This document shows positions 1 through 64,000 of a DNA stretch of 64,000 nucleotides, one piece after another. The stretch is from Candidatus Saccharimonadota bacterium. GTDB taxonomy: Bacteria > Patescibacteriota > Saccharimonadia > Saccharimonadales > Saccharimonadaceae. Each line of letters opens with the position of its first letter. The first letter of the stretch is position 1. A model generated the notes under the pieces. That model did no database searches. It worked only from the letters and a program-made list of their open reading frames with translations, and was not told where the DNA came from. Where the stretch lies: positions 186,001 through 250,000 of the forward strand of contig VGLK01000001.1 of the NCBI GenBank assembly GCA_016866755.1, read 5' to 3'. The position numbers were made by a program, and so were the translations under genes.

Positions 1-184
1 TGATCCGCAGTTTTCCACAGTTATAAAACTATTTGCTCTACTCAAACCGGGTGCGCTTATGGTATTATCACATCCAGGTAAAGGTGAGGTTCCAATCCAA
101 ACGGGAGTTGTTGTGGTGGACAATCGTAGTTATGGGAATGCGGTCCTCACCTATTACCGTCGTGAGCACGAAAAAATCGCCTAA
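1..184 (+). CDS. rsmD: 16S rRNA (guanine-N2)-methyltransferase RsmD, C-terminal part
   Basis: Reading from base 2, an open frame of about 60 residues runs to TAA at 182-184, and its start lies outside the window. It opens with DPQF, matching the catalytic (D/N)PP(Y/F) motif of RsmD-type methyltransferases. It then has a hydrophobic strand around ALMVLSHP and the C-terminal DNRSYGNAVLTYYRR, typical of RsmD ends. RsmD methylates G966 of 16S rRNA. The family call rests on this short tail only. A terminator follows at once, so the gene ends its transcription unit. Confidence 0.6.
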   Translation, partial: DPQFSTVIKLFALLKPGALMVLSHPGKGEVPIQTGVVVVDNRSYGNAVLTYYRREHEKIA

Positions 185-199
185 TAAGGCGTTTTTTTA
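171..199 (+). terminator. Rho-independent terminator of rsmD
   Basis: A 5-bp stem CGCCT/AGGCG (178-182 and 187-191) overlaps the stop codon and is followed by seven T. A run of A precedes it, so it could also act weakly on the other strand. Confidence 0.75.
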
Positions 200-216
200 A
201 TCGTATTTTTATTTAA

Positions 217-240
217 CAAAAAACCTCAAATAAATTGAGG
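217..240 (-). terminator. Terminator of the minus-strand tRNA-Leu(UAG)
   Basis: On the minus strand CCTCAA (240-235) pairs with TTGAGG (229-224) around a 5-base loop and is followed by a T run (complement of 218-223). It lies 10 bases after the tRNA 3' end. Confidence 0.75.
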
Positions 241-249
241 CCTATTGCT

Positions 250-334
250 TGGTACGCGAGAAAGGACTTGAACCTTCACGCCCGGAGGCACTAGCTCCTA
301 AGGCTAGCGTGTCTACCAATTCCACCACTCGCGC
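250..334 (-). tRNA. tRNA-Leu (anticodon UAG)
   Basis: An 85-nt class II tRNA on the minus strand. It has acceptor GCGCGAG pairing with CTCGCGT, and anticodon stem CTAGC/GCTAG around loop CTTAGGA, which gives anticodon TAG. A long variable arm and the TTCAAGTCC T-loop follow, and the CCA end is encoded. It would read CUN leucine codons. Its predicted precursor carries an odd upstream element (350-400). An ORF that spans this region on the plus strand is spurious. Confidence 0.95.
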
Positions 335-349
335 TTATTGTTGTTTGTA

Positions 350-400
350 CGCTCGGCGTGTCTACGATAAACTTTCGTTTTACGAAGCCACCACCTGCGC
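350..400 (-). other. tRNA-Leu 5'-half mimic in the precursor leader
   Basis: On the minus strand, 15 nt upstream of tRNA-Leu(UAG), the sequence repeats the tRNA 5' half. GCGCAGGTGGTGG corresponds to GCGCGAGTGGTGG, and GTAGACACGC is identical. Between them a 22-nt insert replaces AATTG of the D-loop and contains its own TTCGT/ACGAA hairpin. The copy stops where the anticodon stem would begin. It lies between the predicted promoter and the tRNA, so it should be transcribed. Function unknown; it may be a regulatory decoy or a decayed duplication. Confidence 0.7.
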
Positions 401-411
401 TTACATAAAAG

Positions 412-440
412 AGTATAGATTATTTTGCAGACTATGTAAA
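412..440 (-). promoter_or_regulatory. Promoter of tRNA-Leu(UAG)
   Basis: On the minus strand TTTACA (440-435), a 17-bp spacer and TATACT (417-412). The transcript would start a few bases upstream of the 5'-half mimic. Confidence 0.75.
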
Positions 441-458
441 GTCATTTGATAACGCTTG

Positions 459-467
459 TGGTATACT
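459..467 (+). promoter_or_regulatory. Extended -10 for the FAD oxidoreductase gene
   Basis: TGG-TATACT, the extended -10 form that recurs through the window. It leaves a leader of about 33 nt with a GGGGAG Shine-Dalgarno site at 495-500. Confidence 0.6.
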
Positions 468-506
468 AACGGGTAGTACGAGCACTGTTATAGCGGGGAG
501 ATGAAA

Positions 507-2102
507 ATGAACAAAGCTGCGGCATACTTAAATCAGCACCTAAACGGCGAAGCCTTAATTTCTAAAGCGGCGACCCAGCGCTATTCATACGACGCGAGTA
601 TGCTAAAAAGCGAGCCGGAAATTGTAGTAATGCCGCGCACGCTTGATGATGTGCGAAAAGTAATGCGCTTTGCGTGGCAATTAGCCGAAAAAGGTCACAG
701 TTTACCTGTTACGGTTCGTGGAATAGCTAGCGATACGACCGGTGGTGCGCTGGCGAGTGAGGGTGGTGTTAGTGTAGACTCTGCGGTTCATCTAAACAAA
801 TTATTAGAAACGGATTTAAAAAAGCGTCTTGTGCGCGTACAGCCCGGATGTACTATTTTGCAACTTAATAATTATTTAGACCAGCATGGTCTTACGTGGC
901 CAGTTGCAGGCGCCGGAACGATTGGTGGTGCAATTGCCGGAAACAAGTTTAGCTACTCAAATGATGCTAGTAGCTATGTAGAGCGATTAGAAGTAGTGCT
1001 GTCGTCTGGTGAAGTTCTTGAAACAGGTAGAATTTCGCGCCGTGAAGTTGAGCATAAAAAAGGACTTACTACGTTTGAAGGTGAAATTTACCGCACGATT
1101 GATTCGTTATGTGATGATTATGCCGACGTAATTACGACAATTTCTAATCGCCAATTGCCGTCGGGTGCTGGCTACGAGGGCATTATAAATGTACGCGACG
1201 GTAAAGGTGCAATCGATCTTACGCCGCTTTTTGTTGGTAGTCAGGGTACGCTTGGTGTTATTTCAGAGGCTATTGTACAAGTGAGTATGAACGAACAATC
1301 TTCGCTTACAGTATTTTTACGCTACCCAACCGTTGCCGCGGCTCGCGATAGCGTAGATGAATTGCTAAACTTAAAGCCCAATAATCTATCTCTTCGAACG
1401 GGCAATATGTTTACTCAAACGGTAGACACTGGACGCATACCGGAATGGCTAAACGAAATAGACGAACACGGTGCACTGGTAGAAATAAAATGGAGTGATA
1501 TTGCGCCACGACAAGCAAAACGTTTAGTAAAAAAGTTGCAAAAAAAACTTGTGGAATCTTCGGTTGAAATGACTGTGGTAGGTAGTGGTGACGACCAGCG
1601 TGATGTGCAGAGGATTAGGTCTACTGCTGCCATTTTGCGGCACGGCTTTAATGATGGTCGTGTTGTACCAGCGTTTTTTTCAAACATGGCAATATCAACA
1701 CTAGTGAGCGATAAATTTTGCAAACAACTTGCCGCAGTAGAAGCAAAACACGAGATCGTGTTACCTTACAGACTTGATATGATTAGCGGAGAGCTGCACT
1801 TTTATCCACGCTTCGACGCCACAAAAGTTGGCGGCCGGCAAGCGATGATGAAAACATTTGCTGATGTCGCTGAGCTAGTATGCGCTTGTGGCGGTACGGT
1901 GGTAGCGAGCGGTGGTGAAGGCCGAATTAAATCGGGCGAAGTGTATGCGCGAATGGACACAAAAGAGTTGGCGCTGTACGAAGCCATTCAAACCCTTTTT
2001 GATCCACATCGCGTACTAAATGTAGCCGCAAAAAGGCCAGTTGAAGCAAATAAAGTTGCACGATCACTCGATGGACATTTTTACAGCGGTACCATCTATT
2101 AA
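507..2102 (+). CDS. FAD-binding oxidoreductase, GlcD / vanillyl-alcohol-oxidase type
   Basis: A 531-residue protein with an N-terminal FAD-binding domain of the PCMH/VAO fold (about residues 30-240). It shows the PxxxxDV entry motif (MPRTLDDV), the GG(G/A) turns (TTGGALASEGGV), GTIGGAIAGN and the late GSQGTLGVI signature. The C-terminal cap ends in LFDPHRVLN, typical of the GlcD/lactate-dehydrogenase superfamily. It should oxidise a hydroxy-acid or alcohol using FAD; the substrate is unknown. Start: ATG 501 lies directly on the GGGGAG site, whereas ATG 507 has a proper 6-base spacing, so 507 is preferred. It stands alone between two tRNA-Leu genes. Confidence 0.85.
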   Translation: MNKAAAYLNQHLNGEALISKAATQRYSYDASMLKSEPEIVVMPRTLDDVRKVMRFAWQLAEKGHSLPVTVRGIASDTTGGALASEGGVSVDSAVHLNKLLETDLKKRLVRVQPGCTILQLNNYLDQHGLTWPVAGAGTIGGAIAGNKFSYSNDASSYVERLEVVLSSGEVLETGRISRREVEHKKGLTTFEGEIYRTIDSLCDDYADVITTISNRQLPSGAGYEGIINVRDGKGAIDLTPLFVGSQGTLGVISEAIVQVSMNEQSSLTVFLRYPTVAAARDSVDELLNLKPNNLSLRTGNMFTQTVDTGRIPEWLNEIDEHGALVEIKWSDIAPRQAKRLVKKLQKKLVESSVEMTVVGSGDDQRDVQRIRSTAAILRHGFNDGRVVPAFFSNMAISTLVSDKFCKQLAAVEAKHEIVLPYRLDMISGELHFYPRFDATKVGGRQAMMKTFADVAELVCACGGTVVASGGEGRIKSGEVYARMDTKELALYEAIQTLFDPHRVLNVAAKRPVEANKVARSLDGHFYSGTIY

Positions 2103-2130
2103 CACGTTAGATTTGCGCGTGAATATGGCG

Positions 2131-2136
2131 TATAGT
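2131..2136 (+). promoter_or_regulatory. -10 element of tRNA-Leu(CAG)
   Basis: TATAGT, with a weak TAGATT 17 bp upstream. The transcript would start just before the 5'-half mimic at 2148. Confidence 0.5.
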
Positions 2137-2147
2137 TTAGCTAGTAT

Positions 2148-2193
2148 GCAGATGTGGCGGCTTTAAGTGAATGATCGTAGACGCGCCGCGCGG
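2148..2193 (+). other. Second tRNA-Leu 5'-half mimic in a precursor leader
   Basis: Ten bases upstream of tRNA-Leu(CAG), GCAGATGTGGCGG (13 nt, identical to the tRNA 5' end) is followed by a 16-nt insert and then GTAGACGCGC (identical to the tRNA). The layout matches the element at 350-400, with insert starting CTT and ending ATC. Here it copies this tRNA's own sequence variants (GGCGG, GACGCG) instead of those of the UAG isoacceptor. A GGCG/CGCC stem can close it. Confidence 0.7.
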
Positions 2194-2203
2194 TAAAATA
2201 CGA

Positions 2204-2290
2204 GCAGATGTGGCGGAATTGGTAGACGCGCTAGCTTCAGGTGCTAGTGTCCCCCGGGACGTGGAGGTTCAAGTCCTCTCATCTGTACCA
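2204..2290 (+). tRNA. tRNA-Leu (anticodon CAG)
   Basis: An 87-nt class II tRNA. Acceptor GCAGATG/CATCTGT, D-loop AATTGGTAGA, anticodon stem CTAGC/GCTAG around TTCAGGT (anticodon CAG), long variable arm, T-loop TTCAAGT, encoded CCA. It reads CUG. Confidence 0.95.
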
Positions 2291-2297
2291 AAATAAG

Positions 2298-2325
2298 AAT
2301 CGGCCTTTAGGGTCGGTTTTTATTT
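2298..2325 (+). terminator. Terminator of tRNA-Leu(CAG)
   Basis: AATCGGCC pairs with GGTCGGTT (8 bp including two G-U pairs), followed by a T-rich run, 7 nt after the CCA end. Confidence 0.7.
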
Positions 2326-2373
2326 TAAAAGTACATTGAAAAACTGTAAAATGGCTTGCTAATAAAGCGAGTG

Positions 2374-2379
2374 TATAAT
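2374..2379 (+). promoter_or_regulatory. -10 element, leaderless type
   Basis: TATAAT ends 7 bases before ATG 2387, so the transcript would start at or next to the start codon. Confidence 0.5.
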
Positions 2380-2386
2380 ATAAAAT

Positions 2387-2718
2387 ATGAAATCGTTATT
2401 TGATAAAGCTGAATTATTAACACCGAAGGACGTACTTAATTTTTTTCAATCTGCAATAAAGTATAGAGAATTTCACAAAGACGAATCGAAAAAATAGCTC
2501 TATTCGTTTTTGACGCCACTCATGAAACTAAAATAAATGTGCGCTTGGGTAAAGATTTACAACATATACGCTACGAATTTGGTGCGCTAGAAGCGCCTGG
2601 ATGGCCCGAGAATGGCGAAGATGAAATAGGGTACGAGGATAAGTTGTGGGCGCAACTGTCTTTAGTTATTAATTTTAAAATGAAAAGCGGACAGTTTAAC
2701 GACTTATCCAGGTCGTGA
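2387..2718 (+). pseudogene. Small unknown gene with a -1 frameshift at an A6 run
   Basis: ATG 2387 opens a frame of 36 codons (MKSLFDKAELL... DESKK) stopped by TAG at 2495. In the -1 frame the sequence stays open from the A6 run at 2489-2494 to TGA 2716-2718 with sensible composition (IALFVFDATHETKINVRLG onward). This gives about 110 residues in all. The slip site is AAA-AAA immediately before the stop, so programmed -1 frameshifting is possible, but a simple disrupted gene or a homopolymer sequencing error is equally compatible. No family recognised. Confidence 0.5.
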
Positions 2719-2800
2719 CGATAATCGTGGTTATGTAAAACCAACGTGATGTAATATTTATAAATATTCATCTGTGTACTGATAAATAACTAACTCCATT

Positions 2801-3707
2801 TTATTTGGACAACGCATCAACCATACGCCGAAGTAAGCCTATCAATTGCGCGTTGCTCATGCCACCTACCATGCCGGTTCCGTGGTCATTTTCGCCTTGT
2901 ACAAGCTCGTGTAAAGCCAAAGTTGCCAGCACGTGTTCGCTAAAAGGTGCCGATTCATGATTGCGCTGATCGTTATTTTCTGGCGCGTATTCGTCGGTGT
3001 GGCCATCGAGGTGAGGGTCGTGTACCACCTAAGACTAGCGCCTAGCTCACTTGAATCGTACTCGGCCCCCTCAAGTGTACTTACATACTCACCATCCTTC
3101 ATAAGATCATAAAAAATACTGTAACTATGGTCGACAGCCTGTATAAAAGGCACGATATTGTAGGCAACTTTAATTACTTGATATATTTGACACGGCGAAC
3201 TAACGCTATCAGAGGCTTGTGGGCTTTGCCTCACATCTTCCGGCGAATCGTCATCATCATACGTTGGGTCAAGATCGCCGAGTGCTTCGCGGTGAATATG
3301 AGCTGGCAAATCAACAAACGATGCCGGCGTGGTGAAAGTTGAGCTTAGTTGATAAACAGACGTATCAACTCGTTTTCGCTCTTTAGCTGAAAGCTCCGAT
3401 AAATCGGCAAGTTGCGAAAAGATGGCAAAACTTAGCGTACTTTCTTAATGTGGCTCGGTGCTGTCGGCTTCATCAAGATTACACATTTTATTTTCAACCA
3501 GTAAATTAGCGGTAAGTTCAAACTGAATTGAACCGGTGTGTCCACCGTGCGGAAATAGTTTCAGGTGCTGTAAATATTCTCGTCGTTCGCGCAAATTATC
3601 GCAAAGTACACTAAACAGTTCACCGCCGCGCTCTAGCTGTTGGGCGAGTTTTTCTTCCGATGGTGGTCGCCACTGGCGCGGACGGGTAGATGATTTTGCT
3701 CAGACAT
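2801..3707 (-). pseudogene. Decayed unknown gene, three disruptions
   Basis: Read on the minus strand from ATG 3707, about 300 residues of plausible protein can be followed through three breaks. There is a frameshift after about 10 codons near 3670, an in-frame TAA at 3447-3445, and another frameshift near 3025. The tail ends MVDALSK at 2801. The middle part contains an acidic run (DPTYDDDDSPED). Because each piece is in ordinary codons and joins to the next, this looks like a recently inactivated gene. No family recognised; only two of the pieces appear as sizeable open frames. Confidence 0.6.
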
Positions 3708-3746
3708 TGTAGACTTTTTATGCAACATTATTACCATGGTGTAAGC

Positions 3747-3755
3747 TGCTATAGT
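3747..3755 (+). promoter_or_regulatory. Extended -10, leaderless type
   Basis: TGC-TATAGT ends 6 bases before ATG 3762, placing the predicted transcription start at the start codon. Confidence 0.6.
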
Positions 3756-3761
3756 AAAGAT

Positions 3762-4286
3762 ATGAGAGATACGCGCAACGTGATTGATAAATATAAAGGC
3801 CTGCCATTAGAAGAAATTGTGGACGATTTAGACCAGCGTAGCCACGGTTTAGAGATTGCGGTGGAGAATACCGAACGCGATTTTAATATGGGTACAATTG
3901 TGCGAAACGCTAACGCTTTTGGCGTGCGCCACGTGCACGTAATTGGCCGCAAACAATGGAACAAGCGCGGCGCCATGATGACCGATAAGTATCTACATAT
4001 ACTCTATTACGCGACGCTTGATGAATTTATTGTAGCCATGAAGGCAAATAATCGAGCGATAATTGCCATTGATAATATTGAGGGTAGCGTTAAGCTGGCT
4101 CAAACTGAATTACCAGTTCATGGGGTTATGGTTTTTGGTCAAGAAGGGCCGGGAATTTCACCAGAACTTGCCATGGCAGCAGATAAAATTGTGGCAATTG
4201 AGCAGTTTGGCTCTACTCGCTCGGTGAACGTAGGTGTGGCGGCCGGTATCGTGATGTACGAATGGATTCGTCGTCACCGGCTGTAG
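3762..4286 (+). CDS. TrmH/SpoU-family RNA 2'-O-methyltransferase
   Basis: A 174-residue SPOUT-fold methyltransferase. Motif 1 is the N-terminal NTERDFNMGTIVRNANAFGV (about residues 34-53), motif 2 is VMVFGQEGPGIS, and motif 3 is the C-terminal STRSVNVGVAAGIVMYEW that forms the AdoMet knot. The target (a tRNA or rRNA ribose) cannot be told from sequence. The frame is open upstream to 3690, but ATG 3762 is chosen because it sits directly after TGC-TATAGT and the family motifs begin soon after. No Shine-Dalgarno site is present. Confidence 0.85.
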   Translation: MRDTRNVIDKYKGLPLEEIVDDLDQRSHGLEIAVENTERDFNMGTIVRNANAFGVRHVHVIGRKQWNKRGAMMTDKYLHILYYATLDEFIVAMKANNRAIIAIDNIEGSVKLAQTELPVHGVMVFGQEGPGISPELAMAADKIVAIEQFGSTRSVNVGVAAGIVMYEWIRRHRL

Positions 4287-4298
4287 TTGCATAATGCT

Positions 4299-4304
4299 TA
4301 TACT
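4299..4304 (+). promoter_or_regulatory. -10 element of the hisS unit
   Basis: TATACT followed by a short leader of about 12 nt up to the small upstream ORF at 4323. Confidence 0.5.
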
Positions 4305-4322
4305 TGCAAATACAGAGGTAAT

Positions 4323-4346
4323 ATGCAAGAATTACTAATATTATGA
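4323..4346 (+). CDS. Seven-codon upstream ORF coupled to hisS
   Basis: ATG 4323 encodes MQELLIL and ends at TGA 4344-4346, overlapping the hisS ATG (4343) in an ATGA junction. The only Shine-Dalgarno-like sequence, AGAGGT (4314-4319), lies 3 bases before this ATG; hisS itself is preceded by A/T-rich sequence with no site. HisRS would therefore be made by termination-reinitiation. The peptide has no histidine, so classical attenuation is unlikely. Confidence 0.5.
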   Translation: MQELLIL

Positions 4347-5686
4347 ACGCATTATCTACCAAGCCATACAAAGGAACTCGTGATTACTACCCTGAAGAAA
4401 AACGTGTACAAAATCATATTTTTTCTACATGGGCAAATGTTGCGCAGCGCTTTGGCTACGAAGAGTATGCGACGCCAATTTTAGAGCCACTCGAGTTGTT
4501 TACTGCTAAAAGCGGTCAAGAGCTTGCAAACGAGCAAACATACGTATTTACCGACCGCGGTGATCGTACGGTTACAATTCGTCCAGAGATGACCCCAAGC
4601 GTTAGTCGGTTAGTAGCCGGTCGTCGTCAAGAGATGGCAATGCCAGCACGACTATATTCAATTGCTAATTTTATGCGTTATGAGCGACCGCAGCGTGGGC
4701 GTGAACGTGAATTTTGGCAAATGAACATTGATATTTTTGGTGTGCAATCGCTCGAGGCTGATGCAGAAATTATTGAGATGGCCTACCAAAGTATGAAGGC
4801 GTTTGGCGCACGCGACGATATGTTTACAATTCGCATCAACAACCGAGAACTGATTGACGCCATGATGTACTCGTACCTTAAGTGTGATGGCGTGCAAGCG
4901 CAGTTAATGATTAAGTTGTTAGATCGAAAAAATAAAATAACGCCTGAAGAATTTCGTGATCAAGCTATAGAAATATTTGGTACTGAACAGGCTGAGTCTG
5001 GCCTTATGAAGCTTGCGACACTTTTGCAGTCGCGTACTATTATGGATCTTCCGGTTGAGGTGCGGCAGCATGAATCGGCAGCAAATATGGTGCGGTTGTT
5101 CGAAGTGTTAACCGAAGCTGGTATCGCCAATGCCGTATTTGACCCAACACTAATGCGTGGCCTTGATTACTACACCGGCACGGTATTTGAAGTGTTTGAC
5201 ACACACCCAGATAATGCACGGGCGCTGTTTGGCGGTGGCCGCTATGATGGACTAGTTGGCCTGTTTGGCGTAGAGCCGCTTCCAACTGTTGGTATGGGAC
5301 TTGGCGCTACTACTATGCAGCAATTTTTAGAAGTACACGGGTTGCTTCCTGATGATGTTTCAACAACCGATCTTTATCTTGTGGTAGTGGGCGAAAAAGC
5401 GCTTAAGGGTGCTAAACGTTTGGCGCGTGAGTTGCGCGAAGAGGGCGTGCGTGTGGAGGTAGATATCACTGGTCGCAAGTTTGATAAGCAATTAAAAGCG
5501 GCACTTAAAAAACGTATTCCTTTTTTGGCGTTTATTGGCGAAGAAGAGCTTCGTAGCGAAACATTTATTCTAAAAGACACTAAAACTACCGATGAGCAAG
5601 TGGTAGATATGTCGCGCATGGTAAGTGTAGTACTTGATCGTCGTAAAAAAACTACTGGCGATGAGTTTGACGATTTGTTCATCTAG
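4343..5686 (+). CDS. hisS: Histidyl-tRNA synthetase
   Basis: A 447-residue class II synthetase that charges tRNA-His. The N-terminal KGTRDYYP, motif 2 with RYERPQRGREREFWQ, the histidine-binding GLDYYTGTVFEV (HisA loop), and motif 3 GMGLGATTM are all present. A C-terminal anticodon-binding domain (about residues 340-425) begins DLYLVVVGE. The length matches bacterial HisRS. The start overlaps the stop of a seven-codon ORF. It is followed 24 bp later by tig, which has its own promoter. Confidence 0.96.
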   Translation: MNALSTKPYKGTRDYYPEEKRVQNHIFSTWANVAQRFGYEEYATPILEPLELFTAKSGQELANEQTYVFTDRGDRTVTIRPEMTPSVSRLVAGRRQEMAMPARLYSIANFMRYERPQRGREREFWQMNIDIFGVQSLEADAEIIEMAYQSMKAFGARDDMFTIRINNRELIDAMMYSYLKCDGVQAQLMIKLLDRKNKITPEEFRDQAIEIFGTEQAESGLMKLATLLQSRTIMDLPVEVRQHESAANMVRLFEVLTEAGIANAVFDPTLMRGLDYYTGTVFEVFDTHPDNARALFGGGRYDGLVGLFGVEPLPTVGMGLGATTMQQFLEVHGLLPDDVSTTDLYLVVVGEKALKGAKRLARELREEGVRVEVDITGRKFDKQLKAALKKRIPFLAFIGEEELRSETFILKDTKTTDEQVVDMSRMVSVVLDRRKKTTGDEFDDLFI

Positions 5687-5694
5687 CCTGTATT

Positions 5695-5703
5695 TGCTAT
5701 AGT
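5695..5703 (+). promoter_or_regulatory. Extended -10 of tig, leaderless type
   Basis: TGC-TATAGT ends 7 bases before ATG 5711, with no Shine-Dalgarno site between. Confidence 0.6.
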
Positions 5704-5710
5704 TTAAACG

Positions 5711-6994
5711 ATGAAGACGACTGTAAAAAATATTTCCGACACAAAAGTTGAGGTGACGATTGCACTTGACAATAATGAACTTGAGGCAGCACGACTTGTT
5801 GCACTTAAAAAATTATCTAAAGAGGTGAATGTTGCTGGTTTTCGTAAAGGCAATGCACCTGTTGAATTAGTTGCAAAAAATGTCAACCAAGAACTTCTTG
5901 GGCAGCAAACACTTGAAGATGCACTTTCAAAAGCTGTAGCCGAAGCTTTTATTGCTGAAGATATTAAAGCGATTGAGCGTCCGGCGGTTGAGGTAAAAAA
6001 ATATGTACCAGGTAGCGAGCTTGAATTTACGGCTGAAGCCGAAATTATTCCGCCAGTAAAGCTTGGTGACTACAAAGCGCTAAAGGCGAAAAAAGAAGTG
6101 GCTAGTGTGACTGATGGTGATGTTGATGAGATTATCACTCGGCTGCAAGACAACATGACTGTATTTGAAAAAGTTGACCGCGAAGCACAAGATGGCGACG
6201 AAGCGGTAATTGATTTTGTTGGTAAAAAAGATGGCGAAGCGTTTGATGGTGGCACAGGTAACGACTATGGCCTTAAACTTGGCAGTGGTCAGTTTATTCC
6301 AGGCTTTGAAGAGCAAGTTGTAGGCAAAAAGGCCGGTGAAGCGTTTGATATTAAAGTTTCATTTCCTGACGACTATCATGTTACAGAGCTTGCCGGCCAG
6401 CCAGTGGTGTTCGAAACAACCCTAAAAGAGGTTCGCGCGGCACAAAGACCAGAGCTTGATGATGAGTTTGCTGCTAAAAGTGGGCCGTTTACATCTGTAG
6501 AAGAACTAAAAGCCGATATTAAGCGTGAACTTGGCGAGCAGAAGGTTCGAGAAGCCGATGAAAAGCTTAAAGATGAACTAGTTGGTGAGCTTGTGGAGGC
6601 CAGCGAAGTGCCTGCGCCCGAAGTTCTTGTTTCCGAGCAAGAGAAATCTATTGAGCAAGATATGACGCAAAACCTAATGTATCAGGGCGCAACACTCGAT
6701 ATGTATCTGTCTTCTAAAGGTTTTGCCACAAAAGAAGAATGGCTAGACAAAGAGGTTCGACCGGTTGCCGAAAAGCGCGTTAAGGCTGGTCTTGTGCTTG
6801 CCGAATTGTCTAAAGAGCTTAAAATAGAGGCTACGAATGAGGAGCTTGAGGCTCATATTGCAACATACAGGCAGCAGTACGGCAAAAGTAAAGAAGCATT
6901 GGCACAGTTTGATCAGCCCGAAGTGCAGCGCGAAATTGCTAACCGCTTACTTACAGAAAAAACCGTTGAAAAATTGGTTGAACTGAACGACTAA
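5711..6994 (+). CDS. tig: Trigger factor, ribosome-associated chaperone and prolyl isomerase
   Basis: A 427-residue protein with the three domains of trigger factor. The ribosome-binding N-domain (1-145) contains the signature region VAGFRKGNAP. An FKBP-type PPIase domain (about 150-235) includes DGEAFDGGTG and GSGQFIPGFEEQVVG. The long helical C-domain follows. It binds at the ribosomal exit tunnel and holds nascent chains. The mRNA appears leaderless. A hairpin after the gene doubles as a terminator and as the operator of clpP. Pairing with clpP is the usual bacterial neighbourhood, but clpX is missing here. Confidence 0.95.
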   Translation: MKTTVKNISDTKVEVTIALDNNELEAARLVALKKLSKEVNVAGFRKGNAPVELVAKNVNQELLGQQTLEDALSKAVAEAFIAEDIKAIERPAVEVKKYVPGSELEFTAEAEIIPPVKLGDYKALKAKKEVASVTDGDVDEIITRLQDNMTVFEKVDREAQDGDEAVIDFVGKKDGEAFDGGTGNDYGLKLGSGQFIPGFEEQVVGKKAGEAFDIKVSFPDDYHVTELAGQPVVFETTLKEVRAAQRPELDDEFAAKSGPFTSVEELKADIKRELGEQKVREADEKLKDELVGELVEASEVPAPEVLVSEQEKSIEQDMTQNLMYQGATLDMYLSSKGFATKEEWLDKEVRPVAEKRVKAGLVLAELSKELKIEATNEELEAHIATYRQQYGKSKEALAQFDQPEVQREIANRLLTEKTVEKLVELND

Positions 6995-7008
6995 TTGACA
7001 ATAAATTT

Positions 7009-7044
7009 AAACTAGCACTCATTGCTTTTGAGTGCTAGTTTTTG
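7009..7044 (+). promoter_or_regulatory. CIRCE-type operator of clpP, also the tig terminator
   Basis: CTAGCACTC-N9-GAGTGCTAG (7012-7038) differs from the HrcA operator CIRCE (TTAGCACTC-N9-GAGTGCTAA) only in the symmetric outer base. The arms extend to 12 bp (AAACTAGCACTC/GAGTGCTAGTTT) and are followed by T-rich sequence, so the RNA form is a good terminator. The operator covers the clpP -35. Confidence 0.8.
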
Positions 7045-7050
7045 TATACT
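7022..7050 (+). promoter_or_regulatory. clpP promoter, leaderless type
   Basis: TTGCTT (7022-7027), 17 bp, TATACT (7045-7050), then 6 bases to ATG 7057. The -35 lies inside the CIRCE spacer. Confidence 0.7.
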
Positions 7051-7056
7051 ATAATT

Positions 7057-7653
7057 ATGAACAAACCATCAAACTACTTGGTTCCTACTGTTATTGAGCG
7101 CACGCACGAAGGCGAGCGAGCGTTTGATATTTACTCGCGCCTATTAAACGAGCGGATTATTTTCTTAGGTGAAGGCGTAAATGAGCACACGGCAAACATT
7201 GTGGTGGCACAGTTGCTACATTTAGCGTACGATGATCCCACTAAAGATATTAAACTGTACATTAACAGTCCCGGTGGTAGTGTGTACGACGGGCTTGCTA
7301 TCTACGACACCATTCAGTACATTCAGCCAGATGTGCAGACAATTGGTATTGGCCTACAGGCTAGTATGGGTGCGTTTTTACTATCTAGTGGCACTAAAGG
7401 TAAGCGATTTGCGCTACCAAGTAGCCGCATTATGATTCATCAGCCAAGTAGCGGCACGCAAGGAAAAATTACCGATCAAGAGATTACCCTTCGTGAAGGT
7501 TTATTTCTTAAGCAAAAACTTAACGAAATTCTTGCAAAAAATACTGGTCAAAAACTTAGCAAAATTGAAAAAGACAGCGATCGCGACTTTTGGATGAGCG
7601 CTAATGAAGCTAAAGAGTACGGCTTAATCGACAATATTATTAAAAAACCCTAA
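7057..7653 (+). CDS. clpP: ATP-dependent Clp protease proteolytic subunit
   Basis: A 198-residue serine protease of the ClpP family. The catalytic serine is in QASMGAFLL, the histidine in RIMIHQPS, and the aspartate in KDSDRDFWM. The N-terminal [22 protein letters not shown] is standard, as is [17 protein letters not shown]. It forms the tetradecameric chamber fed by Clp ATPases. The frame is open to ATG 7042, but that codon overlaps the -10, so ATG 7057 is the start. The CIRCE operator predicts repression by HrcA and heat induction. hrcA itself is not in this window. Confidence 0.96.
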
Positions 7654-7660
7654 ATGTGCC

Positions 7661-7689
7661 TTGCAATCTTATCTGTGGTTCGGCATAAT
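7661..7689 (+). promoter_or_regulatory. rpoBC promoter
   Basis: TTGCAA, 17-bp spacer, CATAAT. It gives a leader of about 125 nt before rpoB; no clear terminator or small ORF is visible in the leader. Confidence 0.65.
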
Positions 7690-7821
7690 ATATTGTAAGA
7701 AGTAGTGTAGTTTTGGTGCAGCGTGTATTTATTTTTGTGGCATAAAGTAAATAGCATCAGAGCAGTGGATCTTCGGCGCCGATTCGAATCACTAAAATAA
7801 TTATGCGAGGAGCAGTACCTA

Positions 7822-10800
7822 GTGGCATACACCAAGTCAACCAATGAGACTGGGCGCGTGTTTTTTACGGCTAAAGACACGTTACCAATCCCAAGCCTTA
7901 TCGCGCATCAAGAAAACTCTTGGAAAGAGTTTGTTGATACGGGATTAAGCGAAATATTTGCAGAAGTAAACCCAATTGAGGATTACACTGGTCAAAAATT
8001 AGCAATGAAGTTTAAGGAGTATCATTTTGATGAGCCTAAAACTACAGATCTTTATGCAAAAGAAAACAACACAACCTTTGAAGCGCCGCTTTACGTAAAC
8101 GTAGAGCTAACCAATAAAGTTACGGGTGAAGTAAAAGACCAAGAGATTTACCTTGGTGACTACCCATGGATGACTAAGCGCGGTACGTTTATTATTAACG
8201 GTACCGAACGAGTAATTGTTTCGCAGCTTATCAGGTCAGCTGGTGTGTTCTTTACGGCAGATGTAAACAATGGCCGTAAGCTTTTTGGTGCTAAACTTAT
8301 TCCTGGCCGTGGTGCATGGCTTGAGTTTGAAACTGCTGCTAATGGCGCGTTGTACGTAAAAATCGACCGTCGCCGTAAACTACCGGTCACTACGTTCTTA
8401 CGAGCACTTGGTTACCCTAAAACTAGTGAAATTAAAGAACTCTTTAAAGACGTTGATGATGGTGAATCAAGCTTTATTGAAGCAACGCTTGACAAAGACC
8501 CAACTCGTGGCTCAAACGAAGCCTTGATTGAAGTGTACCGCCGCTTGCGCCCAGGTGATCTTGCGACAGTTGATAACGCTCGCCAGATGATTGAGCGAAT
8601 GTTCTTTGATTTCAAACGCTTTGACTATAGTCGAGTGGGGCGCTTTAAAATTAATCAGCGCCTTGGAATGGACGTTGCCAACACTGCTGAAAATCGTACT
8701 TTCCAAATGGACGATCTTATTGCGATTATCCGCGAGCTTATTCGCCTAAATAAAGAGCAGGGCGAAGTTGATGACATTGACGCGCTTTCTAACCGCCGAG
8801 TTAAACTAGTGGGCGAACTTATCGCTCGTCAGTTCCGTGTTGGTATGCTCCGTATGCAGCGAAATGCTATGGACCGTATGAGCGTGAGCGATATTGAAAA
8901 TATTTCTCCAAGCCAGCTTATTAATGCCCGACCAGTAGTAGCTGCAGTGCGCGAATTCTTTACTAGCTCACAACTTTCGCAGCTAATGGACGAGGTGAAT
9001 CCACTTTCTGAGCTTTCGCACAAGCGACGTTTAAGCTCGCTTGGTCCGGGTGGTCTTTCTCGTGAGCGTGCCGGATTTGACGTGCGTGATGCGCACCCAA
9101 CTCACTACGGACGAATTTGTTCAGTTGAAACACCAGAAGGTGCCAATATTGGTCTGGTGCTAAACTTGGCTACCTTTGCCCGCGTAAACGAATATGGTTT
9201 TATTGAAACACCATATTTGCGCGTAAAAGATGGCAAGGTGACTGATGAAATAATTTATCTTGACGCGGCTCAAGAGCTTGATGAAGTAATTGCTGATGCT
9301 GGTGCCGAACTAAATGAGGACGGTTCGTTTAAAGAAGAGCGCGTAAGTGCGCGAAACAACGCTCGCCCAGAGCAGGTTGACACGACTGACGTAACCCTAA
9401 TGGACGCGTCGCACAAGCAAATTCTTGGATCAACCGCAGGTTTGGTGCCGTTTATCGAGAAGAACCGTATTGACCGAAGCTTGACTGGTTCAAATATGCA
9501 ACGTCAAGCCGTGCCACTTCTTACACCTAAGCCAGCAACGGTTGGTACGGGTATTGAAGGTGCGGTAGCTCGTAACAGCGGACATTTAATTGTAGCTGAA
9601 GCCGACGGCGAAGTTGTACGTGCCGACGCCGATGAGATTCACGTTAAATCAGCTGATGGCGTAAGCGTGTATCCATTGCGCCACTTTGTAAAAAACAACG
9701 ACGATCGCTCTTACAATCAAAAAACTTGTGTTAAGCGCGGTGATAAAGTAAAAGCCGGCGACATTCTAGCCGAGGGTGCATCTATTGCCGAAGGCGAAAT
9801 TGCGCTTGGTCGCGACCTTGTTGTTGCCTTTATGCCTTGGGGTGGCTACAACATGGACGACGCGATTATTTTAAGCCGACGTCTTGTGCAGGATGATGAG
9901 CTTACAAGCGTTAACATTAAAGAGTACACCGTTGAAGTTCGTGAAACGAAACTTGGTCCAGAGATTGTAACGCGCGATATTCCGAACGTAAGCGAAGAAA
10001 GTTTGCGTCACCTCGATGAAAGCGGCATTGTGCAGCTTGGCTCTGAAGTACGTGCTGGCGATGTATTAGTTGGTAAAATTACGCCAAAGGGTGAACAGGA
10101 GTTGTCTTCAGAAGAGCGACTGCTTCGTGCAATTTTTGGTGAAAAAGCTAAAGATGTTCGTGATACTTCACAGCGTATGAACAACGCTGGCGGTGGTAAA
10201 GTAGTTGGCGTGAAGATTTTCTCACGCGAGAACGGCCACGAGCTAAAAGCCGGCGTACTGATGCAAGTACAAATTTTTGTAGCTCAGCTACGTAAAATTG
10301 GCGTAGGTGATAAGTTGGCTGGTCGACACGGTAACAAGGGCGTGGTAGCACGTATTCTACCGGTTGAAGACATGCCATTTATGGAAGATGGAACTGCGGT
10401 CGATGTAATTTTGAACCCGCTAGGTGTGCCATCTCGAATGAACCTTGGTCAATTGTTTGAAACACACCTTGGTATGGCAGCGCGTGCACTTGGCTATAAA
10501 GTTGCAACACCATCGTTTAACGGTGTTACAAACGAGATTATCTCGAGTGAACTTGAACGGGCTGGCTTTGCGCCTGATGGTAAGCATCAGCTAACCGACG
10601 GTCGCACGGGTGAGCCATTTGAAGAACGCACCACGGTTGGTGTTATGCACATGATTAAGCTACACCACATGGTGAGCGATAAGATTCACGCTCGTTCAAC
10701 CGGACCTTACACCATGGTGACTCAGCAGCCACTTGGTGGTAAGGCTCAAAACGGTGGACAACGATTTGGTGAGATGGAGGTGTGGGCACTTGAAGCGTAT

Positions 10801-11172
10801 GGTGCTGCCGCAACCTTGCAGGAAATGCTAACCATTAAATCTGACGATGTCTACGGCCGAGCAAAAGCCTACGAATCTATTATTAAAGACGAAGTGATTA
10901 CCGGACCAAAAGTTCCTGAATCGTTTAACGTGTTAGTAAAAGAGTTGCAAGGCTTAGGGCTGCGAGTTGATCTGTTAACCGACGATCAGTTAATCGATGC
11001 TGAACATATTGTAGCTACAAGCGGACCTGCCGATAAAACTACGCCAAGTTTAGCAACTGATGATAACGAGACAATCTTAGATGAAGCTGACGACTTGGGT
11101 GATATTTCGGAAGATGACGGCGTGAGCATTCAAGACATAGATGAAGTAGATGTAATTAAGGAGGAGGTGTAA
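7822..11172 (+). CDS. rpoB: DNA-directed RNA polymerase subunit beta
   Basis: A 1116-residue beta subunit, shorter than the E. coli protein because lineage-specific insertions are absent. The rifampicin region (SSQLSQLMDEVNPLSELSHKR onward) keeps the equivalents of Q513, D516, H526 and S531. MPWGGYNMDDAIILS and GDKLAGRHGNKGVV (active-site lysines and Mg region) are intact. The start is GTG 7822 with GAGGAG at 7807-7812. The C-terminus is a strongly acidic tail. It is not preceded by rplJ-rplL as in many bacteria. rpoC follows after a single base. Confidence 0.97.
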   Translation: MAYTKSTNETGRVFFTAKDTLPIPSLIAHQENSWKEFVDTGLSEIFAEVNPIEDYTGQKLAMKFKEYHFDEPKTTDLYAKENNTTFEAPLYVNVELTNKVTGEVKDQEIYLGDYPWMTKRGTFIINGTERVIVSQLIRSAGVFFTADVNNGRKLFGAKLIPGRGAWLEFETAANGALYVKIDRRRKLPVTTFLRALGYPKTSEIKELFKDVDDGESSFIEATLDKDPTRGSNEALIEVYRRLRPGDLATVDNARQMIERMFFDFKRFDYSRVGRFKINQRLGMDVANTAENRTFQMDDLIAIIRELIRLNKEQGEVDDIDALSNRRVKLVGELIARQFRVGMLRMQRNAMDRMSVSDIENISPSQLINARPVVAAVREFFTSSQLSQLMDEVNPLSELSHKRRLSSLGPGGLSRERAGFDVRDAHPTHYGRICSVETPEGANIGLVLNLATFARVNEYGFIETPYLRVKDGKVTDEIIYLDAAQELDEVIADAGAELNEDGSFKEERVSARNNARPEQVDTTDVTLMDASHKQILGSTAGLVPFIEKNRIDRSLTGSNMQRQAVPLLTPKPATVGTGIEGAVARNSGHLIVAEADGEVVRADADEIHVKSADGVSVYPLRHFVKNNDDRSYNQKTCVKRGDKVKAGDILAEGASIAEGEIALGRDLVVAFMPWGGYNMDDAIILSRRLVQDDELTSVNIKEYTVEVRETKLGPEIVTRDIPNVSEESLRHLDESGIVQLGSEVRAGDVLVGKITPKGEQELSSEERLLRAIFGEKAKDVRDTSQRMNNAGGGKVVGVKIFSRENGHELKAGVLMQVQIFVAQLRKIGVGDKLAGRHGNKGVVARILPVEDMPFMEDGTAVDVILNPLGVPSRMNLGQLFETHLGMAARALGYKVATPSFNGVTNEIISSELERAGFAPDGKHQLTDGRTGEPFEERTTVGVMHMIKLHHMVSDKIHARSTGPYTMVTQQPLGGKAQNGGQRFGEMEVWALEAYGAAATLQEMLTIKSDDVYGRAKAYESIIKDEVITGPKVPESFNVLVKELQGLGLRVDLLTDDQLIDAEHIVATSGPADKTTPSLATDDNETILDEADDLGDISEDDGVSIQDIDEVDVIKEEV

Positions 11173-11173
11173 A

Positions 11174-14100
11174 ATGGCACGATTTACGCCTGGAACAGAT
11201 ATCGGATCGTTTGACGCGGTGCGGCTTGCAGTAGCAAGCCGTGACGATATCCTGAACTGGAGTCATGGTGAGGTTACAAAGCCTGAAACCATTAACTATC
11301 GTACGCAAAAGCCAGAGCGCGACGGACTTTTCTGTGAGCGAATTTTTGGACCGGTTAAAGACATTAACCCGCACGATAATAAGCTAAAAGGCGTTCGTTC
11401 TCGCGAAGCTGCCGTAGACAAAAAAGGTGAGTTAGTTACAAAGTCGATCGTGCGTCGTGAGCGCATGGGACATATTGAGCTAGCGGCACCGGTCGCGCAC
11501 ATTTGGTTTATGCGTGGCACCCCAAGCGCCATGAGTCTGTTGCTTGGAATTACAGTACGAAACATTGAAAAAATTGCCTACTTTGCAACCTACGTTATTT
11601 TAGACACTAAAAGCGATGTGCGCGACCAGATGCTTGCCGACCTTGAAGCCGAAACTGAAGCCGGCCGCATGGCGATTAAAATGCGTTATGAAAAAGATGC
11701 TGAAGCCGAAGGTGCAGACGTGAAAGCGCTCGCAGAAGCGCAGTCTAAAGAGGTTGAAGAGCTCAACGAATCTTACCAAGTAAAAAAAGCGCAACTTGAA
11801 TCACTTGTTGAAAACGCGCTTATCTCAGAAAACGACTACCGTAATCTACCCGAGGAATACGAAGAGTTGATTGAAGTTGGTATGGGCGGTACTGCGCTTA
11901 AAGGTTTGCTTGATAAAATTGATCTACCTTCTTTAATTGCAAGCTTAAATGAAGAACTCGAGACTGCTAAAGGTCAGCGTGCGAAAAAACTTCACAAACG
12001 ACTTAAGGTGCTAGAAAGTATGCTGGCTGCTGGTATTAAGCCAACTAGTCTTTGTCTTACAGTGCTTCCGGTTATTCCTCCGGATCTTCGCCCGATGGTA
12101 CAGCTTACCGGTGGACGTTTTGCGACAAGCGACCTTAACGATCTTTATCGCCGCGTTATTAACCGTAATAATCGCTTAAAGAAACTTGTTGATTTAAACG
12201 CGCCCGAAGTTATTCGCCGCAACGAAATGCGAATGCTACAAGAAGCTGTAGATGCTCTTATTGATAACTCTGCTGCTCGTGGCGGTCGCGCTGTGAGTTC
12301 AACCGGTGGACGCCGTAAACTTAAAAGTATCTCAGACATGCTTAAGGGTAAGCAGGGTCGATTCCGTCAAAACCTTCTTGGTAAGCGTGTAGACTACTCT
12401 GGTCGTTCGGTTATTGTGGTTGGTCCAGAGCTTAAAATTAATCAGTGTGGCTTGCCAAAGCAAATGGCATTAGAGCTATTTAAGCCATTTGTAATTAGCT
12501 GGTTAATCCGAGGTGAATTTGCAAATAACATTCGTTCAGCTACCCGACTTATTGATGCTGGTGAGGCGGTTGTATGGGACGCGCTCGATGCAGTGATTGA
12601 AGGTAAGTATGTACTGCTTAACCGCGCACCGTCGCTTCACCGATTGTCAATTCAGGCGTTTATGCCAGTGTTGGTTGAAGGTAAAGCGATTCAACTGCAC
12701 CCACTTGTAGCCAATGGATTTAACGCCGATTACGACGGCGACCAGATGGCTGTTCACCTTCCACTTTCTGCCGACGCGCAGCGCGAAGCTCGTGAGTTAA
12801 TGAGTGCAACAAGTAACCTTCTTAAGCCAGCCGACGGTGCTCCGGTGCTTAACATTGGCCAAGACGTAGTACTTGGAAACTACTACCTTACTTACGAAAA
12901 ACCTGCAGCTCAAACTGCCGAGGTAAAACCGTTTAGCTCGGTGTATGAGGCTGAAATGGCGTACGATCGTGGTGTGATTCAATTGCAATCGCCAATTCGT
13001 GTGTACACTAAAGGTCAAATTCGCGATACAACACTTGGGCGTGTATTCTTTAATGAGATTTTGCCAGAGGAATATTCATACGACAATAATATTCAGACTG
13101 GTAAGCAGCTTAAAAAGGTACTTGCACGAATTTTTGATAGTTACGGCGCAGAACTTACCGCTAAAACTGCCGACCGCATGAAAGGCTTGGCTTTTAGGTA
13201 TGCAACCGTTGCGGCTGTGTCTACAGGTAAAGACGATTACGTTCACTTTGATGAGATTCCAACATTCATTGAAGAGGGTGACGAGAAAACTGCACTTATT
13301 TCTGAGCAGTTTGATCAGGGTCTGATTACCGAAGATGAACGCTATACCTTGACGGTACAAAATTGGCGTGGTGTTGACCGTAAAGTTTCAGATTTTCTTA
13401 AAGATAAGCTTGAAGGTATGGACACCAGTATTTCTGTAATGGTTAACTCTGGTGCTCGTGGTAACATTTCGAACATTAAGCTTGCAAGTGCCATGATTGG
13501 TATTCAGGTAGATGCAACCAACCGTGACATTGAGCTACCAATTCGTTCTAGCTACATTGACGGCCTTTCGAGCCTTGAAGCCTTTGTGGCGACTCGAGGT
13601 ACACGTAAAGGTTTGATCGACACCGCACTAAAGACTGCCGACTCAGGTTACCTTACTCGTCGTTTGGTAGACGTATCGCAAGACGTATTCTCTGTAGAAG
13701 ATGAGACTGGTGACGATGAAGGGTATGAAATCCTTCGATCTGAAACTGAAGAGACTATGGTAGACTTTAGCGACCGACTATTTGGTCGTTATACCGCCGA
13801 AGCTGTAGAGGGTCATGTGGAGGCTGATCAGCTGATAACCCGCGAGATTGCCGATGCAATTGATGCCGACAGCAACGTAGAAGGTGTGAAAATTCAGTCG
13901 GTGCTTTCTACTAACAACCTAGAGGGTATTCCACAAAAAAGTTACGGAATTGACATGTCAACAGGTAACCTTATTGAAAAGGCACAGCCAATTGGTGTGA
14001 TCGCCGCTCAATCGGTAGGTGAGCCTGGTACGCAGCTAACCCTAAACACTTTCCACTCCTCTGGTGTGGGTGGTAACGACATTACCCAAGGTTTGCCGCG

Positions 14101-15034
14101 TGTAGAAGAGTTGTTTGAAGCTCGTACACCAAAAGGTCAGGCTTTTGTAAGTGAAGTTGCCGGATTGGTAGACGTGTGGGAAGACGGCAAGAAGTACATT
14201 GTTCAGGTTACGCCAAGTAGTGGACGTGTTGAGCGTATTGGACTTGACGGTCGTACACTTATGGTTAAGGCTGGTTCAAATGTTAAAGCTGGCGACGTAT
14301 TGGCATCTGGTGAAGATGGTGTTAAGCCACTTATCGCACCATTCGACGGTAACGTTGAACTTGCAGAAGACACTGTAGTAATTGCGGGCGCTGCTGGCTC
14401 TCCGGTTCGTTACGAAATTCCGGGTAACATGCAACTTGTTGTGCGTGCGAACGATGAAATTGAGGCTGGTGATCGAATTACAGCAGGTTCACTTAACCTT
14501 CACGATCTCATGCGACTTAAGGGTGTACAGGCGGCGCAGCGTTACATTGTAAACGAAGTATTGCGTATTTACGCAACGCAGGGTGAAGACGTAGCCGCAA
14601 AGCACCTCGAGATCATTGTGCGACAAATGTTCTCTCGCGTGCAGATTGAAGAAGCAGGCGACGGCGACTTTGTATCGGGCGATATCGTCTCTAAGGCGGC
14701 AGTTGCAGCTGCAAACAAGCAGCTTGCAAGTGAAGGTAAGGAGCTAATTGGCTACACCCAACTACTGCTTGGTATTACAAAGGTGTCAATTTGGAGTGAT
14801 AGCTGGCTATCTGCTGCATCATTCCAAGATACAACCCGCGTGCTTATTAACGCTGCAACCAGTGGTCGTGCCGATCACTTGCATGGTTTGAAAGAGAACG
14901 TAATTATCGGACGTAAGATTCCAGTAGGAACTGGTGCACGAACGCTCGATACCGAAGAGTTTCTTGATGCCGAACGCGAGAGTTACACAACCGCTCCAGA
15001 TACAGAGATTGCTGAAGAAGCTTTCGACGTATAG
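11174..15034 (+). CDS. rpoC: DNA-directed RNA polymerase subunit beta', without zinc sites
   Basis: A 1286-residue beta' subunit. The catalytic loop is [12 protein letters not shown]: the three Mg-binding aspartates are kept, but the nearly universal F of NADFDGD is Y (codon TAC). The N-terminal zinc-binding domain that normally follows FCERIFGP with four cysteines has none; the segment reads [20 protein letters not shown]. The second zinc site before [18 protein letters not shown] also lacks its cysteines. The trigger-loop/bridge region ([13 protein letters not shown]) is normal. GGAGG precedes the ATG. A strong terminator follows. Confidence 0.96.
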
Positions 15035-15046
15035 TCAGCACTAAAA

Positions 15047-15082
15047 TAAAAAACCACCTATCGCTTGATGGGTGGTTTTTTA
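15047..15082 (+). terminator. rpoBC terminator
   Basis: ACCACCTATC pairs with GATGGGTGGT around a GCTT loop, flanked by A and T runs. Confidence 0.9.
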
Positions 15083-15095
15083 TAGTTATATATTA

Positions 15096-15124
15096 TTGAC
15101 GTGTGAGCATTTATAGTGTATGGT
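15096..15124 (+). promoter_or_regulatory. Promoter of G+C-rich cassette A
   Basis: TTGACG, 17 bp, TATGGT, giving a leader of about 55 nt before the gene at 15187. Confidence 0.55.
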
Positions 15125-15186
15125 AATAACGTTACGTCGTATGCGTATACCTGTTACCGAGCAGACTCTCGGCATTTGGAGGAATC

Positions 15187-15426
15187 ATGCGTGCTTTGTT
15201 TGCGACCGTTCTGGCCTTCGCGTCGCCCGGTGCCTTTCTGGCCGCCCAGTACGGGCTGGTGGGCGGAACCGTCGTCGGTGTCGTCTCCATGGTCTCGGTC
15301 GTCCCGATGATCTGGAACAAGACCTCGCTGAGGAACTTCTACCGCTACACCTACCCGGCGCCGCTCAAGCGTCCGGTCACGAACCTGAACCCGTGCCGCA
15401 ACGGGGGCTACCGCTTCAGCTGCTAG
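15187..15426 (+). CDS. Unknown small membrane protein, G+C-rich orphan (cassette A)
   Basis: A 79-residue protein with a hydrophobic N-terminal half (about residues 3-42, one or two membrane segments) and a basic, tyrosine-rich tail (KTSLRNFYRYTYPAPLKRPV) ending in Cys. By my count about 70 of 79 codons end in G or C, unlike rpoC next to it. The start has a perfect GGAGGA site (15178-15183). It has its own promoter and a large hairpin terminator, so it is an autonomous unit. No family recognised. Codon use suggests horizontal transfer or a distinct selective regime. Confidence 0.6.
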   Translation: MRALFATVLAFASPGAFLAAQYGLVGGTVVGVVSMVSVVPMIWNKTSLRNFYRYTYPAPLKRPVTNLNPCRNGGYRFSC

Positions 15427-15480
15427 GCCTCAGCGGCTAAGCAGTTCTACATCCAAATTAGCCCGCTACTAAGCAATGGG

Positions 15481-15550
15481 AGCGCCCGCTATTTGATGAG
15501 TTTAAAAGCTCATCATTTAGCCGCCCAGCTTACTAGCGGGCGCTTTCTAT
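15481..15550 (+). terminator. Branched terminator of cassette A
   Basis: AGCGCCCGCTA (15481-15491) pairs perfectly with TAGCGGGCGCT (15534-15544), followed by TTCT. An inner GATGAG/CTCATC hairpin sits in the loop. A second copy of the left arm, AGCCCGCTA, lies about 20 nt upstream and could compete for the same right arm. Confidence 0.65.
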
Positions 15551-15558
15551 GTCTACTA

Positions 15559-15587
15559 TTTACAAAAGTAATTAAAAGTTATATTAT
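15559..15587 (+). promoter_or_regulatory. Promoter of the lipoprotein gene (cassette B)
   Basis: TTTACA, 17 bp, TATTAT. Confidence 0.65.
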
Positions 15588-15624
15588 AAATTCGTCCATA
15601 TGTAGTTTGATCCCAGGGGGAATC

Positions 15625-16296
15625 ATGTTTGTGCGTAAGGGAATGTTCAGTGTCGCGGCTATCGGGATGCTGCTGCTGACCGGCTGCGGTGGCGAAGAAC
15701 CTGTCGCGGAAACTGGCGAGAGTAGCGATCGGGTCGTCGCGGAAACCGGTGGTGGTGAACAGCCTACCGCGGAAGTCAACGATGACCAGGAGGAAATCTC
15801 CGCTTCCAACCCGGTCCAAGGCGGTGCCAGCAACGGCATCGGTGTCGAGCTGCCGGCCGATCCGATCAGCCGCGGCGACTACAACCAGTCGGTCATCGAC
15901 GAAGCCGAAGAGGGCAAGACCGTCCACAGTCACGCTTTGTGTATGTTCGGATCAATCGGCTACTCGCCGTTCTACCCCGGACAGAGTCAGGAAAAGGTCG
16001 GCGTCTCGATGGCGCCGAATGTTCGGCCGGAGTTCTACGTCCCGATCAGTGATCTTGTGGCTACGGGTGAAGAGGGTGTCTATATCCTCGACGAGCCGGA
16101 GCCCATGCAGTGCGACATGTATGCCGTGGCCATCACGACGGTCATGTCGTCGAACGGCCGGATTATCGATGACATGACTGTCATCTACCAGCACGCCACC
16201 GATCCAGACATTCAGGTTCACGAGCGAGTGTACCCGGGGTATCCGGAGGCAAGTGTGCCGCTCGCGGATCAGCCGGTCGTCGACCTCAACGGATGA
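15625..16296 (+). CDS. Predicted secreted lipoprotein, G+C-rich orphan (cassette B)
   Basis: A 223-residue protein with a lipoprotein signal peptide: basic start (MFVRKG), hydrophobic core and lipobox LTGC with the lipidated cysteine at residue 21. A low-complexity acidic Glu/Thr/Gly linker (about 22-75) precedes a globular domain with two cysteines (ALCMFG and MQCDMY), which may form a disulfide. It should be anchored on the outer face of the membrane. The start is set by AGGGGG-AATC-ATG, the same layout as cassette A. Codons are mainly C- or G-ending. The frame is open upstream to 15493, but that part overlaps the promoter. Function unknown. Confidence 0.7.
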   Translation: MFVRKGMFSVAAIGMLLLTGCGGEEPVAETGESSDRVVAETGGGEQPTAEVNDDQEEISASNPVQGGASNGIGVELPADPISRGDYNQSVIDEAEEGKTVHSHALCMFGSIGYSPFYPGQSQEKVGVSMAPNVRPEFYVPISDLVATGEEGVYILDEPEPMQCDMYAVAITTVMSSNGRIIDDMTVIYQHATDPDIQVHERVYPGYPEASVPLADQPVVDLNG

Positions 16297-16318
16297 TGCA
16301 TCTCAATGGACGCTAGCT

Positions 16319-16384
16319 AGCGCCACGGAAAGAGTAGTTGTGATTAAGTTATCTCACAGCGTGCTCGATCCGGGCGCTCTTTTC
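16319..16384 (+). terminator. Branched terminator of cassette B
   Basis: AGCGCC (16319-16324) pairs with GGCGCT (16373-16378), followed by CTCTTTT. Inner pairings CACG/CGTG and TGTGA/TCACA. The right arm resembles that of cassette A (GGGCGCT then pyrimidines). Confidence 0.55.
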
Positions 16385-16396
16385 GTGCGCTATACC

Positions 16397-16425
16397 TGGA
16401 CATTTCAGCTCTGATCTGATAAGAT
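16397..16425 (+). promoter_or_regulatory. Promoter of the rpsL-rpsG operon
   Basis: TGGACA, 17 bp, TGA-TAAGAT (extended -10 at 16417-16425). It ends 5 bases before ATG 16431, a possible leaderless leader peptide. Confidence 0.55.
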
Positions 16426-16430
16426 AATTT

Positions 16431-16493
16431 ATGAGTTTCCTCTTTTCAACTAATTGTCTCAGATTAGAATGTGTACAGAGACGATATGAGTGA
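16431..16493 (+). CDS. Possible leader peptide of the str operon (20 aa)
   Basis: ATG 16431 begins 5 bases after the -10, as in the leaderless genes of this window, and encodes 20 residues (MSFLFSTNCL..., two Cys). Its TGA at 16491 overlaps a second short ORF starting ATG 16486. There is no independent evidence of translation; it may be chance in a 160-nt leader. Confidence 0.3.
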   Translation: MSFLFSTNCLRLECVQRRYE

Positions 16494-16536
16494 AAAGGCA
16501 AAGACACGAAGCGGATATGCTGAATCCAAATCGTAA
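16486..16536 (+). CDS. Possible second leader ORF of the str operon (16 aa)
   Basis: ATG 16486 to TAA 16536 encodes MSEKAKTRSGYAESKS. It overlaps the end of the ORF at 16431, which would permit coupling. No good Shine-Dalgarno site of its own. Low certainty. Confidence 0.25.
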   Translation: MSEKAKTRSGYAESKS

Positions 16537-16592
16537 TTATCGACTACCAATCTTGTAGTCAAATAATAATTAGTTAAAACATGGAGTTTTAA

Positions 16593-17006
16593 ATGCCAAC
16601 AATCAACCAGTTGGTGCGTAAGCCAAGAAAGACTGCGGCTAAAAAGTCAAAGTCTCCTGCCTTAGGCCGAATTCATAACGCACTAAAAACTCGTTACTAC
16701 GAACAAGATGCACCGCTTAAGCGTGGTGTATGTATTCGTGTAACAACTAAAACACCTAAAAAGCCAAACTCAGCCCTTCGTAAGGTTGCTCGTGTGCGCT
16801 TAACTAACGGTCACGAAGTTTGGGCTTACATTGGTGGTGAAGGTCACAACCTACAGGAACACGCCGTTGTGCTTGTTCGCGGTGGACGTGTGCCAGACCT
16901 CCCAGGTGTCCGTTACCACATCGTGCGTGGTGCGCTCGACCTTCAGGGTGTTGCAAAGCGTAAACAAGGCCGTTCTAAGTACGGTGCAAAGAAGGAAGGT
17001 AAGTAA
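16593..17006 (+). CDS. rpsL: 30S ribosomal protein S12 (uS12)
   Basis: A 137-residue S12, part of the decoding centre. [20 protein letters not shown] keeps the lysine equivalent to E. coli K42. The second streptomycin loop reads [13 protein letters not shown]: the position equivalent to E. coli K87 (normally RVKDLPG) is proline, codon CCA. Shine-Dalgarno GGAG lies at 16582-16585. It is the first structural gene of the operon with rpsG. The fusA-tuf part of the classic str operon is separate here. Confidence 0.97.
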
Positions 17007-17008
17007 TC

Positions 17009-17488
17009 ATGCCTCGTAAAGTAACTAAATCTCTACAACGAGTACCAAACCCAGACCGCAAGTATAATTCAGTTATGGTTCAGCGTCTAATCAACAAGTC
17101 TATGCTTGACGGCAAGAAGCTAACTGCTGAAAAGGCTGTGTATACTGCACTTGAAATGGCAGCTAAAAAAGTCGACAGCGAAGACCCACTCGAAGTATTT
17201 GAGCGTGCGCTTAAGAACGTATCTCCAAACTTTGAAGTTAAATCTCGCCGTGTTGGTGGTGCTAACTACCAAATTCCATTCCCAGTTGCTGGCCACCGCC
17301 AATTACACTATGCGTTTAGCTGGATGGTGCAATCAGCCCGTGCTCGTAGTGGTATGCCATATTCTCAGCGTCTTGCGCTAGAGATTGTCGATGCCTACAA
17401 CGAAGCTGGTGCCGCTTTCAAAAAGAAAGAAGACACCCACAAAATGGCAGAAGCCAACCGAGCCTTTGCTCACTTTGCTCGCGGCTAA
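17009..17488 (+). CDS. rpsG: 30S ribosomal protein S7 (uS7)
   Basis: A 159-residue S7, the assembly initiator of the 30S head. VEVKSRRVGG-type sequence (FEVKSRRVGGANYQIPFPV) and the C-terminal KKKEDTHKMAEANRAFAHF are characteristic. It starts two bases after the rpsL stop. The operon ends at a terminator and does not continue into fusA. Confidence 0.97.
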   Translation: MPRKVTKSLQRVPNPDRKYNSVMVQRLINKSMLDGKKLTAEKAVYTALEMAAKKVDSEDPLEVFERALKNVSPNFEVKSRRVGGANYQIPFPVAGHRQLHYAFSWMVQSARARSGMPYSQRLALEIVDAYNEAGAAFKKKEDTHKMAEANRAFAHFARG

Positions 17489-17510
17489 TTACATTCGCAG
17501 TAAAAACAAT

Positions 17511-17541
17511 AAAAGCGCCTACTTTAACGTGGGTGCTTTTT
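17511..17541 (+). terminator. rpsL-rpsG terminator
   Basis: AAGCGCCTAC pairs with GTGGGTGCTT (three wobble pairs), then a T run. Confidence 0.8.
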
Positions 17542-17561
17542 GTATCTAGCGTGTAAGGGGG

Positions 17562-17567
17562 TATACT
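17562..17567 (+). promoter_or_regulatory. -10 of yajQ, leaderless type
   Basis: TATACT followed by exactly 6 bases and ATG 17574. Confidence 0.6.
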
Positions 17568-17573
17568 AACATT

Positions 17574-18068
17574 ATGCCTACTTTTCAATTTGATATAGTT
17601 TCCGAAATAGATAAAGCCGAGATGAATAACGTTTTTGCCGGCGTAGAGCGCGAAATTGCCACACGTTACGATTTTAAAAACACTCAAGCTGCGCTAGAGT
17701 GGCTTGAAAATAAAGGTGGATTTAAAATTATTGGTGATAATCAGTATCAGGTAGATGCGGTGATGGATATTGTGCGAAAAAAACTTGCCAGCCGAAACCT
17801 AAGTAGTAAATCGCTTGATTTGTCGGCCGTTCCGCACGAAAGCAACCTGCGAGTAATGTGGAGTATTCCTTTTAAAGAAGGCTTAGATAAAGAGCTTGCT
17901 AAAAGATTGTCGGCAGATATTAAAACTGCCGTACCTAAGGTAAAAGCTCAAATTCAAGGCGATAGTGTGCGCGTAACTAGCTCGAGTAAAGACGAACTGC
18001 AAAAAGTGGTAGCGCTTACTCGCGGTGATGAGTACGACGTGCCGCTTAATTGTACAAATTTCCGCTAA
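17574..18068 (+). CDS. yajQ: YajQ-family nucleotide-binding protein
   Basis: A 164-residue DUF520 protein with two ferredoxin-like halves. The family signatures are the N-terminal FDIVSEIDKAEMNNV, the ATRYDFKN segment, and the C-terminal KVKAQIQGDSVRVTSSSKDELQ and NFR end. Some YajQ members bind cyclic di-GMP or act as RNA/protein-binding factors; the role here is not known. The mRNA is predicted leaderless. Confidence 0.9.
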   Translation: MPTFQFDIVSEIDKAEMNNVFAGVEREIATRYDFKNTQAALEWLENKGGFKIIGDNQYQVDAVMDIVRKKLASRNLSSKSLDLSAVPHESNLRVMWSIPFKEGLDKELAKRLSADIKTAVPKVKAQIQGDSVRVTSSSKDELQKVVALTRGDEYDVPLNCTNFR

Positions 18069-18110
18069 TGCTTGCGAATGCGTAGTTGAGGGTGTTTAAT
18101 ATAAATTCTA

Positions 18111-19076
18111 ATGGACACTTACCCAGCACCCCAGCCCAAAGAGCTTGAACAAATTGAAACGTATACCGAGCGTTACAACCAACATATGAAAATATGCTTT
18201 GATGCCCAAGCGTGCCTAGATGAAATGATTGAACACGCACGGTCGTTTGAGGTGTATAGCGACGAAGGTGGTCGTGGTAATGAGGTTATTGAGGCCGGAA
18301 GAGGTGTGCGAGCCTGTGCCGAAGCGTACGATATGACGGCGCTTCTTCAACCGCGGCTGCCACAGCTTTTAGTTCGGGGTAGTGTATATTCCGCTGGAGG
18401 CGAGCCGCATGGAGTTTACGACGAAGCGTATGAGTTTGTCTCTGTTGTACAGCGTCGAGATGAATCGCTGCGACGTTACTACGAATTAAAACTTGCTGTA
18501 CCAGCAAACGATGAACATGTAAAGCAAAGTTTTGTGTACGCACCAATCGCTAATCTAGATGATTGTGTAATTTCTGATGTTCGCCGTTTTCAAACTATTT
18601 ACGATGAGCTATACGACTATCTTGATAAAGCCGAAACGGCTGCTGCGGCTAGCCGCTTATCAAACCTGTACGACGCATTTGTGCAGCTTGACAGCGTACT
18701 ATATGTAGCGCATGAAGGCGAGGTGATAGACCAAGAGTGGCTGACATTGTTACTCGATGCCGCTAAAGACGCATCTATGAAGGTTGCATTAGACGGCAGT
18801 TTGCCGCTATCGCTTCGTCGTTCACTCGATGAGGCGATTCCACGGCTTATTGCCGGAACTTATCGGCTATCAACCGAGTTTCCAAATAAAACTTTTGTAG
18901 GCGGTGCAATGGCAACAATTCTTTCCAGCGGCGTTATGTATTCGCACGCAATGAGCGATAGTAACATCGACACCCCCTACGTGCCGCATGTAGTGGTGCA
19001 GCTTAACGATAATGAGTCGCACAGCTTGCCGTTTAATGACATGCAATTTCATAGTGTACACCAAATTCACCGATAA
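18111..19076 (+). CDS. Unknown conserved-looking protein, first of a pair
   Basis: A 321-residue soluble protein, acidic, with no signal peptide or membrane segment and no family I recognise. A -10 (TAATAT or TATAAA, 18097-18105) lies 5-8 bases before ATG 18111, so the mRNA may be leaderless. It forms a two-gene unit with the next gene, 20 bp downstream. Both proteins share a (K/R)QS(F)VYAP stretch near the middle, a long helical region after it, and a similar C-terminal pattern, so they may be diverged paralogues. Confidence 0.65.
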   Translation: MDTYPAPQPKELEQIETYTERYNQHMKICFDAQACLDEMIEHARSFEVYSDEGGRGNEVIEAGRGVRACAEAYDMTALLQPRLPQLLVRGSVYSAGGEPHGVYDEAYEFVSVVQRRDESLRRYYELKLAVPANDEHVKQSFVYAPIANLDDCVISDVRRFQTIYDELYDYLDKAETAAAASRLSNLYDAFVQLDSVLYVAHEGEVIDQEWLTLLLDAAKDASMKVALDGSLPLSLRRSLDEAIPRLIAGTYRLSTEFPNKTFVGGAMATILSSGVMYSHAMSDSNIDTPYVPHVVVQLNDNESHSLPFNDMQFHSVHQIHR

Positions 19077-19096
19077 AAATTACAGGGAGCGATAAG

Positions 19097-20092
19097 ATGA
19101 GTAATGCCGAAAAATGGTTTGAACTAAGCGAAATATACGACACTAAGGCACGCGAGGCAGGGGAAGTAGAACATGTACTTATGGAGGCTGAGGAGGTTGC
19201 GAGAGGCTGGAATTATGCCGCGCGCGATGGTGACGAGACGGAAAAAGCCTTGTTTATTCAAAACTTACGTCGTGTTATAGAGCCAATTCAGGCACATTCA
19301 CAAAATCACTTAATGACGGTCGAGAGTGATAAGCTAATAACCAATCAATTATTTTTATCGTTAAATGATTCGGGAGTGCCAACTGGTTTACAGCTACGGC
19401 CTAGCGAAGAGGTAACGCGCCAAGAAGATGTAGTATGGTCAGGTTTTCGTGTTGGCGATACTGCGCTGTATCATTCATTTGCCGGCAGTCCAATTACCGT
19501 GCCGCTTGTTCACCCAGAGTTTTCTAGGCTTGAGGGCGCACAGCTAAACATACGCCAAAGCGTGTATGCACCAGCGGGCAGTGGCGACACAACTATCCGA
19601 ATTCCATTTTTAAACTACTATCGTTCAACGAACGAGTGGGTTCGAAAGTTAATCGACATTGAAAATCAACTGGCCATTGAGTTTCTTGATTGCTTACAAG
19701 CGTTTGATAGAGAGAAATTTGAACGCTATTATACTGATAGTAAAGATATGTTTGACACCTTTACGGCGCTAAAAGGATTGGTGCGCGAATTTGATGCAAC
19801 ATTTTCGCATAGTGCTGTTGAGCGGGAATTAGTTGCATCTGCGGTAAGCGATGTAATGACGTATGGTATTGGTAAGGTAGGGATTAGTTTAGGGAAGTCA
19901 CCGCATTTTGTACCACCATCGCCTGAAGTGCATGGCATTGTGCAAGGGGTAGGCTGTGGACTAGATAAGACACTTTATGAACTAACTGGCGACGAGATGA
20001 CTGCTCGCGGAACGATTGCTCTTAAAGATGATAATGACGCGATACATACGTATCCCTTGCAAGCGATTGAATCGCTACGGTTGATAGATTAA
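19097..20092 (+). CDS. Unknown protein, second of a pair
   Basis: A 331-residue soluble acidic protein with no recognised domain. GGGAG at 19084-19088 gives a well-spaced Shine-Dalgarno site, as expected for an internal operon gene. It shares the RQSVYAP motif and the C-terminal strand/His/Pro pattern with the preceding gene. The pair lies between yajQ and fusA and has no terminator I can see before fusA. Confidence 0.65.
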   Translation: MSNAEKWFELSEIYDTKAREAGEVEHVLMEAEEVARGWNYAARDGDETEKALFIQNLRRVIEPIQAHSQNHLMTVESDKLITNQLFLSLNDSGVPTGLQLRPSEEVTRQEDVVWSGFRVGDTALYHSFAGSPITVPLVHPEFSRLEGAQLNIRQSVYAPAGSGDTTIRIPFLNYYRSTNEWVRKLIDIENQLAIEFLDCLQAFDREKFERYYTDSKDMFDTFTALKGLVREFDATFSHSAVERELVASAVSDVMTYGIGKVGISLGKSPHFVPPSPEVHGIVQGVGCGLDKTLYELTGDEMTARGTIALKDDNDAIHTYPLQAIESLRLID

Positions 20093-20126
20093 CCGTGCGC
20101 ACCCTCTATTCAAGTGTGTGTTAATC

Positions 20127-20135
20127 TGTTAAAAT
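20127..20135 (+). promoter_or_regulatory. Probable fusA promoter (extended -10)
   Basis: TGT-TAAAAT, about 70 bp before fusA. A second possible -10 (TATACT, 20195-20200) lies 5 bases before the ATG. Confidence 0.45.
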
Positions 20136-20205
20136 AAGAGAGAAATACTGCTGCATTTTTTGAGGTGCCAGTACAATAGTAACGAAAAGGAAGATATACT
20201 CCACT

Positions 20206-22296
20206 ATGGCAGAAAAGAAAGTCCCCCTAAAGGATTTTAGGAACATTGGTATTATTGCGCACATTGACGCCGGTAAAACCACAACAACCGAAGGTATTCT
20301 ATACCGAACCGGTCTTACTCATAAAATTGGTGTTGTTCGTGGCGAAGGCGACGGCGCAACAACCGACTGGATGGCGCAAGAAAAAGAGCGCGGTATTACC
20401 ATTACCTCTGCTGCGGTAACGGCATTCTGGAAAGGCCACAAGATCAACATTATCGACACCCCGGGACACATCGACTTTACGGCCGAGGTTGAACGAAGCT
20501 TACGCGTACTTGACGGTGCCGTAACGGTGTTTGATGGCAAAATGGGTGTAGAGGCACAAACCGAAACTGTGTGGCGTCAGGCTAACAAGTATGGCGTACC
20601 TCGAATTTGTTTTATTAACAAAATTAACCAAACTGGTGGAGATTTTTACAAATCTCTTGAAACTATTCACACTCGTCTCTCTCGTAATGCTTTTCCAATC
20701 CACTTGCCGATTGGGTTTGAAAAAGAGATTAATGGTGTAGTCGACCTTATTGATATGAAAGCGTACACCTACAATGATTACGCCGATCATGAGCTTCAGG
20801 TAGGCGAAATTCCTGCCGATATGCTTGAAAAAGCTAAAAACGCTCGCTCGCTGCTTGTTGAAAATGCAGTTGAGGCCGACGATGAACTGATGATGAAGTT
20901 CTTTGATGGTGGTGAAGAGTCTATTACTACTGAAGAGCTTAAAACAGCTCTTCGTAAACGAGTACTAGCTGGCGACTTCTTCCTTGTTACTGGCGGTGAT
21001 GGACGTGGCGTAATTGTAGAAAAAGTTCTAGACCTTGTAGCTGACTACATGCCGTCACCACTCGACGTTGATGCTATTTGGGGGCAAGATCCTAAAACTG
21101 GCAATCAAGTTGAGCGCAAGCCAAACGAAGAAGAGCCTTTGGCGGCACTGGCATTTAAGATTGCAACCGATCCATTTGTTGGTAAGCTTATTTTTGTACG
21201 CGTGTATAGCGGTCAACTTAAGGCAGGTTCTTACGTACTTAACACCACTTCGGGTAAAAAAGAGCGTGTAGGGCGAATTGTTCGAATGCATGCCGACAAG
21301 CGTGAAGAAATTGATTCAATCGGCGCTGGAGATATTGCTGCAGTTGTTGGTCTTAAAGATACCTTTACCGGCGCAACTCTTGCCGATCCAGCGCATCCTA
21401 TCATGCTTGAGTCTATCGACTTTCCTGAACCTCCGGTATCGATTGCGGTTGAGCCAAAGACGAAGAGTGACCAAGAAAAAATGGGTATCGCGCTGCAGCG
21501 CTTGGCAGAAGAAGATCCTACTTTCCGTGTTCACACCGACGAAGAAACAGGTCAGACTATTATGTCGGGAATGGGTGAATTGCACCTCGACATTCTGATT
21601 GATCGCATGAAACGAGAGTTTAACGTTGAAGCAAACGTTGGCGAGCCACAAGTAGCCTTCCGTGAAACTATTCGTGGCACAACTGAAGCGCAAGGTAAGC
21701 ACGCTAAGCAATCTGGTGGACGCGGTCAGTACGGTGACGTATGGATTCGCTTTGAGCCAACAGAATCTGGCGAAGGATTTGAGTTTGTTGATGAAATTAA
21801 AGGTGGAGTGGTTCCGGCCGAATATCGCTCAGCTGTTCAAAAAGGTATTAAAGATACCGTTGAAGGCGGCGTGATTGCTGGCTACCCTATGATTGGCGTG
21901 AAAGCTACACTTTACGACGGTAGCTACCACGATGTCGACTCGAGTGAGCTGGCCTTTAACCTTGCTGGTGTTTTGGCGGTAAAAGAAGGTATCCCTAAGG
22001 CTAAGCCAGTACTTCTTGAGCCTGTCATGAAGGTAGAAGTTAGCACGCCAGAAGAGTTTATGGGCGACGTTATTGGCGACCTTAACTCTCGACGTGGCCG
22101 CATTGAAGCTATGGAAGACCTTCAGGGCGGAGCAAAACTTGTGCGTGCTTTTGTGCCACTTGCAAGTATGTTTGGCTACACCAACGACGTTCGCTCAATG
22201 AGTCAAGGTCGTGCAGCTTCAACCATGGAGCTTGCTCAGTACGAGGAAGTACCACCAAACGTGGCACAGGAGATCATCGAAAAGCGATCTAAGTAA
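20206..22296 (+). CDS. fusA: Elongation factor G
   Basis: A 696-residue translocase GTPase. G1 [12 protein letters not shown], switch [13 protein letters not shown]3 DTPGHIDFT and G4 NKINQTGG are intact, followed by domains II-V with the decoding-tip region of domain IV ([16 protein letters not shown]). AAGGAAG lies 13 bases before ATG, an unusually long spacing. The 26 bases around the start closely resemble those around the tuf start. A terminator follows, so tuf is not in the same operon. Confidence 0.97.
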
Positions 22297-22311
22297 TTTG
22301 ATTGACTTAAT

Positions 22312-22348
22312 AAAAATGCACCGGTTTACAGCGACTGGTGCATTTTTT
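22312..22348 (+). terminator. fusA terminator
   Basis: ATGCACCGGT pairs with ACTGGTGCAT (one wobble), followed by six T. Confidence 0.9.
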
Positions 22349-22359
22349 GTTTATGTTTA

Positions 22360-22368
22360 TGGTAGACT
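22360..22368 (+). promoter_or_regulatory. Extended -10 for the coiled-coil gene
   Basis: TGG-TAGACT, about 65 bp before ATG 22434. Confidence 0.45.
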
Positions 22369-22433
22369 GTAGGTAACATTCCCGTAACTGGTTGAGTGTA
22401 ATCGCTCCTTACTATTTAGGGTAGGTGACAAGC

Positions 22434-23126
22434 ATGAGCGGCAAGCCGACTGTATGGCAGTTAAAAAAAAGACGGCGACAAGCGTGGCGAAAGTTAAAAC
22501 TAGCCGAGAGCAATCTCGAAGAGTCAAGGTTACATCTCGCTCGTATTCAAGCGCAGTGTCGATTAAAGTTGGCAGAACTCCACCAGGAGCGTGTACAAAT
22601 TAGTAGCGATTTAGATAAGGTTTTTGAACTTGAAAACCGCATAATCGAGACTGGTGTATTCTGGGAGCTACATGAAATTGAGACTCGTCTTAAGCTTTTG
22701 CGGCGAAGACTGCGTAAGGTTTCGGTGCGAATCGAGCGGCTTAATCTATTGCTGCGTAAAGCACATCGCAAAGTTCGAGACTCTAGGCGACTGGTGGGGC
22801 GAGCCCGACAGAGTTATCAGTTTGCTAAATGCCAAGTTTGGCGTGCCACGGCTCATAACTTTGCGCCAATTGTGCCATGGTCTAAAAAGTTGCAGCTGGC
22901 AAGTTCAATACGTGTGCCGTCTCAATATCACAATAATCTTCACGTGGTTATTTGCCTTAATGCAATTCATGTGTATTTTGGCGGTGAAAATTTTCCCACC
23001 GACAAAGGGCACGGACATTACGTTATAGAGGAGGGGTTTGTTACTTACCGGCGTGATCCATATGTTCCGCATGGCGAAGGTCGCTTAGAGGCGGAATGGG
23101 AACTACGTGAACGGGATTGTCAATAG
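22434..23126 (+). CDS. Unknown basic coiled-coil protein
   Basis: A 230-residue protein. Residues 1 to about 135 are Arg/Lys/Leu-rich with heptad-like spacing (ENRIIETG, ETRLKLLRRRLRKV, RLNLLLRKAHRKV), predicting a long basic coiled coil. The C-terminal 80 residues look like a small beta-rich domain (VVICLNAIHVYFGGENF, then GHYVIEEGFVTYRR). No signal peptide. Start ATG 22434 has TAGGTGA at the right distance; GTG 22425 overlaps that site. Function unknown; nucleic-acid binding is possible from charge alone. Confidence 0.65.
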   Translation: MSGKPTVWQLKKRRRQAWRKLKLAESNLEESRLHLARIQAQCRLKLAELHQERVQISSDLDKVFELENRIIETGVFWELHEIETRLKLLRRRLRKVSVRIERLNLLLRKAHRKVRDSRRLVGRARQSYQFAKCQVWRATAHNFAPIVPWSKKLQLASSIRVPSQYHNNLHVVICLNAIHVYFGGENFPTDKGHGHYVIEEGFVTYRRDPYVPHGEGRLEAEWELRERDCQ

Positions 23127-23141
23127 TAGCAAGAGGGCGAT

Positions 23142-23194
23142 TGGCTCGATCAAGTATGCAAAAATGTATGCAAAGATCGAGCCATTTCGTTTTT
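23142..23194 (+). terminator. Terminator of the coiled-coil gene
   Basis: TGGCTCGATC (23142-23151) pairs perfectly with GATCGAGCCA (23175-23184) followed by TTTCGTTTTT. The loop holds a tandem TATGCAAA-type repeat. Confidence 0.9.
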
Positions 23195-23207
23195 AGTTAA
23201 ATTACTA

Positions 23208-23236
23208 TTGACATATTTGTATCGATATGTTATATT
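23208..23236 (+). promoter_or_regulatory. Strong promoter of cassette C
   Basis: Consensus TTGACA, 17 bp, TATATT: the best -35 in the window. Transcription would start near 23243. Confidence 0.8.
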
Positions 23237-23242
23237 ACGTTC

Positions 23243-23497
23243 AAGTTTGATTGATCTAGCTGATCTCAAGCGCACTTTGACAAGTTGAATGCTATACACG
23301 CTTCTCTTAGACATATCGATACGAACCTTCGCATCTGTATGCCCGAGAGAAGCACTACGCTCTCGGTCTCGGTACTGTTTGCAGTACGTTCGCAAGACTT
23401 CTTGTTGGACGTGCTACTCGTACAGTTACCGCCACCCCGAGCGACGATCCGATTCGTCGCCATGCCCAACACCGACGCCCCGAACTGGGGCACTACG
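23243..23497 (+). ncRNA. Multi-hairpin leader RNA of cassette C
   Basis: About 255 nt between the promoter and the first well-supported small ORF. Hairpins that can be read directly: CTTCTCT (23301) with AGAGAAG (23346), which competes with CGAGAG (23344) pairing to CTCTCG (23360); GTACTG/CAGTAC (23372-23387); GCGACGA/TCGTCGC (23441-23460); and GCCCC/GGGGC (23477-23491). The first two are mutually exclusive, as in riboswitch-like leaders. Open frames across it lack consistent codon bias, so it is treated as RNA. Not a recognised family. Confidence 0.5.
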
Positions 23498-23510
23498 AAA
23501 GGTGCTACTC

Positions 23511-23654
23511 ATGCATGCCACCTCCCGCGGCTCGCCGACGAGCCGCAACTCCAACAGGCGCTCGACGCGCTCTTTCTTCATGTTCAGCCCCTTCGCCGCG
23601 GTCCTGCAGGCCGGCTCCTCCGAGGAGCGCGCCCTGGCGACCTCGACCTCCTGA
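23511..23654 (+). CDS. Small Ser/Arg-rich protein, 47 aa (cassette C)
   Basis: ATG 23511 preceded by AAAGGTG (23498-23504) at 6 bases. It encodes 47 residues rich in Ser, Thr and Arg with a hydrophobic patch (FFMFSPFAAVL). Nearly all third codon positions are C or G while first and second positions are mixed, a clear coding signal in this frame and the same codon style as cassettes A, B, D and E. A longer overlapping frame (to 23710) lacks that bias at its start. No family recognised. Confidence 0.5.
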   Translation: MHATSRGSPTSRNSNRRSTRSFFMFSPFAAVLQAGSSEERALATSTS

Positions 23655-23752
23655 CCCACGGCCGGCCGGGTCGCCACAAACCTCCATCGAGGGAGTTAGG
23701 TGGCGGCTGAAGCTACCCGTGAACAACATTAAGAAAGGTAAGGTGAAGGATC

Positions 23753-23791
23753 ATGTGCTGCATCCGCGGTTCCACGACCCTGATCTTCTAA
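23753..23791 (+). CDS. Possible 12-aa peptide (cassette C)
   Basis: ATG 23753 has a strong AAGGTGAAGGATC site in front and encodes MCCIRGSTTLIF, with 10 of the 11 codons after the start ending in C or G. Too short to be certain, but the ribosome site and codon style fit the cassette. Confidence 0.35.
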   Translation: MCCIRGSTTLIF

Positions 23792-23838
23792 CCACCACTC
23801 GGGGCTCATCGTCGCGAATAGTAGAAAGGACTAAGGCT

Positions 23839-23868
23839 ATGTACTGGTCTGGTTTTCTGGAGCGCTAG
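23839..23868 (+). CDS. Possible 9-aa peptide (cassette C)
   Basis: ATG 23839 after AAAGGACTAAGGCT encodes MYWSGFLER. Its stop codon lies inside the first stem of the structured RNA that follows, so translation would open that stem. Confidence 0.3.
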   Translation: MYWSGFLER

Positions 23869-24036
23869 CCAGCGGTAAAGAGGCTTAGCCTCGGTCCGCT
23901 GGAGTTCCAGATAATAGTGTAGCCCCACTGAGTGGGCGGGTGTAAGTATTTGGTGGCACTTGTGCCTTTGTTGGTGCACGAAGCGGTTAATCCGCAGCCT
24001 GAAAAACCAGATCTTACAATACCCGCCCACTCGGGC
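23857..24036 (+). ncRNA. Structured RNA of cassette C
   Basis: Two large domains can be paired by eye. First: CTGGA (23857) with TCCAG (23906), enclosing CCAGCGG (23869) with CCGCTGG (23896), enclosing GAGGC/GCCTC. Second: GCCC (23922) with GGGC (24033), then GAGTGGGCGGGT (23930) with ACCCGCCCACTC (24021), and GTAAG with CTTAC. The second encloses small hairpins GGCAC/GTGCC and GCGG/CCGC. It is not RNase P RNA, tmRNA or SRP RNA by their conserved motifs. Role unknown. Confidence 0.55.
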
Positions 24037-24083
24037 GCAACAACTAGCATTCAACTTGTCATATTAATACCTAGAAATTATCA

Positions 24084-24111
24084 CCACCCCGAGAAATTGG
24101 GGTGGCTTTGC
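24084..24111 (+). terminator. Terminal hairpin of cassette C, possibly shared with clpB
   Basis: CCACCCC (24084-24090) pairs with GGGGTGG (24099-24105), loop GAGAAATT, followed only by CTTTG. It also lies just after the clpB stop on the other strand. Confidence 0.55.
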
Positions 24112-24125
24112 GTTTGGCGCTGACT

Positions 24126-26264
24126 TTACCTAGTGAAAGCGATTTTATTACTCTTTAAATCAACTCGCACTTCATCGCCTTCATTAATACGACTGTCAAT
24201 TATTTCTAATGCTAGAGGGTTTAGTATTTTAGTTTGGATCAAACGCTTTAGCGGTCGAGCGCCAAAGGCCGGGTCGAAGCCGTCTCGAGCTAGCGACCGT
24301 CGCACAGAATCTGAAAAGATTAAACTAATACCTTTGTTTTGTTGTATCTGTTTTGTAACTGCCGCTAACTGTACGTTAACAATTTTCTCCATGCTATTTT
24401 CTGTAATTCGATTAAAAAGCACGATATCGTCGATACGATTAATGAACTCCGGCCGCAGGTGAGTTCGCAGGCTATCAAGTACTTGCGACTCGATTATTGA
24501 TAAATCATCACCTTTATAGTCCTGAATTACTTGCGACCCCAGATTGCTAGTCATGACGATTATTGTATTTGTGAAATTCACCGTCCGCCCCTGACCATCA
24601 GTCAACCGGCCGTCGTCAAGCACTTGTAGTAAAACGTTAAAAACATCTGGGTGAGCCTTTTCAATCTCATCAAATAGTATCACGCTGTACGGTCGGCGGC
24701 GCACTGCCTCTGTCAATTGTCCGCCTTGTTCATAGCCAATATAGCCCGGAGGTGAACCGATAAGCCGTGATACCGCGTGAGCCTCCATGTATTCGCTCAT
24801 GTCAATGCGAATCATGGCGCGCTCATCATTAAACAATTGCTGGCTAAGTGTTCGGGCGACTTCAGTTTTACCAACTCCAGTTGGGCCAAGGAATAGAAAT
24901 GAGCCAATTGGACGGTTCTGATCTGATATACCAGCCCGCGAGCGTCGTATGGCGTTGGCGACGCTTTCGATGGCTCTGTCTTGAGCAATTACACGAGCCC
25001 TCATAATTTCTTCTAGATTTGATAGTTTTTGCGTCTCCGACTCAACCAATCTATCAACCGGTATGCCTGTCCACCGAGCCACGACCGCCGCAATATCATC
25101 TGGAGTAACCTGATCGCGCAAGGTACGCTCATTTTCGGGTATTAAGGCAATCTGATCTCTAGCTTCCGCTAATTTCTTTTGAGTTTCGGGAATTTCACCG
25201 TACTTTATACGACTGGCCGTTGCAAGATCTGCTTCACGTTCGGCCGCCACAAGCTGCGAGCGCAGATCGTCAAGCTTTTCGGCATAGCGGTTAACCTGCG
25301 AAATCAGCTCTTTTTCGTGTTGCCATATTTTTGATTCAGCTTTGGCTTGCAATTTGAGCTGGCTAATTTGGTTATCAATTTCTGCCTTACGTTTTTTAGC
25401 ACTATCCAATTTATCTTTTTTAAGTGCCGTCTGTTCAATTTCAAGTTGAATAATACGATGATTTAGTCGATCTAGCTCGATTGGCGTCGATTCAAGCTGC
25501 ATTTTTAACGCGCTTGTCGCTTCATCTAGCAGGTCTACCGCTTTATCGGGCAAAAATCGATCCGGTAAATAGCGAGTGCTTAATTGAGCTGCTGCCACAA
25601 TAGCTGCGTCGGTAATTTTTACGCCGTGATGCACTTCATATTTTTCCTGAATACCACGAAGAATAGCGATCGTGTCATTGAGTGTCGGCTCGCCAACATA
25701 CACTGGTTGAAAGCGGCGCTCAAGAGCGGCGTCGGTCTCGATGTATTTTCGGTATTCGTTCAGAGTAGTTGCGCCAATCATATGCAGCTTGCCACGGGCA
25801 AGGAGAGGTTTTAGCATGTTACCGGCATCTACCGAGCCACCGCCACCACCGGCTCCAACAATAGTATGAAGTTCATCAACAAATAATAAGATTTCCCCAG
25901 CCGCATCTTCGACCTGTTTTAATACTGCCTTAAGCCGCTCTTCAAACTGACCTTTAAACGATGCACCGGCGAGAAGCGAGCTAATCTCTAAACTAATAAG
26001 CTGTTTATTTTTAAGGCTAGATGGTACATCGCCACTTATAATACGTTGCGCAAGCGCTTCTATGATGGCAGTTTTACCAACTCCTGGCTCGCCAATAAGA
26101 ACAGGATTATTTTTAGTACGACGGCTTAAAATCTGCATTGTACGGCGAATTTCATCGTCTCGTCCAATAACAGGATCAAGTTTGCCCTCGCGAGCTAGAG
26201 CTGTAATATCTTGCCCGTACTGTTCGAGTGGTAGCTTATCTGATTGTTGACTATCTGGATTCAT
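24126..26264 (-). CDS. clpB: ClpB-type disaggregase without the N-terminal domain
   Basis: A 712-residue Hsp100 ATPase. It has two AAA+ modules: Walker A GEPGVGKT with Walker [10 protein letters not shown] in the first, and GPTGVGKT with [15 protein letters not shown] in the second. The long coiled-coil middle domain (about residues 255-390) identifies ClpB. The usual N-terminal Clp_N domain (about 145 residues) is missing: the protein begins just before the D1 linker [13 protein letters not shown]. Start ATG 26264 is set by AAAGGAG six bases before it. A CIRCE operator lies upstream. Confidence 0.93.
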
Positions 26265-26304
26265 ATCATCTCCTTTCATCTGAAAGACTACGATTTATAT
26301 AATA

Positions 26305-26334
26305 ATTATATAAATTTTAGCACTCGCACGTCAA
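26305..26334 (-). promoter_or_regulatory. clpB promoter
   Basis: On the minus strand TTGACG (26334-26329), 18 bp, TATAAT (26310-26305). The -35 lies inside the CIRCE spacer. Confidence 0.65.
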
Positions 26335-26343
26335 GAGTGCTAA
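26317..26343 (-). promoter_or_regulatory. CIRCE operator (HrcA binding site)
   Basis: TTAGCACTC-N9-GAGTGCTAA, a perfect match to the CIRCE consensus, covering the clpB -35. It predicts HrcA repression and heat induction. Confidence 0.93.
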
Positions 26344-26416
26344 CATTGCATTGCTGTTAAAAAGTTTATAGTATTTATGTAACCCCGTTCGTATAAAGAT
26401 ATGGGAGTTGTACATC

Positions 26417-26764
26417 ATGATGACTCGTCAACGCGCCTATAGGATTCTTGGTTTTACTCACAAAGGTGTGTGCACAGCAGCTATGCTGCATACGCGCCTA
26501 AAGGGTACGTTTCGTAATGCAGAACACGCTGCCAATTGCTACATAGCCGCCCTGTGGTGTGCCGCCGATGCAAAGTTGCTCGACGTATCGATTGCAAAGC
26601 GCCTGCAACGTGATTACTGGTTTAACGAAGCCCCAAACTTAAGGGCAAGTATGCCAGCTTGCCGTGCTAAAATTGAGACGCTTTTAAGGCTCCTTGAGCC
26701 AATAAAGTCAGAAGAAGTTCAGTTTACTATCCAGGTGTGGAATATACGCGATCTATTACGGTAA
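26417..26764 (+). CDS. Unknown small helical protein
   Basis: A 115-residue basic protein rich in Ala, Leu, Arg and Cys, apparently all-helical, without membrane segments. The first residues MMTRQRAYRILGF give two possible starts (26417 or 26420); GGGAG at 26403-26407 serves either. It lies between the CIRCE region and tuf. Four cysteines are spread singly (VCTAA, NCYIA, LWCAA, ACRAK). No family recognised. Confidence 0.55.
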   Translation: MMTRQRAYRILGFTHKGVCTAAMLHTRLKGTFRNAEHAANCYIAALWCAADAKLLDVSIAKRLQRDYWFNEAPNLRASMPACRAKIETLLRLLEPIKSEEVQFTIQVWNIRDLLR

Positions 26765-26782
26765 TAAAGAGAAGGAGCGTAT

Positions 26783-26866
26783 ATGACAGATTGTTATGAT
26801 GACCCCGTTAGTGTGTTTTTCGTAGTTATACAAAAAATATACGGCGGGGTTTGTCATGTACTGTAG
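26783..26866 (+). CDS. Possible 27-aa peptide overlapping a hairpin
   Basis: ATG 26783 follows AAGGAG (26772-26777) at 5 bases and opens MTDCYDDPVSVFFVV, ending at TAG 26866. The same bases form an ACCCCG/CGGGGT inverted repeat (26802-26840) followed by TTTGT, which may be a terminator. The Shine-Dalgarno site favours translation, so both roles are possible. Confidence 0.35.
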   Translation: MTDCYDDPVSVFFVVIQKIYGGVCHVL

Positions 26867-26901
26867 TTTTGGCGCGGCGCGTTAATCGGTGCGGCCAGGT
26901 C

Positions 26902-26930
26902 TTTACGAGTGACAAATTACTCTGTATAAT
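26902..26930 (+). promoter_or_regulatory. tuf promoter
   Basis: TTTACG, 17 bp, TATAAT. It gives a leader of about 75 nt. Confidence 0.75.
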
Positions 26931-27011
26931 AGCAATTATACGCCTCAAAAAGTCTTATTCAGGCTGGTTTAGGTGCGATATGTAATAAATAACAAGGAGA
27001 TAATTTCCACA

Positions 27012-28196
27012 ATGGCAGATTTCGATCGAAGCAAGCCTCATGTAAATGTGGGTACTATGGGTCACGTTGACCACGGTAAAACCACATTGACAGCAGCGAT
27101 TACTCACGTTCTCGCTAAGCGCCTTCCAAGCGACGTTAACAAACCTCGTAACTACGAAGACATTGACAACGCGCCAGAAGAGAAGCAGCGCGGTATTACC
27201 ATCGCGTCATCACACCAAGAGTACGAATCAGAAGTTCGTCACTACGCGCACGTTGACATGCCTGGTCACGCCGACTACGTTAAAAACATGATTACCGGTG
27301 CAGCACAGGTTGATGGTGCGGTACTTGTTGTGTCAGCAGCTGACGGCCCTATGCCTCAGACTCGTGAGCACGTTCTGCTTGCCAAGCAAGTTGGTGTGCC
27401 AAAGATTGTTGTGTTCCTGAACAAAATGGACATGGCAGACGAAGAGCTAGTTGAACTAGTTGAGATGGACGTACGCGAACTTCTTGACAAGAACGGCTTT
27501 GACGGCGACAACGCTCCAGTGATTAAGGGTTCTGCACTTAAGGCACTAGACGGCGAAGAGAAATACGAAGACGCGATCATGGAGCTGGTAAAAGCTATGG
27601 ACGACTACGTTCCAGAACCAACTCGCGATCTAGACAAAGACTTCCTTATGCCAATTGAAGACGTATTTTCAATTAAAGGTCGTGGTACTGTTGCCACTGG
27701 TCGTATTGAGCAGGGTATTGTAAAAGTAAACGACGAAGTTGAAATTGTTGGTATTAAGAATACTCAAAAATCAGTTGTAACCGGTATTGAGGCCTTTAAA
27801 AAGAGCCTTGATCGCGGACAAGCTGGTGACAACGCTGGTGTACTACTTCGTGGTATTGAGCGCGAACAAATTGAGCGTGGTCAGGTGCTTGCTAAGCCAG
27901 GTTCAATCACTCCACACACCGAGTTTGACGCTGAAGTGTACGTTCTTAAGAAGGAAGAAGGCGGCCGCCACACTCCATTCTCTAAGGGCTATAAACCACA
28001 GTTCTACTTCCGTACAACTGACGTTACTGGTGAAGTTGAACTTCCAGCCGACAAAGAGATGGTTATGCCAGGCGACACTGTAACCTTTAAGGTTAAGTTG
28101 CTTGCTCCAATCGCCATGGAACAGGGTCTAAACTTTGCTATTCGCGAAGGTGGACGCACTGTTGGTGCTGGTGTAGTAACGGCGATTACTAAGTAA
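27012..28196 (+). CDS. tuf: Elongation factor Tu
   Basis: A 394-residue GTPase that delivers aminoacyl-tRNA. G1 [10 protein letters not shown], switch [13 protein letters not shown]3 DMPGHADYV (Met replaces the usual Cys after Asp), G4 NKMD and G5 GSALKAL are present. Domains II and III end [16 protein letters not shown]. An upstream in-frame ATG (26973) is not used: the AAGGAG site (26994-26998) and family alignment select ATG 27012. It is monocistronic between its own promoter and terminator. Confidence 0.97.
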
Positions 28197-28210
28197 TCAC
28201 CTGTTAAACT

Positions 28211-28243
28211 AAAAAACGGCTCTCGTTATGAGGGCTGTTTTTT
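28211..28243 (+). terminator. tuf terminator
   Basis: ACGGCTCTC pairs with GAGGGCTGT around GTTAT, with A and T runs on the two sides. Confidence 0.85.
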
Positions 28244-28266
28244 GTGCATAAAACCCTATGGCAAGC

Positions 28267-28272
28267 TATACT
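28267..28272 (+). promoter_or_regulatory. -10 of the PLD-family gene, near-leaderless
   Basis: TATACT, 9 bases before ATG 28282. Confidence 0.5.
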
Positions 28273-28281
28273 AAAAATATT

Positions 28282-29238
28282 ATGACAACTTTTAGGCAGG
28301 TAGATATAGCTGAGTATGCCGATGAAATTAGCAGTCGGTTAGACCGTGCCTCAAAGCACGTGTTGCTAGAGACGATGTCAATAAATAACGATGGTGCTGA
28401 AATTGAACAAATTTGGCAAGGTGTTATAAAAGCGGTACAGAGAGGAGTGGCTGTAACGCTAGTATACGATCGTTTTAGTGCATTTGATGCGCTCTTATAT
28501 AGCGGCGTGAGTGGCTTAAGACGACTTTCACGGCTAGAGCAAAGACTTGAGAAGGCTGGTGTGATGCTGCATAAGGTTGGCCGCGTGCGACTTAACCCGT
28601 TTTCGGGTCGTCATCATGCAAAAGCTGTTGTTATTGACGACGATATATATATTGGTGGCGGAATAAATCTTATGCAGCAATCGTTTGCAACTCATGACTA
28701 CATGTTACATTTTAATGACTCTATTTTGGCGCAGCAGCTTTACACAACCTTACCAAAGTACGCGCTTGATCGTACGCACACACCAGAAATTTGTATAGAT
28801 TCGCAAACTCGACTTGTGTTCGACCCTGGCGATACGCGCCAGTCGCCAATTATCGACAACGTTTTTGAGTCGTTAGTAGATGGTCGTAAAGTTTGGTACG
28901 CGTCAAAACTTATGCCGGATAGGGCGCTGCATAAATCCATGCAAGTAATTTCGAAAAAAATTTACAAATTTAATCGTATTAAAACTGCATCGCTTTTTGA
29001 TAAGGTTGCATTACTGCTAGATGGAGTTAGGTATGGCACTCAAACGCAGTACAGGGGAATGCGACAGATTCATGCTAAAGCAATTGTTACGCAAAAACAT
29101 AACGGAGAAAGTACAGTTATAACGGGATCGCATAATTTTAACTCGCGCGGTGTGCGCTTTGGTACTCAAGAGGTGGCGCTAATAAGTACTTCTAAAGAGC
29201 TGGTCGCTACAGTAGCTCGTTACATCGAAAACCTGTAG
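28282..29238 (+). CDS. Phospholipase D-family protein (cardiolipin synthase-like)
   Basis: A 318-residue protein with two HKD motifs. The first is HHAKAVVIDDDIYIGGGIN (about residue 115), the second IHAKAIVTQK...VITGSHNFNSRG (about residue 265). PLD enzymes use these to form a phosphatidyl-histidine intermediate in phospholipid hydrolysis or transfer. No membrane segment precedes the first motif, unlike classical cardiolipin synthase, so a cytosolic or peripheral phosphodiesterase is also possible. An upstream ATG (28258) overlaps the -10 and is rejected as start. Confidence 0.8.
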   Translation: MTTFRQVDIAEYADEISSRLDRASKHVLLETMSINNDGAEIEQIWQGVIKAVQRGVAVTLVYDRFSAFDALLYSGVSGLRRLSRLEQRLEKAGVMLHKVGRVRLNPFSGRHHAKAVVIDDDIYIGGGINLMQQSFATHDYMLHFNDSILAQQLYTTLPKYALDRTHTPEICIDSQTRLVFDPGDTRQSPIIDNVFESLVDGRKVWYASKLMPDRALHKSMQVISKKIYKFNRIKTASLFDKVALLLDGVRYGTQTQYRGMRQIHAKAIVTQKHNGESTVITGSHNFNSRGVRFGTQEVALISTSKELVATVARYIENL

Positions 29239-29306
29239 GCGTCGAAAACCCCGCTAATGCAGGCGGAGTACCGTTAGCAGGGTTCTCGACGCTCGTAGCG
29301 GGGTTG
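29239..29306 (-). terminator. Branched terminator with two alternative pairings (cassette D)
   Basis: Just downstream of the minus-strand gene at 29320-29727. On the minus strand the arm GCGTCGAGAACCCTGCTAA (29292-29274) pairs with TTAGCGGGGTTTTCGACGC (29257-29239), with two mismatches. An earlier arm, AACCCCGCTA (29305-29296), is perfectly complementary to TAGCGGGGTT inside the same right arm (29256-29247), so two folds compete. Confidence 0.6.
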
Positions 29307-29319
29307 ATTGTGGTGTAAA

Positions 29320-29727
29320 TTACTGTGGCAGCATGTACACCAGGCGGATTCCCTTGTCGGGGTTGTAGTCGACATAGGACTTCTTGATGTTGATCTGGCC
29401 GTAGGTGCCGAGCCTGAAGCGCGAGCTGTGCATGAAGTGCGGCAGGCTGTTGTGCAGCAGGGTCTCAACCTGAAACCGCTTGAGATGGACGCCGTTGTAG
29501 GGGATCCAATCTGTCGTGATGCGGTAGAACTTCTTGCCGCCACGCACCGAGTTGTAGAGGCCACCACCACGAACGGTGCGTCCGCTTCTGATGCTCTCCA
29601 TGAGGGTCTCGACGACAGGCGAGCACTTGGCGGTGAGGTCTTCGATGCTCATGCGCGGAGGCCCCACCAGGCGCCTGAGCGTACCGGTCTTGGGGGTAGA
29701 AGCTTGCTGGTTTCTTGAGGGGTTCAC
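29320..29727 (-). CDS. Unknown basic protein, G+C-rich orphan (cassette D)
   Basis: A 135-residue basic protein starting GTG 29727 with AAAGGT seven bases before it. An internal ATG (SIEDLTAKC start, about residue 26) is an alternative. Codons end mostly in C or G, unlike neighbouring tuf and rpsJ. There is a Gly-rich turn (GRTVRGGGLYNSVRGGKK) and an aromatic-rich second half. No signal peptide or membrane segment; no family recognised. It has its own promoter (29765-29792) under a palindromic operator and its own terminator. Confidence 0.6.
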   Translation of the reverse strand: MNPSRNQQASTPKTGTLRRLVGPPRMSIEDLTAKCSPVVETLMESIRSGRTVRGGGLYNSVRGGKKFYRITTDWIPYNGVHLKRFQVETLLHNSLPHFMHSSRFRLGTYGQINIKKSYVDYNPDKGIRLVYMLPQ

Positions 29728-29764
29728 GGCCTATACCTTTCGTCGTAGAGAATACCGTACAAAA

Positions 29765-29792
29765 ATTATAACACATAATTACTTTTAATCAA
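29765..29792 (-). promoter_or_regulatory. Promoter of cassette D
   Basis: On the minus strand TTGATT (29792-29787), 16 bp, TATAAT (29770-29765). Confidence 0.7.
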
Positions 29793-29805
29793 TAGTAATT
29801 GTGTG
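29772..29805 (+). promoter_or_regulatory. Inverted-repeat operator between cassette D and rpsJ
   Basis: CACATAATTAC (29772-29782) and GTAATTGTGTG (29795-29805) are reverse complements at 10 of 11 positions. The repeat covers the cassette D -35/spacer and the -35 of rpsJ, so one dimeric regulator could act on both divergent promoters. Confidence 0.5.
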
Positions 29806-29827
29806 TTCGCTATTTTAATGGTATACT
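29799..29827 (+). promoter_or_regulatory. rpsJ promoter
   Basis: TTGTGT, 17 bp, TGG-TATACT (extended -10 at 29819-29827), with a leader of about 80 nt ending in AAGGAGGAG. Confidence 0.7.
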
Positions 29828-29913
29828 ACACAAGAATATAAATTTATTCCGAGAACTTATCGTTCCTACTGGGCAAGTTAAGGTTACGGAATTGTACATA
29901 ATAAGGAGGAGCG

Positions 29914-30234
29914 ATGGCTCAAACAAACGAAGGATTAAAGATCCGAATTCGTCTTAAGGCGTATGACCACAAAGTGATCGACCAGTCTGCAAAACAAATT
30001 ATTGAAACGGCTATTCGTACTGGTGCCGAAGTAGCTGGACCAGTGCCTTTGCCTACTCGTAAAAGCACTTATACTGTGGTAAAAAGTCCACACGTATACA
30101 AAATGGGTGGTGAAGCCTTTGAAATGCGTGTTCACAAGCGTCTTATTGATATTACAAACGCTACCCCTAAAACTATTGATAATCTGCAAAACCTGAGCCT
30201 TCCGGCTGGCGTTGACGCAGAAATTCGTATGTAG
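29914..30234 (+). CDS. rpsJ: 30S ribosomal protein S10 (uS10)
   Basis: A 106-residue S10. The features are [29 protein letters not shown] (loop) and [17 protein letters not shown] is well placed before ATG 29914. S10 is normally the first gene of the S10 operon, directly before rplC. Here it has its own promoter and terminator and is separated from rplC by a membrane-protein gene and cassette E, about 1.2 kb. Confidence 0.96.
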
Positions 30235-30251
30235 TTTTAACTTATAACAAT

Positions 30252-30287
30252 GCCCGCAGAGCTTTAAGAGGCTGTGCGGGCTTTTTT
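30252..30287 (+). terminator. rpsJ terminator
   Basis: GCCCGCA (30252-30258) pairs with TGCGGGC (30275-30281), inner GC pairs, followed by six T. Confidence 0.9.
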
Positions 30288-30307
30288 GGTATAAAGCGTA
30301 AGCCTTT

Positions 30308-30316
30308 TGGTATACT
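30308..30316 (+). promoter_or_regulatory. Extended -10 of the small membrane protein gene
   Basis: TGG-TATACT ending 10 bases before ATG 30327. Confidence 0.55.
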
Positions 30317-30326
30317 GATAAGAGTT

Positions 30327-30659
30327 ATGTCACAAAAGTCCCGTACCTATGCTCGCAACCGAAACCGATCTTCGGAAATTTTTAGTCGTAAGGGGCGAGA
30401 AAAAATTTATGAGCGTGACAGTATGTTTTTTCTTAAGTTAATTATTTATATTATGCTAGGGTCGCTATGGGTGGCATTCTCGACGCCACTAATGTTTGGG
30501 GATTTTTTTGCATTAACGGGCATACCGGTTGGACTAGTGGTTGGGCTTGTGCTTGTAATGTATACCGAAAAGTATCAGTATAACCGAAAAATTTGGTACA
30601 GTGTACTGCCGATCGTCGCTATAATCAGCTATTTTTTGCCAACCGGAATTGTACTGTAA
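30327..30659 (+). CDS. Unknown small membrane protein
   Basis: A 110-residue protein with a basic, Arg-rich N-terminus (about residues 1-30, predicted cytoplasmic) and three hydrophobic segments (about 33-53, 60-78 and 90-108). The leader is only about 4 nt. No recognised family. It lies inside the split S10 operon, so its position next to ribosomal genes probably reflects insertion rather than function. Confidence 0.6.
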   Translation: MSQKSRTYARNRNRSSEIFSRKGREKIYERDSMFFLKLIIYIMLGSLWVAFSTPLMFGDFFALTGIPVGLVVGLVLVMYTEKYQYNRKIWYSVLPIVAIISYFLPTGIVL

Positions 30660-30660
30660 A

Positions 30661-30703
30661 AAAGGAAAAACCCGGCGACCACTTGTGTGGCAACCGGGGT
30701 TTC
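30661..30703 (-). terminator. Terminator of cassette E
   Basis: CCCGG/CCGGG (30671-30675, 30694-30698) enclosing CCAC/GTGG. On the minus strand it is followed by TTTTTCCTTT. It may also stop the plus-strand membrane-protein transcript. Confidence 0.65.
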
Positions 30704-30748
30704 CGAAAGTCTCCTCTCTAAAATGTGTCGTTTACCTGCGCGTGGGTA

Positions 30749-31126
30749 TTACCGCACGAACTTGTGCGTTACCTCACTTCGAAGATCAATGCGCAGCAGG
30801 CCGCCCACGCGCACGGCCTTCGCTACCTTGACCCAGCCATTGGGGCGAACACCGTGCCGCCTGACAGTCTCATCTACGCAGCGTTGAAACAGCTGAGATG
30901 CGTACTGCTGAAGCTTGGTGTGATTGATCTCGACATTGCGGTCGGAGCTGCTGCTCGCCTCGAGGGGGTAGTAGAACGTGTGGTTGTGGGGACGCGTGAC
31001 GTTCATCAGGTGAACCTGCGTCTTGGCAGTGATGGCTTCGTTCGAAATTTCTTTCGTCAAGCCGGTCATGGCCTGACGAAGCGCGATCATTGCTTCAGTT
31101 TGGAGTTGTCCTTCGGAAGGTGCCAT
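30749..31126 (-). CDS. Unknown protein, G+C-rich orphan (cassette E)
   Basis: A 125-residue protein. The N-terminal third looks helical (EGQLQTEAMIALRQAMTGL), the middle has HNHTFYYPLEASSSSDRN, and the tail is basic. No signal peptide or membrane segment; no family recognised. Start ATG 31126 has GAGG eight bases before it. C/G-ending codons dominate, as in cassettes A-D, in contrast to rplC next door. Own promoter and terminator. Confidence 0.6.
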   Translation of the reverse strand: MAPSEGQLQTEAMIALRQAMTGLTKEISNEAITAKTQVHLMNVTRPHNHTFYYPLEASSSSDRNVEINHTKLQQYASQLFQRCVDETVRRHGVRPNGWVKVAKAVRVGGLLRIDLRSEVTHKFVR

Positions 31127-31178
31127 GACAGTGCCTCAATTCTGTTGATTAGAAAAAATAGTGTTGTCACGCATGTAT

Positions 31179-31208
31179 ATTTTAAACATATTATTCTATT
31201 TTAAGCAA
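31179..31208 (-). promoter_or_regulatory. Promoter of cassette E
   Basis: On the minus strand TTGCTT (31208-31203), 18 bp, TAAAAT (31184-31179). Confidence 0.5.
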
Positions 31209-31255
31209 GAACGGCTGTAGACTCACATAATATCAAAAACAACCTCTTAAATGTA

Positions 31256-31284
31256 TTGACCTACCTCTATAAAAGTGCTACAAT
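31256..31284 (+). promoter_or_regulatory. Promoter of the rplC ribosomal operon
   Basis: TTGACC, 17 bp, TACAAT. Confidence 0.75.
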
Positions 31285-31317
31285 TAAATGGTAAATTATT
31301 ACGTAATATAAAACTTT

Positions 31318-31369
31318 CTCTTGGTGAATTTACAGGTCTACCCCCGTAGAAACCGTATATCACCAAGAG
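31318..31369 (+). promoter_or_regulatory. Leader hairpin of the rplC operon
   Basis: CTCTTGGTG (31318-31326) pairs with CACCAAGAG (31361-31369). Inside, TCTAC (31337) pairs with GTAGA (31346). Position and shape fit a ribosomal-protein autoregulation site such as that of L4 in other bacteria, but the sequence itself is not one I recognise. Confidence 0.55.
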
Positions 31370-31392
31370 TTTTAAGTGGGAGTAAGAGGGCA

Positions 31393-32007
31393 ATGAAAGC
31401 ACTTCTCGGTACCAAACTTGGTATGACCCAAATCATCAGCGAAGATGGGCGTGCAGTTCCTGTAACGCTTATTCAAGCTGGCCCTGTGACCGTGACTCAG
31501 GTGAAGTCTATCGATAAAGATGGCTACAACGCGGTTCAAGTGGCATATGGTGAGGGTAAGAACCTGAGCAAGGCCGTAGCTGGACATGTCAAGCCAGCTC
31601 AAGTGTCTCCGAAGACAATTCGGGAATTCCGTGTGGAAGAACTGCCTACCGATGTAAAGGTAGGCGACACAATTGACGTCTCAAAATTTAGTCTAGGCGA
31701 AATGGTCGACGCCACAGGCACAAGCAAGGGTAAAGGTTTTGCCGGTACGGTAAAGCGACACAACTTTAACACAAGCAAAAAGACTCACGGTGGTAACGGT
31801 AACGTTCGTAAGCCGGGTTCGATTGGATCAATGTATCCTCAAAAAGTCTTTAAGGGTAAACGAATGGCAGGCCGCATGGGTGCTGATCGCGTTACCGTTA
31901 AAAACCTAGAGATTGCATACATAGACCCAACAACTAATCTTATTGGTGTTAAGGGTGCTGTACCTGGACCTCGCAAAGGCTTGGTAATTTTAGGAGGTAA
32001 AGCGTAA
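31393..32007 (+). CDS. rplC: 50S ribosomal protein L3 (uL3)
   Basis: A 204-residue L3. It opens MKALLGTKLGMTQI and contains the family signature around GFAGTVKRHNFNT with THGGNGNVRKPGSIG. The frame is open upstream to 31321, but that part is the leader hairpin, and the family start is ATG 31393. Its stop overlaps the rplD start (TAATG). First structural gene of the main ribosomal block. Confidence 0.96.
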   Translation: MKALLGTKLGMTQIISEDGRAVPVTLIQAGPVTVTQVKSIDKDGYNAVQVAYGEGKNLSKAVAGHVKPAQVSPKTIREFRVEELPTDVKVGDTIDVSKFSLGEMVDATGTSKGKGFAGTVKRHNFNTSKKTHGGNGNVRKPGSIGSMYPQKVFKGKRMAGRMGADRVTVKNLEIAYIDPTTNLIGVKGAVPGPRKGLVILGGKA

Positions 32008-32609
32008 TGGCAACCACAAAACAAAATCTACCTAGCACCGTATTTAACGTAGAAGTTCAAAACCACGAACTACTTAAGCTTGCGTACGATTCATATCTTG
32101 CAAACGCTCGTCTATCTAGCGCCACAACAAAGCAACGTGGCGAAGTACGCGGTGGTGGTAAAAAGCCATGGAAGCAAAAAGGTACTGGTCGGGCTCGATT
32201 TGGTTCATCTCGAAACCCAATCTGGCGTGGCGGTGGTATTGTATTTGGTCCACGCGGTAACGAAAACTACACCAAGAAGCTTTCAAAAACTTCTAAGCGT
32301 GTTGCGCTTCGTCAGGCTCTTACTTTGGCAAATACTGCAAATAAAATTGTTGTAGCCGACGTAAAAACTACTGGTAAAACAAGTGAAGTTGTAGCGTTTC
32401 TAAATGAAAACAAGTTTACTCGTCGCACACTTATTGTGGTAGATGAAAAAACTCCAGAGCTACTACGTGCTACGAATAACATTCAAAATGTACTGCTTAT
32501 TCGTGCTAACTACCTAAGCGTCTACCACATTCTAAATGCCGACACGATTGTTCTATCGCCAACAGCAGTGCCAGTACTTGAAACCTGGCTTGCAAAGGAG
32601 GAGGCGTAA
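32007..32609 (+). CDS. rplD: 50S ribosomal protein L4 (uL4)
   Basis: A 200-residue L4. The tunnel loop GGGKKPWKQKGTGRARFGSSR is intact, followed by the globular domain with ANTANKIVVADV and ADTIVLSPTAV. In E. coli L4 represses this operon by binding the leader. The leader hairpin upstream makes that possible here. One-base overlap with rplC; strong AAGGAGGAGG before rplW follows. Confidence 0.96.
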   Translation: MATTKQNLPSTVFNVEVQNHELLKLAYDSYLANARLSSATTKQRGEVRGGGKKPWKQKGTGRARFGSSRNPIWRGGGIVFGPRGNENYTKKLSKTSKRVALRQALTLANTANKIVVADVKTTGKTSEVVAFLNENKFTRRTLIVVDEKTPELLRATNNIQNVLLIRANYLSVYHILNADTIVLSPTAVPVLETWLAKEEA

Positions 32610-32610
32610 T

Positions 32611-32922
32611 ATGAATCCTATTAGCGTAATTCCACTTGTAAGCGAAAAAGCTTACCTACAAAGTCAGAAAAACGTATACGTATTTCACGTGCCGTTAACT
32701 GCAAACAAAGATGAAATCGCACGTGCCATTGAAGCTCAGCACAGCGTAAAGGTTGGTAATGTATCAACCCTTGTGCGTAAAGGTAAGGCCGTACGATTTA
32801 GTCGCGGAAAGAATCGTTACCCTGGTACGACTACCCGCAAAGATACTAAAAAAGCATATGTGACGTTAAGCGAAGGCTCAATTGCCGTGTTTGAAACGTC
32901 AGAGCAGAAGGAGGACAAGTAA
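32611..32922 (+). CDS. rplW: 50S ribosomal protein L23 (uL23)
   Basis: A 103-residue L23, at the exit tunnel where trigger factor docks. IPLVSEKAYLQSQKNVYVFHV and ANKDEIARAIEAQHSVKVGNV are typical, as is the basic loop RFSRGKNRYPGTTTRKDTKKA. An upstream in-frame extension lies in rplD and is rejected. Stop overlaps the rplB ATG by one base. Confidence 0.95.
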   Translation: MNPISVIPLVSEKAYLQSQKNVYVFHVPLTANKDEIARAIEAQHSVKVGNVSTLVRKGKAVRFSRGKNRYPGTTTRKDTKKAYVTLSEGSIAVFETSEQKEDK

Positions 32923-33764
32923 TGCCCGTAACGCAGTACAATCCAACGACTCCTGCTCGTCGCGGCATGACGACACAAGACTTGTCGGAAGTAACTACTC
33001 GTAAGCCGCTTAAGAGCTTGGTTAAAAGTAAGAAGCAGAACGCTGGTCGTAACAACACTGGTCGTATTACGGTCCGACACCGTGGTGGTGGTGTAAAACG
33101 CCACTATCGCCTTGTGAGCCACAAACTTCCAGCCGGCTTAACTCTTACTGTTGAAGAAATTGAATACGATCCAAACCGTTCAGCGCGTATTGCTCGTGTA
33201 AAAGATCAGTTTGGTTTGTACCACTACATTCTTGCTGACACCAGCATGAAAAAAGGTAAAACTATTGCCACTGGTGAAGAAGCACCAATTGAAAGTTCAA
33301 ACCGACTCCCGCTATCTAAAATTCCAGTTGGTACCCAAATTTACGCCATTGAGCTAACTGCAGGTAAGGGTGCGCAAATGGTTCGTGCCGCTGGCGCTCG
33401 CGCACAGCTTATGGCCAAAGAGGGTGACTACGCGCAAGTTAAGCTTCCATCAGGTGAAGTGCGTAGAATCCGTCTTGAGGCAACCGCATCTATTGGTGTA
33501 GTTGGAAACGTTCAGCACCAAAACGTAAAGATTGGCTCGGCTGGTCGTAACCGTCGCAAGGGTATTCGCCCAAGTGTACGTGGTGTGGTAATGAACGCCG
33601 CAGATCACCCGCACGGTGGTGGTGACGGTGGACGTCACGGTAGTGGTAAACCACCACGCACGCCGTGGGGTCAACTAACACTTGGTTATCGTACCCGTCG
33701 CCGTAAGAGCAGCAACAAGTTAATCGTTCGAAGTCGTCACGACGCGAAAAGGAAGAAGAGGTAA
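32922..33764 (+). CDS. rplB: 50S ribosomal protein L2 (uL2)
   Basis: A 280-residue L2, required for subunit joining and peptidyl transfer. RNNTGRITVRHRGGG at the start and the C-terminal VMNAADHPHGGGDGGRHGSG with the key histidine (the DHPHGGG loop) are present. The protein ends in a basic tail (SRHDAKRKKR). Confidence 0.97.
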   Translation: MPVTQYNPTTPARRGMTTQDLSEVTTRKPLKSLVKSKKQNAGRNNTGRITVRHRGGGVKRHYRLVSHKLPAGLTLTVEEIEYDPNRSARIARVKDQFGLYHYILADTSMKKGKTIATGEEAPIESSNRLPLSKIPVGTQIYAIELTAGKGAQMVRAAGARAQLMAKEGDYAQVKLPSGEVRRIRLEATASIGVVGNVQHQNVKIGSAGRNRRKGIRPSVRGVVMNAADHPHGGGDGGRHGSGKPPRTPWGQLTLGYRTRRRKSSNKLIVRSRHDAKRKKR

Positions 33765-33770
33765 GTCTAA

Positions 33771-34037
33771 ATGAGTCGTTCACTCAAAAAAGGCCCATTC
33801 GTTGATGCGAAGCTCGCCAGCAAAATTGCTGCCCTTTCGCTCGACGACCGCACAGTTATAAAGACTTGGGCGCGTGCAAGTACTATTACACCAGAGATGG
33901 TTGGTCGTACAATCGCCGTACATAATGGTCGCGTGCATGTACCCGTACTTGTTTCGGAAAATATGGTTGGTCATAAGCTCGGTGAGTTTAGCCCAACTCG
34001 TAAGTTCCGCAAACATGGTGGAAAGGACAAGAAGTAA
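33771..34037 (+). CDS. rpsS: 30S ribosomal protein S19 (uS19)
   Basis: An 88-residue S19. [28 protein letters not shown]-type sequence ([16 protein letters not shown]), HNGRVHVPV and [18 protein letters not shown] are all present. It binds the 30S head with S13. Confidence 0.97.
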
Positions 34038-34042
34038 TCGTT

Positions 34043-34447
34043 ATGGCACAAGAATATATCGTTCGTGCCTACGCGAAAGGTGTTGATCAAACTCCGCGTA
34101 AAGTTGGCCTAGTAGCTGCACTTGTACGAGGACGCACCGTCGCCGATGCACTTGTTATCCTAGGGCACGTTCCTAAGCGTGCCGCTCAGCCAGTTATTAA
34201 GGCTATTGAAAGTGCGCGCGCAAATGCTGCGAACAATCACGGCCTCGATGCATCAACGTTAGTTATTTCAACTCTATCGGTTACTACCGGAACCCGACTT
34301 CGTCGCTTTAAGCCTGCAAGTCGTGGTCGCGCGCTACCGTTCGAGAAGAAAACAAGTAACATTCTTGTAGAGGTAACAGGCGTAGAGAAACCTAAGCGCA
34401 AACCAGCTGTGGCCGCAAAGCCTGAAGCTGCTAAGGAGGAAAAATAA
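34043..34447 (+). CDS. rplV: 50S ribosomal protein L22 (uL22)
   Basis: A 134-residue L22 with the beta-hairpin that lines the exit tunnel (TTGTRLRRFKPASRGRALPF). The N-terminal domain contains VDQTPRKVGLVAALVRGRTV. The Ala/Lys-rich tail (KPAVAAKPEAAKEEK) extends about 20 residues beyond the hairpin domain. Stop abuts the rpsC start. Confidence 0.95.
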   Translation: MAQEYIVRAYAKGVDQTPRKVGLVAALVRGRTVADALVILGHVPKRAAQPVIKAIESARANAANNHGLDASTLVISTLSVTTGTRLRRFKPASRGRALPFEKKTSNILVEVTGVEKPKRKPAVAAKPEAAKEEK

Positions 34448-35080
34448 ATGGGCCAAAAAGTAAACCCAATTAGTTTTCGTCTGCAAGTACATAAGAACTG
34501 GGATTCTCGTTGGTTCACCGCTAACAAGCGTGAGTATGCAACGTGGCTTGCAGAGGATCACAAAATTCGTGAGTTGATTGAAAAGCGTTTTAGCGCTCGA
34601 CCAACAATCAACAAGGTAGAAGTTGAGCGTTCAGCAAACCTTATTACAATTACAATTCATACTGCAAAAGCAGGTGTAGTAATTGGCCGTGGTGGTGCTG
34701 GCGTAAACGAACTAAAAAGTCAGATTGAAAAGCTTGTAAGTCTGCCTATTCGCATTAACATTGAAGAAGTAAAGCGACCAGAAATGGCTGCAAAGCTTGT
34801 TGCCGAGAATATTGCTCGTCAGCTTGAGCGACGAATTAACTTCCGTCGTGCAACTAAAATGTCTGCGCAAAACACTATGAATGCTGGCGCAAAAGGTATT
34901 CGTATTGAGGTAGCAGGTCGACTTAATAACGCCGAGATGGCTCGACGCGAAAAAGTAATTGAAGGCTCAGTGCCACTACATACTCTTCGTGCCGACATTG
35001 ACTTCCATTCAGCACGCGCTCAAACGCCTGCCGGCATCATTGGCGTAAAAGTTTGGATCTATAAGGGCGAAAGGAGCTAA
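34448..35080 (+). CDS. rpsC: 30S ribosomal protein S3 (uS3)
   Basis: A 210-residue S3. It begins [13 protein letters not shown]. The KH domain carries the GXXG loop in [14 protein letters not shown]. The C-terminal domain has [21 protein letters not shown] and [21 protein letters not shown]. It forms the mRNA entry channel. Confidence 0.97.
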
Positions 35081-35085
35081 TCGAT

Positions 35086-35499
35086 ATGTTGTTACCAAAG
35101 AAAACCAAGTATCGAAAAGTTCGTAAAGGTAAAAACGACGGCAACGCTACACGCGGTAATTACATTGCTTTCGGAGATTACGCTTTGCAAAGCATGTCAA
35201 ACAGCGATGTAACCTCTCGTCAGATTGAATCTGCCCGTCAAGCAATGACCCGTTACATTAAGCGTGGTGGTAAAATTTGGATTCGTATCTTCCCGCACAT
35301 TCCTGTTACACGAAAACCCGTTGGTCTTAAGATGGGTATGGGTAAAGGAAACCCTGAATTTTTTGCCGCTAAGGTAAAAGCTGGAACAGTACTGTTCGAG
35401 ATGAAGGGCGTTAGTGAAGAGGTAGCTCGCGAGGCAATGCGTCTTGCGGCACACAAGCTGCCAGTAAAAACTAAGTTTATTAAGCGCGAGGAGGCGTAG
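35086..35499 (+). CDS. rplP: 50S ribosomal protein L16 (uL16)
   Basis: A 137-residue L16. [19 protein letters not shown] at the start and [32 protein letters not shown] in the core (given here in two overlapping recognisable blocks, [11 protein letters not shown] and [12 protein letters not shown]) are typical. It sits near the A-site tRNA elbow. Confidence 0.96.
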
Positions 35500-35505
35500 A
35501 AAAGT

Positions 35506-35724
35506 ATGGCTGATTCTAAAAAAGCAGTTAAAGCCGCAGCTACGCCTAAAAGCGTAGATGAACAGCTTAGCGAAAAGCGACAAGATTTACTTGACTACAA
35601 GCGATCTCACGCTGCTGGCGAACTAGTTAATCCAACTGTGCTTAAGGCAACAAGGAAAGAAATCGCTCGCCTGCAAACCGCTAAAAGCGCGGCACGTCTG
35701 AGTGAGCAAAAGGAGAGTAAATAA
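35506..35724 (+). CDS. rpmC: 50S ribosomal protein L29 (uL29)
   Basis: A 72-residue L29, a two-helix protein at the exit tunnel. The family core is [20 protein letters not shown] followed by [11 protein letters not shown]. An Ala/Lys-rich N-terminal stretch of about 15 residues precedes the usual start. The gene follows the conserved rplP-rpmC-rpsQ order. Confidence 0.9.
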
Positions 35725-35725
35725 T

Positions 35726-36010
35726 ATGGCCAAGACATTGACCGGTATCGTGACTTCAGATAAGCGCGATAAGACAATCACCGTCACTGTTACTAGTCGT
35801 GAGACTCATCCAATTTACGGCAAGCAGTTTACTGTAAGCCGCAAGTATACGGCTCATGATGAAAACAACGAGGCGAAAGAGGGCGATAAGGTTCGTATTA
35901 GCGAAACTCGTCCAGTATCAAAAACGAAAGCTTTTAAGCTAGACCTCATCGAAGAGAAATCTCGTGGAAGTTTAGAACTAAACGAGGAAGCACTGGAGGG
36001 CGAGGCCTAA
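35726..36010 (+). CDS. rpsQ: 30S ribosomal protein S17 (uS17)
   Basis: A 94-residue S17. [37 protein letters not shown] and [18 protein letters not shown] cover the OB fold. The last 20 residues are an acidic tail beyond the normal end. The ATG at 35726 is one base after the rpmC stop codon; the longer frame from 35702 overlaps rpmC and is rejected. Confidence 0.95.
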
Positions 36011-36011
36011 T

Positions 36012-36380
36012 ATGATCCAGCAAGAATCTCGTTTAAAAGTTACCGATAACTCGGGTGCCAAAGAAATTCTTTGTATCCGTGTTCTTGGTGGAACTCGGCG
36101 TCGTTATGCTCGTGTTGGTGACATTATTGTTGCTACCGTTAAAGACGCCAATCCAACAGGTAACGTAAAGAAAAAGTCTGTTGTTAAAGCAGTAGTTGTT
36201 CGTACGCGTGATCAAATTCAGCGTAAAGACGGTTCGACTATCGCATTCGACGATAACGCTGCTGTTATTATTAACGACGATAAAAACCCTAAGGCAACTC
36301 GTGTATTTGGACCAGTGCCACGTGAACTTCGTGACATGGGCTATGCAAAGATTATTAGCCTTGCGCCGGAGGTACTTTAA
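36012..36380 (+). CDS. rplN: 50S ribosomal protein L14 (uL14)
   Basis: A 122-residue L14, exactly the family length. [52 protein letters not shown] and [20 protein letters not shown] are present. It forms an inter-subunit bridge. Confidence 0.97.
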
Positions 36381-36382
36381 TT

Positions 36383-36703
36383 ATGGCAAATATTCGTAAA
36401 GATGACACCGTAAAAGTACTTGCTGGTAAACACAAAGGCACAACCGGTAAAGTTTTACGCGTAGACACTAAGGCACAAACTGTACTTGTTGAAGGTATTG
36501 GTATTGGGCACCGTCACGTTAAGCCTAATCAGCTAAATCCGCGCGGTGGTAAAAAAGACATTCATGTTGGTTTGCCACTCGGTAAAGTTGCACTAGTAGT
36601 AGACGAAAAGTCTGGCCAAACTAGTCGTGTTGGTAAGAAAATTCAAGATGACGGCAGCAAAGTTCGTGTTGCTCGTCAGGTAAGTAATAAGGAGATTAAG
36701 TAA
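36383..36703 (+). CDS. rplX: 50S ribosomal protein L24 (uL24)
   Basis: A 106-residue L24 with the KOW motif near the start (KDDTVKVLAGKHKGTTGKVL) and the NPRGGKKDIHVGLPLGKV loop. Its stop overlaps the rplE ATG by one base. Confidence 0.95.
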   Translation: MANIRKDDTVKVLAGKHKGTTGKVLRVDTKAQTVLVEGIGIGHRHVKPNQLNPRGGKKDIHVGLPLGKVALVVDEKSGQTSRVGKKIQDDGSKVRVARQVSNKEIK

Positions 36704-37281
36704 TGGCAAAAGCCTCTACAACCGCTCCTCGCTTGAAAGCTTTGTACAGCGATACGTATGTCAAAGAACTACAGGCCGAATTGAACTTAAGCAACGTACA
36801 CCAAGTGCCGCGCTTAGAAAAAATTGTGGTCTCAGTGGGAACCGGTAAAAAGAATGACGATAAGCGTCACCTAGAAGCTGTACGCAATACAGTTACTAAA
36901 ATTACAGGTCAAAAGCCTGTTGATCGATTGGCGAAAAAATCTATTGCCGGATTTAAGATTCGTGCTGGCATGGGTAACCCAGTTGGTATTAGTGTAACGC
37001 TTCGCGATGCACGCATGTACGAATTCCTTGATCGTCTGGTAAACATTGCCTTGCCACGCGTTCGTGACTTTCACGGCGTTGGCGTAAAGTTTGACAAAGG
37101 TGGTAACTACAACTTAGGTATTACCGAGCAGTCAATTTTCCCAGAGCTAACCTTTGAAGAGACTCAGTTACTTCATGGTTTGCAGGTAACTTTTGCAATT
37201 GACAGTGAAGAGCCAGCTCATTCACGCGCCTTGCTTGAAAAGTTTGGTATGCCGTTTGAGAAAGAAGGAGGCAAGCGCTAA
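36703..37281 (+). CDS. rplE: 50S ribosomal protein L5 (uL5)
   Basis: A 192-residue L5 that binds 5S r[42 protein letters not shown] and [13 protein letters not shown] are family signatures, as are the P-loop region [10 protein letters not shown] and [12 protein letters not shown]. Confidence 0.96.
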
Positions 37282-37282
37282 T

Positions 37283-37552
37283 ATGGCTAAGAAATCAATG
37301 ATCGCTCGAGATGAAAAGCGAAAAAAGATGATCGAAAAGTACGCTGCTAAGCGAGCTGAACTAAAAGAACTTGGTGACCAAGACGGCCTACAGGCACTTC
37401 CAAAGAACTCTAGCCCAACTCGCTGGAAGAACCGCGATGTGCTATCAGGACGACCTCGTGGTTATATGCGTAAGTTTGGTCTTAACCGAATTAACTTCCG
37501 CGAAAAAGCCTCAAAGGGTGAAATTCCAGGCATTACAAAGAGTAGTTGGTAA
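37283..37552 (+). CDS. rpsN: 30S ribosomal protein S14 (uS14), zinc-free form
   Basis: An 89-residue S14 of the long, cysteine-free type: [16 protein letters not shown] at the start and [20 protein letters not shown] in the C-terminal core, with no CXXC pairs. The longer frame upstream overlaps rplE and is rejected. Consistent with other zinc-free proteins in this genome (L33, L36, RpoC). Confidence 0.95.
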
Positions 37553-37571
37553 GAAGGAAAGGAAATAGAAT

Positions 37572-37973
37572 ATGTCATTACAATCAACTGACCCAATCGC
37601 CGACCTTCTTACCCGCATTCGTAATGCGGCCATGGTTGGCAAAAGCGAAGTTCGCGTTCCTGCGAGCAAAATTAAAAGAGTTGTTGCAGAACAGCTAAAG
37701 AAAAATAACTATCTTGCAGACGTTAAGGTAGAGGCCGGAAAACCACGCGATACTATTGTGATTACGATTAACAAACCTGGCGAAAATTGTGCAATTAACG
37801 AAATTACACGATTAAGCAAGCCTGGTCGTCGTGTGTATGTTGGTGCCGACGAAATTCCTAAGGTAAAGTCAGGTCGCGGTCTAGTCTTGATCAGCACATC
37901 TAAGGGTGTTATAACTGGTCAAGAAGCTCAAAAAGCCCGTTTAGGCGGTGAGTTGCTACTTAAGGTTTACTAA
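37572..37973 (+). CDS. rpsH: 30S ribosomal protein S8 (uS8)
   Basis: A 133-residue S8. DPIADLLTRIRNAAMVGKSE at the start and the C-terminal signature GLVLISTSKGVITGQEAQKA are intact. It binds helix 21 of 16S rRNA and, in E. coli, represses the spc operon. Confidence 0.97.
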   Translation: MSLQSTDPIADLLTRIRNAAMVGKSEVRVPASKIKRVVAEQLKKNNYLADVKVEAGKPRDTIVITINKPGENCAINEITRLSKPGRRVYVGADEIPKVKSGRGLVLISTSKGVITGQEAQKARLGGELLLKVY

Positions 37974-37995
37974 ATAATTAAGAAAAGAGAAGAAT

Positions 37996-38529
37996 ATGAG
38001 TCGAATTGGAAAACTACCAATTGAAATCCCATCCGGCGTGACAATCACAGTCGACTCAGATGTTATTGCAGTGAAAGGCCCTAAGGGTGAATTAGCTGTA
38101 CCTCATCTGAGCGATGTGACAGTAAGCGTTGAAGATGGAAATGCAATTGTTGCTCGCAAAGATGATGAGCGAATTGCAAAGGCGCAACACGGGTTGCAGC
38201 GCGCACTTCTTAACAACGCCGTTGTTGGAATAACGCAAGGTTTTGAGAAAAAATTAGAGGTAAATGGTGTTGGTTTCCGCGTAAACGGCGGTGGCCAAGC
38301 TATTGAAATGAGCCTAGGCTTTTCTCACCCTGTTCACTACAAAGCCCCAGAAGGTGTACAGCTAACTGTTAACAAAATGGAAATTACTGTAAGCGGAACT
38401 GACAAGCAGCAAGTTGGACAAGTTGCAGCAGAAATCCGTGCGCTCAAAAAACCTGAGCCTTACAAAGGTAAAGGTATTAAGTATGCTGACGAAGTTATTC
38501 TTCGCAAGGCTGGGAAGGCTGGTAAGTAA
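37996..38529 (+). CDS. rplF: 50S ribosomal protein L6 (uL6)
   Basis: A 177-residue L6 with two similar halves. MSRIGKLPIEIPSGVTI opens it and PEPYKGKGIKYADEVILRKAG (C-terminal signature around PYKGKGI) closes it. AGAGAAG before the ATG. Confidence 0.96.
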   Translation: MSRIGKLPIEIPSGVTITVDSDVIAVKGPKGELAVPHLSDVTVSVEDGNAIVARKDDERIAKAQHGLQRALLNNAVVGITQGFEKKLEVNGVGFRVNGGGQAIEMSLGFSHPVHYKAPEGVQLTVNKMEITVSGTDKQQVGQVAAEIRALKKPEPYKGKGIKYADEVILRKAGKAGK

Positions 38530-38531
38530 AC

Positions 38532-38885
38532 ATGAGTGATCTAGCTAAAAAACTACTCAACAAGAATTTACGTAAGAATCGTGTTCGAGCAAAAATTACT
38601 GGTACCGCCGAGCGCCCTCGCCTAAGCGTAACCGTGTCGAATGCACACGTAAGCGCACAGCTTATTGATGACGTAGCACAAAAAACACTTGTGAGTGCAA
38701 CTACTATCGGTCAAAAATCCACTGGAACAATGACCGAGCGAGCTGCCATTGTGGGTGCTGACATTGCCAAGAAAGCAAAAAAAGCTAAAATTACTACTGT
38801 TGTATTCGACCGTAATGGCCGCCAGTATGCTGGCCGCCTACACGCTCTAGCTGATGCAGCACGTAAAGAAGGACTGGAGTTTTAA
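38532..38885 (+). CDS. rplR: 50S ribosomal protein L18 (uL18)
   Basis: A 117-residue L18 that binds 5S rRNA. RVRAKITGTAERPRLSVTVS, AQLIDDVAQKTLVSA and FDRNGRQYAGRLHALADAAR are typical. The basic N-terminus is short. Confidence 0.95.
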   Translation: MSDLAKKLLNKNLRKNRVRAKITGTAERPRLSVTVSNAHVSAQLIDDVAQKTLVSATTIGQKSTGTMTERAAIVGADIAKKAKKAKITTVVFDRNGRQYAGRLHALADAARKEGLEF

Positions 38886-38887
38886 GT

Positions 38888-39472
38888 ATGGCTGAACAGA
38901 CAACTCAGGCTCATGCGCCTCGTGCTCACAGCACTGACCGCCGTCCACGTCGCGACACTAAGCGCCGTGACGCCGCGCCTGCAGAGCCAAAAGAATTTGA
39001 AGAACTGGTAATTAACATCGACCGTGTTGCCCGTGTGGTAAAGGGTGGACGACGATTCCGATTTAAAGCACTTGTAGTTGTAGGAAACCGTAAAGGTAAA
39101 GTAGGTGTTGGTGTGGCGAAAGGTCAAGACGTACAGACGGCTGTGGCTAAAGCAACCGACGTTGCCAAAAAGCACCTTATTGAAGTACCAGTGCTAAATG
39201 GTACAATTCCGCACGATGCAGAGGTAAAAGTCTCGGGTGCGCAAGTATTGATTAAGCCTGCGGCACCAGGTACCGGTATTATTGCCGGTGGTGTGGTACG
39301 TCAAATTATTGGTGTAACCGGTGTAAACAATATGCTCTCAAAAAGCCTTGGTTCTACTAACAAAGTAAACATTGCTTACGCTACTATTGAAGCACTTCGA
39401 AGTCTTGTGCCTCGCGAACAGTGGCTTAATGCGCCAAAAACTAAAAAGTCTAACGCTAAAAAGGAGGCCTAA
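38888..39472 (+). CDS. rpsE: 30S ribosomal protein S5 (uS5)
   Basis: A 194-residue S5. An N-terminal basic/acidic extension of about 35 residues precedes the double-stranded-RNA-binding domain (RVARVVKGGRRFRFKALVVV, GNRKGKVGVGVAKGQDV). The C-terminal domain carries GTGIIAGGVVRQIIGVTGV and SLGSTNKVNI. rplO follows directly; the rpmD (L30) gene that normally lies between them is absent. Confidence 0.96.
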   Translation: MAEQTTQAHAPRAHSTDRRPRRDTKRRDAAPAEPKEFEELVINIDRVARVVKGGRRFRFKALVVVGNRKGKVGVGVAKGQDVQTAVAKATDVAKKHLIEVPVLNGTIPHDAEVKVSGAQVLIKPAAPGTGIIAGGVVRQIIGVTGVNNMLSKSLGSTNKVNIAYATIEALRSLVPREQWLNAPKTKKSNAKKEA

Positions 39473-39475
39473 GTT

Positions 39476-39955
39476 ATGAAGTACAATGAGTTACAAATTA
39501 CTTCGAATAAAGACCGTAAGCGTGTTGGACGTGGTATAGCAGCGGGCGGCGGTAAAACTGCTGGTCGTGGTACCAAGGGTCAAAACTCTCGTACTGGTAA
39601 AAAACTTCGTGCAATGTTCCAGGGTGGTCAGCGTCCGCTAGCGCAAGCTATCCCTAAAGCGCGTGGGTTTAAGAGTCTTCGTACTCCTGCGCAAGTAGTG
39701 TACCTTGATCATCTTAATGCGTTTGCAGGTAAAACTGCTGATAACTTTACGCTTTTTGAAGAAGGCTACATTGCAACACCGTTTCATACTGTAAAAGTTA
39801 TTTCGCGAGGCGAATTAACTGAAAAAGTTACACTTAAGGTGCAAGCTGCGAGTGCTTCTGTGCAAGAGGCACTTACGAAAGCTGGCGGTAGTTTTGAAAA
39901 AGTGGCAACACCTATTCAAAAAAGTGCTGAAAAAGCGGCCGCAGACGAAAAGTAA
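39476..39955 (+). CDS. rplO: 50S ribosomal protein L15 (uL15)
   Basis: A 159-residue L15. RKRVGRGIAAGGGKTAGRGT and KGQNSRTGKKLRAMFQGGQR are the conserved glycine-rich RNA-binding part. The globular domain follows, with an Ala/Lys-rich tail. The transcription unit ends at a terminator after this gene; secY has its own promoter. Confidence 0.95.
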   Translation: MKYNELQITSNKDRKRVGRGIAAGGGKTAGRGTKGQNSRTGKKLRAMFQGGQRPLAQAIPKARGFKSLRTPAQVVYLDHLNAFAGKTADNFTLFEEGYIATPFHTVKVISRGELTEKVTLKVQAASASVQEALTKAGGSFEKVATPIQKSAEKAAADEK

Positions 39956-39972
39956 CGCGCTACTTTAAAGAA

Positions 39973-40006
39973 ATGCTTCATAGGTAAAACTATGGAGCAT
40001 TTTTTA
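39973..40006 (+). terminator. Terminator of the rplC-rplO operon
   Basis: ATGCTTCATAG pairs with CTATGGAGCAT (one wobble), then six T. Confidence 0.9.
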
Positions 40007-40051
40007 TATGCAATTTTACTGTAATAGCTAGGCCGTAGCTAGTGACTGTAG

Positions 40052-40057
40052 TATAAT
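40052..40057 (+). promoter_or_regulatory. -10 of secY
   Basis: TATAAT, about 60 bp before the secY start; only a weak -35 (TAGGCC) at 17 bp. Confidence 0.5.
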
Positions 40058-40118
40058 GAATAACAGATTGTGGCTGCACAAAAAAGCAGCAATTAATACG
40101 AATAGGGTAGAGATTAAA

Positions 40119-41531
40119 ATGAACTGGAAAACTATTTTTAAATCGTTTAAGAATAAGGACATGCAAAAACGTATTGCGGTACTACTTGGTATCGTAGTGG
40201 CGTATCGTTTTCTAGCTCATGTTCCGGTACCCTTGGCCGAGCCGACACAGCTTAGAGAAGCTATTTCTAGCGCGATTGGCACACAGGGCTTTGGTGGTTT
40301 TCTTAACCTATTAACGGGTGGGGCGTTAACTGGATTTTCGGTGGTACTTGTAGGACTTGGTCCGTTTATTACAGCGAGTATTATTACCCAGCTACTCACT
40401 AAAGCAATCCCAAAGCTTGAGGAGCTTCATAAAGATGGCGAGTCTGGACGCCGACGAATACAACAGTGGACGCGAATGATTTCTGTGCCATTAGCGGTAA
40501 TTCAGTCAATTGCCTTTATTTATATTTTACGCGAATCGGTACTTGCAGGTAACGTTGCGGCGTTAAGCGGCACTACTCCAATGGAGTGGGTGGTGGCAGT
40601 TATGGCAATGACCGCCGGATCGGTGCTGCTTATGTGGCTTGGTGAGCTAGTAACAGAACAAGGTATTGGTAACGGAATTAGTATTCTTATTTTTGCTGGT
40701 ATTATTTCTCAGCTACCAACTATGTTCGCAACTATCATTTCGTCTCTCTTTGATACTTCGGCTGGAGCGATGAATGTGTTTGGTTGGTTTGAGCTTCCAA
40801 TTAACCCGCTCTCTTTCTGGATTACGCTTATAATTGCCCTTGTGTCGCTGGCTGCACTGTATGTACTTGTAAAGATTAATGAGGCTCAGCGAGTAATTAC
40901 TATTAATTATGCTAAACGAGTACGCGGTAACAGCAGTTACGGGGGTGTAAAAAGCATTTTGCCAATTAAACTTATTGCCGCTGGTGTTATTCCGGTAATT
41001 TTTGCGGTAGCATTCTTAAGCCTACCGGCTTTTATTGGACAAATATTAAAGGCTACCGGTAACCCTGCCTATGCCGCATTGGCGGATAACCTTATTAACT
41101 GGTTTCAGGCGCCTAACCCGGGTGAATTTACCGGAGCGACCTGGCAGTCATTTATTTATCCGGCGCTGTACTTTGTATTAGTAATTGCGTTCACGTATTT
41201 TTATACAAATATTGTCTTTAACGCTAATGAAGTAAGTGAAAACCTGCAAAAGCAGGGTGGATTTATTGAAGGTGTACGACCAGGTTACCAGACAGAAGTA
41301 TTTCTTAAAACTACGGTTAACCGGCTAATCTTGTTCGGATCAATCGTACTAGGTCTTATTGCTATAATGCCGTTTGTTGGTGAGTACTTACTCTTTCAAT
41401 TTGCGGGCGTAAGTGGCACTAACCTTACAATTGGTGGTACTGGGTTGCTCATTGCAGTGACGGTAGCGCTCGAAGCGCTTCGACAACTCAATTCGCGCGC
41501 ATTAATGGTAACGTACGACGAGTACAAATAA
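40119..41531 (+). CDS. secY: Protein translocase channel SecY
   Basis: A 470-residue membrane protein with ten predicted transmembrane segments. Segment 1 follows [12 protein letters not shown]. The plug region, the family motif [20 protein letters not shown] (segment 4-5) and the C-terminal segments are present. The cytosolic loops that contact the ribosome carry [20 protein letters not shown]. It forms the Sec channel with SecE/SecG, which are not in the window. The frame opens at 40056, but the homologous start is ATG 40119. adk and map, often next to secY, are missing here. Confidence 0.96.
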
Positions 41532-41555
41532 GAAAGGTGCAATCTAGCTCGCCCC

Positions 41556-41584
41556 TTTACATTGACGTAAAGGTGCGATATACT
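41556..41584 (+). promoter_or_regulatory. Promoter of the infA operon, with an overlapping hairpin
   Basis: TTTACA, 17 bp, TATACT. The -35 is embedded in CCTTTAC/GTAAAGG (7-bp perfect inverted repeat, 41554-41573), which could be an operator or a weak secY terminator. Confidence 0.65.
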
Positions 41585-41599
41585 AGATTCTGTATATTT

Positions 41600-41824
41600 A
41601 TGGCTGGACAAAAGGAAGTAATCAAAATGGCAGGCAAGGTAGTGGAAGCACTGCCTAATACTCAATTTAAGATTGAACTTGAGAATGGTCATAGTATTAT
41701 TGCCCACATTAGCGGAAAAATGCGTAAGCATTATATTCGTCTTGTGCCAGGTGATAAGGTGGAAGTTGAGATGACCCCGTACGATCTCACGAAGGGAAGA
41801 ATCATCTACCGCCTCAAGGATTAA
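41600..41824 (+). CDS. infA: Translation initiation factor IF-1
   Basis: A 74-residue OB-fold protein. [40 protein letters not shown] and [19 protein letters not shown] match IF-1 along its whole length. ATG 41600 is chosen: the frame extends upstream to 41537, but that part contains the promoter. The leader would be about 9 nt. Confidence 0.96.
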
Positions 41825-41856
41825 ATTTAACGGGAGAAGGAGTTTTTGTAACGCTC

Positions 41857-41973
41857 ATGAAAGTTCGTGCGAGTGTAAAAAAAATCAGTCCCGATGACCA
41901 GTTGGTGCGCCGTAAAGGTCGCCTAAGGGTTATCAACAAGAAAAAACCTAAGAATAAGCAAAGGCAGGGTTAA
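41857..41973 (+). CDS. rpmJ: 50S ribosomal protein L36 (bL36), zinc-free form
   Basis: A 38-residue L36, too short for most ORF scans. [10 protein letters not shown] begins it and PKNKQRQG ends it. The zinc ligands of ordinary L36 (three Cys and one His) are replaced: SPDDQ stands where CRNCK is usual. AAGGAG lies about 14 bases upstream, a long spacing. It keeps the classic infA-rpmJ-rpsM order. Confidence 0.93.
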
Positions 41974-41975
41974 GC

Positions 41976-42362
41976 ATGGCTCGAATTGCTGGAATCGTTA
42001 TTCCATCAGAGAAGCAAGTTCAGATCGGTCTTACCTACGTATATGGTATCGGTCCGAAATTTGCACGAGACATCCTTGCGGAGGCCAATATTGAGCCTAC
42101 CACTCGGGTGAAAGATCTCACCGAGGCTGAAGAGCAAAAAATTCGTGAAATTATTGACGCGAATTATACCGTAGAAGGTGATCTCCAGCGCTTGGTGACA
42201 AATAATATTAAGCGCCTAAAGGATGTGAACGCCTATCGCGGTTTGCGTCACAAAGCCGGTTTACCGACCAGAGGCCAGCGCACGCGTACGAACGCACGAA
42301 CTCGTAAGGGTCGCGCGGTATCAGTCGGCGGATCACAACCTAAGTCAGCATCTAAGACCTAA
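41976..42362 (+). CDS. rpsM: 30S ribosomal protein S13 (uS13)
   Basis: A 128-residue S13. [26 protein letters not shown] at its start (recognisable as ARIAGIVIP and TYVYGIGP), [20 protein letters not shown] and the C-terminal [18 protein letters not shown] are present. It contacts the P-site tRNA. Confidence 0.97.
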
Positions 42363-42379
42363 AAGAAAGGAAATTGTAT

Positions 42380-42772
42380 ATGGCAGAGCAAAAAACGACA
42401 AGTCGCAAGAAGCAGCGCCGATCAGTTCCTTCTGGTCAGCTGCACATTCAGGCAACCTTTAATAACACCATCGTTACTTTTACCGACAAAAAGGGTAACG
42501 CGTTGGCCGCTTCTAGTGCTGGTGCGTGTGGATTTAGAGGTTCTAAAAAAGGTACCGCCTACGCATCTCAGATTGCCGCTGAAAAAGCATCTGAAGCAGC
42601 AGCATCACTTTACGGCCTTAAGGCTGTTGACGTGTACGTTAAAGGTGTGGGCCTTGGTCGTGACGCCGCAATCCGTGCGGTTGGTGCGTACGACATTTCA
42701 GTAGAAAGCATTAAGGACGTTACCGGTGTTCCACACGGTGGTACTCGTCCACGTAAGGCACGGAGGGCTTAA
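42380..42772 (+). CDS. rpsK: 30S ribosomal protein S11 (uS11)
   Basis: A 130-residue S11. HIQATFNNTIVTFTDKKGN, GFRGSKKGTAYASQIAAEKA and GVGLGRDAAIRAVGA followed by VTGVPHGGTRPRKARR are characteristic. ATG 42380 is preferred over an upstream TTG at 42374, because AAAGGAAA sits eight bases before the ATG. Confidence 0.97.
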   Translation: MAEQKTTSRKKQRRSVPSGQLHIQATFNNTIVTFTDKKGNALAASSAGACGFRGSKKGTAYASQIAAEKASEAAASLYGLKAVDVYVKGVGLGRDAAIRAVGAYDISVESIKDVTGVPHGGTRPRKARRA

Positions 42773-42775
42773 AGT

Positions 42776-43402
42776 ATGTCACGTGATACTACTCCAATTG
42801 TCAAACAAAGCCGCCGGGAGGGCTATGCACTTCACCCTAAGGCACACAAAGTTATGGCGCGAAAAACTGGTATACCTGGTCAACACGCGCATGGTCGTCA
42901 GAATAAGCCTAGTCTTTACTCGACGCAACTTCGTGAAAAACAGAAAGTTCGCCGTATTTATGGTCTTGTAGAACGTCAGTTTGCTCGACTTATGGACGAA
43001 GCCAACCGCGCAAGTGGTGCGGGTGTTCTTCCGGGTGAATTGCTACTGCAACTCCTTGAGCGACGAATTGATAATGCTGTGTACCGAGCAGGATTTGCAA
43101 CCAGCCGCCGTGCTGCGCGTCAACTTGTTGGACACGGTCATTTCGAATTAAACGGTCGTCGTGTTGACATTCCATCTATTCGCCTTAAGGCGGGAGACGT
43201 ACTTACAGTGCGATCTAAAAGCACAAAGTCTAGCTACTTTGCGGCAATTAAAGATGTATTTGGCAACACCGATCAGGCGCCACTTAGCTGGGTAAAAGGT
43301 GATATTAATAAATTACGTATTGAAGTTACTGGTTTACCTAAGCGAGAAGAAGCCGAAGCAAATATTAACGAGCAGCTCATTGTTGAGTACTACTCACGAT
43401 AA
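42776..43402 (+). CDS. rpsD: 30S ribosomal protein S4 (uS4)
   Basis: A 208-residue S4. The N-terminal zinc-free type lacks Cys pairs. The S4 RNA-binding domain (about residues 95-155) carries LERRIDNAVYRAGFATSRRA and ARQLVGHGHFELNGRRVDIP. The C-terminus ends INEQLIVEYYSR. It initiates 30S body assembly. Confidence 0.96.
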   Translation: MSRDTTPIVKQSRREGYALHPKAHKVMARKTGIPGQHAHGRQNKPSLYSTQLREKQKVRRIYGLVERQFARLMDEANRASGAGVLPGELLLQLLERRIDNAVYRAGFATSRRAARQLVGHGHFELNGRRVDIPSIRLKAGDVLTVRSKSTKSSYFAAIKDVFGNTDQAPLSWVKGDINKLRIEVTGLPKREEAEANINEQLIVEYYSR

Positions 43403-43426
43403 GGGTAAGGGAGCAAGAATAACGTT

Positions 43427-44350
43427 ATGTCAAAAGCGATTTATAATCCGACTTTAGCTGGAATTGAAGAACATTCAAGCGATAGTGCAACGTTTACGAT
43501 TGAGCCTTTGCAAGCTGGCTACGGAAACACACTAGGAAACAGTATCCGACGTGTCCTACTTTCAAGTGTTGAAGGTGGAGCGTTGGTTGCCTTTAAGATT
43601 GAAGGTGCTACACACGAATTTACTACTGTAGAAGGTATTAAAGAAGATGTTGTAGACATTATGCTAAACCTTAAAAACGTACGATTACGCGTTCATGGCG
43701 ACAAGCCAGTTGAACTTCGTCTTGAAAAGAAGGGTGCGGGAACAATTACCGCCGCCGACATCAAGACAACAGCTGACGTTGAAGTCATTAACCCAGACCA
43801 AGTTATTGCAACTGTTGACGATCCAAAGAAGACCGTTGTAATCGATCTTGTAGCTGAGGCTGGACGCGGTTACCGCACAATTGAAGAGTCAAGTGAAGCT
43901 CGGCTTCATAGCGACATGATAGCACTTGATGCCGTATTTACACCGGTACTGCGTGTTCGCTATAAAGTTTCTGGTACTCGTGTAGGCCAAGAAACTAACC
44001 TAGACAAGCTATCTATTACTGTTGATACCGACGGTATGATTTCACCAAAAGAAGCGTTTGAAGAAGCAGCTGCGATTTTGGTTAATCAATACCAAGCACT
44101 TGCTGGCAGTACAACTGTAGAAGCTGCACCATCTATAGGTGGCGTAGCGGCAGATGATGATAGTGAGCTTAACACGCCTATTGAAGACTTAGATCTTTCA
44201 TCGCGCACAGCCAACGCGCTTATCAACAACGATATCCGCACCGTACATGATCTTGTTACACTCACCGAACAAGATTTGCGTGAACTAAAAGGTTTTGGCT
44301 CTAAGGCACTAGACGAAGTAAAAGATAAATTAGCAGAACTGGAGCTGTAA
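43427..44350 (+). CDS. rpoA: DNA-directed RNA polymerase subunit alpha
   Basis: A 307-residue alpha subunit. The N-terminal dimerisation domain contains GYGNTLGNSIRRVLLSS and VEGIKEDVVDIMLNLK. A 20-residue acidic linker follows, then a C-terminal domain (about 240-307) with helix-hairpin-helix LKGFGSKALDEVKDKL, which binds UP elements and activators. It lies in the usual rpsD-rpoA-rplQ order. Confidence 0.97.
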   Translation: MSKAIYNPTLAGIEEHSSDSATFTIEPLQAGYGNTLGNSIRRVLLSSVEGGALVAFKIEGATHEFTTVEGIKEDVVDIMLNLKNVRLRVHGDKPVELRLEKKGAGTITAADIKTTADVEVINPDQVIATVDDPKKTVVIDLVAEAGRGYRTIEESSEARLHSDMIALDAVFTPVLRVRYKVSGTRVGQETNLDKLSITVDTDGMISPKEAFEEAAAILVNQYQALAGSTTVEAAPSIGGVAADDDSELNTPIEDLDLSSRTANALINNDIRTVHDLVTLTEQDLRELKGFGSKALDEVKDKLAELEL

Positions 44351-44353
44351 ACC

Positions 44354-44746
44354 ATGCATCGACACGGATACAAGGGGCGCAAGTTCGGTCGCGAACGTGA
44401 TCAGCGTCGTGCTCTTATGAAAGGCTTGGCGACAAGTCTTGTAGAGCACGGTCGTATTGAAACGACACTTCCTAAAGCGAAAGAGCTTAAGCGCTACATT
44501 GAAAAATTAGTCACTAAGGCCAAAAAAGGCGATCTTCATAGTCGTCGCCAAGTTATTGCCAAGCTTTCAACTCAAGCAGCAGCATTTAAACTAGTAGATG
44601 AGATTGCTCCAAAGCTCGCTCATCGCACTAGCGGACACGTACGTGTAGTACGAACTCGTTTGCGAGTAGGCGACGGCACGCAACTTGCGGCTATTGAATT
44701 TGTCGATGATATTTCTGCAACTCAAACAGAAGAGGAGAAGAAATAA
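44354..44746 (+). CDS. rplQ: 50S ribosomal protein L17 (bL17)
   Basis: A 130-residue L17. MHRHGYKGRKFGRERDQRRA and LMKGLATSLVEHGRIETTLP match the family core, followed by the C-terminal domain (GHVRVVRTRLRVGDG). Three bases separate it from rpoA. Confidence 0.96.
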   Translation: MHRHGYKGRKFGRERDQRRALMKGLATSLVEHGRIETTLPKAKELKRYIEKLVTKAKKGDLHSRRQVIAKLSTQAAAFKLVDEIAPKLAHRTSGHVRVVRTRLRVGDGTQLAAIEFVDDISATQTEEEKK

Positions 44747-44747
44747 T

Positions 44748-45179
44748 ATGAAGACATATTCTCAAAAACCAACCGAAATTCAGCGACGATGGATTCTTGT
44801 GGACGCTTCTGAAGCACCACTAGGCCGAATCGCAACTCAAATTGCAACGTACCTTACCGGTAAATACAAACCTAGCTACACTCCTCATATGGATGGTGGC
44901 GACTACGTGGTTGTTATTAATGCCAAGCACGCGGTTGTAACCGGAAACAAAGAGACTGCAAAAGTTTACTACCACCACACAGGATTTCCTGGCGGTATTA
45001 AAGATGCACGACTGGAAGAAGTTCGTGAGAAATTCCCAGAGCGAATCATTGAAAATGCAGTTAAGGGTATGCTTCCAAAGAACAAACTACAGGCAGAACG
45101 TATGAAACGTTTACGTGTATTTGCCGAGGCTGACCACACTCACGCTGCGCAGACTCCAGAGAAAGTTGAGGTAAAATAA
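44748..45179 (+). CDS. rplM: 50S ribosomal protein L13 (uL13)
   Basis: A 143-residue L13. MKTYSQKPTEIQRRWILVDA, LGRIATQIATYLTGKYKPSY, and KAVKGMLP-type sequence (NAVKGMLPKNKLQ) are present. ATG 44748 begins one base after the rplQ stop codon; the longer frame overlaps rplQ and is rejected. rpsI follows after one base. Confidence 0.96.
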   Translation: MKTYSQKPTEIQRRWILVDASEAPLGRIATQIATYLTGKYKPSYTPHMDGGDYVVVINAKHAVVTGNKETAKVYYHHTGFPGGIKDARLEEVREKFPERIIENAVKGMLPKNKLQAERMKRLRVFAEADHTHAAQTPEKVEVK

Positions 45180-45180
45180 T

Positions 45181-45579
45181 ATGGCTGAAAATACCTATCT
45201 ATACGGTCTTGGTCGTCGCAAAAGCGCAACTGCTCGCGCGCGGCTTTACAAGGGCAAGGGAACGATTACAATCAACGACAAGACAGCAGAAGAGTATCTT
45301 TCTGGTAATAAATCTATGTTAGCTGAAGTAACTGACCCACTTGCTGTTGTAGGTAAGCAAAAAGATTACGACGTTACCATTAAAGTTGGTGGCGGCGGTC
45401 TTGCAGGACAAGTAGACGCTATTAAGCTGGCAATTGCTAAAGCAATTACCGTTGGCTCAGCTGATCTTCGACCAGTACTTAAAAAAGCCGAACTTCTCTC
45501 GCGCGACCCACGAGAAAAGGAACGCAAGAAGTACGGTCTTCGCTCAGCCCGTAAACGCGAACAATTCTCAAAGCGTTAA
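45181..45579 (+). CDS. rpsI: 30S ribosomal protein S9 (uS9)
   Basis: A 132-residue S9. GLGRRKSATARARLYKGKG and KVGGGGLAGQVDAIKLAIAK, and the C-terminal tail DPREKERKKYGLRSARKREQFSKR, whose last residues (QFSKR) reach the P-site tRNA, are present. Last gene of the ribosomal block; a terminator follows. Confidence 0.97.
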   Translation: MAENTYLYGLGRRKSATARARLYKGKGTITINDKTAEEYLSGNKSMLAEVTDPLAVVGKQKDYDVTIKVGGGGLAGQVDAIKLAIAKAITVGSADLRPVLKKAELLSRDPREKERKKYGLRSARKREQFSKR

Positions 45580-45596
45580 TTGCTTAAAGTTACAAT

Positions 45597-45629
45597 ATAC
45601 CGTCCAATACTTATTTGGGCGGTATTTTG
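45597..45629 (+). terminator. Terminator of the infA-rpsI block
   Basis: ATACCGTCCAA pairs with TTGGGCGGTAT, followed by TTTTG. Confidence 0.8.
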
Positions 45630-45647
45630 TATATAAATATGACAGCG

Positions 45648-45653
45648 TATACT
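45648..45653 (+). promoter_or_regulatory. -10 of the hydrolase gene, leaderless type
   Basis: TATACT, 7 bases before GTG 45661 (13 before ATG 45667). Confidence 0.5.
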
Positions 45654-45660
45654 TAGTAGA

Positions 45661-46506
45661 GTGAGTATGAAAAAATATGATAGCCGCTGGCAAACTCTTT
45701 TACATGACAAACTAGGTTTGCCATATATCTTGCACGTGTCAATTAAACGTAAGCCAAAAAAGCCGCGGGCTACAGTGGTGTTTTTACATGGAATTGGCAA
45801 TAATGGTGAAGCATGGCGTTCGGTTATTTCGCAGTTACCAGAAGATATTCGAATTATATCAATTGATCTTTTGGGCCACGGACGCTCTCCTAAGCCGCAA
45901 TCCATGGCATATAACGTGCAACTGCAGGCAAAAGCGCTAATTGCCACACTTCTGCAGCAACGCGCGCTTGGTAAAGTTATTTTGGTTGGTCATTCGATGG
46001 GGGCGCTAATATCTATCGAAGTAGCTAAGCGTTACCCTAAGCTTGTGACTGCCCTGGTGCTATGTAGTCCACCGCTATACGGTCGAGATGACGACGCATC
46101 GGTACCTTTACGCGAGCGCTCGCTTAAAAAATTTTATAATTACTTACATAAAAATCCGGAAACTTTAACTAAGTTAGCAAAGCATGCACATAAGTTTAAT
46201 GTAATGAATGAAACGTTTATTGTAGATGAAAATACTATAAAACCGTTTTTAGGAGCACTAAAAAGCAGTATCCTTGAGCAGACGTCACTAGATGACGTTC
46301 GTAAATTAAAGCGTCCTTTTGTTATTATTCACGGAATGTACGACCCGCTTGTACTAAAGTCTTATCACTATCAGGCGGTTAAAGACAACCCTCAGGGTAA
46401 GTTTAAGCAAATTCTTGCCCACCATGATGTACGTGGCAAAAATTACATAAAAACTGTGGTTAAAGAGATTGAGCGCCACTTGCCAGAAAGCAGTTCAACA
46501 GAGTAG
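45661..46506 (+). CDS. Alpha/beta-fold hydrolase
   Basis: A 281-residue hydrolase. The oxyanion region is VVFLHGIGNNGEAW, the nucleophile elbow is LVGHSMGA (Ser about residue 112), the acid lies in VIIHGMYDP, and the catalytic His probably in ILAHHDVRG. The substrate is unknown; family members include esterases and lyases. The start is GTG 45661 if leaderless, otherwise ATG 45667; no Shine-Dalgarno site helps decide. No signal peptide. Confidence 0.85.
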   Translation: MSMKKYDSRWQTLLHDKLGLPYILHVSIKRKPKKPRATVVFLHGIGNNGEAWRSVISQLPEDIRIISIDLLGHGRSPKPQSMAYNVQLQAKALIATLLQQRALGKVILVGHSMGALISIEVAKRYPKLVTALVLCSPPLYGRDDDASVPLRERSLKKFYNYLHKNPETLTKLAKHAHKFNVMNETFIVDENTIKPFLGALKSSILEQTSLDDVRKLKRPFVIIHGMYDPLVLKSYHYQAVKDNPQGKFKQILAHHDVRGKNYIKTVVKEIERHLPESSSTE

Positions 46507-46552
46507 CTTGCGCTATAGGGCACAAGCATTAAAGTGTAGCGGCTAAATAAGG

Positions 46553-46558
46553 TATACT
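46553..46558 (+). promoter_or_regulatory. -10 of trpS
   Basis: TATACT preceded by AGG, 10 bases before ATG 46569. AAGGAT lies between and could serve as a weak Shine-Dalgarno site in a very short leader. Confidence 0.5.
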
Positions 46559-46568
46559 AAGGATAGAT

Positions 46569-47597
46569 ATGACAAAACCTGTAATTCTTACTGGCCTACG
46601 CGCCAACAACGACCTAACGCTTGGTAATTACTTTGGCGGCATTTTACCAATAATCAAAATGGCTAAAGATTACTCAAGTGAGTTTCAAATTAATATGTTT
46701 ATCCCCGATCTACATAGCTTTACTACGCCAATTGATCACACTAAACTACAGGCGCAAATTTTACACAATGCTCGACTGTTCGTGGCTGCCGGCTTGCCAC
46801 TTGACAACCCTAATATTCACCTTTATCGTCAAAGCCATGTTTCGGCACATAGTGAACTAACATGGATTTTGGACTGCTTTACCGGCATGGGTGAAATGGC
46901 ACGAATGACTCAATTTAAAGATAAAACTAGCCAAATTGGTGAAGACAGGGTTAGTATTGGCCTGTTTAACTATCCGGTGCTTATGGCTGCCGATATTTTA
47001 CTGTACGGCGCGCGTTACGTTCCGGTTGGCGAAGACCAAACTCAGCATTTAGAGTTTACGCGCGATATTGCCGAACGTATGAATAAAAAATTTGGCAATC
47101 TGTTAACCCCGCCAGAGCCAGTTGCAAAACAGTATGAATTTTTTGGCAAAAGCAAAGGCCTTCGTATTATGGACTTGGTTGATCCAACTAAAAAAATGAG
47201 TAAGTCTGATGAGCAGGGGCGTGGAGTAATTTTTCTTGGTGACGATCCACAGGCTGCGGCTAAAAAAGTTATGAGCGCAACTACCGATGACCTTGCCTAT
47301 GTTCGCTACGATAAAACCAATCAGCCGGGCATAAGCAATCTTTTAGAAATACTGTCTTTACTACGTGGCATATCGCTTGAAGATACAGTGAAAGAATTTG
47401 AAGGCCACAATAAATACGGTGATTTTAAGCGTGCAGTAGCAGATGAAGTAGTCATTTTTCTGACTAATTTTCAAAAGGCTCTAGCGGAGTGCGATGACAG
47501 GTTAATTTCCGCTAAACTAAAAGCCTCTGAAGAATTAATGCGTCAACAGGCGCAGGCCACGCTTTATCGTGTTCAAAAGGCAATAGGTTTAAGGTAA
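46569..47597 (+). CDS. trpS: Tryptophanyl-tRNA synthetase
   Basis: A 342-residue class I synthetase. The HIGH-like motif is LTLGNYFGG, and the KMSKS loop is intact (TKKMSKSDEQG). GEDQTQHLEFTRDIAERMN and the Trp-pocket segment NYPVLMAADILLY match bacterial TrpRS. It likely heads an operon with the pseudouridine synthase one base downstream and holB-like gene. The cognate tRNA-Trp lies 11 kb downstream. Confidence 0.96.
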   Translation: MTKPVILTGLRANNDLTLGNYFGGILPIIKMAKDYSSEFQINMFIPDLHSFTTPIDHTKLQAQILHNARLFVAAGLPLDNPNIHLYRQSHVSAHSELTWILDCFTGMGEMARMTQFKDKTSQIGEDRVSIGLFNYPVLMAADILLYGARYVPVGEDQTQHLEFTRDIAERMNKKFGNLLTPPEPVAKQYEFFGKSKGLRIMDLVDPTKKMSKSDEQGRGVIFLGDDPQAAAKKVMSATTDDLAYVRYDKTNQPGISNLLEILSLLRGISLEDTVKEFEGHNKYGDFKRAVADEVVIFLTNFQKALAECDDRLISAKLKASEELMRQQAQATLYRVQKAIGLR

Positions 47598-47598
47598 T

Positions 47599-48753
47599 AT
47601 GATTAAGTTTGACGTAAAAGATGTTATTGCGCTGCTGCGTAAGTTTAAACAGGCAGATGATAATGATGGTCGCCGAGAGGTAAGTTTTATAAACGTTACA
47701 GCACCAGAGCTTCACTCTACACTTATTGGCTTTAGGTTTAAAAAGCAGCAATTTTACGCACTGCTCGATGAGACGGTTGAAGATAATCAGGCTCGGGTAG
47801 AGCAAGCAATAGCAGGCACGTACGGTGATGTACACGGCGAGTTACTACGCAATCCTAAAGATGATTCGCTATATACCTATGGTATGCCGTACAAAGGAAA
47901 AGAAATGTATCTTTACAAGGTTACGCCAACAAGCAAGCGTCTCGACTCGTACTTAGCCGAAGTGTACCCGGAGCGCTCGCGTAGCGCATGGCAAAAGCAT
48001 GTTAGGGCAGGCCACGTAAAACTTAATGGCGAAATATGCTTGTCAGTAAAGGCAGAGGTCAGCCTAAACGATCAAGTTTCTATGGAGATACCAAGTGCTG
48101 AAATTCATAGCGACAAAGTGTTACCAATTCTGTACATAGATGACGATATTATTGTAGTAAATAAACCCTCTGGCGTTTTAACGCATGCTAAAGGTGGCAT
48201 AGTTAATGAATTTACGGTTGCCGATTTCTTTTCTCGTTACACTAAAGGTAATTTCGCCTCTAATAAAGCGGGTATTGTTCATCGTCTCGATCGTGATACC
48301 TCTGGAGTAATTATTGGAGCTCGCACGCCAGAAGTCTACTCTATGCTTCAGCAGCAGTTTGCTAATCGAAGCGTTAAAAAAGAGTATGTTGCAGTTGTAC
48401 AAGGGCACCCTAGCCGACAGAGTGCGATTATTGATATACCGATTGGTCGTAACCCTAAGGCTCCTAGTACCTTTAAGCCAGATACAAACGGCAAGGCAGC
48501 CCAAACATCATACAAGGTGACACAAACCTCTGATACCCGCAGTCTAGTAACGTTGCAGCCTAAAACTGGTCGCACGCATCAATTGCGCGTGCATCTAAAG
48601 CACATTGGTACGCCAATTGTTGGCGACAGAGTGTATGGAACGCCCGATGAGCGCCTTTACCTACATGCACACATGCTTACAATTACTCACCCAAACGGTG
48701 AAACAATGACGTTTACGAGCCCTGTGCCGTCGACATTTAACGCTGCACTTTAA
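47599..48753 (+). CDS. RluA-family pseudouridine synthase with an extra N-terminal domain
   Basis: A 384-residue protein. Residues about 110-175 form an S4 RNA-binding domain (LDSYLAEVYPERSRSAWQKH, VKLNGE). The catalytic domain has the motif HRLDRDTSGV with the essential Asp, preceded by VVNKPSGVLTHAKGG and followed by KTGRTHQLRVHL. It isomerises uridine in rRNA or tRNA. The first 105 residues are not part of ordinary RluA/RluD and match nothing I recognise. It overlaps no neighbour and follows trpS by one base. Confidence 0.88.
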   Translation: MIKFDVKDVIALLRKFKQADDNDGRREVSFINVTAPELHSTLIGFRFKKQQFYALLDETVEDNQARVEQAIAGTYGDVHGELLRNPKDDSLYTYGMPYKGKEMYLYKVTPTSKRLDSYLAEVYPERSRSAWQKHVRAGHVKLNGEICLSVKAEVSLNDQVSMEIPSAEIHSDKVLPILYIDDDIIVVNKPSGVLTHAKGGIVNEFTVADFFSRYTKGNFASNKAGIVHRLDRDTSGVIIGARTPEVYSMLQQQFANRSVKKEYVAVVQGHPSRQSAIIDIPIGRNPKAPSTFKPDTNGKAAQTSYKVTQTSDTRSLVTLQPKTGRTHQLRVHLKHIGTPIVGDRVYGTPDERLYLHAHMLTITHPNGETMTFTSPVPSTFNAAL

Positions 48754-48759
48754 AACATT

Positions 48760-49593
48760 ATGTCATTACTATTGCCATACCATTCAGAAACGTTAGAGGC
48801 TCAGGCTGCGGCAATAAAAGCTAAGCCGCAATCTTTGCTTATTGTGGGCGAAGACGGGTTGGGGAGTGATGAATTTACGGATAAAATTGTCGCTAGCTAT
48901 TCAAAAGAAATTATACAAGTACATCCAACGGCAAAAACAAAAGGGGTGCGCGCCATTATTTCGGTAGAAACTATACGCGAGCTGTACCAAACAACGCGTG
49001 CTAAAACGGCAAATGAGACTGGGCGAGTGATATATGTACGCGAAGCACACACCATGACGCATCAAGCGCAAAATGCCTTCTTAAAACTTCTTGAAGAGCC
49101 AAGTAGCTCAACCTCGTTCGTATTAGTCGCCGCATCACTCGACACTCTGCTGCCAACTATTATTTCTAGGTGTCAAATTATTCGTATGCGCCCATTATCT
49201 CGAGCAGCGTCGCTTAAGTTTATGCAAACATTCAAAGCAATTGATCCAACGCGAGCCGCCCAAATAATGTTTATTGCGAGTGGCAAACCAGCCTTAATGA
49301 GCAGATTAGCACGCGACGATACTTATTTTGAACAGCAAAAAACGTACGTACAACATGCAAAGATACTTCTTGGCAATGACACATACTTAAAATTATTACT
49401 TGTAAACGAGTACAAAGATTCACGACCAAGAAGTGTTGAACTACTACTTTCAACCGCCCGCATGGGAGAGCAGCTTATTAAAACTGGTAATCACACCGAT
49501 ATTGCCAAAAAAATGAATGCCTATATTGCAGCCGTTGAACAGATTGAACGGAACGCCAACCTACGCTTAGTGCTTATTAACTGTATGTTATAA
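48760..49593 (+). CDS. holB: DNA polymerase III delta'-like clamp-loader subunit
   Basis: A 277-residue AAA+ protein. The fold signature REAHTMTHQAQNAFLKLLEEP and SRCQIIRMRPLS (arginine-finger SRC motif) identifies the DnaX/HolB group. The P-loop is degenerate (GEDGLGSDEF, no GKT), which fits delta' rather than an active ATPase, and there is no zinc module. It would sit in the sliding-clamp loader. Six bases after the pseudouridine synthase. Confidence 0.8.
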   Translation: MSLLLPYHSETLEAQAAAIKAKPQSLLIVGEDGLGSDEFTDKIVASYSKEIIQVHPTAKTKGVRAIISVETIRELYQTTRAKTANETGRVIYVREAHTMTHQAQNAFLKLLEEPSSSTSFVLVAASLDTLLPTIISRCQIIRMRPLSRAASLKFMQTFKAIDPTRAAQIMFIASGKPALMSRLARDDTYFEQQKTYVQHAKILLGNDTYLKLLLVNEYKDSRPRSVELLLSTARMGEQLIKTGNHTDIAKKMNAYIAAVEQIERNANLRLVLINCML

Positions 49594-49594
49594 T
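49589..49594 (+). promoter_or_regulatory. -10 of the TPR gene, near-leaderless
   Basis: TATAAT overlapping the holB stop codon, 9 bases before ATG 49604. Confidence 0.45.
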
Positions 49595-49603
49595 AATACA
49601 CAT

Positions 49604-50284
49604 ATGTTTGGCTTATTACTTATTGTAGCGTTTGGAACTTGGGCAATTTTACAGCGACAAATGATATCGGAGGCGGGTGAACTACCGGCTAAAATATCTG
49701 ATAAAATGGATCGACTATGGTCAATCGCTCAAGAATCTTTACGAGAAAAAAAATATTTACGAGCTGAAAAGGCTTTGCTTACTATTTTGCGAGTAGATGA
49801 GCGGAATGCAACTGCGTATAACCGACTAGGAATTTTATACGCCAAACAGCAGGCGTTTAAAGATGCAATTGAATGTTTTGAGATCGCTCAAAGTTTAGAG
49901 CCAAGTGCTTCTAGTTTGCATAACGTCGGGCTAATTTACTACGAAACAAAAAATTACGATAAAGCCTCGCTTGCATTTGAACAAGCGCTAGAGATGGAAA
50001 GTGATGTGGCGCCGCGACATGTAGCTTATGCTAAAGTTCAGGATAAACTTGGGCGGCATAAAAAAATGGTTGAAGCACTTGAACATGCAGTTGCACTCGA
50101 TAAATCGCCGCAAATGCTTAATTACTTAGCCGAAGCTTATGAAAAGACTAATCAACAAGCATTAGCCCACGATTTACGTGAGCAAGCCGCAAAAATGCTT
50201 GTTCCAGCTCAGCCGGTTATGGCAGGCAAGGTAATGGGTGGCCGATCACAACAAAAACGCTCTAAAACGCGTAAAATTATTTAA
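49604..50284 (+). CDS. Membrane-anchored TPR-repeat protein
   Basis: A 226-residue protein. An N-terminal hydrophobic segment (about residues 2-17, LLLIVAFGTWAIL) anchors it, with no cleavage site seen. Residues about 45-190 carry four tetratricopeptide repeats (for example AYNRLGILYAKQQAFKDAIE and SLHNVGLIYYETKNYDKASL). The tail is basic (QQKRSKTRKII). TPR repeats mediate protein binding; partner unknown. Confidence 0.8.
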   Translation: MFGLLLIVAFGTWAILQRQMISEAGELPAKISDKMDRLWSIAQESLREKKYLRAEKALLTILRVDERNATAYNRLGILYAKQQAFKDAIECFEIAQSLEPSASSLHNVGLIYYETKNYDKASLAFEQALEMESDVAPRHVAYAKVQDKLGRHKKMVEALEHAVALDKSPQMLNYLAEAYEKTNQQALAHDLREQAAKMLVPAQPVMAGKVMGGRSQQKRSKTRKII

Positions 50285-50353
50285 TATACTTAGCAGAGCG
50301 TAGACAGTGTACATTTGCGCCTAGTCTTATTTTTTGTTAAAATACACTCTAGT

Positions 50354-50429
50354 GCCGCGATAGCTCAGTTGGTAGAGCGCATCCATGGTAAGGATGAGGT
50401 CTCGGGTTCAAATCCCGATCGTGGCTCCA
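50354..50429 (+). tRNA. tRNA-Thr (anticodon GGU)
   Basis: A 76-nt tRNA. Acceptor GCCGCGA/TCGTGGC, D-arm AGCTCAGTTGGTAGAGC, anticodon loop ATGGTAA (anticodon GGT), T-loop GTTCAAATC, encoded CCA. Upstream TGT-TAAAAT (50335-50343) is a likely extended -10. Confidence 0.95.
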
Positions 50430-50436
50430 TATTACA

Positions 50437-50462
50437 TCATATCTTTACGGTATGATTTTTTA
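50437..50462 (+). terminator. Terminator of tRNA-Thr(GGU)
   Basis: ATCATA pairs with TATGAT, followed by a T run. Confidence 0.65.
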
Positions 50463-50494
50463 TTTACTAAACAAAACGAGAAGCGTGCTGGCTC

Positions 50495-50523
50495 TAGTCA
50501 AAAGTAATATTCTATGCTAGAAT
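50495..50523 (+). promoter_or_regulatory. rpmG promoter
   Basis: TAGTCA, 17 bp, TGC-TAGAAT (extended -10). Confidence 0.5.
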
Positions 50524-50562
50524 TATAAAGATTGATTAGTATTAAAGTAAGGTAAAAGTGAG

Positions 50563-50769
50563 ATGGCTAAAAAGAATACGAAACGCAAGCTAGTTGGACT
50601 CGTAAGTGAGCTAACCGGTCACCGTACATATTACACCAAGAAAAATACCCAAAACACTCAAGGTAAATTAGAGTTACGAAAGTACGATCCGATTGCTCGT
50701 ACTCACGCACTGTACGTTGAAACCAAGAAAAACCTCGGTCGCAACGAAGTAAAAGCTCGCAAAGGCTAA
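50563..50769 (+). CDS. rpmG: 50S ribosomal protein L33 (bL33), zinc-free form
   Basis: A 68-residue L33. The core GHRTYYTKKNTQNTQGKLEL and the DPIARTHALYVETK end fit the family. No cysteine is present, so this is the zinc-free paralogue type. It is somewhat longer than the usual 50-55 residues because of both termini. Own promoter and terminator. Confidence 0.9.
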   Translation: MAKKNTKRKLVGLVSELTGHRTYYTKKNTQNTQGKLELRKYDPIARTHALYVETKKNLGRNEVKARKG

Positions 50770-50785
50770 ATTAATTTTGCGTATT

Positions 50786-50816
50786 TACACCTCTACGTTG
50801 TAGGGGTGTTTTTTAT
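50786..50816 (+). terminator. rpmG terminator
   Basis: CACCTCTAC pairs with GTAGGGGTG around GTT, then TTTTTT. Confidence 0.9.
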
Positions 50817-50834
50817 ATAAAAACATAAATTATA

Positions 50835-50863
50835 AACAAAAAACCATCTACACGGGTAAATGG
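50835..50863 (-). terminator. Terminator of the minus-strand tRNA pair
   Basis: On the minus strand CCATTTAC (50863-50856) pairs with GTAGATGG (50851-50844, one wobble), followed by a T run. Confidence 0.75.
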
Positions 50864-50876
50864 CTTAACGTCTATG

Positions 50877-50962
50877 TGGTACTGGGAGTAGGATTCGAAC
50901 CTACGAAGGCATATGCCAACAGATTTACAGTCTGTCGTGTTTGACCGCTTCACTATCCCAGC
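50877..50962 (-). tRNA. tRNA-Tyr (anticodon GUA)
   Basis: An 86-nt class II tRNA on the minus strand. Acceptor GCTGGGA/TCCCAGT, anticodon loop containing GTA in ACTGTAAAT, long variable arm, T-loop GTTCGAATC, encoded CCA. Second in a tandem pair after tRNA-Thr(UGU). Confidence 0.95.
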
Positions 50963-50969
50963 TTATATC

Positions 50970-51046
50970 TGGAGCCGCTTCAGGGACTCGAACCCAGGAC
51001 CTGCTGTTTACAAAACAGCTGCTCTAACCAACTGAGCTAAAGCGGC
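50970..51046 (-). tRNA. tRNA-Thr (anticodon UGU)
   Basis: A 77-nt tRNA on the minus strand. Acceptor GCCGCTT/AAGCGGC, D-arm AGCTCAGTTGGTTAGAGC, anticodon stem GCTGT/ACAGC around TTTGTAA (anticodon TGT), T-loop GTTCGAGTC, encoded CCA. Confidence 0.95.
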
Positions 51047-51060
51047 ATAAGTACTCTCCA

Positions 51061-51090
51061 AGGATATCAAAAATAACCAATCATTGTCAA
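51061..51090 (-). promoter_or_regulatory. Promoter of the tRNA-Thr/tRNA-Tyr pair
   Basis: On the minus strand TTGACA (51090-51085), 18 bp, TATCCT (51066-51061). Confidence 0.65.
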
Positions 51091-51102
51091 CGATATTTAG
51101 GC

Positions 51103-51816
51103 TTAACCTATCCGTTGGCGAAGTGAATTATAGGTGGCGTCTAGCGTGCTAGCTAACCATACGGCATTTTTTAATAGCACCTCAAGCAATTCTGCGGTTA
51201 GCTTGGGTGCATCAGAATAAACGATAACATGATCGTCGAACAACTCAATATAAAGTGGAAAATAATGGTTAGCAATTGTAAGCGCTGTGTCAGGTGTTAT
51301 AAGTTGCTCTATATACGGTTGCTGCGTTTGAGTGCCGTACACGGCATAGTTTAGTGTAAATTGATTTGGATACGCATGGCTTAGACCAAGCTGTAGTGAA
51401 TGTCTAGTTGCAAGCATGGCAAACACACGCTCGTACCACTGTTCGTTGTGGTTTTTCGGCCCTAAAAAAATGTGAGGTAATCCTTCGGGCGATTTTATGT
51501 CAACTTGCACCATATGAAGCGCATGACGAACCGGCTGCGTATGTGGCGGATGCTGTGTCGTTTCCCGATCAACAAAAACCACATCATAGCCGCCGTAGGT
51601 GCCAATGCAGTAGTGATTGTCGCTATTGCTGCGGCTGGCTGTAAGGCCACGAACCAATGCTGTCTCTTCGTGTTGGTAATCTGCGCGGCCAAAATATACC
51701 ATGCCATACTCATCGGCAATTGACTGCACAATTTTTTGTGTCTTGTAGTGCCTGGTCATGCTTTTTGGTGCGAGCGACTTAAGCAGTTTAGTGGTTTTAG
51801 TAGAATGTTTTGTCAT
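51103..51816 (-). CDS. Unknown protein, last gene of the alpha-glucan operon
   Basis: A 237-residue soluble protein with no domain I recognise. A basic N-terminus (KHSTKTTKLLKSLAPKS) precedes a mixed alpha/beta region with YGMVYFGRADY and YCIGTYGGYDVVFVDRE. No signal peptide or membrane segment. It starts 3 bases after the stop of the GH15-like gene, so it is translated from the same message. A role linked to glucan metabolism is only inferred from position. Confidence 0.65.
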   Translation of the reverse strand: MTKHSTKTTKLLKSLAPKSMTRHYKTQKIVQSIADEYGMVYFGRADYQHEETALVRGLTASRSNSDNHYCIGTYGGYDVVFVDRETTQHPPHTQPVRHALHMVQVDIKSPEGLPHIFLGPKNHNEQWYERVFAMLATRHSLQLGLSHAYPNQFTLNYAVYGTQTQQPYIEQLITPDTALTIANHYFPLYIELFDDHVIVYSDAPKLTAELLEVLLKNAVWLASTLDATYNSLRQRIG

Positions 51817-51819
51817 AAA

Positions 51820-53556
51820 TTACGTTATGGTATCCAGTAGTGTTGAAAGAATTTCAGCGGCATCGCTAGGGCTTTGTGGCTGACAGCGAACAAGTGCGTG
51901 AATTTGCTCTGTTGCGAGCTTAGAGTTGTTTGTTTCTATGTAATATTGGGCAAGCCAGCAATGAATTTTTAAACGATGCGGTGAGTCTTGGGATAGGCGG
52001 CCGGTGTACTCGGCGATTGTACTAGCTGCATCTACCAAAATGGTATCGTTCGCACGAACCACACCGTACATAAATAATCCGTAAAAGTTTTGTGCCGACT
52101 GCAGAAGATCCTGTTCGGTTTGATTGTGTACCGAAAAAGGCAGTTCGGCAGCAGATTCGTGAAGTGCTTCGGCTTGTGTGCGCCACGCAATCATGTTGGC
52201 GCTGTCTTTAAACGCCTCTGCTACGTCAGCCATTGAAGCAAAACCAGCCGAAAGTAAAGCCAAGTCGTAAATAGCAGCCGGAGAAGAGAGCTGAGTTGAT
52301 TTTTTACCGTGTTGCGCATCAAGCATTCCACTTAACTGGGTAGTTATTGGACTCGAAAACTCTTTATATATGGAGTGTAGTTGCTTTGGATGTGAATGTA
52401 GGTGATGCAGCTGGCCAAACAAAAACAGCAACCCACCAACATGGCACTGCGAATTAGAGAAGGTAAGTATGCCCTTGTCTATATCAGGTGAGCCGTTATC
52501 GACTGCTCGTCCTGTAAGATCGCAGTAGCGACTAGGAGGCTGGTTGGTCTGAGTGTATTTTTTTGCCATACGTTCAAAATATTGTTGAACTTCTGATTGC
52601 TTACCGAGTCGCAAAAGAGGCCACAAACTGTAAAGAGTTGCGTGCGTGTCATACACTAACTCGCCTTGGTTGCACTCGACCACTCCAGCCTTAAATAAAT
52701 GTGTGCGCACAAGTAGTAGGTAGGCGATAAAGCGTTTACTTAAAGATGGGGAAAGACCTGCAATTACTTGCGTCGCTGGATCAATCCACTCGTGCCAATG
52801 TGCGCCCGTAGCTTGGTAGGCATGATTAAAGCCTTGTTTGCGAGCATACGTTTGCAAAGAGTAAGCTTCAGTTGGCGTGCGAGCCAATGAGAGATGGTAA
52901 GTAAACCTGTTCGAACTAAGCCCCGGAATAAATGCCGTCATACGAATTGTAGAGTCGGCCACGCCAGACTCATAGGAATTTTTAGCAAGCTCACCATCGC
53001 TTGCATCAACATAGGTTCCCTCAAAGCCATCGCGCTTATACGCACCGACGCTCCAGTCGTCAAATGACGATCCATCGTAATGCGATGAGGCAACAAATGC
53101 CGTAACACTGGGCGAGTAATGCATAATTGCGCGTGCAGATTTTATATATTCAGCGCGTATTAGGCTTGAAGGGGCGCAAAATTTGAAACCCTGATGGGCA
53201 AATACTCGAACTGTACGAAGTTGTTCACTATGGTTAATAACATGCAAACTACGCCAAAAAACATTTCTACGCGAATCTATAAAACTATCAATTTCAAGGG
53301 CAATTTTAAGTTGTCGGTGAATTGCCGACGTATGCACAGCAAGCGTTGGTATGGCATATTGCTGAGAGACTTCCCACGCCCCATCATCTAGCCACGAAAG
53401 TTGACCGTCTACATATACACCTAATTTATGTACCGGACTATCGCTCTGTTCGCCAAGTAAATTACCGGCCGATTCATTAATAAAGTATAATGCGGTTACT
53501 TCGCCAAAGTTGTTAATTTGTGCTGCTACTTCATCGTTGCTAACTACGTGTATCAT
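51820..53556 (-). CDS. Glucoamylase-like protein (GH15-type alpha/alpha toroid)
   Basis: A 578-residue protein. The N-terminal part (about 1-260) is beta-rich, and the C-terminal part consists of paired helices typical of an (alpha/alpha)6 barrel. The segment CNQGELVYDTHATLYSLWPLLRL and SPDIDKGILTFSNSQ resembles the substrate-facing loops of GH15 glucoamylases and trehalases, but I cannot place both catalytic glutamates. It overlaps the GH57 gene by 4 bases. Likely acts on alpha-1,4-glucan or a related oligosaccharide. Confidence 0.55.
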   Translation of the reverse strand: MIHVVSNDEVAAQINNFGEVTALYFINESAGNLLGEQSDSPVHKLGVYVDGQLSWLDDGAWEVSQQYAIPTLAVHTSAIHRQLKIALEIDSFIDSRRNVFWRSLHVINHSEQLRTVRVFAHQGFKFCAPSSLIRAEYIKSARAIMHYSPSVTAFVASSHYDGSSFDDWSVGAYKRDGFEGTYVDASDGELAKNSYESGVADSTIRMTAFIPGLSSNRFTYHLSLARTPTEAYSLQTYARKQGFNHAYQATGAHWHEWIDPATQVIAGLSPSLSKRFIAYLLLVRTHLFKAGVVECNQGELVYDTHATLYSLWPLLRLGKQSEVQQYFERMAKKYTQTNQPPSRYCDLTGRAVDNGSPDIDKGILTFSNSQCHVGGLLFLFGQLHHLHSHPKQLHSIYKEFSSPITTQLSGMLDAQHGKKSTQLSSPAAIYDLALLSAGFASMADVAEAFKDSANMIAWRTQAEALHESAAELPFSVHNQTEQDLLQSAQNFYGLFMYGVVRANDTILVDAASTIAEYTGRLSQDSPHRLKIHCWLAQYYIETNNSKLATEQIHALVRCQPQSPSDAAEILSTLLDTIT

Positions 53557-54782
53557 GCGTTAGATTCCTTGCTTGAATGTGTGTCGAGTCGCCAGCGCAT
53601 ATCGCGCACCGCATTCATATAATAAATAAAAGCGTCGTACGGAGAGGAGTAGGGACTAAAGTACGCGTGAACGTCACCGTCCTTAAACCATTTTGTACAC
53701 ATATAATAAGGGTTATCAGAGGTTTGAAGGCGTCGCCAATCTTCAATAAGTTTGGGGTCGTGCGTTGCAAGCACGTCACTACCAAGCGCATACACATGTC
53801 GCATAGCTTCTTTTTGCATGTCATTGCCAAGCCATGCCGTAAGATCGCGTTCACTATCGGCCCACGTAACGGTTGCAGGCATACTAATTTCGCCAACAGG
53901 TTGGTGTGTAGCGATGGCTTCTGAAGCGGTATAAAAAGTGTTTGTTGGTGTAGAGAGCCAATTTTCAACAAATTTTTCAAAAAAGTCAAAAATACCAGTT
54001 TCTGCCCACTGGTGTTCACCAAACGTTTCATAGTCCATAAATAAATTAATCAGTGGGCTGTCGTTAATGGCGTCATTTGTCCACTGGGTGTAGCGATCGT
54101 GAGTAAGCGGCCATTCGCTCCAAGCTTGGTTACTAAAGCGAAACGCTAAATCGTCGCTAAGTCGATAATTTTTTAAAAGCAATTTAATGCGGGTTGTTGC
54201 GGTAGGTCGATAGACATAATTTGGACTCCGCCATTTAAGTATCGGATCCCAGCCTTCGGCTAATATGCCGTCAAACCCTTTTTCGTCGGCCCACCGAGCC
54301 AGTTCGTCGTTATATGACAGTTCGGTGTTGCGAAACACTTTTGTTTCTACGCCAAACAGTTTTTGTATGCGTGCTTGGTGCATTTCTACTTGGCAATTAA
54401 ACTCGTCTCTATCAAAGAAAAACGCAAGTGAATGGTGATAAGTTTCGGCTATAATTTCAACTCGGCCGGTAGCTACAAGTTTTTGTAGCGTAGCGATAAT
54501 ATCGGGTGCCCACGCTTCGGCTTGGTCTAAAAATGTGCCGGTAATGCTTAAAGAGATTTTAAAATCGTCGTGGGTTTCAAGTAATTTCTCCAGTAAGGCG
54601 TTCATTGGGCGATATGATTTATGCGCAACCTTATCGAATATGGCTTTATTATCCTGTCCGGGGTGCGAACTGTCACTAAAATAATTGTGCGCCGTAGCTG
54701 TGTCGAATACACTATACTGACGCACTCGCCAAGGCTGGTGCATATGAAGATATAAAACTATGCCTCGTTCAGCCTGTCTCAT
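53553..54782 (-). CDS. GH57-family alpha-amylase / glucanotransferase
   Basis: A 409-residue protein with the GH57 conserved regions: LHMHQPWR (region 1), ETYHHSLAF (region 2), VFRNTELSYND with the catalytic nucleophile Glu (region 3), and LFMDYETFGEHQW with the acid Asp (region 4). GH57 enzymes hydrolyse or rearrange alpha-glucans by a retaining mechanism. No signal peptide, so it acts in the cytoplasm. It overlaps both neighbours by 4 bases (ATGA), showing tight coupling with the GT4 synthase and the GH15-like gene. Confidence 0.88.
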   Translation of the reverse strand: MRQAERGIVLYLHMHQPWRVRQYSVFDTATAHNYFSDSSHPGQDNKAIFDKVAHKSYRPMNALLEKLLETHDDFKISLSITGTFLDQAEAWAPDIIATLQKLVATGRVEIIAETYHHSLAFFFDRDEFNCQVEMHQARIQKLFGVETKVFRNTELSYNDELARWADEKGFDGILAEGWDPILKWRSPNYVYRPTATTRIKLLLKNYRLSDDLAFRFSNQAWSEWPLTHDRYTQWTNDAINDSPLINLFMDYETFGEHQWAETGIFDFFEKFVENWLSTPTNTFYTASEAIATHQPVGEISMPATVTWADSERDLTAWLGNDMQKEAMRHVYALGSDVLATHDPKLIEDWRRLQTSDNPYYMCTKWFKDGDVHAYFSPYSSPYDAFIYYMNAVRDMRWRLDTHSSKESNA

Positions 54783-56017
54783 AGTGTGGCCTCACTTGTA
54801 ACAGGGGATTTAAGTTGAGGAGCTGAAAATATTTTTATACATTTGCGCGCTACATCATGCCACGAAATCGAGGCGTATTCTTTATGAGAATTTTGAATAA
54901 GTGTAGGTAGTAGCGATTGATTTTGCGCAAGATTAACAAGTTGGTCTGCTAAACGCTCGGTATCCCAAAAGTCGTATTTTAATGTATTGCGGACTACTTC
55001 GCTTACGCCGGATTGATGAGTGAGAACGAGCGCACAGTTATAGTGTGCCGCCTCTAGCGCGGTAAGCCCAAACGGCTCACTAACAGAACTCATTACAAAT
55101 ACATCAAGTACGTCGTAAGCGTCTCGCCACTGTTTACCGCGCACAAAACCGGTAAAAAAAACTTTATCGGCTATGCCGTAGTGGGCGGCAAGACTAATAA
55201 GTTCATCTCGTTGCTCGCCGTCACCCGCTAATAAAAATACAAATTTATTGTGTTTTTGACTGGCACGAGCAGCAGCTTGCAAGAATAGTGACAAACCTTT
55301 TTGAACTGTAAAGCGAGTAAGTGTGCCGACAATTGTGTGTCCGTTGTTGCGTAAATGCTGTAGGTAACGATAAGTCGATTCATCACGAGATTCAACCGCC
55401 TCAAGATGTGTCGCGTCGAAACCGTTATATACTACGTCTATTTTGTTAGCTGGAATATGATATTTTTCAATAATTATTCGCTTTGTGGCTTCGCTTACGG
55501 CAATAATTTTATCTGCCATCATTAATGAGGTTAGTTCAATTTCGTGCACGAGCGGATTGCCATTTTTCGCTCCAGCCCTGTCATACTCAGTAGAGTGCAC
55601 GTGCAGCACTAGCGGTGCGCCAGTCAGTTCTTTTGCACGAACCCCAGCCTCCATTGTAAGCCAGTCGTGAGCATGTATGACATCGTGGGTATGGCGAGAG
55701 GTTAGTCCCTCTACAAACTTCACATATCTTGCCTGAACGCCGCGAATTGTCGTATCTGGTAAATCGTTGTGAAGTTCTTTAGTGGCAACTTGCTTGCCGG
55801 CATTGTAAGCGCCAAAGCTACCATACGGCTGAGGTTTCTGCGGTGTAGCAGCATGTACCGTCATGTGATTGGTATTGGGGTGCGAAGCGCTATACGGCAC
55901 TACAAAGTCTATAGTTGCACCTTGTACGGCCATGGCTTTAGACATGTGATAACAAGCAATACCGAGTCCGCCACTATTGTGCGGCGGTAATTCCCACCCA
56001 AGCATTAATATTTTCAT
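54779..56017 (-). CDS. GT4-family glycosyltransferase (glycogen synthase-like)
   Basis: A 412-residue GT-B glycosyltransferase. The N-terminal MLGWELPPHNSGGLGIACYHM holds the donor/acceptor glycine loop, and the middle has VHSTEYDRAG. The C-terminal GT4 motif is SSVSEPFGLTALEAAHY (E-x7-E). With a GH57 enzyme beside it, synthesis of an alpha-glucan such as glycogen is the best guess; a sucrose- or trehalose-type GT4 cannot be excluded. First gene of the operon, with promoter at 56079-56108. Confidence 0.85.
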   Translation of the reverse strand: MKILMLGWELPPHNSGGLGIACYHMSKAMAVQGATIDFVVPYSASHPNTNHMTVHAATPQKPQPYGSFGAYNAGKQVATKELHNDLPDTTIRGVQARYVKFVEGLTSRHTHDVIHAHDWLTMEAGVRAKELTGAPLVLHVHSTEYDRAGAKNGNPLVHEIELTSLMMADKIIAVSEATKRIIIEKYHIPANKIDVVYNGFDATHLEAVESRDESTYRYLQHLRNNGHTIVGTLTRFTVQKGLSLFLQAAARASQKHNKFVFLLAGDGEQRDELISLAAHYGIADKVFFTGFVRGKQWRDAYDVLDVFVMSSVSEPFGLTALEAAHYNCALVLTHQSGVSEVVRNTLKYDFWDTERLADQLVNLAQNQSLLPTLIQNSHKEYASISWHDVARKCIKIFSAPQLKSPVTSEATL

Positions 56018-56078
56018 ACCACTTCAGTCAAAGCTAAGAATTATTTCTTTGCCACGCTCCCCGTATCATGTTTGTTAT

Positions 56079-56108
56079 AGTATACCTAAACCGCTTATGA
56101 TAATGCAA
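56079..56108 (-). promoter_or_regulatory. Promoter of the alpha-glucan operon
   Basis: On the minus strand TTGCAT (56108-56103), 18 bp, TATACT (56084-56079). It lies directly after the NDH-2 stop codon. Confidence 0.55.
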
Positions 56109-56117
56109 CAACATTCA

Positions 56118-57278
56118 TTAAATTCTGTCTTCATGAATGTAGTGCGCTTTCCATGCCGCTCGTGCTTTTTTAGCCGGTAAAAGCGCTTTGTAACCCTGAA
56201 GCTCAATCCAGCGACGCAGTTTAACGCCAGATTTTCCGCTTGCATACACACCATGCCATTCAACATAGGCCCAATTGTCGCCCACCGGAATACCGCTCGG
56301 CGGTGAAGTAGGGCGTCTTGATGAAAGGGGTAATCCTAGCGACTTTCTTGAAAGATGTCGCGCGACAAATACTGCATCATCAAGCGCATTCCAGGCTAGT
56401 CCGCTATATGGTGTGGCCGCATTGTCGCCAATTACGTACACGTGCGGTAAAGCTTCTAAGTATTGATTCACTTCAACTCGTCCATTTTTTGCTAACTTAA
56501 ATAAATCGCTATGGCTGGCAAAGAATGGGTGATTACTTACGCCAGACGTCCACACTACAGCGCTAGCTGGTACTTTCTCACCGGCGATTGTTACGTGCGT
56601 ACTAGAGAGCGCCTCCACCGGATGAGAAGTAATAACTTTAATATTCATTTTTTCTAGGCGATGATGAACCTTTTTGCTTGCAGTTTTAGACGAGCGAGGC
56701 AAAATTCTATCGGCCGCCTCAACAAGCGATATTTCGACCTTCGATTTTGTATGTCGACGCTGTGTAATAATCCAGTCGGTATATTCACGCAACGCACCGG
56801 CAAGTTCTACTCCACTGGGGCCAGCACCAACAATCACGTAGTGGCGACGCTTATGCGAATCAAGTTTTAAATCGTCAAGCACTTTAGCATGAAAATCATT
56901 TACTTCATTTAGTAACTTAATGCCGTACGAATTCTCGGCCATACCTTTTATGCCAAAATACGTAGTAACGACACCAAGTGACAGAATAAGCTCGTCGTAT
57001 TTATAGCTTTTTTTAGCACTGCCTACTAATTTTCGAGTGGTGTCTAGTTTAGTTATTTCATCGTGCACCACACGCACGTTAGTATATGGCGTTAAAATTT
57101 CTTTTAGCGAAATTACCGATTCATCTTTGCTTCGACCGGTAGCCGTAGCATACAGTGTTGCATGATGAAGAAAGTAGGGCTCATTAGATATGAGCGTAAT
57201 TTTGCCCAATTGTTTTTTACTCAGCTCAATCGCCGCTTTAATTCCAGCAAATCCGCCGCCAACAATAACCGTATGCAT
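56118..57278 (-). CDS. ndh: Type II NADH dehydrogenase-like flavoprotein
   Basis: A 386-residue FAD/NAD(P)H oxidoreductase. The FAD-binding Rossmann motif is VIVGGGFAGIKAA at the N-terminus, the NAD(P)H-binding motif is VIVGAGPSGVELAGAL (about residue 155), and VIGDNAATPYSGLAWNALDD is the C-terminal FAD contact. The C-terminal helices may bind the membrane peripherally. NDH-2 passes electrons from NADH to quinone without pumping. Start ATG 57278 has GGGGG before it; the longer frame to 57380 crosses the divergent promoter. Quinone partner genes are not in this window. Confidence 0.85.
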   Translation of the reverse strand: MHTVIVGGGFAGIKAAIELSKKQLGKITLISNEPYFLHHATLYATATGRSKDESVISLKEILTPYTNVRVVHDEITKLDTTRKLVGSAKKSYKYDELILSLGVVTTYFGIKGMAENSYGIKLLNEVNDFHAKVLDDLKLDSHKRRHYVIVGAGPSGVELAGALREYTDWIITQRRHTKSKVEISLVEAADRILPRSSKTASKKVHHRLEKMNIKVITSHPVEALSSTHVTIAGEKVPASAVVWTSGVSNHPFFASHSDLFKLAKNGRVEVNQYLEALPHVYVIGDNAATPYSGLAWNALDDAVFVARHLSRKSLGLPLSSRRPTSPPSGIPVGDNWAYVEWHGVYASGKSGVKLRRWIELQGYKALLPAKKARAAWKAHYIHEDRI

Positions 57279-57356
57279 ATTTCCCCCTATTACTGACTTC
57301 ATAGTACCACAAAATGCTTTTGCTATAAGACACTTTAAATGCGCGGGTAAAGTCGC

Positions 57357-57362
57357 TATAGT
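57357..57362 (+). promoter_or_regulatory. -10 of the MscS-family gene
   Basis: TTTAAA at 17 bp, then TATAGT, 9 bases before ATG 57372. Confidence 0.5.
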
Positions 57363-57371
57363 TAATGAGGT

Positions 57372-58313
57372 ATGAATCAAGTTTCTTTAGATGCAGCAAT
57401 TTTTGAACTCCGTGAGTTTGTCGGCCAAGCTAATGCCTTTCGCACTATGCTTATTTTGATTGGTCTTATTATTGCTTCGTATATTTTAAGTAAATATTTG
57501 GCGCGAGGAATTATCCGATTTGCACAGTTTATAGCCCTGAAAGCCGACAACACCCCAAACGAAGAACGGCAAATTAAATATCGCCAAATTGAAACCTATC
57601 TAAGTATTGCTGTAGCGGTAGTGCGCGCGTTAGTTGTGGCGTTGGCGGCGTACATTGGCTTTAGAATACTCAGTCCCATAGAAGAACCGAGCGGATTGGC
57701 AGCGATTGGTGCCGGTACTTTCTTTATTGTGTTTGCTGGACAAACAATTGGTATGATGCTCCGCGATCTAACAGCTGGCACGTTAATGATTAGCGAGGGT
57801 TGGTTTACGGTTGGCGATTTTATTAAAGTAGAGCCGTTTATGGATGTTTCTGGTGTGGTAGAGCGCTTTACTCTTCGTTCAACAAAAATTCGTAGTCTTA
57901 GCGGTGAGGTAGTATGGATACATAATCAACAAATGGCGGCCGTGCATGTAACGCCGCGGGGCGTGCGCACTATTGCAGTAGATGTTTTTACGGCCAATGT
58001 GCAAGAGGGAAGAAGGGCGATTGAAAATATTATTCATACTATTCCAACCGGCCCAACGCTGTTAGCTAAACCTATTCGTTTTACGCGTGAAGAAAAGTGG
58101 GGTGAAGATTTGTACCGCATAACTGTAAGCGGGCAAACTACTCCGGGACGCGAATGGCTAATTGAAAAATTTTTGGTAAATGCAATTATTGCGATCGACA
58201 AAGACAAACCAGAAAGCCAACGACTATTTACCTACGAGCCTATTGCACGCTATGCCGATCCGGTTACCGAACGAAAATTCCGCCGTGCTGTTCGCGCCCG
58301 CAGCGATTCATAA
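57372..58313 (+). CDS. MscS-family mechanosensitive ion channel
   Basis: A 313-residue membrane protein with three hydrophobic segments (about residues 22-45, 70-95 and 105-130). The third runs into the pore-like helix GLAAIGAGTFFIVFAGQTIGM and the MscS signature LRDLTAGTLMISEGWFTVGDFIKV. A cytoplasmic beta domain (SGVVERFTLRSTKIRS) follows. It releases solutes on hypo-osmotic shock. Divergent from the NDH-2 gene. Confidence 0.88.
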   Translation: MNQVSLDAAIFELREFVGQANAFRTMLILIGLIIASYILSKYLARGIIRFAQFIALKADNTPNEERQIKYRQIETYLSIAVAVVRALVVALAAYIGFRILSPIEEPSGLAAIGAGTFFIVFAGQTIGMMLRDLTAGTLMISEGWFTVGDFIKVEPFMDVSGVVERFTLRSTKIRSLSGEVVWIHNQQMAAVHVTPRGVRTIAVDVFTANVQEGRRAIENIIHTIPTGPTLLAKPIRFTREEKWGEDLYRITVSGQTTPGREWLIEKFLVNAIIAIDKDKPESQRLFTYEPIARYADPVTERKFRRAVRARSDS

Positions 58314-58356
58314 GCTTCACAACCTCAAAGATAGTATGGTATACTTGTGAACGTCT

Positions 58357-58431
58357 AGGGGCATAGTACAACGGTTAGTATAGCGGTCTCCAAAACCGTA
58401 GATTGAGGTTCGATTCCTCATGCCCCTGCCA
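58357..58431 (+). tRNA. tRNA-Trp (anticodon CCA)
   Basis: A 75-nt tRNA. Acceptor AGGGGCA/TGCCCCT, D-arm, anticodon loop CTCCAAA (anticodon CCA), T-loop GTTCGATTC, encoded CCA. TGG-TATACT lies about 10 bp upstream. The CCA anticodon reads UGG only, in keeping with UGA as stop. Confidence 0.95.
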
Positions 58432-58466
58432 AAAAAAAGCTCTGATCATATGATCGGCTTTTTTTC
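58432..58466 (+). terminator. Terminator of tRNA-Trp
   Basis: GC/GC pairs around a GATCAT/ATGATC palindrome, with A and T runs on the two sides. Confidence 0.7.
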
Positions 58467-58640
58467 TTTATAGCGCAGTGTAAAGCAGAAATTGATATTT
58501 TCAATTTGCGGCATCTATAATAGACTCACGTTTATTAGGGGTGTCGCTTGGTAATTACAGTATATTTTAATTAAGTGAATAACTGTATTATATCTAAATA
58601 AAGCTTTGTCTAATTAAGGTAAAATATAACCTATACATTA

Positions 58641-58649
58641 TGTTACAAT
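58641..58649 (+). promoter_or_regulatory. Extended -10 of the Nudix gene, leaderless type
   Basis: TGT-TACAAT with exactly 6 bases to ATG 58656. Confidence 0.55.
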
Positions 58650-58655
58650 CTCTGT

Positions 58656-59060
58656 ATGAAATTAGGACAATACCCCGACGCCTTTTATCGTGTTTCTGTA
58701 AAAGCAGTAATCAAAGATAGCACTGGTAGTGTACTTGTCGTGCAGGAAAATAAAGACTGGACGTTGCCCGGAGGTGGTATTGACCATGGCGAAAGTCCGC
58801 TTGTAGCATTAAAGCGTGAACTCAGCGAAGAGGTGTTAATAGATACTCATTTTTCTGCATTTTTTCTAGGAACCGAATCGTTTTATGTAGAATCAAAAAA
58901 TATGATGGCACTTTGGTTACTGTATGAAGTGATTGTTGCTGATAAAGAGTTTAATTTTGGTGCTGGTGAAGACGCAGATGATGTAAGATTTCGTAAACCA
59001 AATGACTTTAAACACAGCCAATCACTTTTCGAGCAAATTATTTATAGGTATGCCAAATAG
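58656..59060 (+). CDS. Nudix hydrolase
   Basis: A 134-residue protein with a full Nudix box (GGGIDHGESPLVALKRELSEE; catalytic E residues in RELSEE) at about residues 37-58. Nudix enzymes cleave nucleoside diphosphates linked to another moiety; the substrate is not predictable. Length and position of the box fit MutT-like housekeeping members. Leaderless promoter. Confidence 0.9.
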   Translation: MKLGQYPDAFYRVSVKAVIKDSTGSVLVVQENKDWTLPGGGIDHGESPLVALKRELSEEVLIDTHFSAFFLGTESFYVESKNMMALWLLYEVIVADKEFNFGAGEDADDVRFRKPNDFKHSQSLFEQIIYRYAK

Positions 59061-59108
59061 AGATATGACATAAACTAAATATATCATTGATATATTTAAA
59101 TATTTCTA

Positions 59109-59114
59109 TATACT
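59109..59114 (+). promoter_or_regulatory. -10 of the ArsR operon, leaderless type
   Basis: TATACT followed by a second TATACT and ATG 59121; the first gives the 6-base spacing seen elsewhere. Confidence 0.5.
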
Positions 59115-59120
59115 TATACT

Positions 59121-59414
59121 ATGAACACAAATCAGCAAGTAGTAGTATTAAAAAGCATTGCCGACAGTACACGTCTTGCAATTGTAAAAAAATTGGCGCA
59201 AAACTCATGCGAAATTACCGGAAGTGAAATAGTAAATAGTTGCGCATTCGCACTCAAGCTATCGCAGCCAACAATGAGCCATCATTTTTCTAAGCTAGTG
59301 CAGGCAAACGTTGTACGCGAAAAAAAACTAGGTAATGAAAAGTGTTACCAATTGAATATAGCTACGCTTACCGCCGCTGGCATTAACATAACAAACTTTC
59401 TAGAGGAATCATAA
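59121..59414 (+). CDS. ArsR-family winged-helix repressor
   Basis: A 97-residue regulator. KSIADSTRLAIVKKLAQ begins the wHTH and LSQPTMSHHFSKLVQANVVR is the recognition helix region. No CVC metal motif; the two Cys present (SCEIT and NSCAF) flank the wing and could sense redox state. Its stop is 1 base before the flavin oxidoreductase gene, so it probably autoregulates the three-gene operon. Confidence 0.87.
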   Translation: MNTNQQVVVLKSIADSTRLAIVKKLAQNSCEITGSEIVNSCAFALKLSQPTMSHHFSKLVQANVVREKKLGNEKCYQLNIATLTAAGINITNFLEES

Positions 59415-59415
59415 C

Positions 59416-60474
59416 ATGTCTGCATCTAAAAAAAATAAATCGCATAACGTGCTATTTGGACTCGATACATTTGGCGATTTACCAACAAACGAAAAAGGCG
59501 AGTTATATTCTCACCCGCAGGCTATTCGGCAAGTGTTAAAAGAGGCAATCTTAGCCGACAAGCTAGGCGTTGATATATTTGCAGTTGGCGAGCATCATCG
59601 CCCAGAATATTCAATCTCTAGCCCCGAAACAGTTCTTGCTGGCATTGCAACTAGTACAAAACGCATAAAACTTGCTTCGGGAGTAACGGTGTTAAGCTCG
59701 GACGATCCAGTACGTGTGTTTCAGCGTTTTGCCACACTCGATGCACTATCAAATGGCCGCGCGCAAGTTATGTTGGGACGCGGTTCTTTCACCGAATCTT
59801 TTCCGCTGTTTGGCTATGATTTAAAAGATTACAATACGTTGTTTGAAGAAAAAATTGAATTATTCGCGCAACTTTTAAATGAGCAGGCAGTTACGTGGAG
59901 CGGCACAACTCGTGCCTCAATTAAAAATATTGAGGTATATCCAAAAACAGAATCTGGTAGATTAAATACAGCTATTGGAGTTGGCGGATCTCCCGAGTCT
60001 GTTATACGAGCGGCGCGATACGGATTCCCGATGATGTTGGCTATTATTGGCGGCTCCCCTGATAGATTTAAGCCGTACATAGAATTATATAAGCAAGCCG
60101 CCCAGCAGCTTGGTATGCCTGCGCACCCGATTGGCATGCATTCGCCAGGATTTATTGCTAATACCGATAAAGAGGCGCGCGATATTGCTTGGCCGCATTA
60201 TAAAACAAGTTACGACAGAATAGGCGCGTCTCGTGGCTGGGCGCCGTTTAGTCGCGAGCATTATTTACAAGAAATTGAACATGGTTCAATGTATATTGGC
60301 TCGCCAGAAACTGTTGCACAAAAAATAGCAAAGGCTATTACTGCACTGGGTGTTAAAAGATTTGACTTAGTGTACGGCGGTGGTCCAATGGCGGCGCACG
60401 ATAGATTGCAAATGATAGAATTATACGCAACCAAAGTAATTCCGCGCGTAAAAGAGCTACTAAAAAATGGATAG
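59416..60474 (+). CDS. LLM-class (luciferase-like) flavin-dependent oxidoreductase
   Basis: A 352-residue TIM-barrel protein of the luciferase-like monooxygenase class. ADKLGVDIFAVGEHHRPEYS near residue 45 and the barrel strands with TKRIKLASGVTVLSSDDPVR, and RAQVMLGRGSFTESFPLFG, are typical. It would use FMN or F420 with an NAD(P)H-reduced partner. The next gene encodes an F420-reductase-like NADP-binding protein and overlaps by 8 bases. Substrate unknown. Confidence 0.88.
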   Translation: MSASKKNKSHNVLFGLDTFGDLPTNEKGELYSHPQAIRQVLKEAILADKLGVDIFAVGEHHRPEYSISSPETVLAGIATSTKRIKLASGVTVLSSDDPVRVFQRFATLDALSNGRAQVMLGRGSFTESFPLFGYDLKDYNTLFEEKIELFAQLLNEQAVTWSGTTRASIKNIEVYPKTESGRLNTAIGVGGSPESVIRAARYGFPMMLAIIGGSPDRFKPYIELYKQAAQQLGMPAHPIGMHSPGFIANTDKEARDIAWPHYKTSYDRIGASRGWAPFSREHYLQEIEHGSMYIGSPETVAQKIAKAITALGVKRFDLVYGGGPMAAHDRLQMIELYATKVIPRVKELLKNG

Positions 60475-61651
60475 ACAAAATAATATCCAGCGCATTGGCA
60501 TACTTGGAGCCGGCAAAGTTGGTATTGTGTTTGCGCAATTAGCCTTAAAAGCTGGCTACGAAGTAGCGATTGCTGGCTCGGGCGACATCAGTAAAATTGC
60601 TCTTAGTGTTAAGGTGCTTGCGCCTAATGCCAAGGTTTACAGACCAGAAGAAATTGCCGCGCACAGCGATGCGGTTATATTGGCACTTCCGCTTGGTAAG
60701 TACACAACTATTCCTAAACATACGCTTGCAAATAAATTAGTAATTGATGCCATGAATTATTGGTGGGAGACAGACGGAAAGCGGAGTGATCTTTCGGCCT
60801 CTGATGTATCTACAAGTGAAATAGTGCAGTCGTTTCTTGTAAATTCTCGTGTAGTTAAGGCCTTTAACCATATGGGTTATCACGCATTGCACGATGAATC
60901 AGCAGAACCTAACGCCAAGCAGCGTAAAGCAATTGCGCTAGCTGGCGACAATGAACACGATATTAATAAAGTAAGTAATATTATAAATAACTTTGGCTTT
61001 GATGCCGTGTACGTTGGTCCGCTTGCAGCTGGCGCAATATTACAACCCGGTAACGTGTTATTTGGAGCAAATTTTACTGCTCAAAAACTTCGGGCTACTG
61101 CTGCACAATTGCATGAATTACTCATATTTTCAACCAGTTTGCTTAGCCTAACCAAACCAAATCCTCAACTCGATGCACTACAAGCACACGAATGGTTTAA
61201 GTGTGACAACAACACCACACTTACGCTTATGGGTAATGCACCTCACGAAATAAAACCCTCAACTATTGAGAACGAATTAAATACTTTTAAAGAGTTTGTA
61301 CAACTAGAAAGCCTCGGCGCACAATACACGCGCCTAATTCGTTACGGAAGCCGGGCAATTGGTGTAATATGGATTGAAACGTACGACACCGCAGAACTTA
61401 ACGGCCCAAGTATTCACATTATGATTGGTGATAAAAAATTTAGAAACAAGGGTGTCGGACAATGGGCGCTTGAGCGCATGCTCACTTTTGCAAAAAATTC
61501 GCTACATTACACAACTATGCACTCACGCCATCTATCTTCTAATGCTGCTGCCGCGCAGCTTTTACAAGGTGTTGATTTTAAAAAAAGCGGCAAACCTTAC
61601 CTCGATACTAATGGGCTTACGTGGCAAAATGTACATAAAATAAATTTATAA
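60467..61651 (+). CDS. NADP oxidoreductase (F420-dependent-like) fused to a GNAT domain
   Basis: A 394-residue fusion. Residues 1 to about 215 match F420-dependent NADP reductases: IGILGAGKVGIVFAQLAL with the Rossmann glycines, AVILALPLGKY, and KAFNHMGYHAL. Residues about 245-394 look like a GNAT acetyltransferase, with the acetyl-CoA loop KFRNKGVGQWALERML and N-terminal NTTLTLMG. Overlap with the LLM gene is 8 bases. Roles in reducing a flavin or quinone substrate and acetylating a product are inference. Confidence 0.75.
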   Translation: MDRQNNIQRIGILGAGKVGIVFAQLALKAGYEVAIAGSGDISKIALSVKVLAPNAKVYRPEEIAAHSDAVILALPLGKYTTIPKHTLANKLVIDAMNYWWETDGKRSDLSASDVSTSEIVQSFLVNSRVVKAFNHMGYHALHDESAEPNAKQRKAIALAGDNEHDINKVSNIINNFGFDAVYVGPLAAGAILQPGNVLFGANFTAQKLRATAAQLHELLIFSTSLLSLTKPNPQLDALQAHEWFKCDNNTTLTLMGNAPHEIKPSTIENELNTFKEFVQLESLGAQYTRLIRYGSRAIGVIWIETYDTAELNGPSIHIMIGDKKFRNKGVGQWALERMLTFAKNSLHYTTMHSRHLSSNAAAAQLLQGVDFKKSGKPYLDTNGLTWQNVHKINL

Positions 61652-61662
61652 AGTGTTTAAGT

Positions 61663-61671
61663 TGATATAGT
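61663..61671 (+). promoter_or_regulatory. Extended -10 of the desaturase-like gene, leaderless type
   Basis: TGA-TATAGT with 7 bases to ATG 61679. Confidence 0.55.
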
Positions 61672-61678
61672 AGAAGGC

Positions 61679-62572
61679 ATGAATAGTCACCCTCATCAGC
61701 TTAAAGATAACGTTAAGCGTTCGCTAGAGTTAGTAGCAAAGCACGATCCGCTATCGCTTGAAAGTGTTGATAGAACGCTCAATAATCCAGCAATGTTAGC
61801 ATCAAAATATAAAATTCCGTTGCAATATTTTAATGAGATTGAAAACCGTGTTGAACAAAATACTAAGCAAATTGCCGTACTTTTACCGCATGCCGATGAC
61901 CAGACTAAAGAGTTTATTGAGTTATGGGAAGGGCAAGAACTTATGCACGGAGCAATTTTTGAACAAACGCTTTTAGACATTGGGCTGGGTGAAGTGGATT
62001 TTAATGCCAACCAACTAGGCGCTGGTATAAGAATTGGTGGCGCACTCTCTTCGCTGCCGGGCATTCACGATACACTTATGTATTTGTATCAAACCACTGG
62101 GGCAATGCACGAGCGCTTAACCGCTAAAGGGTATCTTGCGTTAATAGAGTCGCTAAAACGCGACAACGAGTTTGCCTTGGCTGAAACCGCTATTAAGCCA
62201 ATCCTTAAGCAAGAAGGTTCGCATCTTGGGTACTATAAATCAGCCTCGTTAGAGCTGGGTAACCGCCTTGCGCCATGGCAACGCAAGCTGGCAGTTGCTA
62301 TTAAAACCCATGGTTACAAACCTGTTGGAGCGATTGATAAAGAGCACGAGGCAAGATTTGGTGCAACCATGGAAATAATTCGCGGCGAACAAACCATGGA
62401 CGAAATTGCTAGTCCAGTTCAAAAAATAGCCGAAGAAGTATTACTGGCAAAGCAATACGGGCTTGAACTGCCAAACTTTGTGGCTAGTGCACTAAAAAGT
62501 AGCATTAACGAGGCACGGGCACAAAAACTATTACCTCCCGATGAGGATGGCTTGGCTGTACCGGTTCAATAA
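61679..62572 (+). CDS. Ferritin-like diiron protein, acyl-ACP desaturase-like
   Basis: A 297-residue mostly helical protein. LWEGQELMHGAIFE (E-x2-x-H motif) and ILKQEGSHLGYYKSA (E-x2-H) match the paired diiron sites of type 2 acyl-ACP desaturases, the other ligands probably lying in the helices between. It would introduce a double bond into a fatty acyl chain, or act as another diiron oxidase. Whether this organism makes its own acyl-ACP is not shown here. No membrane segment. Confidence 0.7.
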   Translation: MNSHPHQLKDNVKRSLELVAKHDPLSLESVDRTLNNPAMLASKYKIPLQYFNEIENRVEQNTKQIAVLLPHADDQTKEFIELWEGQELMHGAIFEQTLLDIGLGEVDFNANQLGAGIRIGGALSSLPGIHDTLMYLYQTTGAMHERLTAKGYLALIESLKRDNEFALAETAIKPILKQEGSHLGYYKSASLELGNRLAPWQRKLAVAIKTHGYKPVGAIDKEHEARFGATMEIIRGEQTMDEIASPVQKIAEEVLLAKQYGLELPNFVASALKSSINEARAQKLLPPDEDGLAVPVQ

Positions 62573-62575
62573 GTT

Positions 62576-62584
62576 TGCTATACT
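62576..62584 (+). promoter_or_regulatory. Extended -10 of the P-loop kinase gene, leaderless type
   Basis: TGC-TATACT and 6 bases to ATG 62591. Confidence 0.55.
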
Positions 62585-62590
62585 ATACAT

Positions 62591-63235
62591 ATGAAATCGC
62601 TTACGCCCGCAACTCCCCATATGGTTATACTGGTAGGCCTACCGCATTCAGGAAAAAGCCATCTCGCAACACAATTTTCTCGCACTTTCGCCGCGCCACT
62701 TGTTTCAACAGATGATATTGTAGAGACGCTACTGTCTCAAGTAAGTACAATAACGCTTAACGAGGCAAATAAAATTGCCGATAAACTTGCAAAACAGCAT
62801 TTGGAAGAATTTGCTAAAACACAGACTACACTTATTGTAGATACCTATAGCGCGCGGCGAAATGAGCGGGCAGAATTAGCTAAAATTGCGCGAGAGTACG
62901 GCTATAAGACTCTTTTTGTATGGGTGCAAACAGACGAACCAACTCGAAAGCAGCGCCAAATTAAAGCCTTGAAAAAATATCCCGAAACGCGACGTCAAAC
63001 GTGCGTCCGATATACTGAAGAACAGACTAAACACTTTTCTAATCCGCACAGCAGTGAGCCGCACGTTGTAATTAGCGGGAAGCACACATTTGCCTCTCAG
63101 GCTAAAATAATTTTAAAGCGCTTATCGCAGCCACGCAGCACAACTACTCAGCCGGTTGAGCGAGAAACAAAATCAGCAGAACCTAGTCGGTCGGCTAAAA
63201 TAGCGCCTCGTAAAAACCGTATTATTGTAGGCTAG
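62591..63235 (+). CDS. Zeta-toxin-like P-loop kinase
   Basis: A 214-residue protein with Walker A GLPHSGKSHLATQF, then STDDIVE with the catalytic Asp-Asp, and TLIVDTYSARRNERAEL (Walker B-like). This layout suits AAA_33 / zeta-toxin/polynucleotide kinase ATPases that phosphorylate small molecules or RNA ends. The C-terminal 45 residues are Lys/Arg/Ser-rich and probably disordered. No antitoxin partner is adjacent; a housekeeping kinase is as likely as a toxin. Confidence 0.7.
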   Translation: MKSLTPATPHMVILVGLPHSGKSHLATQFSRTFAAPLVSTDDIVETLLSQVSTITLNEANKIADKLAKQHLEEFAKTQTTLIVDTYSARRNERAELAKIAREYGYKTLFVWVQTDEPTRKQRQIKALKKYPETRRQTCVRYTEEQTKHFSNPHSSEPHVVISGKHTFASQAKIILKRLSQPRSTTTQPVERETKSAEPSRSAKIAPRKNRIIVG

Positions 63236-63246
63236 CAATTAGTCAT

Positions 63247-63945
63247 ATGCCCGAGCTCTACAGAGACGATGAGTTTGGTGAAATAACCCTGCGCCACACC
63301 ACTGGCTCATCTATACGCGTAAAATTGTCGCCAGATGGCACATTTAAAGCTAGCCTGCCTTACTATTGCGGCGTGCCGGCTTTTCGTCGCGCATTAAATT
63401 CTATGCGTGAACAGCTGCGTGAAACCTATTTGCAGCACAAAACTAGTACTGGTAATTACAGCGACGGCGATAAAATTGGTTTTCGTCACCATATTCATAT
63501 TCGGACCACTAGTATCTCAGCAATTAACATCAACACTGAAGGCAGCGTAATAACGGTAAACCTTCCGCAAAAAATAACAAGCGACAACGAGGTAGTACAA
63601 CAACTTATTCGTCCACACATTGTTAAGGCTTTAAAAAAAGAGGCTAAAATATACCTACCAAAACGCCTCGCGCTTTTAGCAGAAAACCATGGATTTTACT
63701 ACGAAAGAGTCCGTTTTTCTCACACTAGTAGTCGGTGGGGCAGTTGTAGCACCAAAGGAACCATCAGTTTAAATATTGCACTCATGAAATTACCGCTCGA
63801 AATAATTGATTACGTACTTATTCACGAACTTTGTCACACCGTACACATGAATCATTCCAGCGAATTTTGGAAAGCGGTACAACTAGTGTGCAATGATTAC
63901 AAACTATTGCGCCAAAAACTTAAAAATTATTCACCGTATATTTAA
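63247..63945 (+). CDS. YgjP-like zinc metallopeptidase
   Basis: A 232-residue protein with the zinc motif VLIHELCHTVHMNHSSEFWK (HExxH plus downstream His) and the preceding strand RFSHTSSRWGSCSTKGTISL. This arrangement defines the YgjP/SprT-like DUF45 group. Members have been assigned to protein or nucleotide hydrolysis; the activity here is undetermined. It starts 11 bases after the kinase stop codon. Confidence 0.85.
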   Translation: MPELYRDDEFGEITLRHTTGSSIRVKLSPDGTFKASLPYYCGVPAFRRALNSMREQLRETYLQHKTSTGNYSDGDKIGFRHHIHIRTTSISAININTEGSVITVNLPQKITSDNEVVQQLIRPHIVKALKKEAKIYLPKRLALLAENHGFYYERVRFSHTSSRWGSCSTKGTISLNIALMKLPLEIIDYVLIHELCHTVHMNHSSEFWKAVQLVCNDYKLLRQKLKNYSPYI

Positions 63946-63966
63946 GCTGTTTGCACATGTTGCTTA

Positions 63967-63975
63967 TGGTATACT
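63967..63975 (+). promoter_or_regulatory. Extended -10, leaderless type
   Basis: TGG-TATACT, 7 bases before ATG 63983. Confidence 0.5.
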
Positions 63976-63982
63976 ACAAACA

Positions 63983-64000
63983 ATGAAACTCGAGGGCAAA
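63983..64000 (+). CDS. Start of a gene running out of the window
   Basis: ATG 63983 opens MKLEGK to the window end, directly after a leaderless-type -10. The rest is not available, so no product can be named. Confidence 0.4.

Follow-up and report, generated by a model that had tools for sequence, protein, structure and literature searches.

Large structured RNAs of bacteria and the present locus

Beyond the ribosome, RNase P and tmRNA, large structured RNAs are few in bacteria, and a limited literature search returned no description of one from Saccharibacteria or any other Patescibacteria. GOLLD and ROOL are large stand-alone RNAs with extensive folding and an internal disordered linker; GOLLD members often exceed 800 nt, the GOLLD linker sometimes carries tRNAs, and both RNAs assemble into cages with the disordered linker inside (PMC12286853). 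The GOLLD and ROOL cages are homo-oligomers joined by kissing loops. OLE RNA, of about 600 nt, is likewise a large, stand-alone and highly structured bacterial RNA. Long-range pairing of the 5' and 3' parts is combined with an internal small ORF in staphylococcal RNAIII, while in the hok mRNA the 3' end folds onto the 5' region, where it could silence translation (PMC3868564). A dual-function RNA of the RNAIII type has its small ORF translated and also pairs with target mRNAs.

The locus described here shares features with each of these systems. It lies at 23208-24110 of the window, by which we mean the whole 64-kb stretch of DNA that was analysed; its general kind, a large structured bacterial RNA, is known, and it is a member of no known family. 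In layout, though not in sequence, its pair of predicted rigid domains with a loose linker is reminiscent of GOLLD and ROOL. Unlike those RNAs, the locus has no Rfam match, no homologues, no phage setting and no adjoining tRNA cluster, and its linker is G+C-rich with a codon-like periodicity. The lack of an Rfam match also separates it from OLE RNA, which occurs mostly in Bacillota extremophiles and anaerobes. In contrast to RNAIII, the locus is longer, has no sequence relation in Rfam searches, and carries C-rich CCTCC motifs that are only partly unpaired; unlike the hok mRNA, it contains neither a hydrophobic toxin-like ORF nor an antisense promoter.

A putative transcription unit with no gene to regulate

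The size, gene content and relatives of the genome suggest Patescibacteria, most likely Saccharimonadales. In this genome of 848 kb in 7 contigs, the locus forms a G+C-rich island (0.62-0.64 per 200-nt bin vs 0.45 for the 64-kb window) with no recognisable protein. A G+C-rich stretch of this type is the pattern exploited to detect structured RNAs in lower-G+C genomes (PMC6429828). The promoter pointed out in the initial annotation is borne out (Table 1), and a consensus scan finds it to be the sole promoter-like site on either strand of 23050-24300; its position places the expected transcription start near 23243. The final hairpin (24084-24105), noted in the same annotation, is followed by a T-rich tail and is terminator-like. 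Promoter and terminator bracket about 870 nt, and both are positioned and oriented correctly for one transcript.

The left neighbour terminates in its own strong hairpin (23147-23196), the clpB-type gene on the right is convergent with the locus on the opposite strand, and after the terminator the next likely + strand gene is found only beyond 26400. Because the unit has a strong promoter, its own terminator, a convergent clpB and no same-strand gene downstream, its product would be the RNA itself or a peptide made from it. A cis-regulatory leader, attenuator or riboswitch is ruled out, as there is no same-strand gene downstream for regulation.

The promoter spacer contains TTTGTATCGATATGT, whose core TATCGATA is palindromic, and an inverted near-copy lies about 70 nt inside the transcript. 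This pair is a possible operator for autoregulation, although the statistics are weak, with two matches at ≤3 mismatches in the whole window vs 1.85 expected.

The N-terminus of the 233-codon protein encoded at 22425-23126 is coiled-coil-like. This protein has matches in 20 other family genomes, mostly to its C-terminal segment (about 155-220), within open frames of at most 475 aa.

Table 1. Features of the locus and its surroundings, in window coordinates.
Feature	Position	Strand	Description
fusA and 233-codon orphan gene			left of the locus
Sigma-70-type promoter	23208-23236	+	TTGACA-17-TATATT; 11 of 12 consensus positions; TG ahead of the -10 box
Candidate operator pair	23216-23230 and 23311-23325		TTTGTATCGATATGT in promoter spacer and inverted near-copy; weak
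First transcript hairpin	23245-23271	+	10 bp; mean pair probability 0.98
P1, left strand	23278-23294	+	TGACAAGTTGAATGCTA; 17 bp, perfect
5' domain	23300-23458	+	rigid (predicted); P2-P4
P2	23300-23353	+	rod-like hairpin of 5' domain; 21 bp; mean probability 0.97
P3	23359-23442	+	long bent hairpin of 5' domain; 18 + 14 bp; mean probabilities 0.84, 0.96
P4	23443-23458	+	hairpin CGACG/CGTCG; mean probability 0.87
Further 5' hairpin	23477-23491	+	predicted fold
Central linker	23463-23842	+	about 380 nt; G+C up to about 0.7; structure no greater than composition gives; contains 47- and 12-codon ORFs and start of 9-codon ORF
Antisense ORF	23426-23677	-	83 codons; GTG at 23677, preceded by GGAGG; third positions common with + frame
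Mini-ORF, 47 codons	23511-23654	+	MHATSRGSPTSRNSNRRSTRSFFMFSPFAAVLQAGSSEERALATSTS; third codon positions 0.94 G+C
ORF, 117 codons	23515 (start)	+	overlaps 47-codon ORF; counted in ribosome-site scan
Mini-ORF, 12 codons	23753-23791	+	MCCIRGSTTLIF; GAAGGATC upstream
Mini-ORF, 9 codons	23839-23868	+	MYWSGFLER; extends into first hairpin of 3' domain
3' domain	23843-24036	+	rigid (predicted); P5-P6
P5	23856-23911	+	rod; 8 + 7 + 5 bp, including 23869-23875/23896-23902; mean probabilities 0.93, 0.99, 1.00
P6	23930-24032	+	stem closing a junction; 12 + 12 bp; mean probabilities 0.96, 0.98
P6 inner hairpins	23960-23981, 23983-23995	+	within P6 junction
P1, right strand	24045-24061	+	perfect complement of 23278-23294
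Intrinsic terminator	24084-24110	+	9-bp stem (hairpin 24084-24105), then CTTTGCGTTT, T-rich
clpB-type gene, then tuf			right of the locus

A perfect helix joins the two ends

The feature that organises the rest of the molecule, overlooked in the initial annotation, is the helix that we designate P1. It encloses, end to end, a domain of 784 nt, and when the full transcript is folded its pairs have ensemble probabilities of 0.78-1.0. Among inverted repeats with arms no more than 1500 nt apart it is the longest in the 64-kb window, and comparable inverted repeats in dinucleotide-shuffled versions of the transcript (2000 in all) reached 14 bp at most, vs the 17 bp of P1. The locus had been described as a leader followed by ORFs and then by a separate large RNA. 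This division is not supported: since P1 joins the 5' and 3' ends perfectly, 'leader' and 'large RNA' form one closed molecule, and, clpB being convergent, a leader would have nothing downstream to control.

At the DNA level, perfect arms of 17 bp set 784 nt apart, end to end, could also be the terminal inverted repeats of a small transposon-like mobile element of 784 bp, and the lineage-specific occurrence and unusual base composition of the locus would suit such an origin. We regard this as very improbable. The arms are not flanked by a target-site duplication (left ...GCACTT, right TATTAA...), the promoter and terminator lie just outside them, and the element is single copy, the only arm matches reported in the genome being its own two arms. 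An exact search for the P1 arms in 85,000 genomes returned 23 places, all of them single matches with no case of both arms inverted, about the number due to chance (~30 expected); likewise, an exact scan of viral contigs (IMG/VR) gave nothing above chance.

Both domains fold well beyond their composition

The closed domain has a folding z-score of -8.5 (23270-24070) or -13.0 (23278-24061), the two tests using different shuffle sets of 20 shuffles each; 39 equally long control segments drawn from the window have a mean z of -1.5 (sd 1.5, lowest -4.9), although z-scores of single sequences do not prove function. On the - strand the same domain reaches -7.8 vs -13.0 on the + strand. As a caution on such scores, the genome's own RNase P RNA reaches a z of only -2.9. 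Scored piecewise, the 5' domain has a z of -6.3 and the 3' domain one of -7.0, with the middle (23463-23842) at only -1.2, and sliding windows agree.

Much of this structure had been recognised from the outset. Where five leader hairpins were claimed, the fold has at least five 5' hairpins, namely the first transcript hairpin, P2, P3, P4 and the further 5' hairpin of Table 1. The 7-bp stem now placed in P5 and the 12-bp stem 23930-23941/24021-24032 of P6 are both present, with pairing probabilities near 1. The original observation is thus confirmed and is stronger than first described, and its interpretation as a whole is partly supported.

The control with the lowest z, 15401-16184, takes in the last part of the orphan gene at 15187, the hairpin-rich flank 3' of it and the greater part of the orphan gene at 15625.

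The linker carries a codon-like signal

The fold of the linker consists of many low-probability alternatives. Its G+C content is about 0.7 over 23500-23700, within a window at 0.45, and one codon phase is 88-95% G+C, which mononucleotide shuffles rarely match (p 0.00015). A periodicity of this kind is not required of a pure non-coding RNA, and it counts against an RNA-only reading. The linker also holds four copies of the anti-Shine-Dalgarno-like motif CCTCC (p 0.01), a weak hint of target pairing.

The mini-ORFs of 47, 12 and 9 codons each have, as originally claimed, a purine-rich upstream site. With the 117-codon ORF included, four ORFs (two of them overlapping) have such a site vs a shuffle mean of 0.92, and four or more occur in 1.2% of shuffles. 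One of these small peptides may be the real product, in which case the locus would be a dual-function or translationally locked mRNA, with P1 and the two domains holding the message in an inert or stable state until it is processed, in the manner of the hok mRNA or RNAIII, from which 5'-3' fold-back is known (PMC3868564). The modest excess of ribosome-site-like sequences points this way, as do the location of the codon-position signal inside the 47-codon ORF (Table 1) and the fairly unpaired start of the 9-codon ORF (unpaired probability 0.73). In contrast, the model pairs most of the site ahead of the 47-codon ORF and of that ahead of the 12-codon ORF (0.23 and 0.24 unpaired), and the peptides are unlike typical single-helix membrane toxins and have no relative or recognised domain. 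To illustrate, the 47-codon ORF has no match in Pfam, NCBIfam or a plasmid tblastn search, and the open frames of the locus tested as protein gave no known domain and no relative. No antisense promoter was found, and no sok-like antitoxin RNA is evident. Taken together, we consider a message of this type unlikely.

A hok/sok system proper was rejected on both of its components. Inspected by eye, none of the mini-ORF translations resembles a membrane helix; a short stretch, FFMFSPFAAVL, is the nearest feature they offer. A consensus scan shows no - strand promoter in 23050-24300.

The same G+C-rich codon phase is common to the + frame of the 47-codon ORF and to the - frame of the 83-codon antisense ORF, which could make the locus a minus-strand orphan protein gene akin in type to the G+C-rich orphan genes of the window, its structures overlapping by chance. 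As a whole, the antisense ORF has GC1 0.70, GC2 0.56 and GC3 0.81; over 23506-23677 its frame follows the usual coding order (GC1>GC2<GC3), and the frame log-likelihood ratio (LLR) there is as high as in genes A and D, exceeding every one of 500 shuffles. GGAGG precedes the GTG start, and similar - strand genes lie at 29320-29727 and 30749-31126. Yet for gene A the opposite frame sharing third positions scores equally well, and because real genes can score as well on the opposite strand, the scores do not settle the coding strand of the linker signal. The antisense ORF, moreover, has no - strand promoter in the scanned region and no family match, spans just 252 of the ~870 nt, and leaves P1 and the two domains unexplained, whereas the + strand folds much more strongly. 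A protein gene on the - strand is accordingly quite improbable.

Searches for known families and homologues

Within the searches made, the suggestion of a previously undescribed RNA is supported. Of the two comparisons that the initial annotation proposed, the Rfam covariance search was run and gave no match, which favours novelty, and the search for homologous loci in relatives found none. Specifically, Rfam cmscan of the locus returned no family at the gathering score nor at E≤10, and the locus matches none of the GOLLD, ROOL and OLE covariance models. RNase P RNA, SRP RNA, 6S RNA, group I and II introns and riboswitches are ruled out by the lack of an Rfam match, and the RNase P RNA of the genome sits elsewhere (C2:63940-64299). 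For tmRNA, ARAGORN reports none in the window, in agreement with Rfam, and this candidate is ruled out as well.

By blastn, no homologue was found among 101 and then 394 relatives, the matches being short, weak (E≥0.0026) and scattered over the query. Covariance models built from the single sequence returned only the window itself and noise of 11-12 bits, for the 3' domain in 295 and 385 genomes and for the 5' domain in 200 genomes. No counterpart RNA was found at the syntenic places, downstream of clpB in relatives and upstream of tuf in 20 relatives. A phage collection gave no match, a plasmid collection only matches of chance size, and a neighbour-protein search of genome contigs no match. 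That none of these searches returned a homologue counts against the RNA reading. Because the nearest clpB is only 74% identical and the lists of relatives include no same-genus genome, a rapidly evolving RNA may exist in relatives and escape detection.

Proposed molecule

The best reading of these results is a lineage-specific RNA that is either non-coding or doubles as the message for a small peptide. It would work in the manner of GOLLD, ROOL or RNAIII, yet is a member of none of these families. We think it somewhat probable that the locus is a stand-alone gene for a large structured RNA, with the RNA as its main product; the gene is probably real. What the computation shows is the promoter and terminator matches, P1, the excess folding of both domains, and the lack of a known family and of a regulated gene downstream; its transcription, processing, translation and any function are inferred. 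RNA polymerase would initiate near 23243, at a promoter that is strong and of constitutive type, and termination at hairpin 24084-24105 would give a transcript of ~870 nt. The 5' part (P2-P4) and the 3' part (P5-P6) would fold into two rigid domains, with P1 tying together their outer ends and so protecting the ends of the molecule. Alternatively, P1 may be a processing site, as the flanking helices of rRNA precursors are, at which RNase III or another double-strand RNase cuts to leave a mature RNA of ~750-780 nt. Between the domains, a flexible G+C-rich linker of ~380 nt would remain open to ribosomes or to interacting molecules. The RNA would probably act within a ribonucleoprotein or a self-assembled complex, and a short linker peptide is a possible second product.

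More tentatively, the locus may represent a new class, a large two-domain RNA closed end to end and confined to a single host-dependent lineage of Patescibacteria, in which a translated or cargo-like linker makes the molecule both scaffold and small message; we hold this to be possible rather than probable. That a genome of ~850 kb retains so large an RNA gene under a strong promoter suggests a costly, useful product, and the perfect pairing of P1 makes the hypothesis easily probed by mutation and compensation.

Other G+C-rich islands of the window

Four G+C-rich orphan genes, at 15187-15426 (+), 15625-16296 (+), 29320-29727 (-) and 30749-31126 (-), are located between rpoC and rpsL and within the S10-type operon. 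Their GC3 is 0.69-0.89 vs ~0.4 in housekeeping genes, and none has a Pfam family above the cut-off; a search of 100 genomes found no relative for the gene at 29320. With no homologue of its own, the RNA locus might by the same token be a non-functional stretch of decayed or foreign DNA whose structure is a relic of an acquired element. This is highly doubtful, as a near-consensus promoter, a terminator, P1 and nearly all-paired domains would be unlikely to last long unselected. No end sequences are common, beyond chance, to the RNA locus and the other G+C-rich islands.

Some of the G+C-rich orphan genes have their own promoter- and terminator-like flanks, and the gene at 15625 resembles a lipoprotein. 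Elsewhere in the window, short broken frames on both strands of 2390-3690, beside the tRNA-Leu gene at 2204, look like gene remnants.
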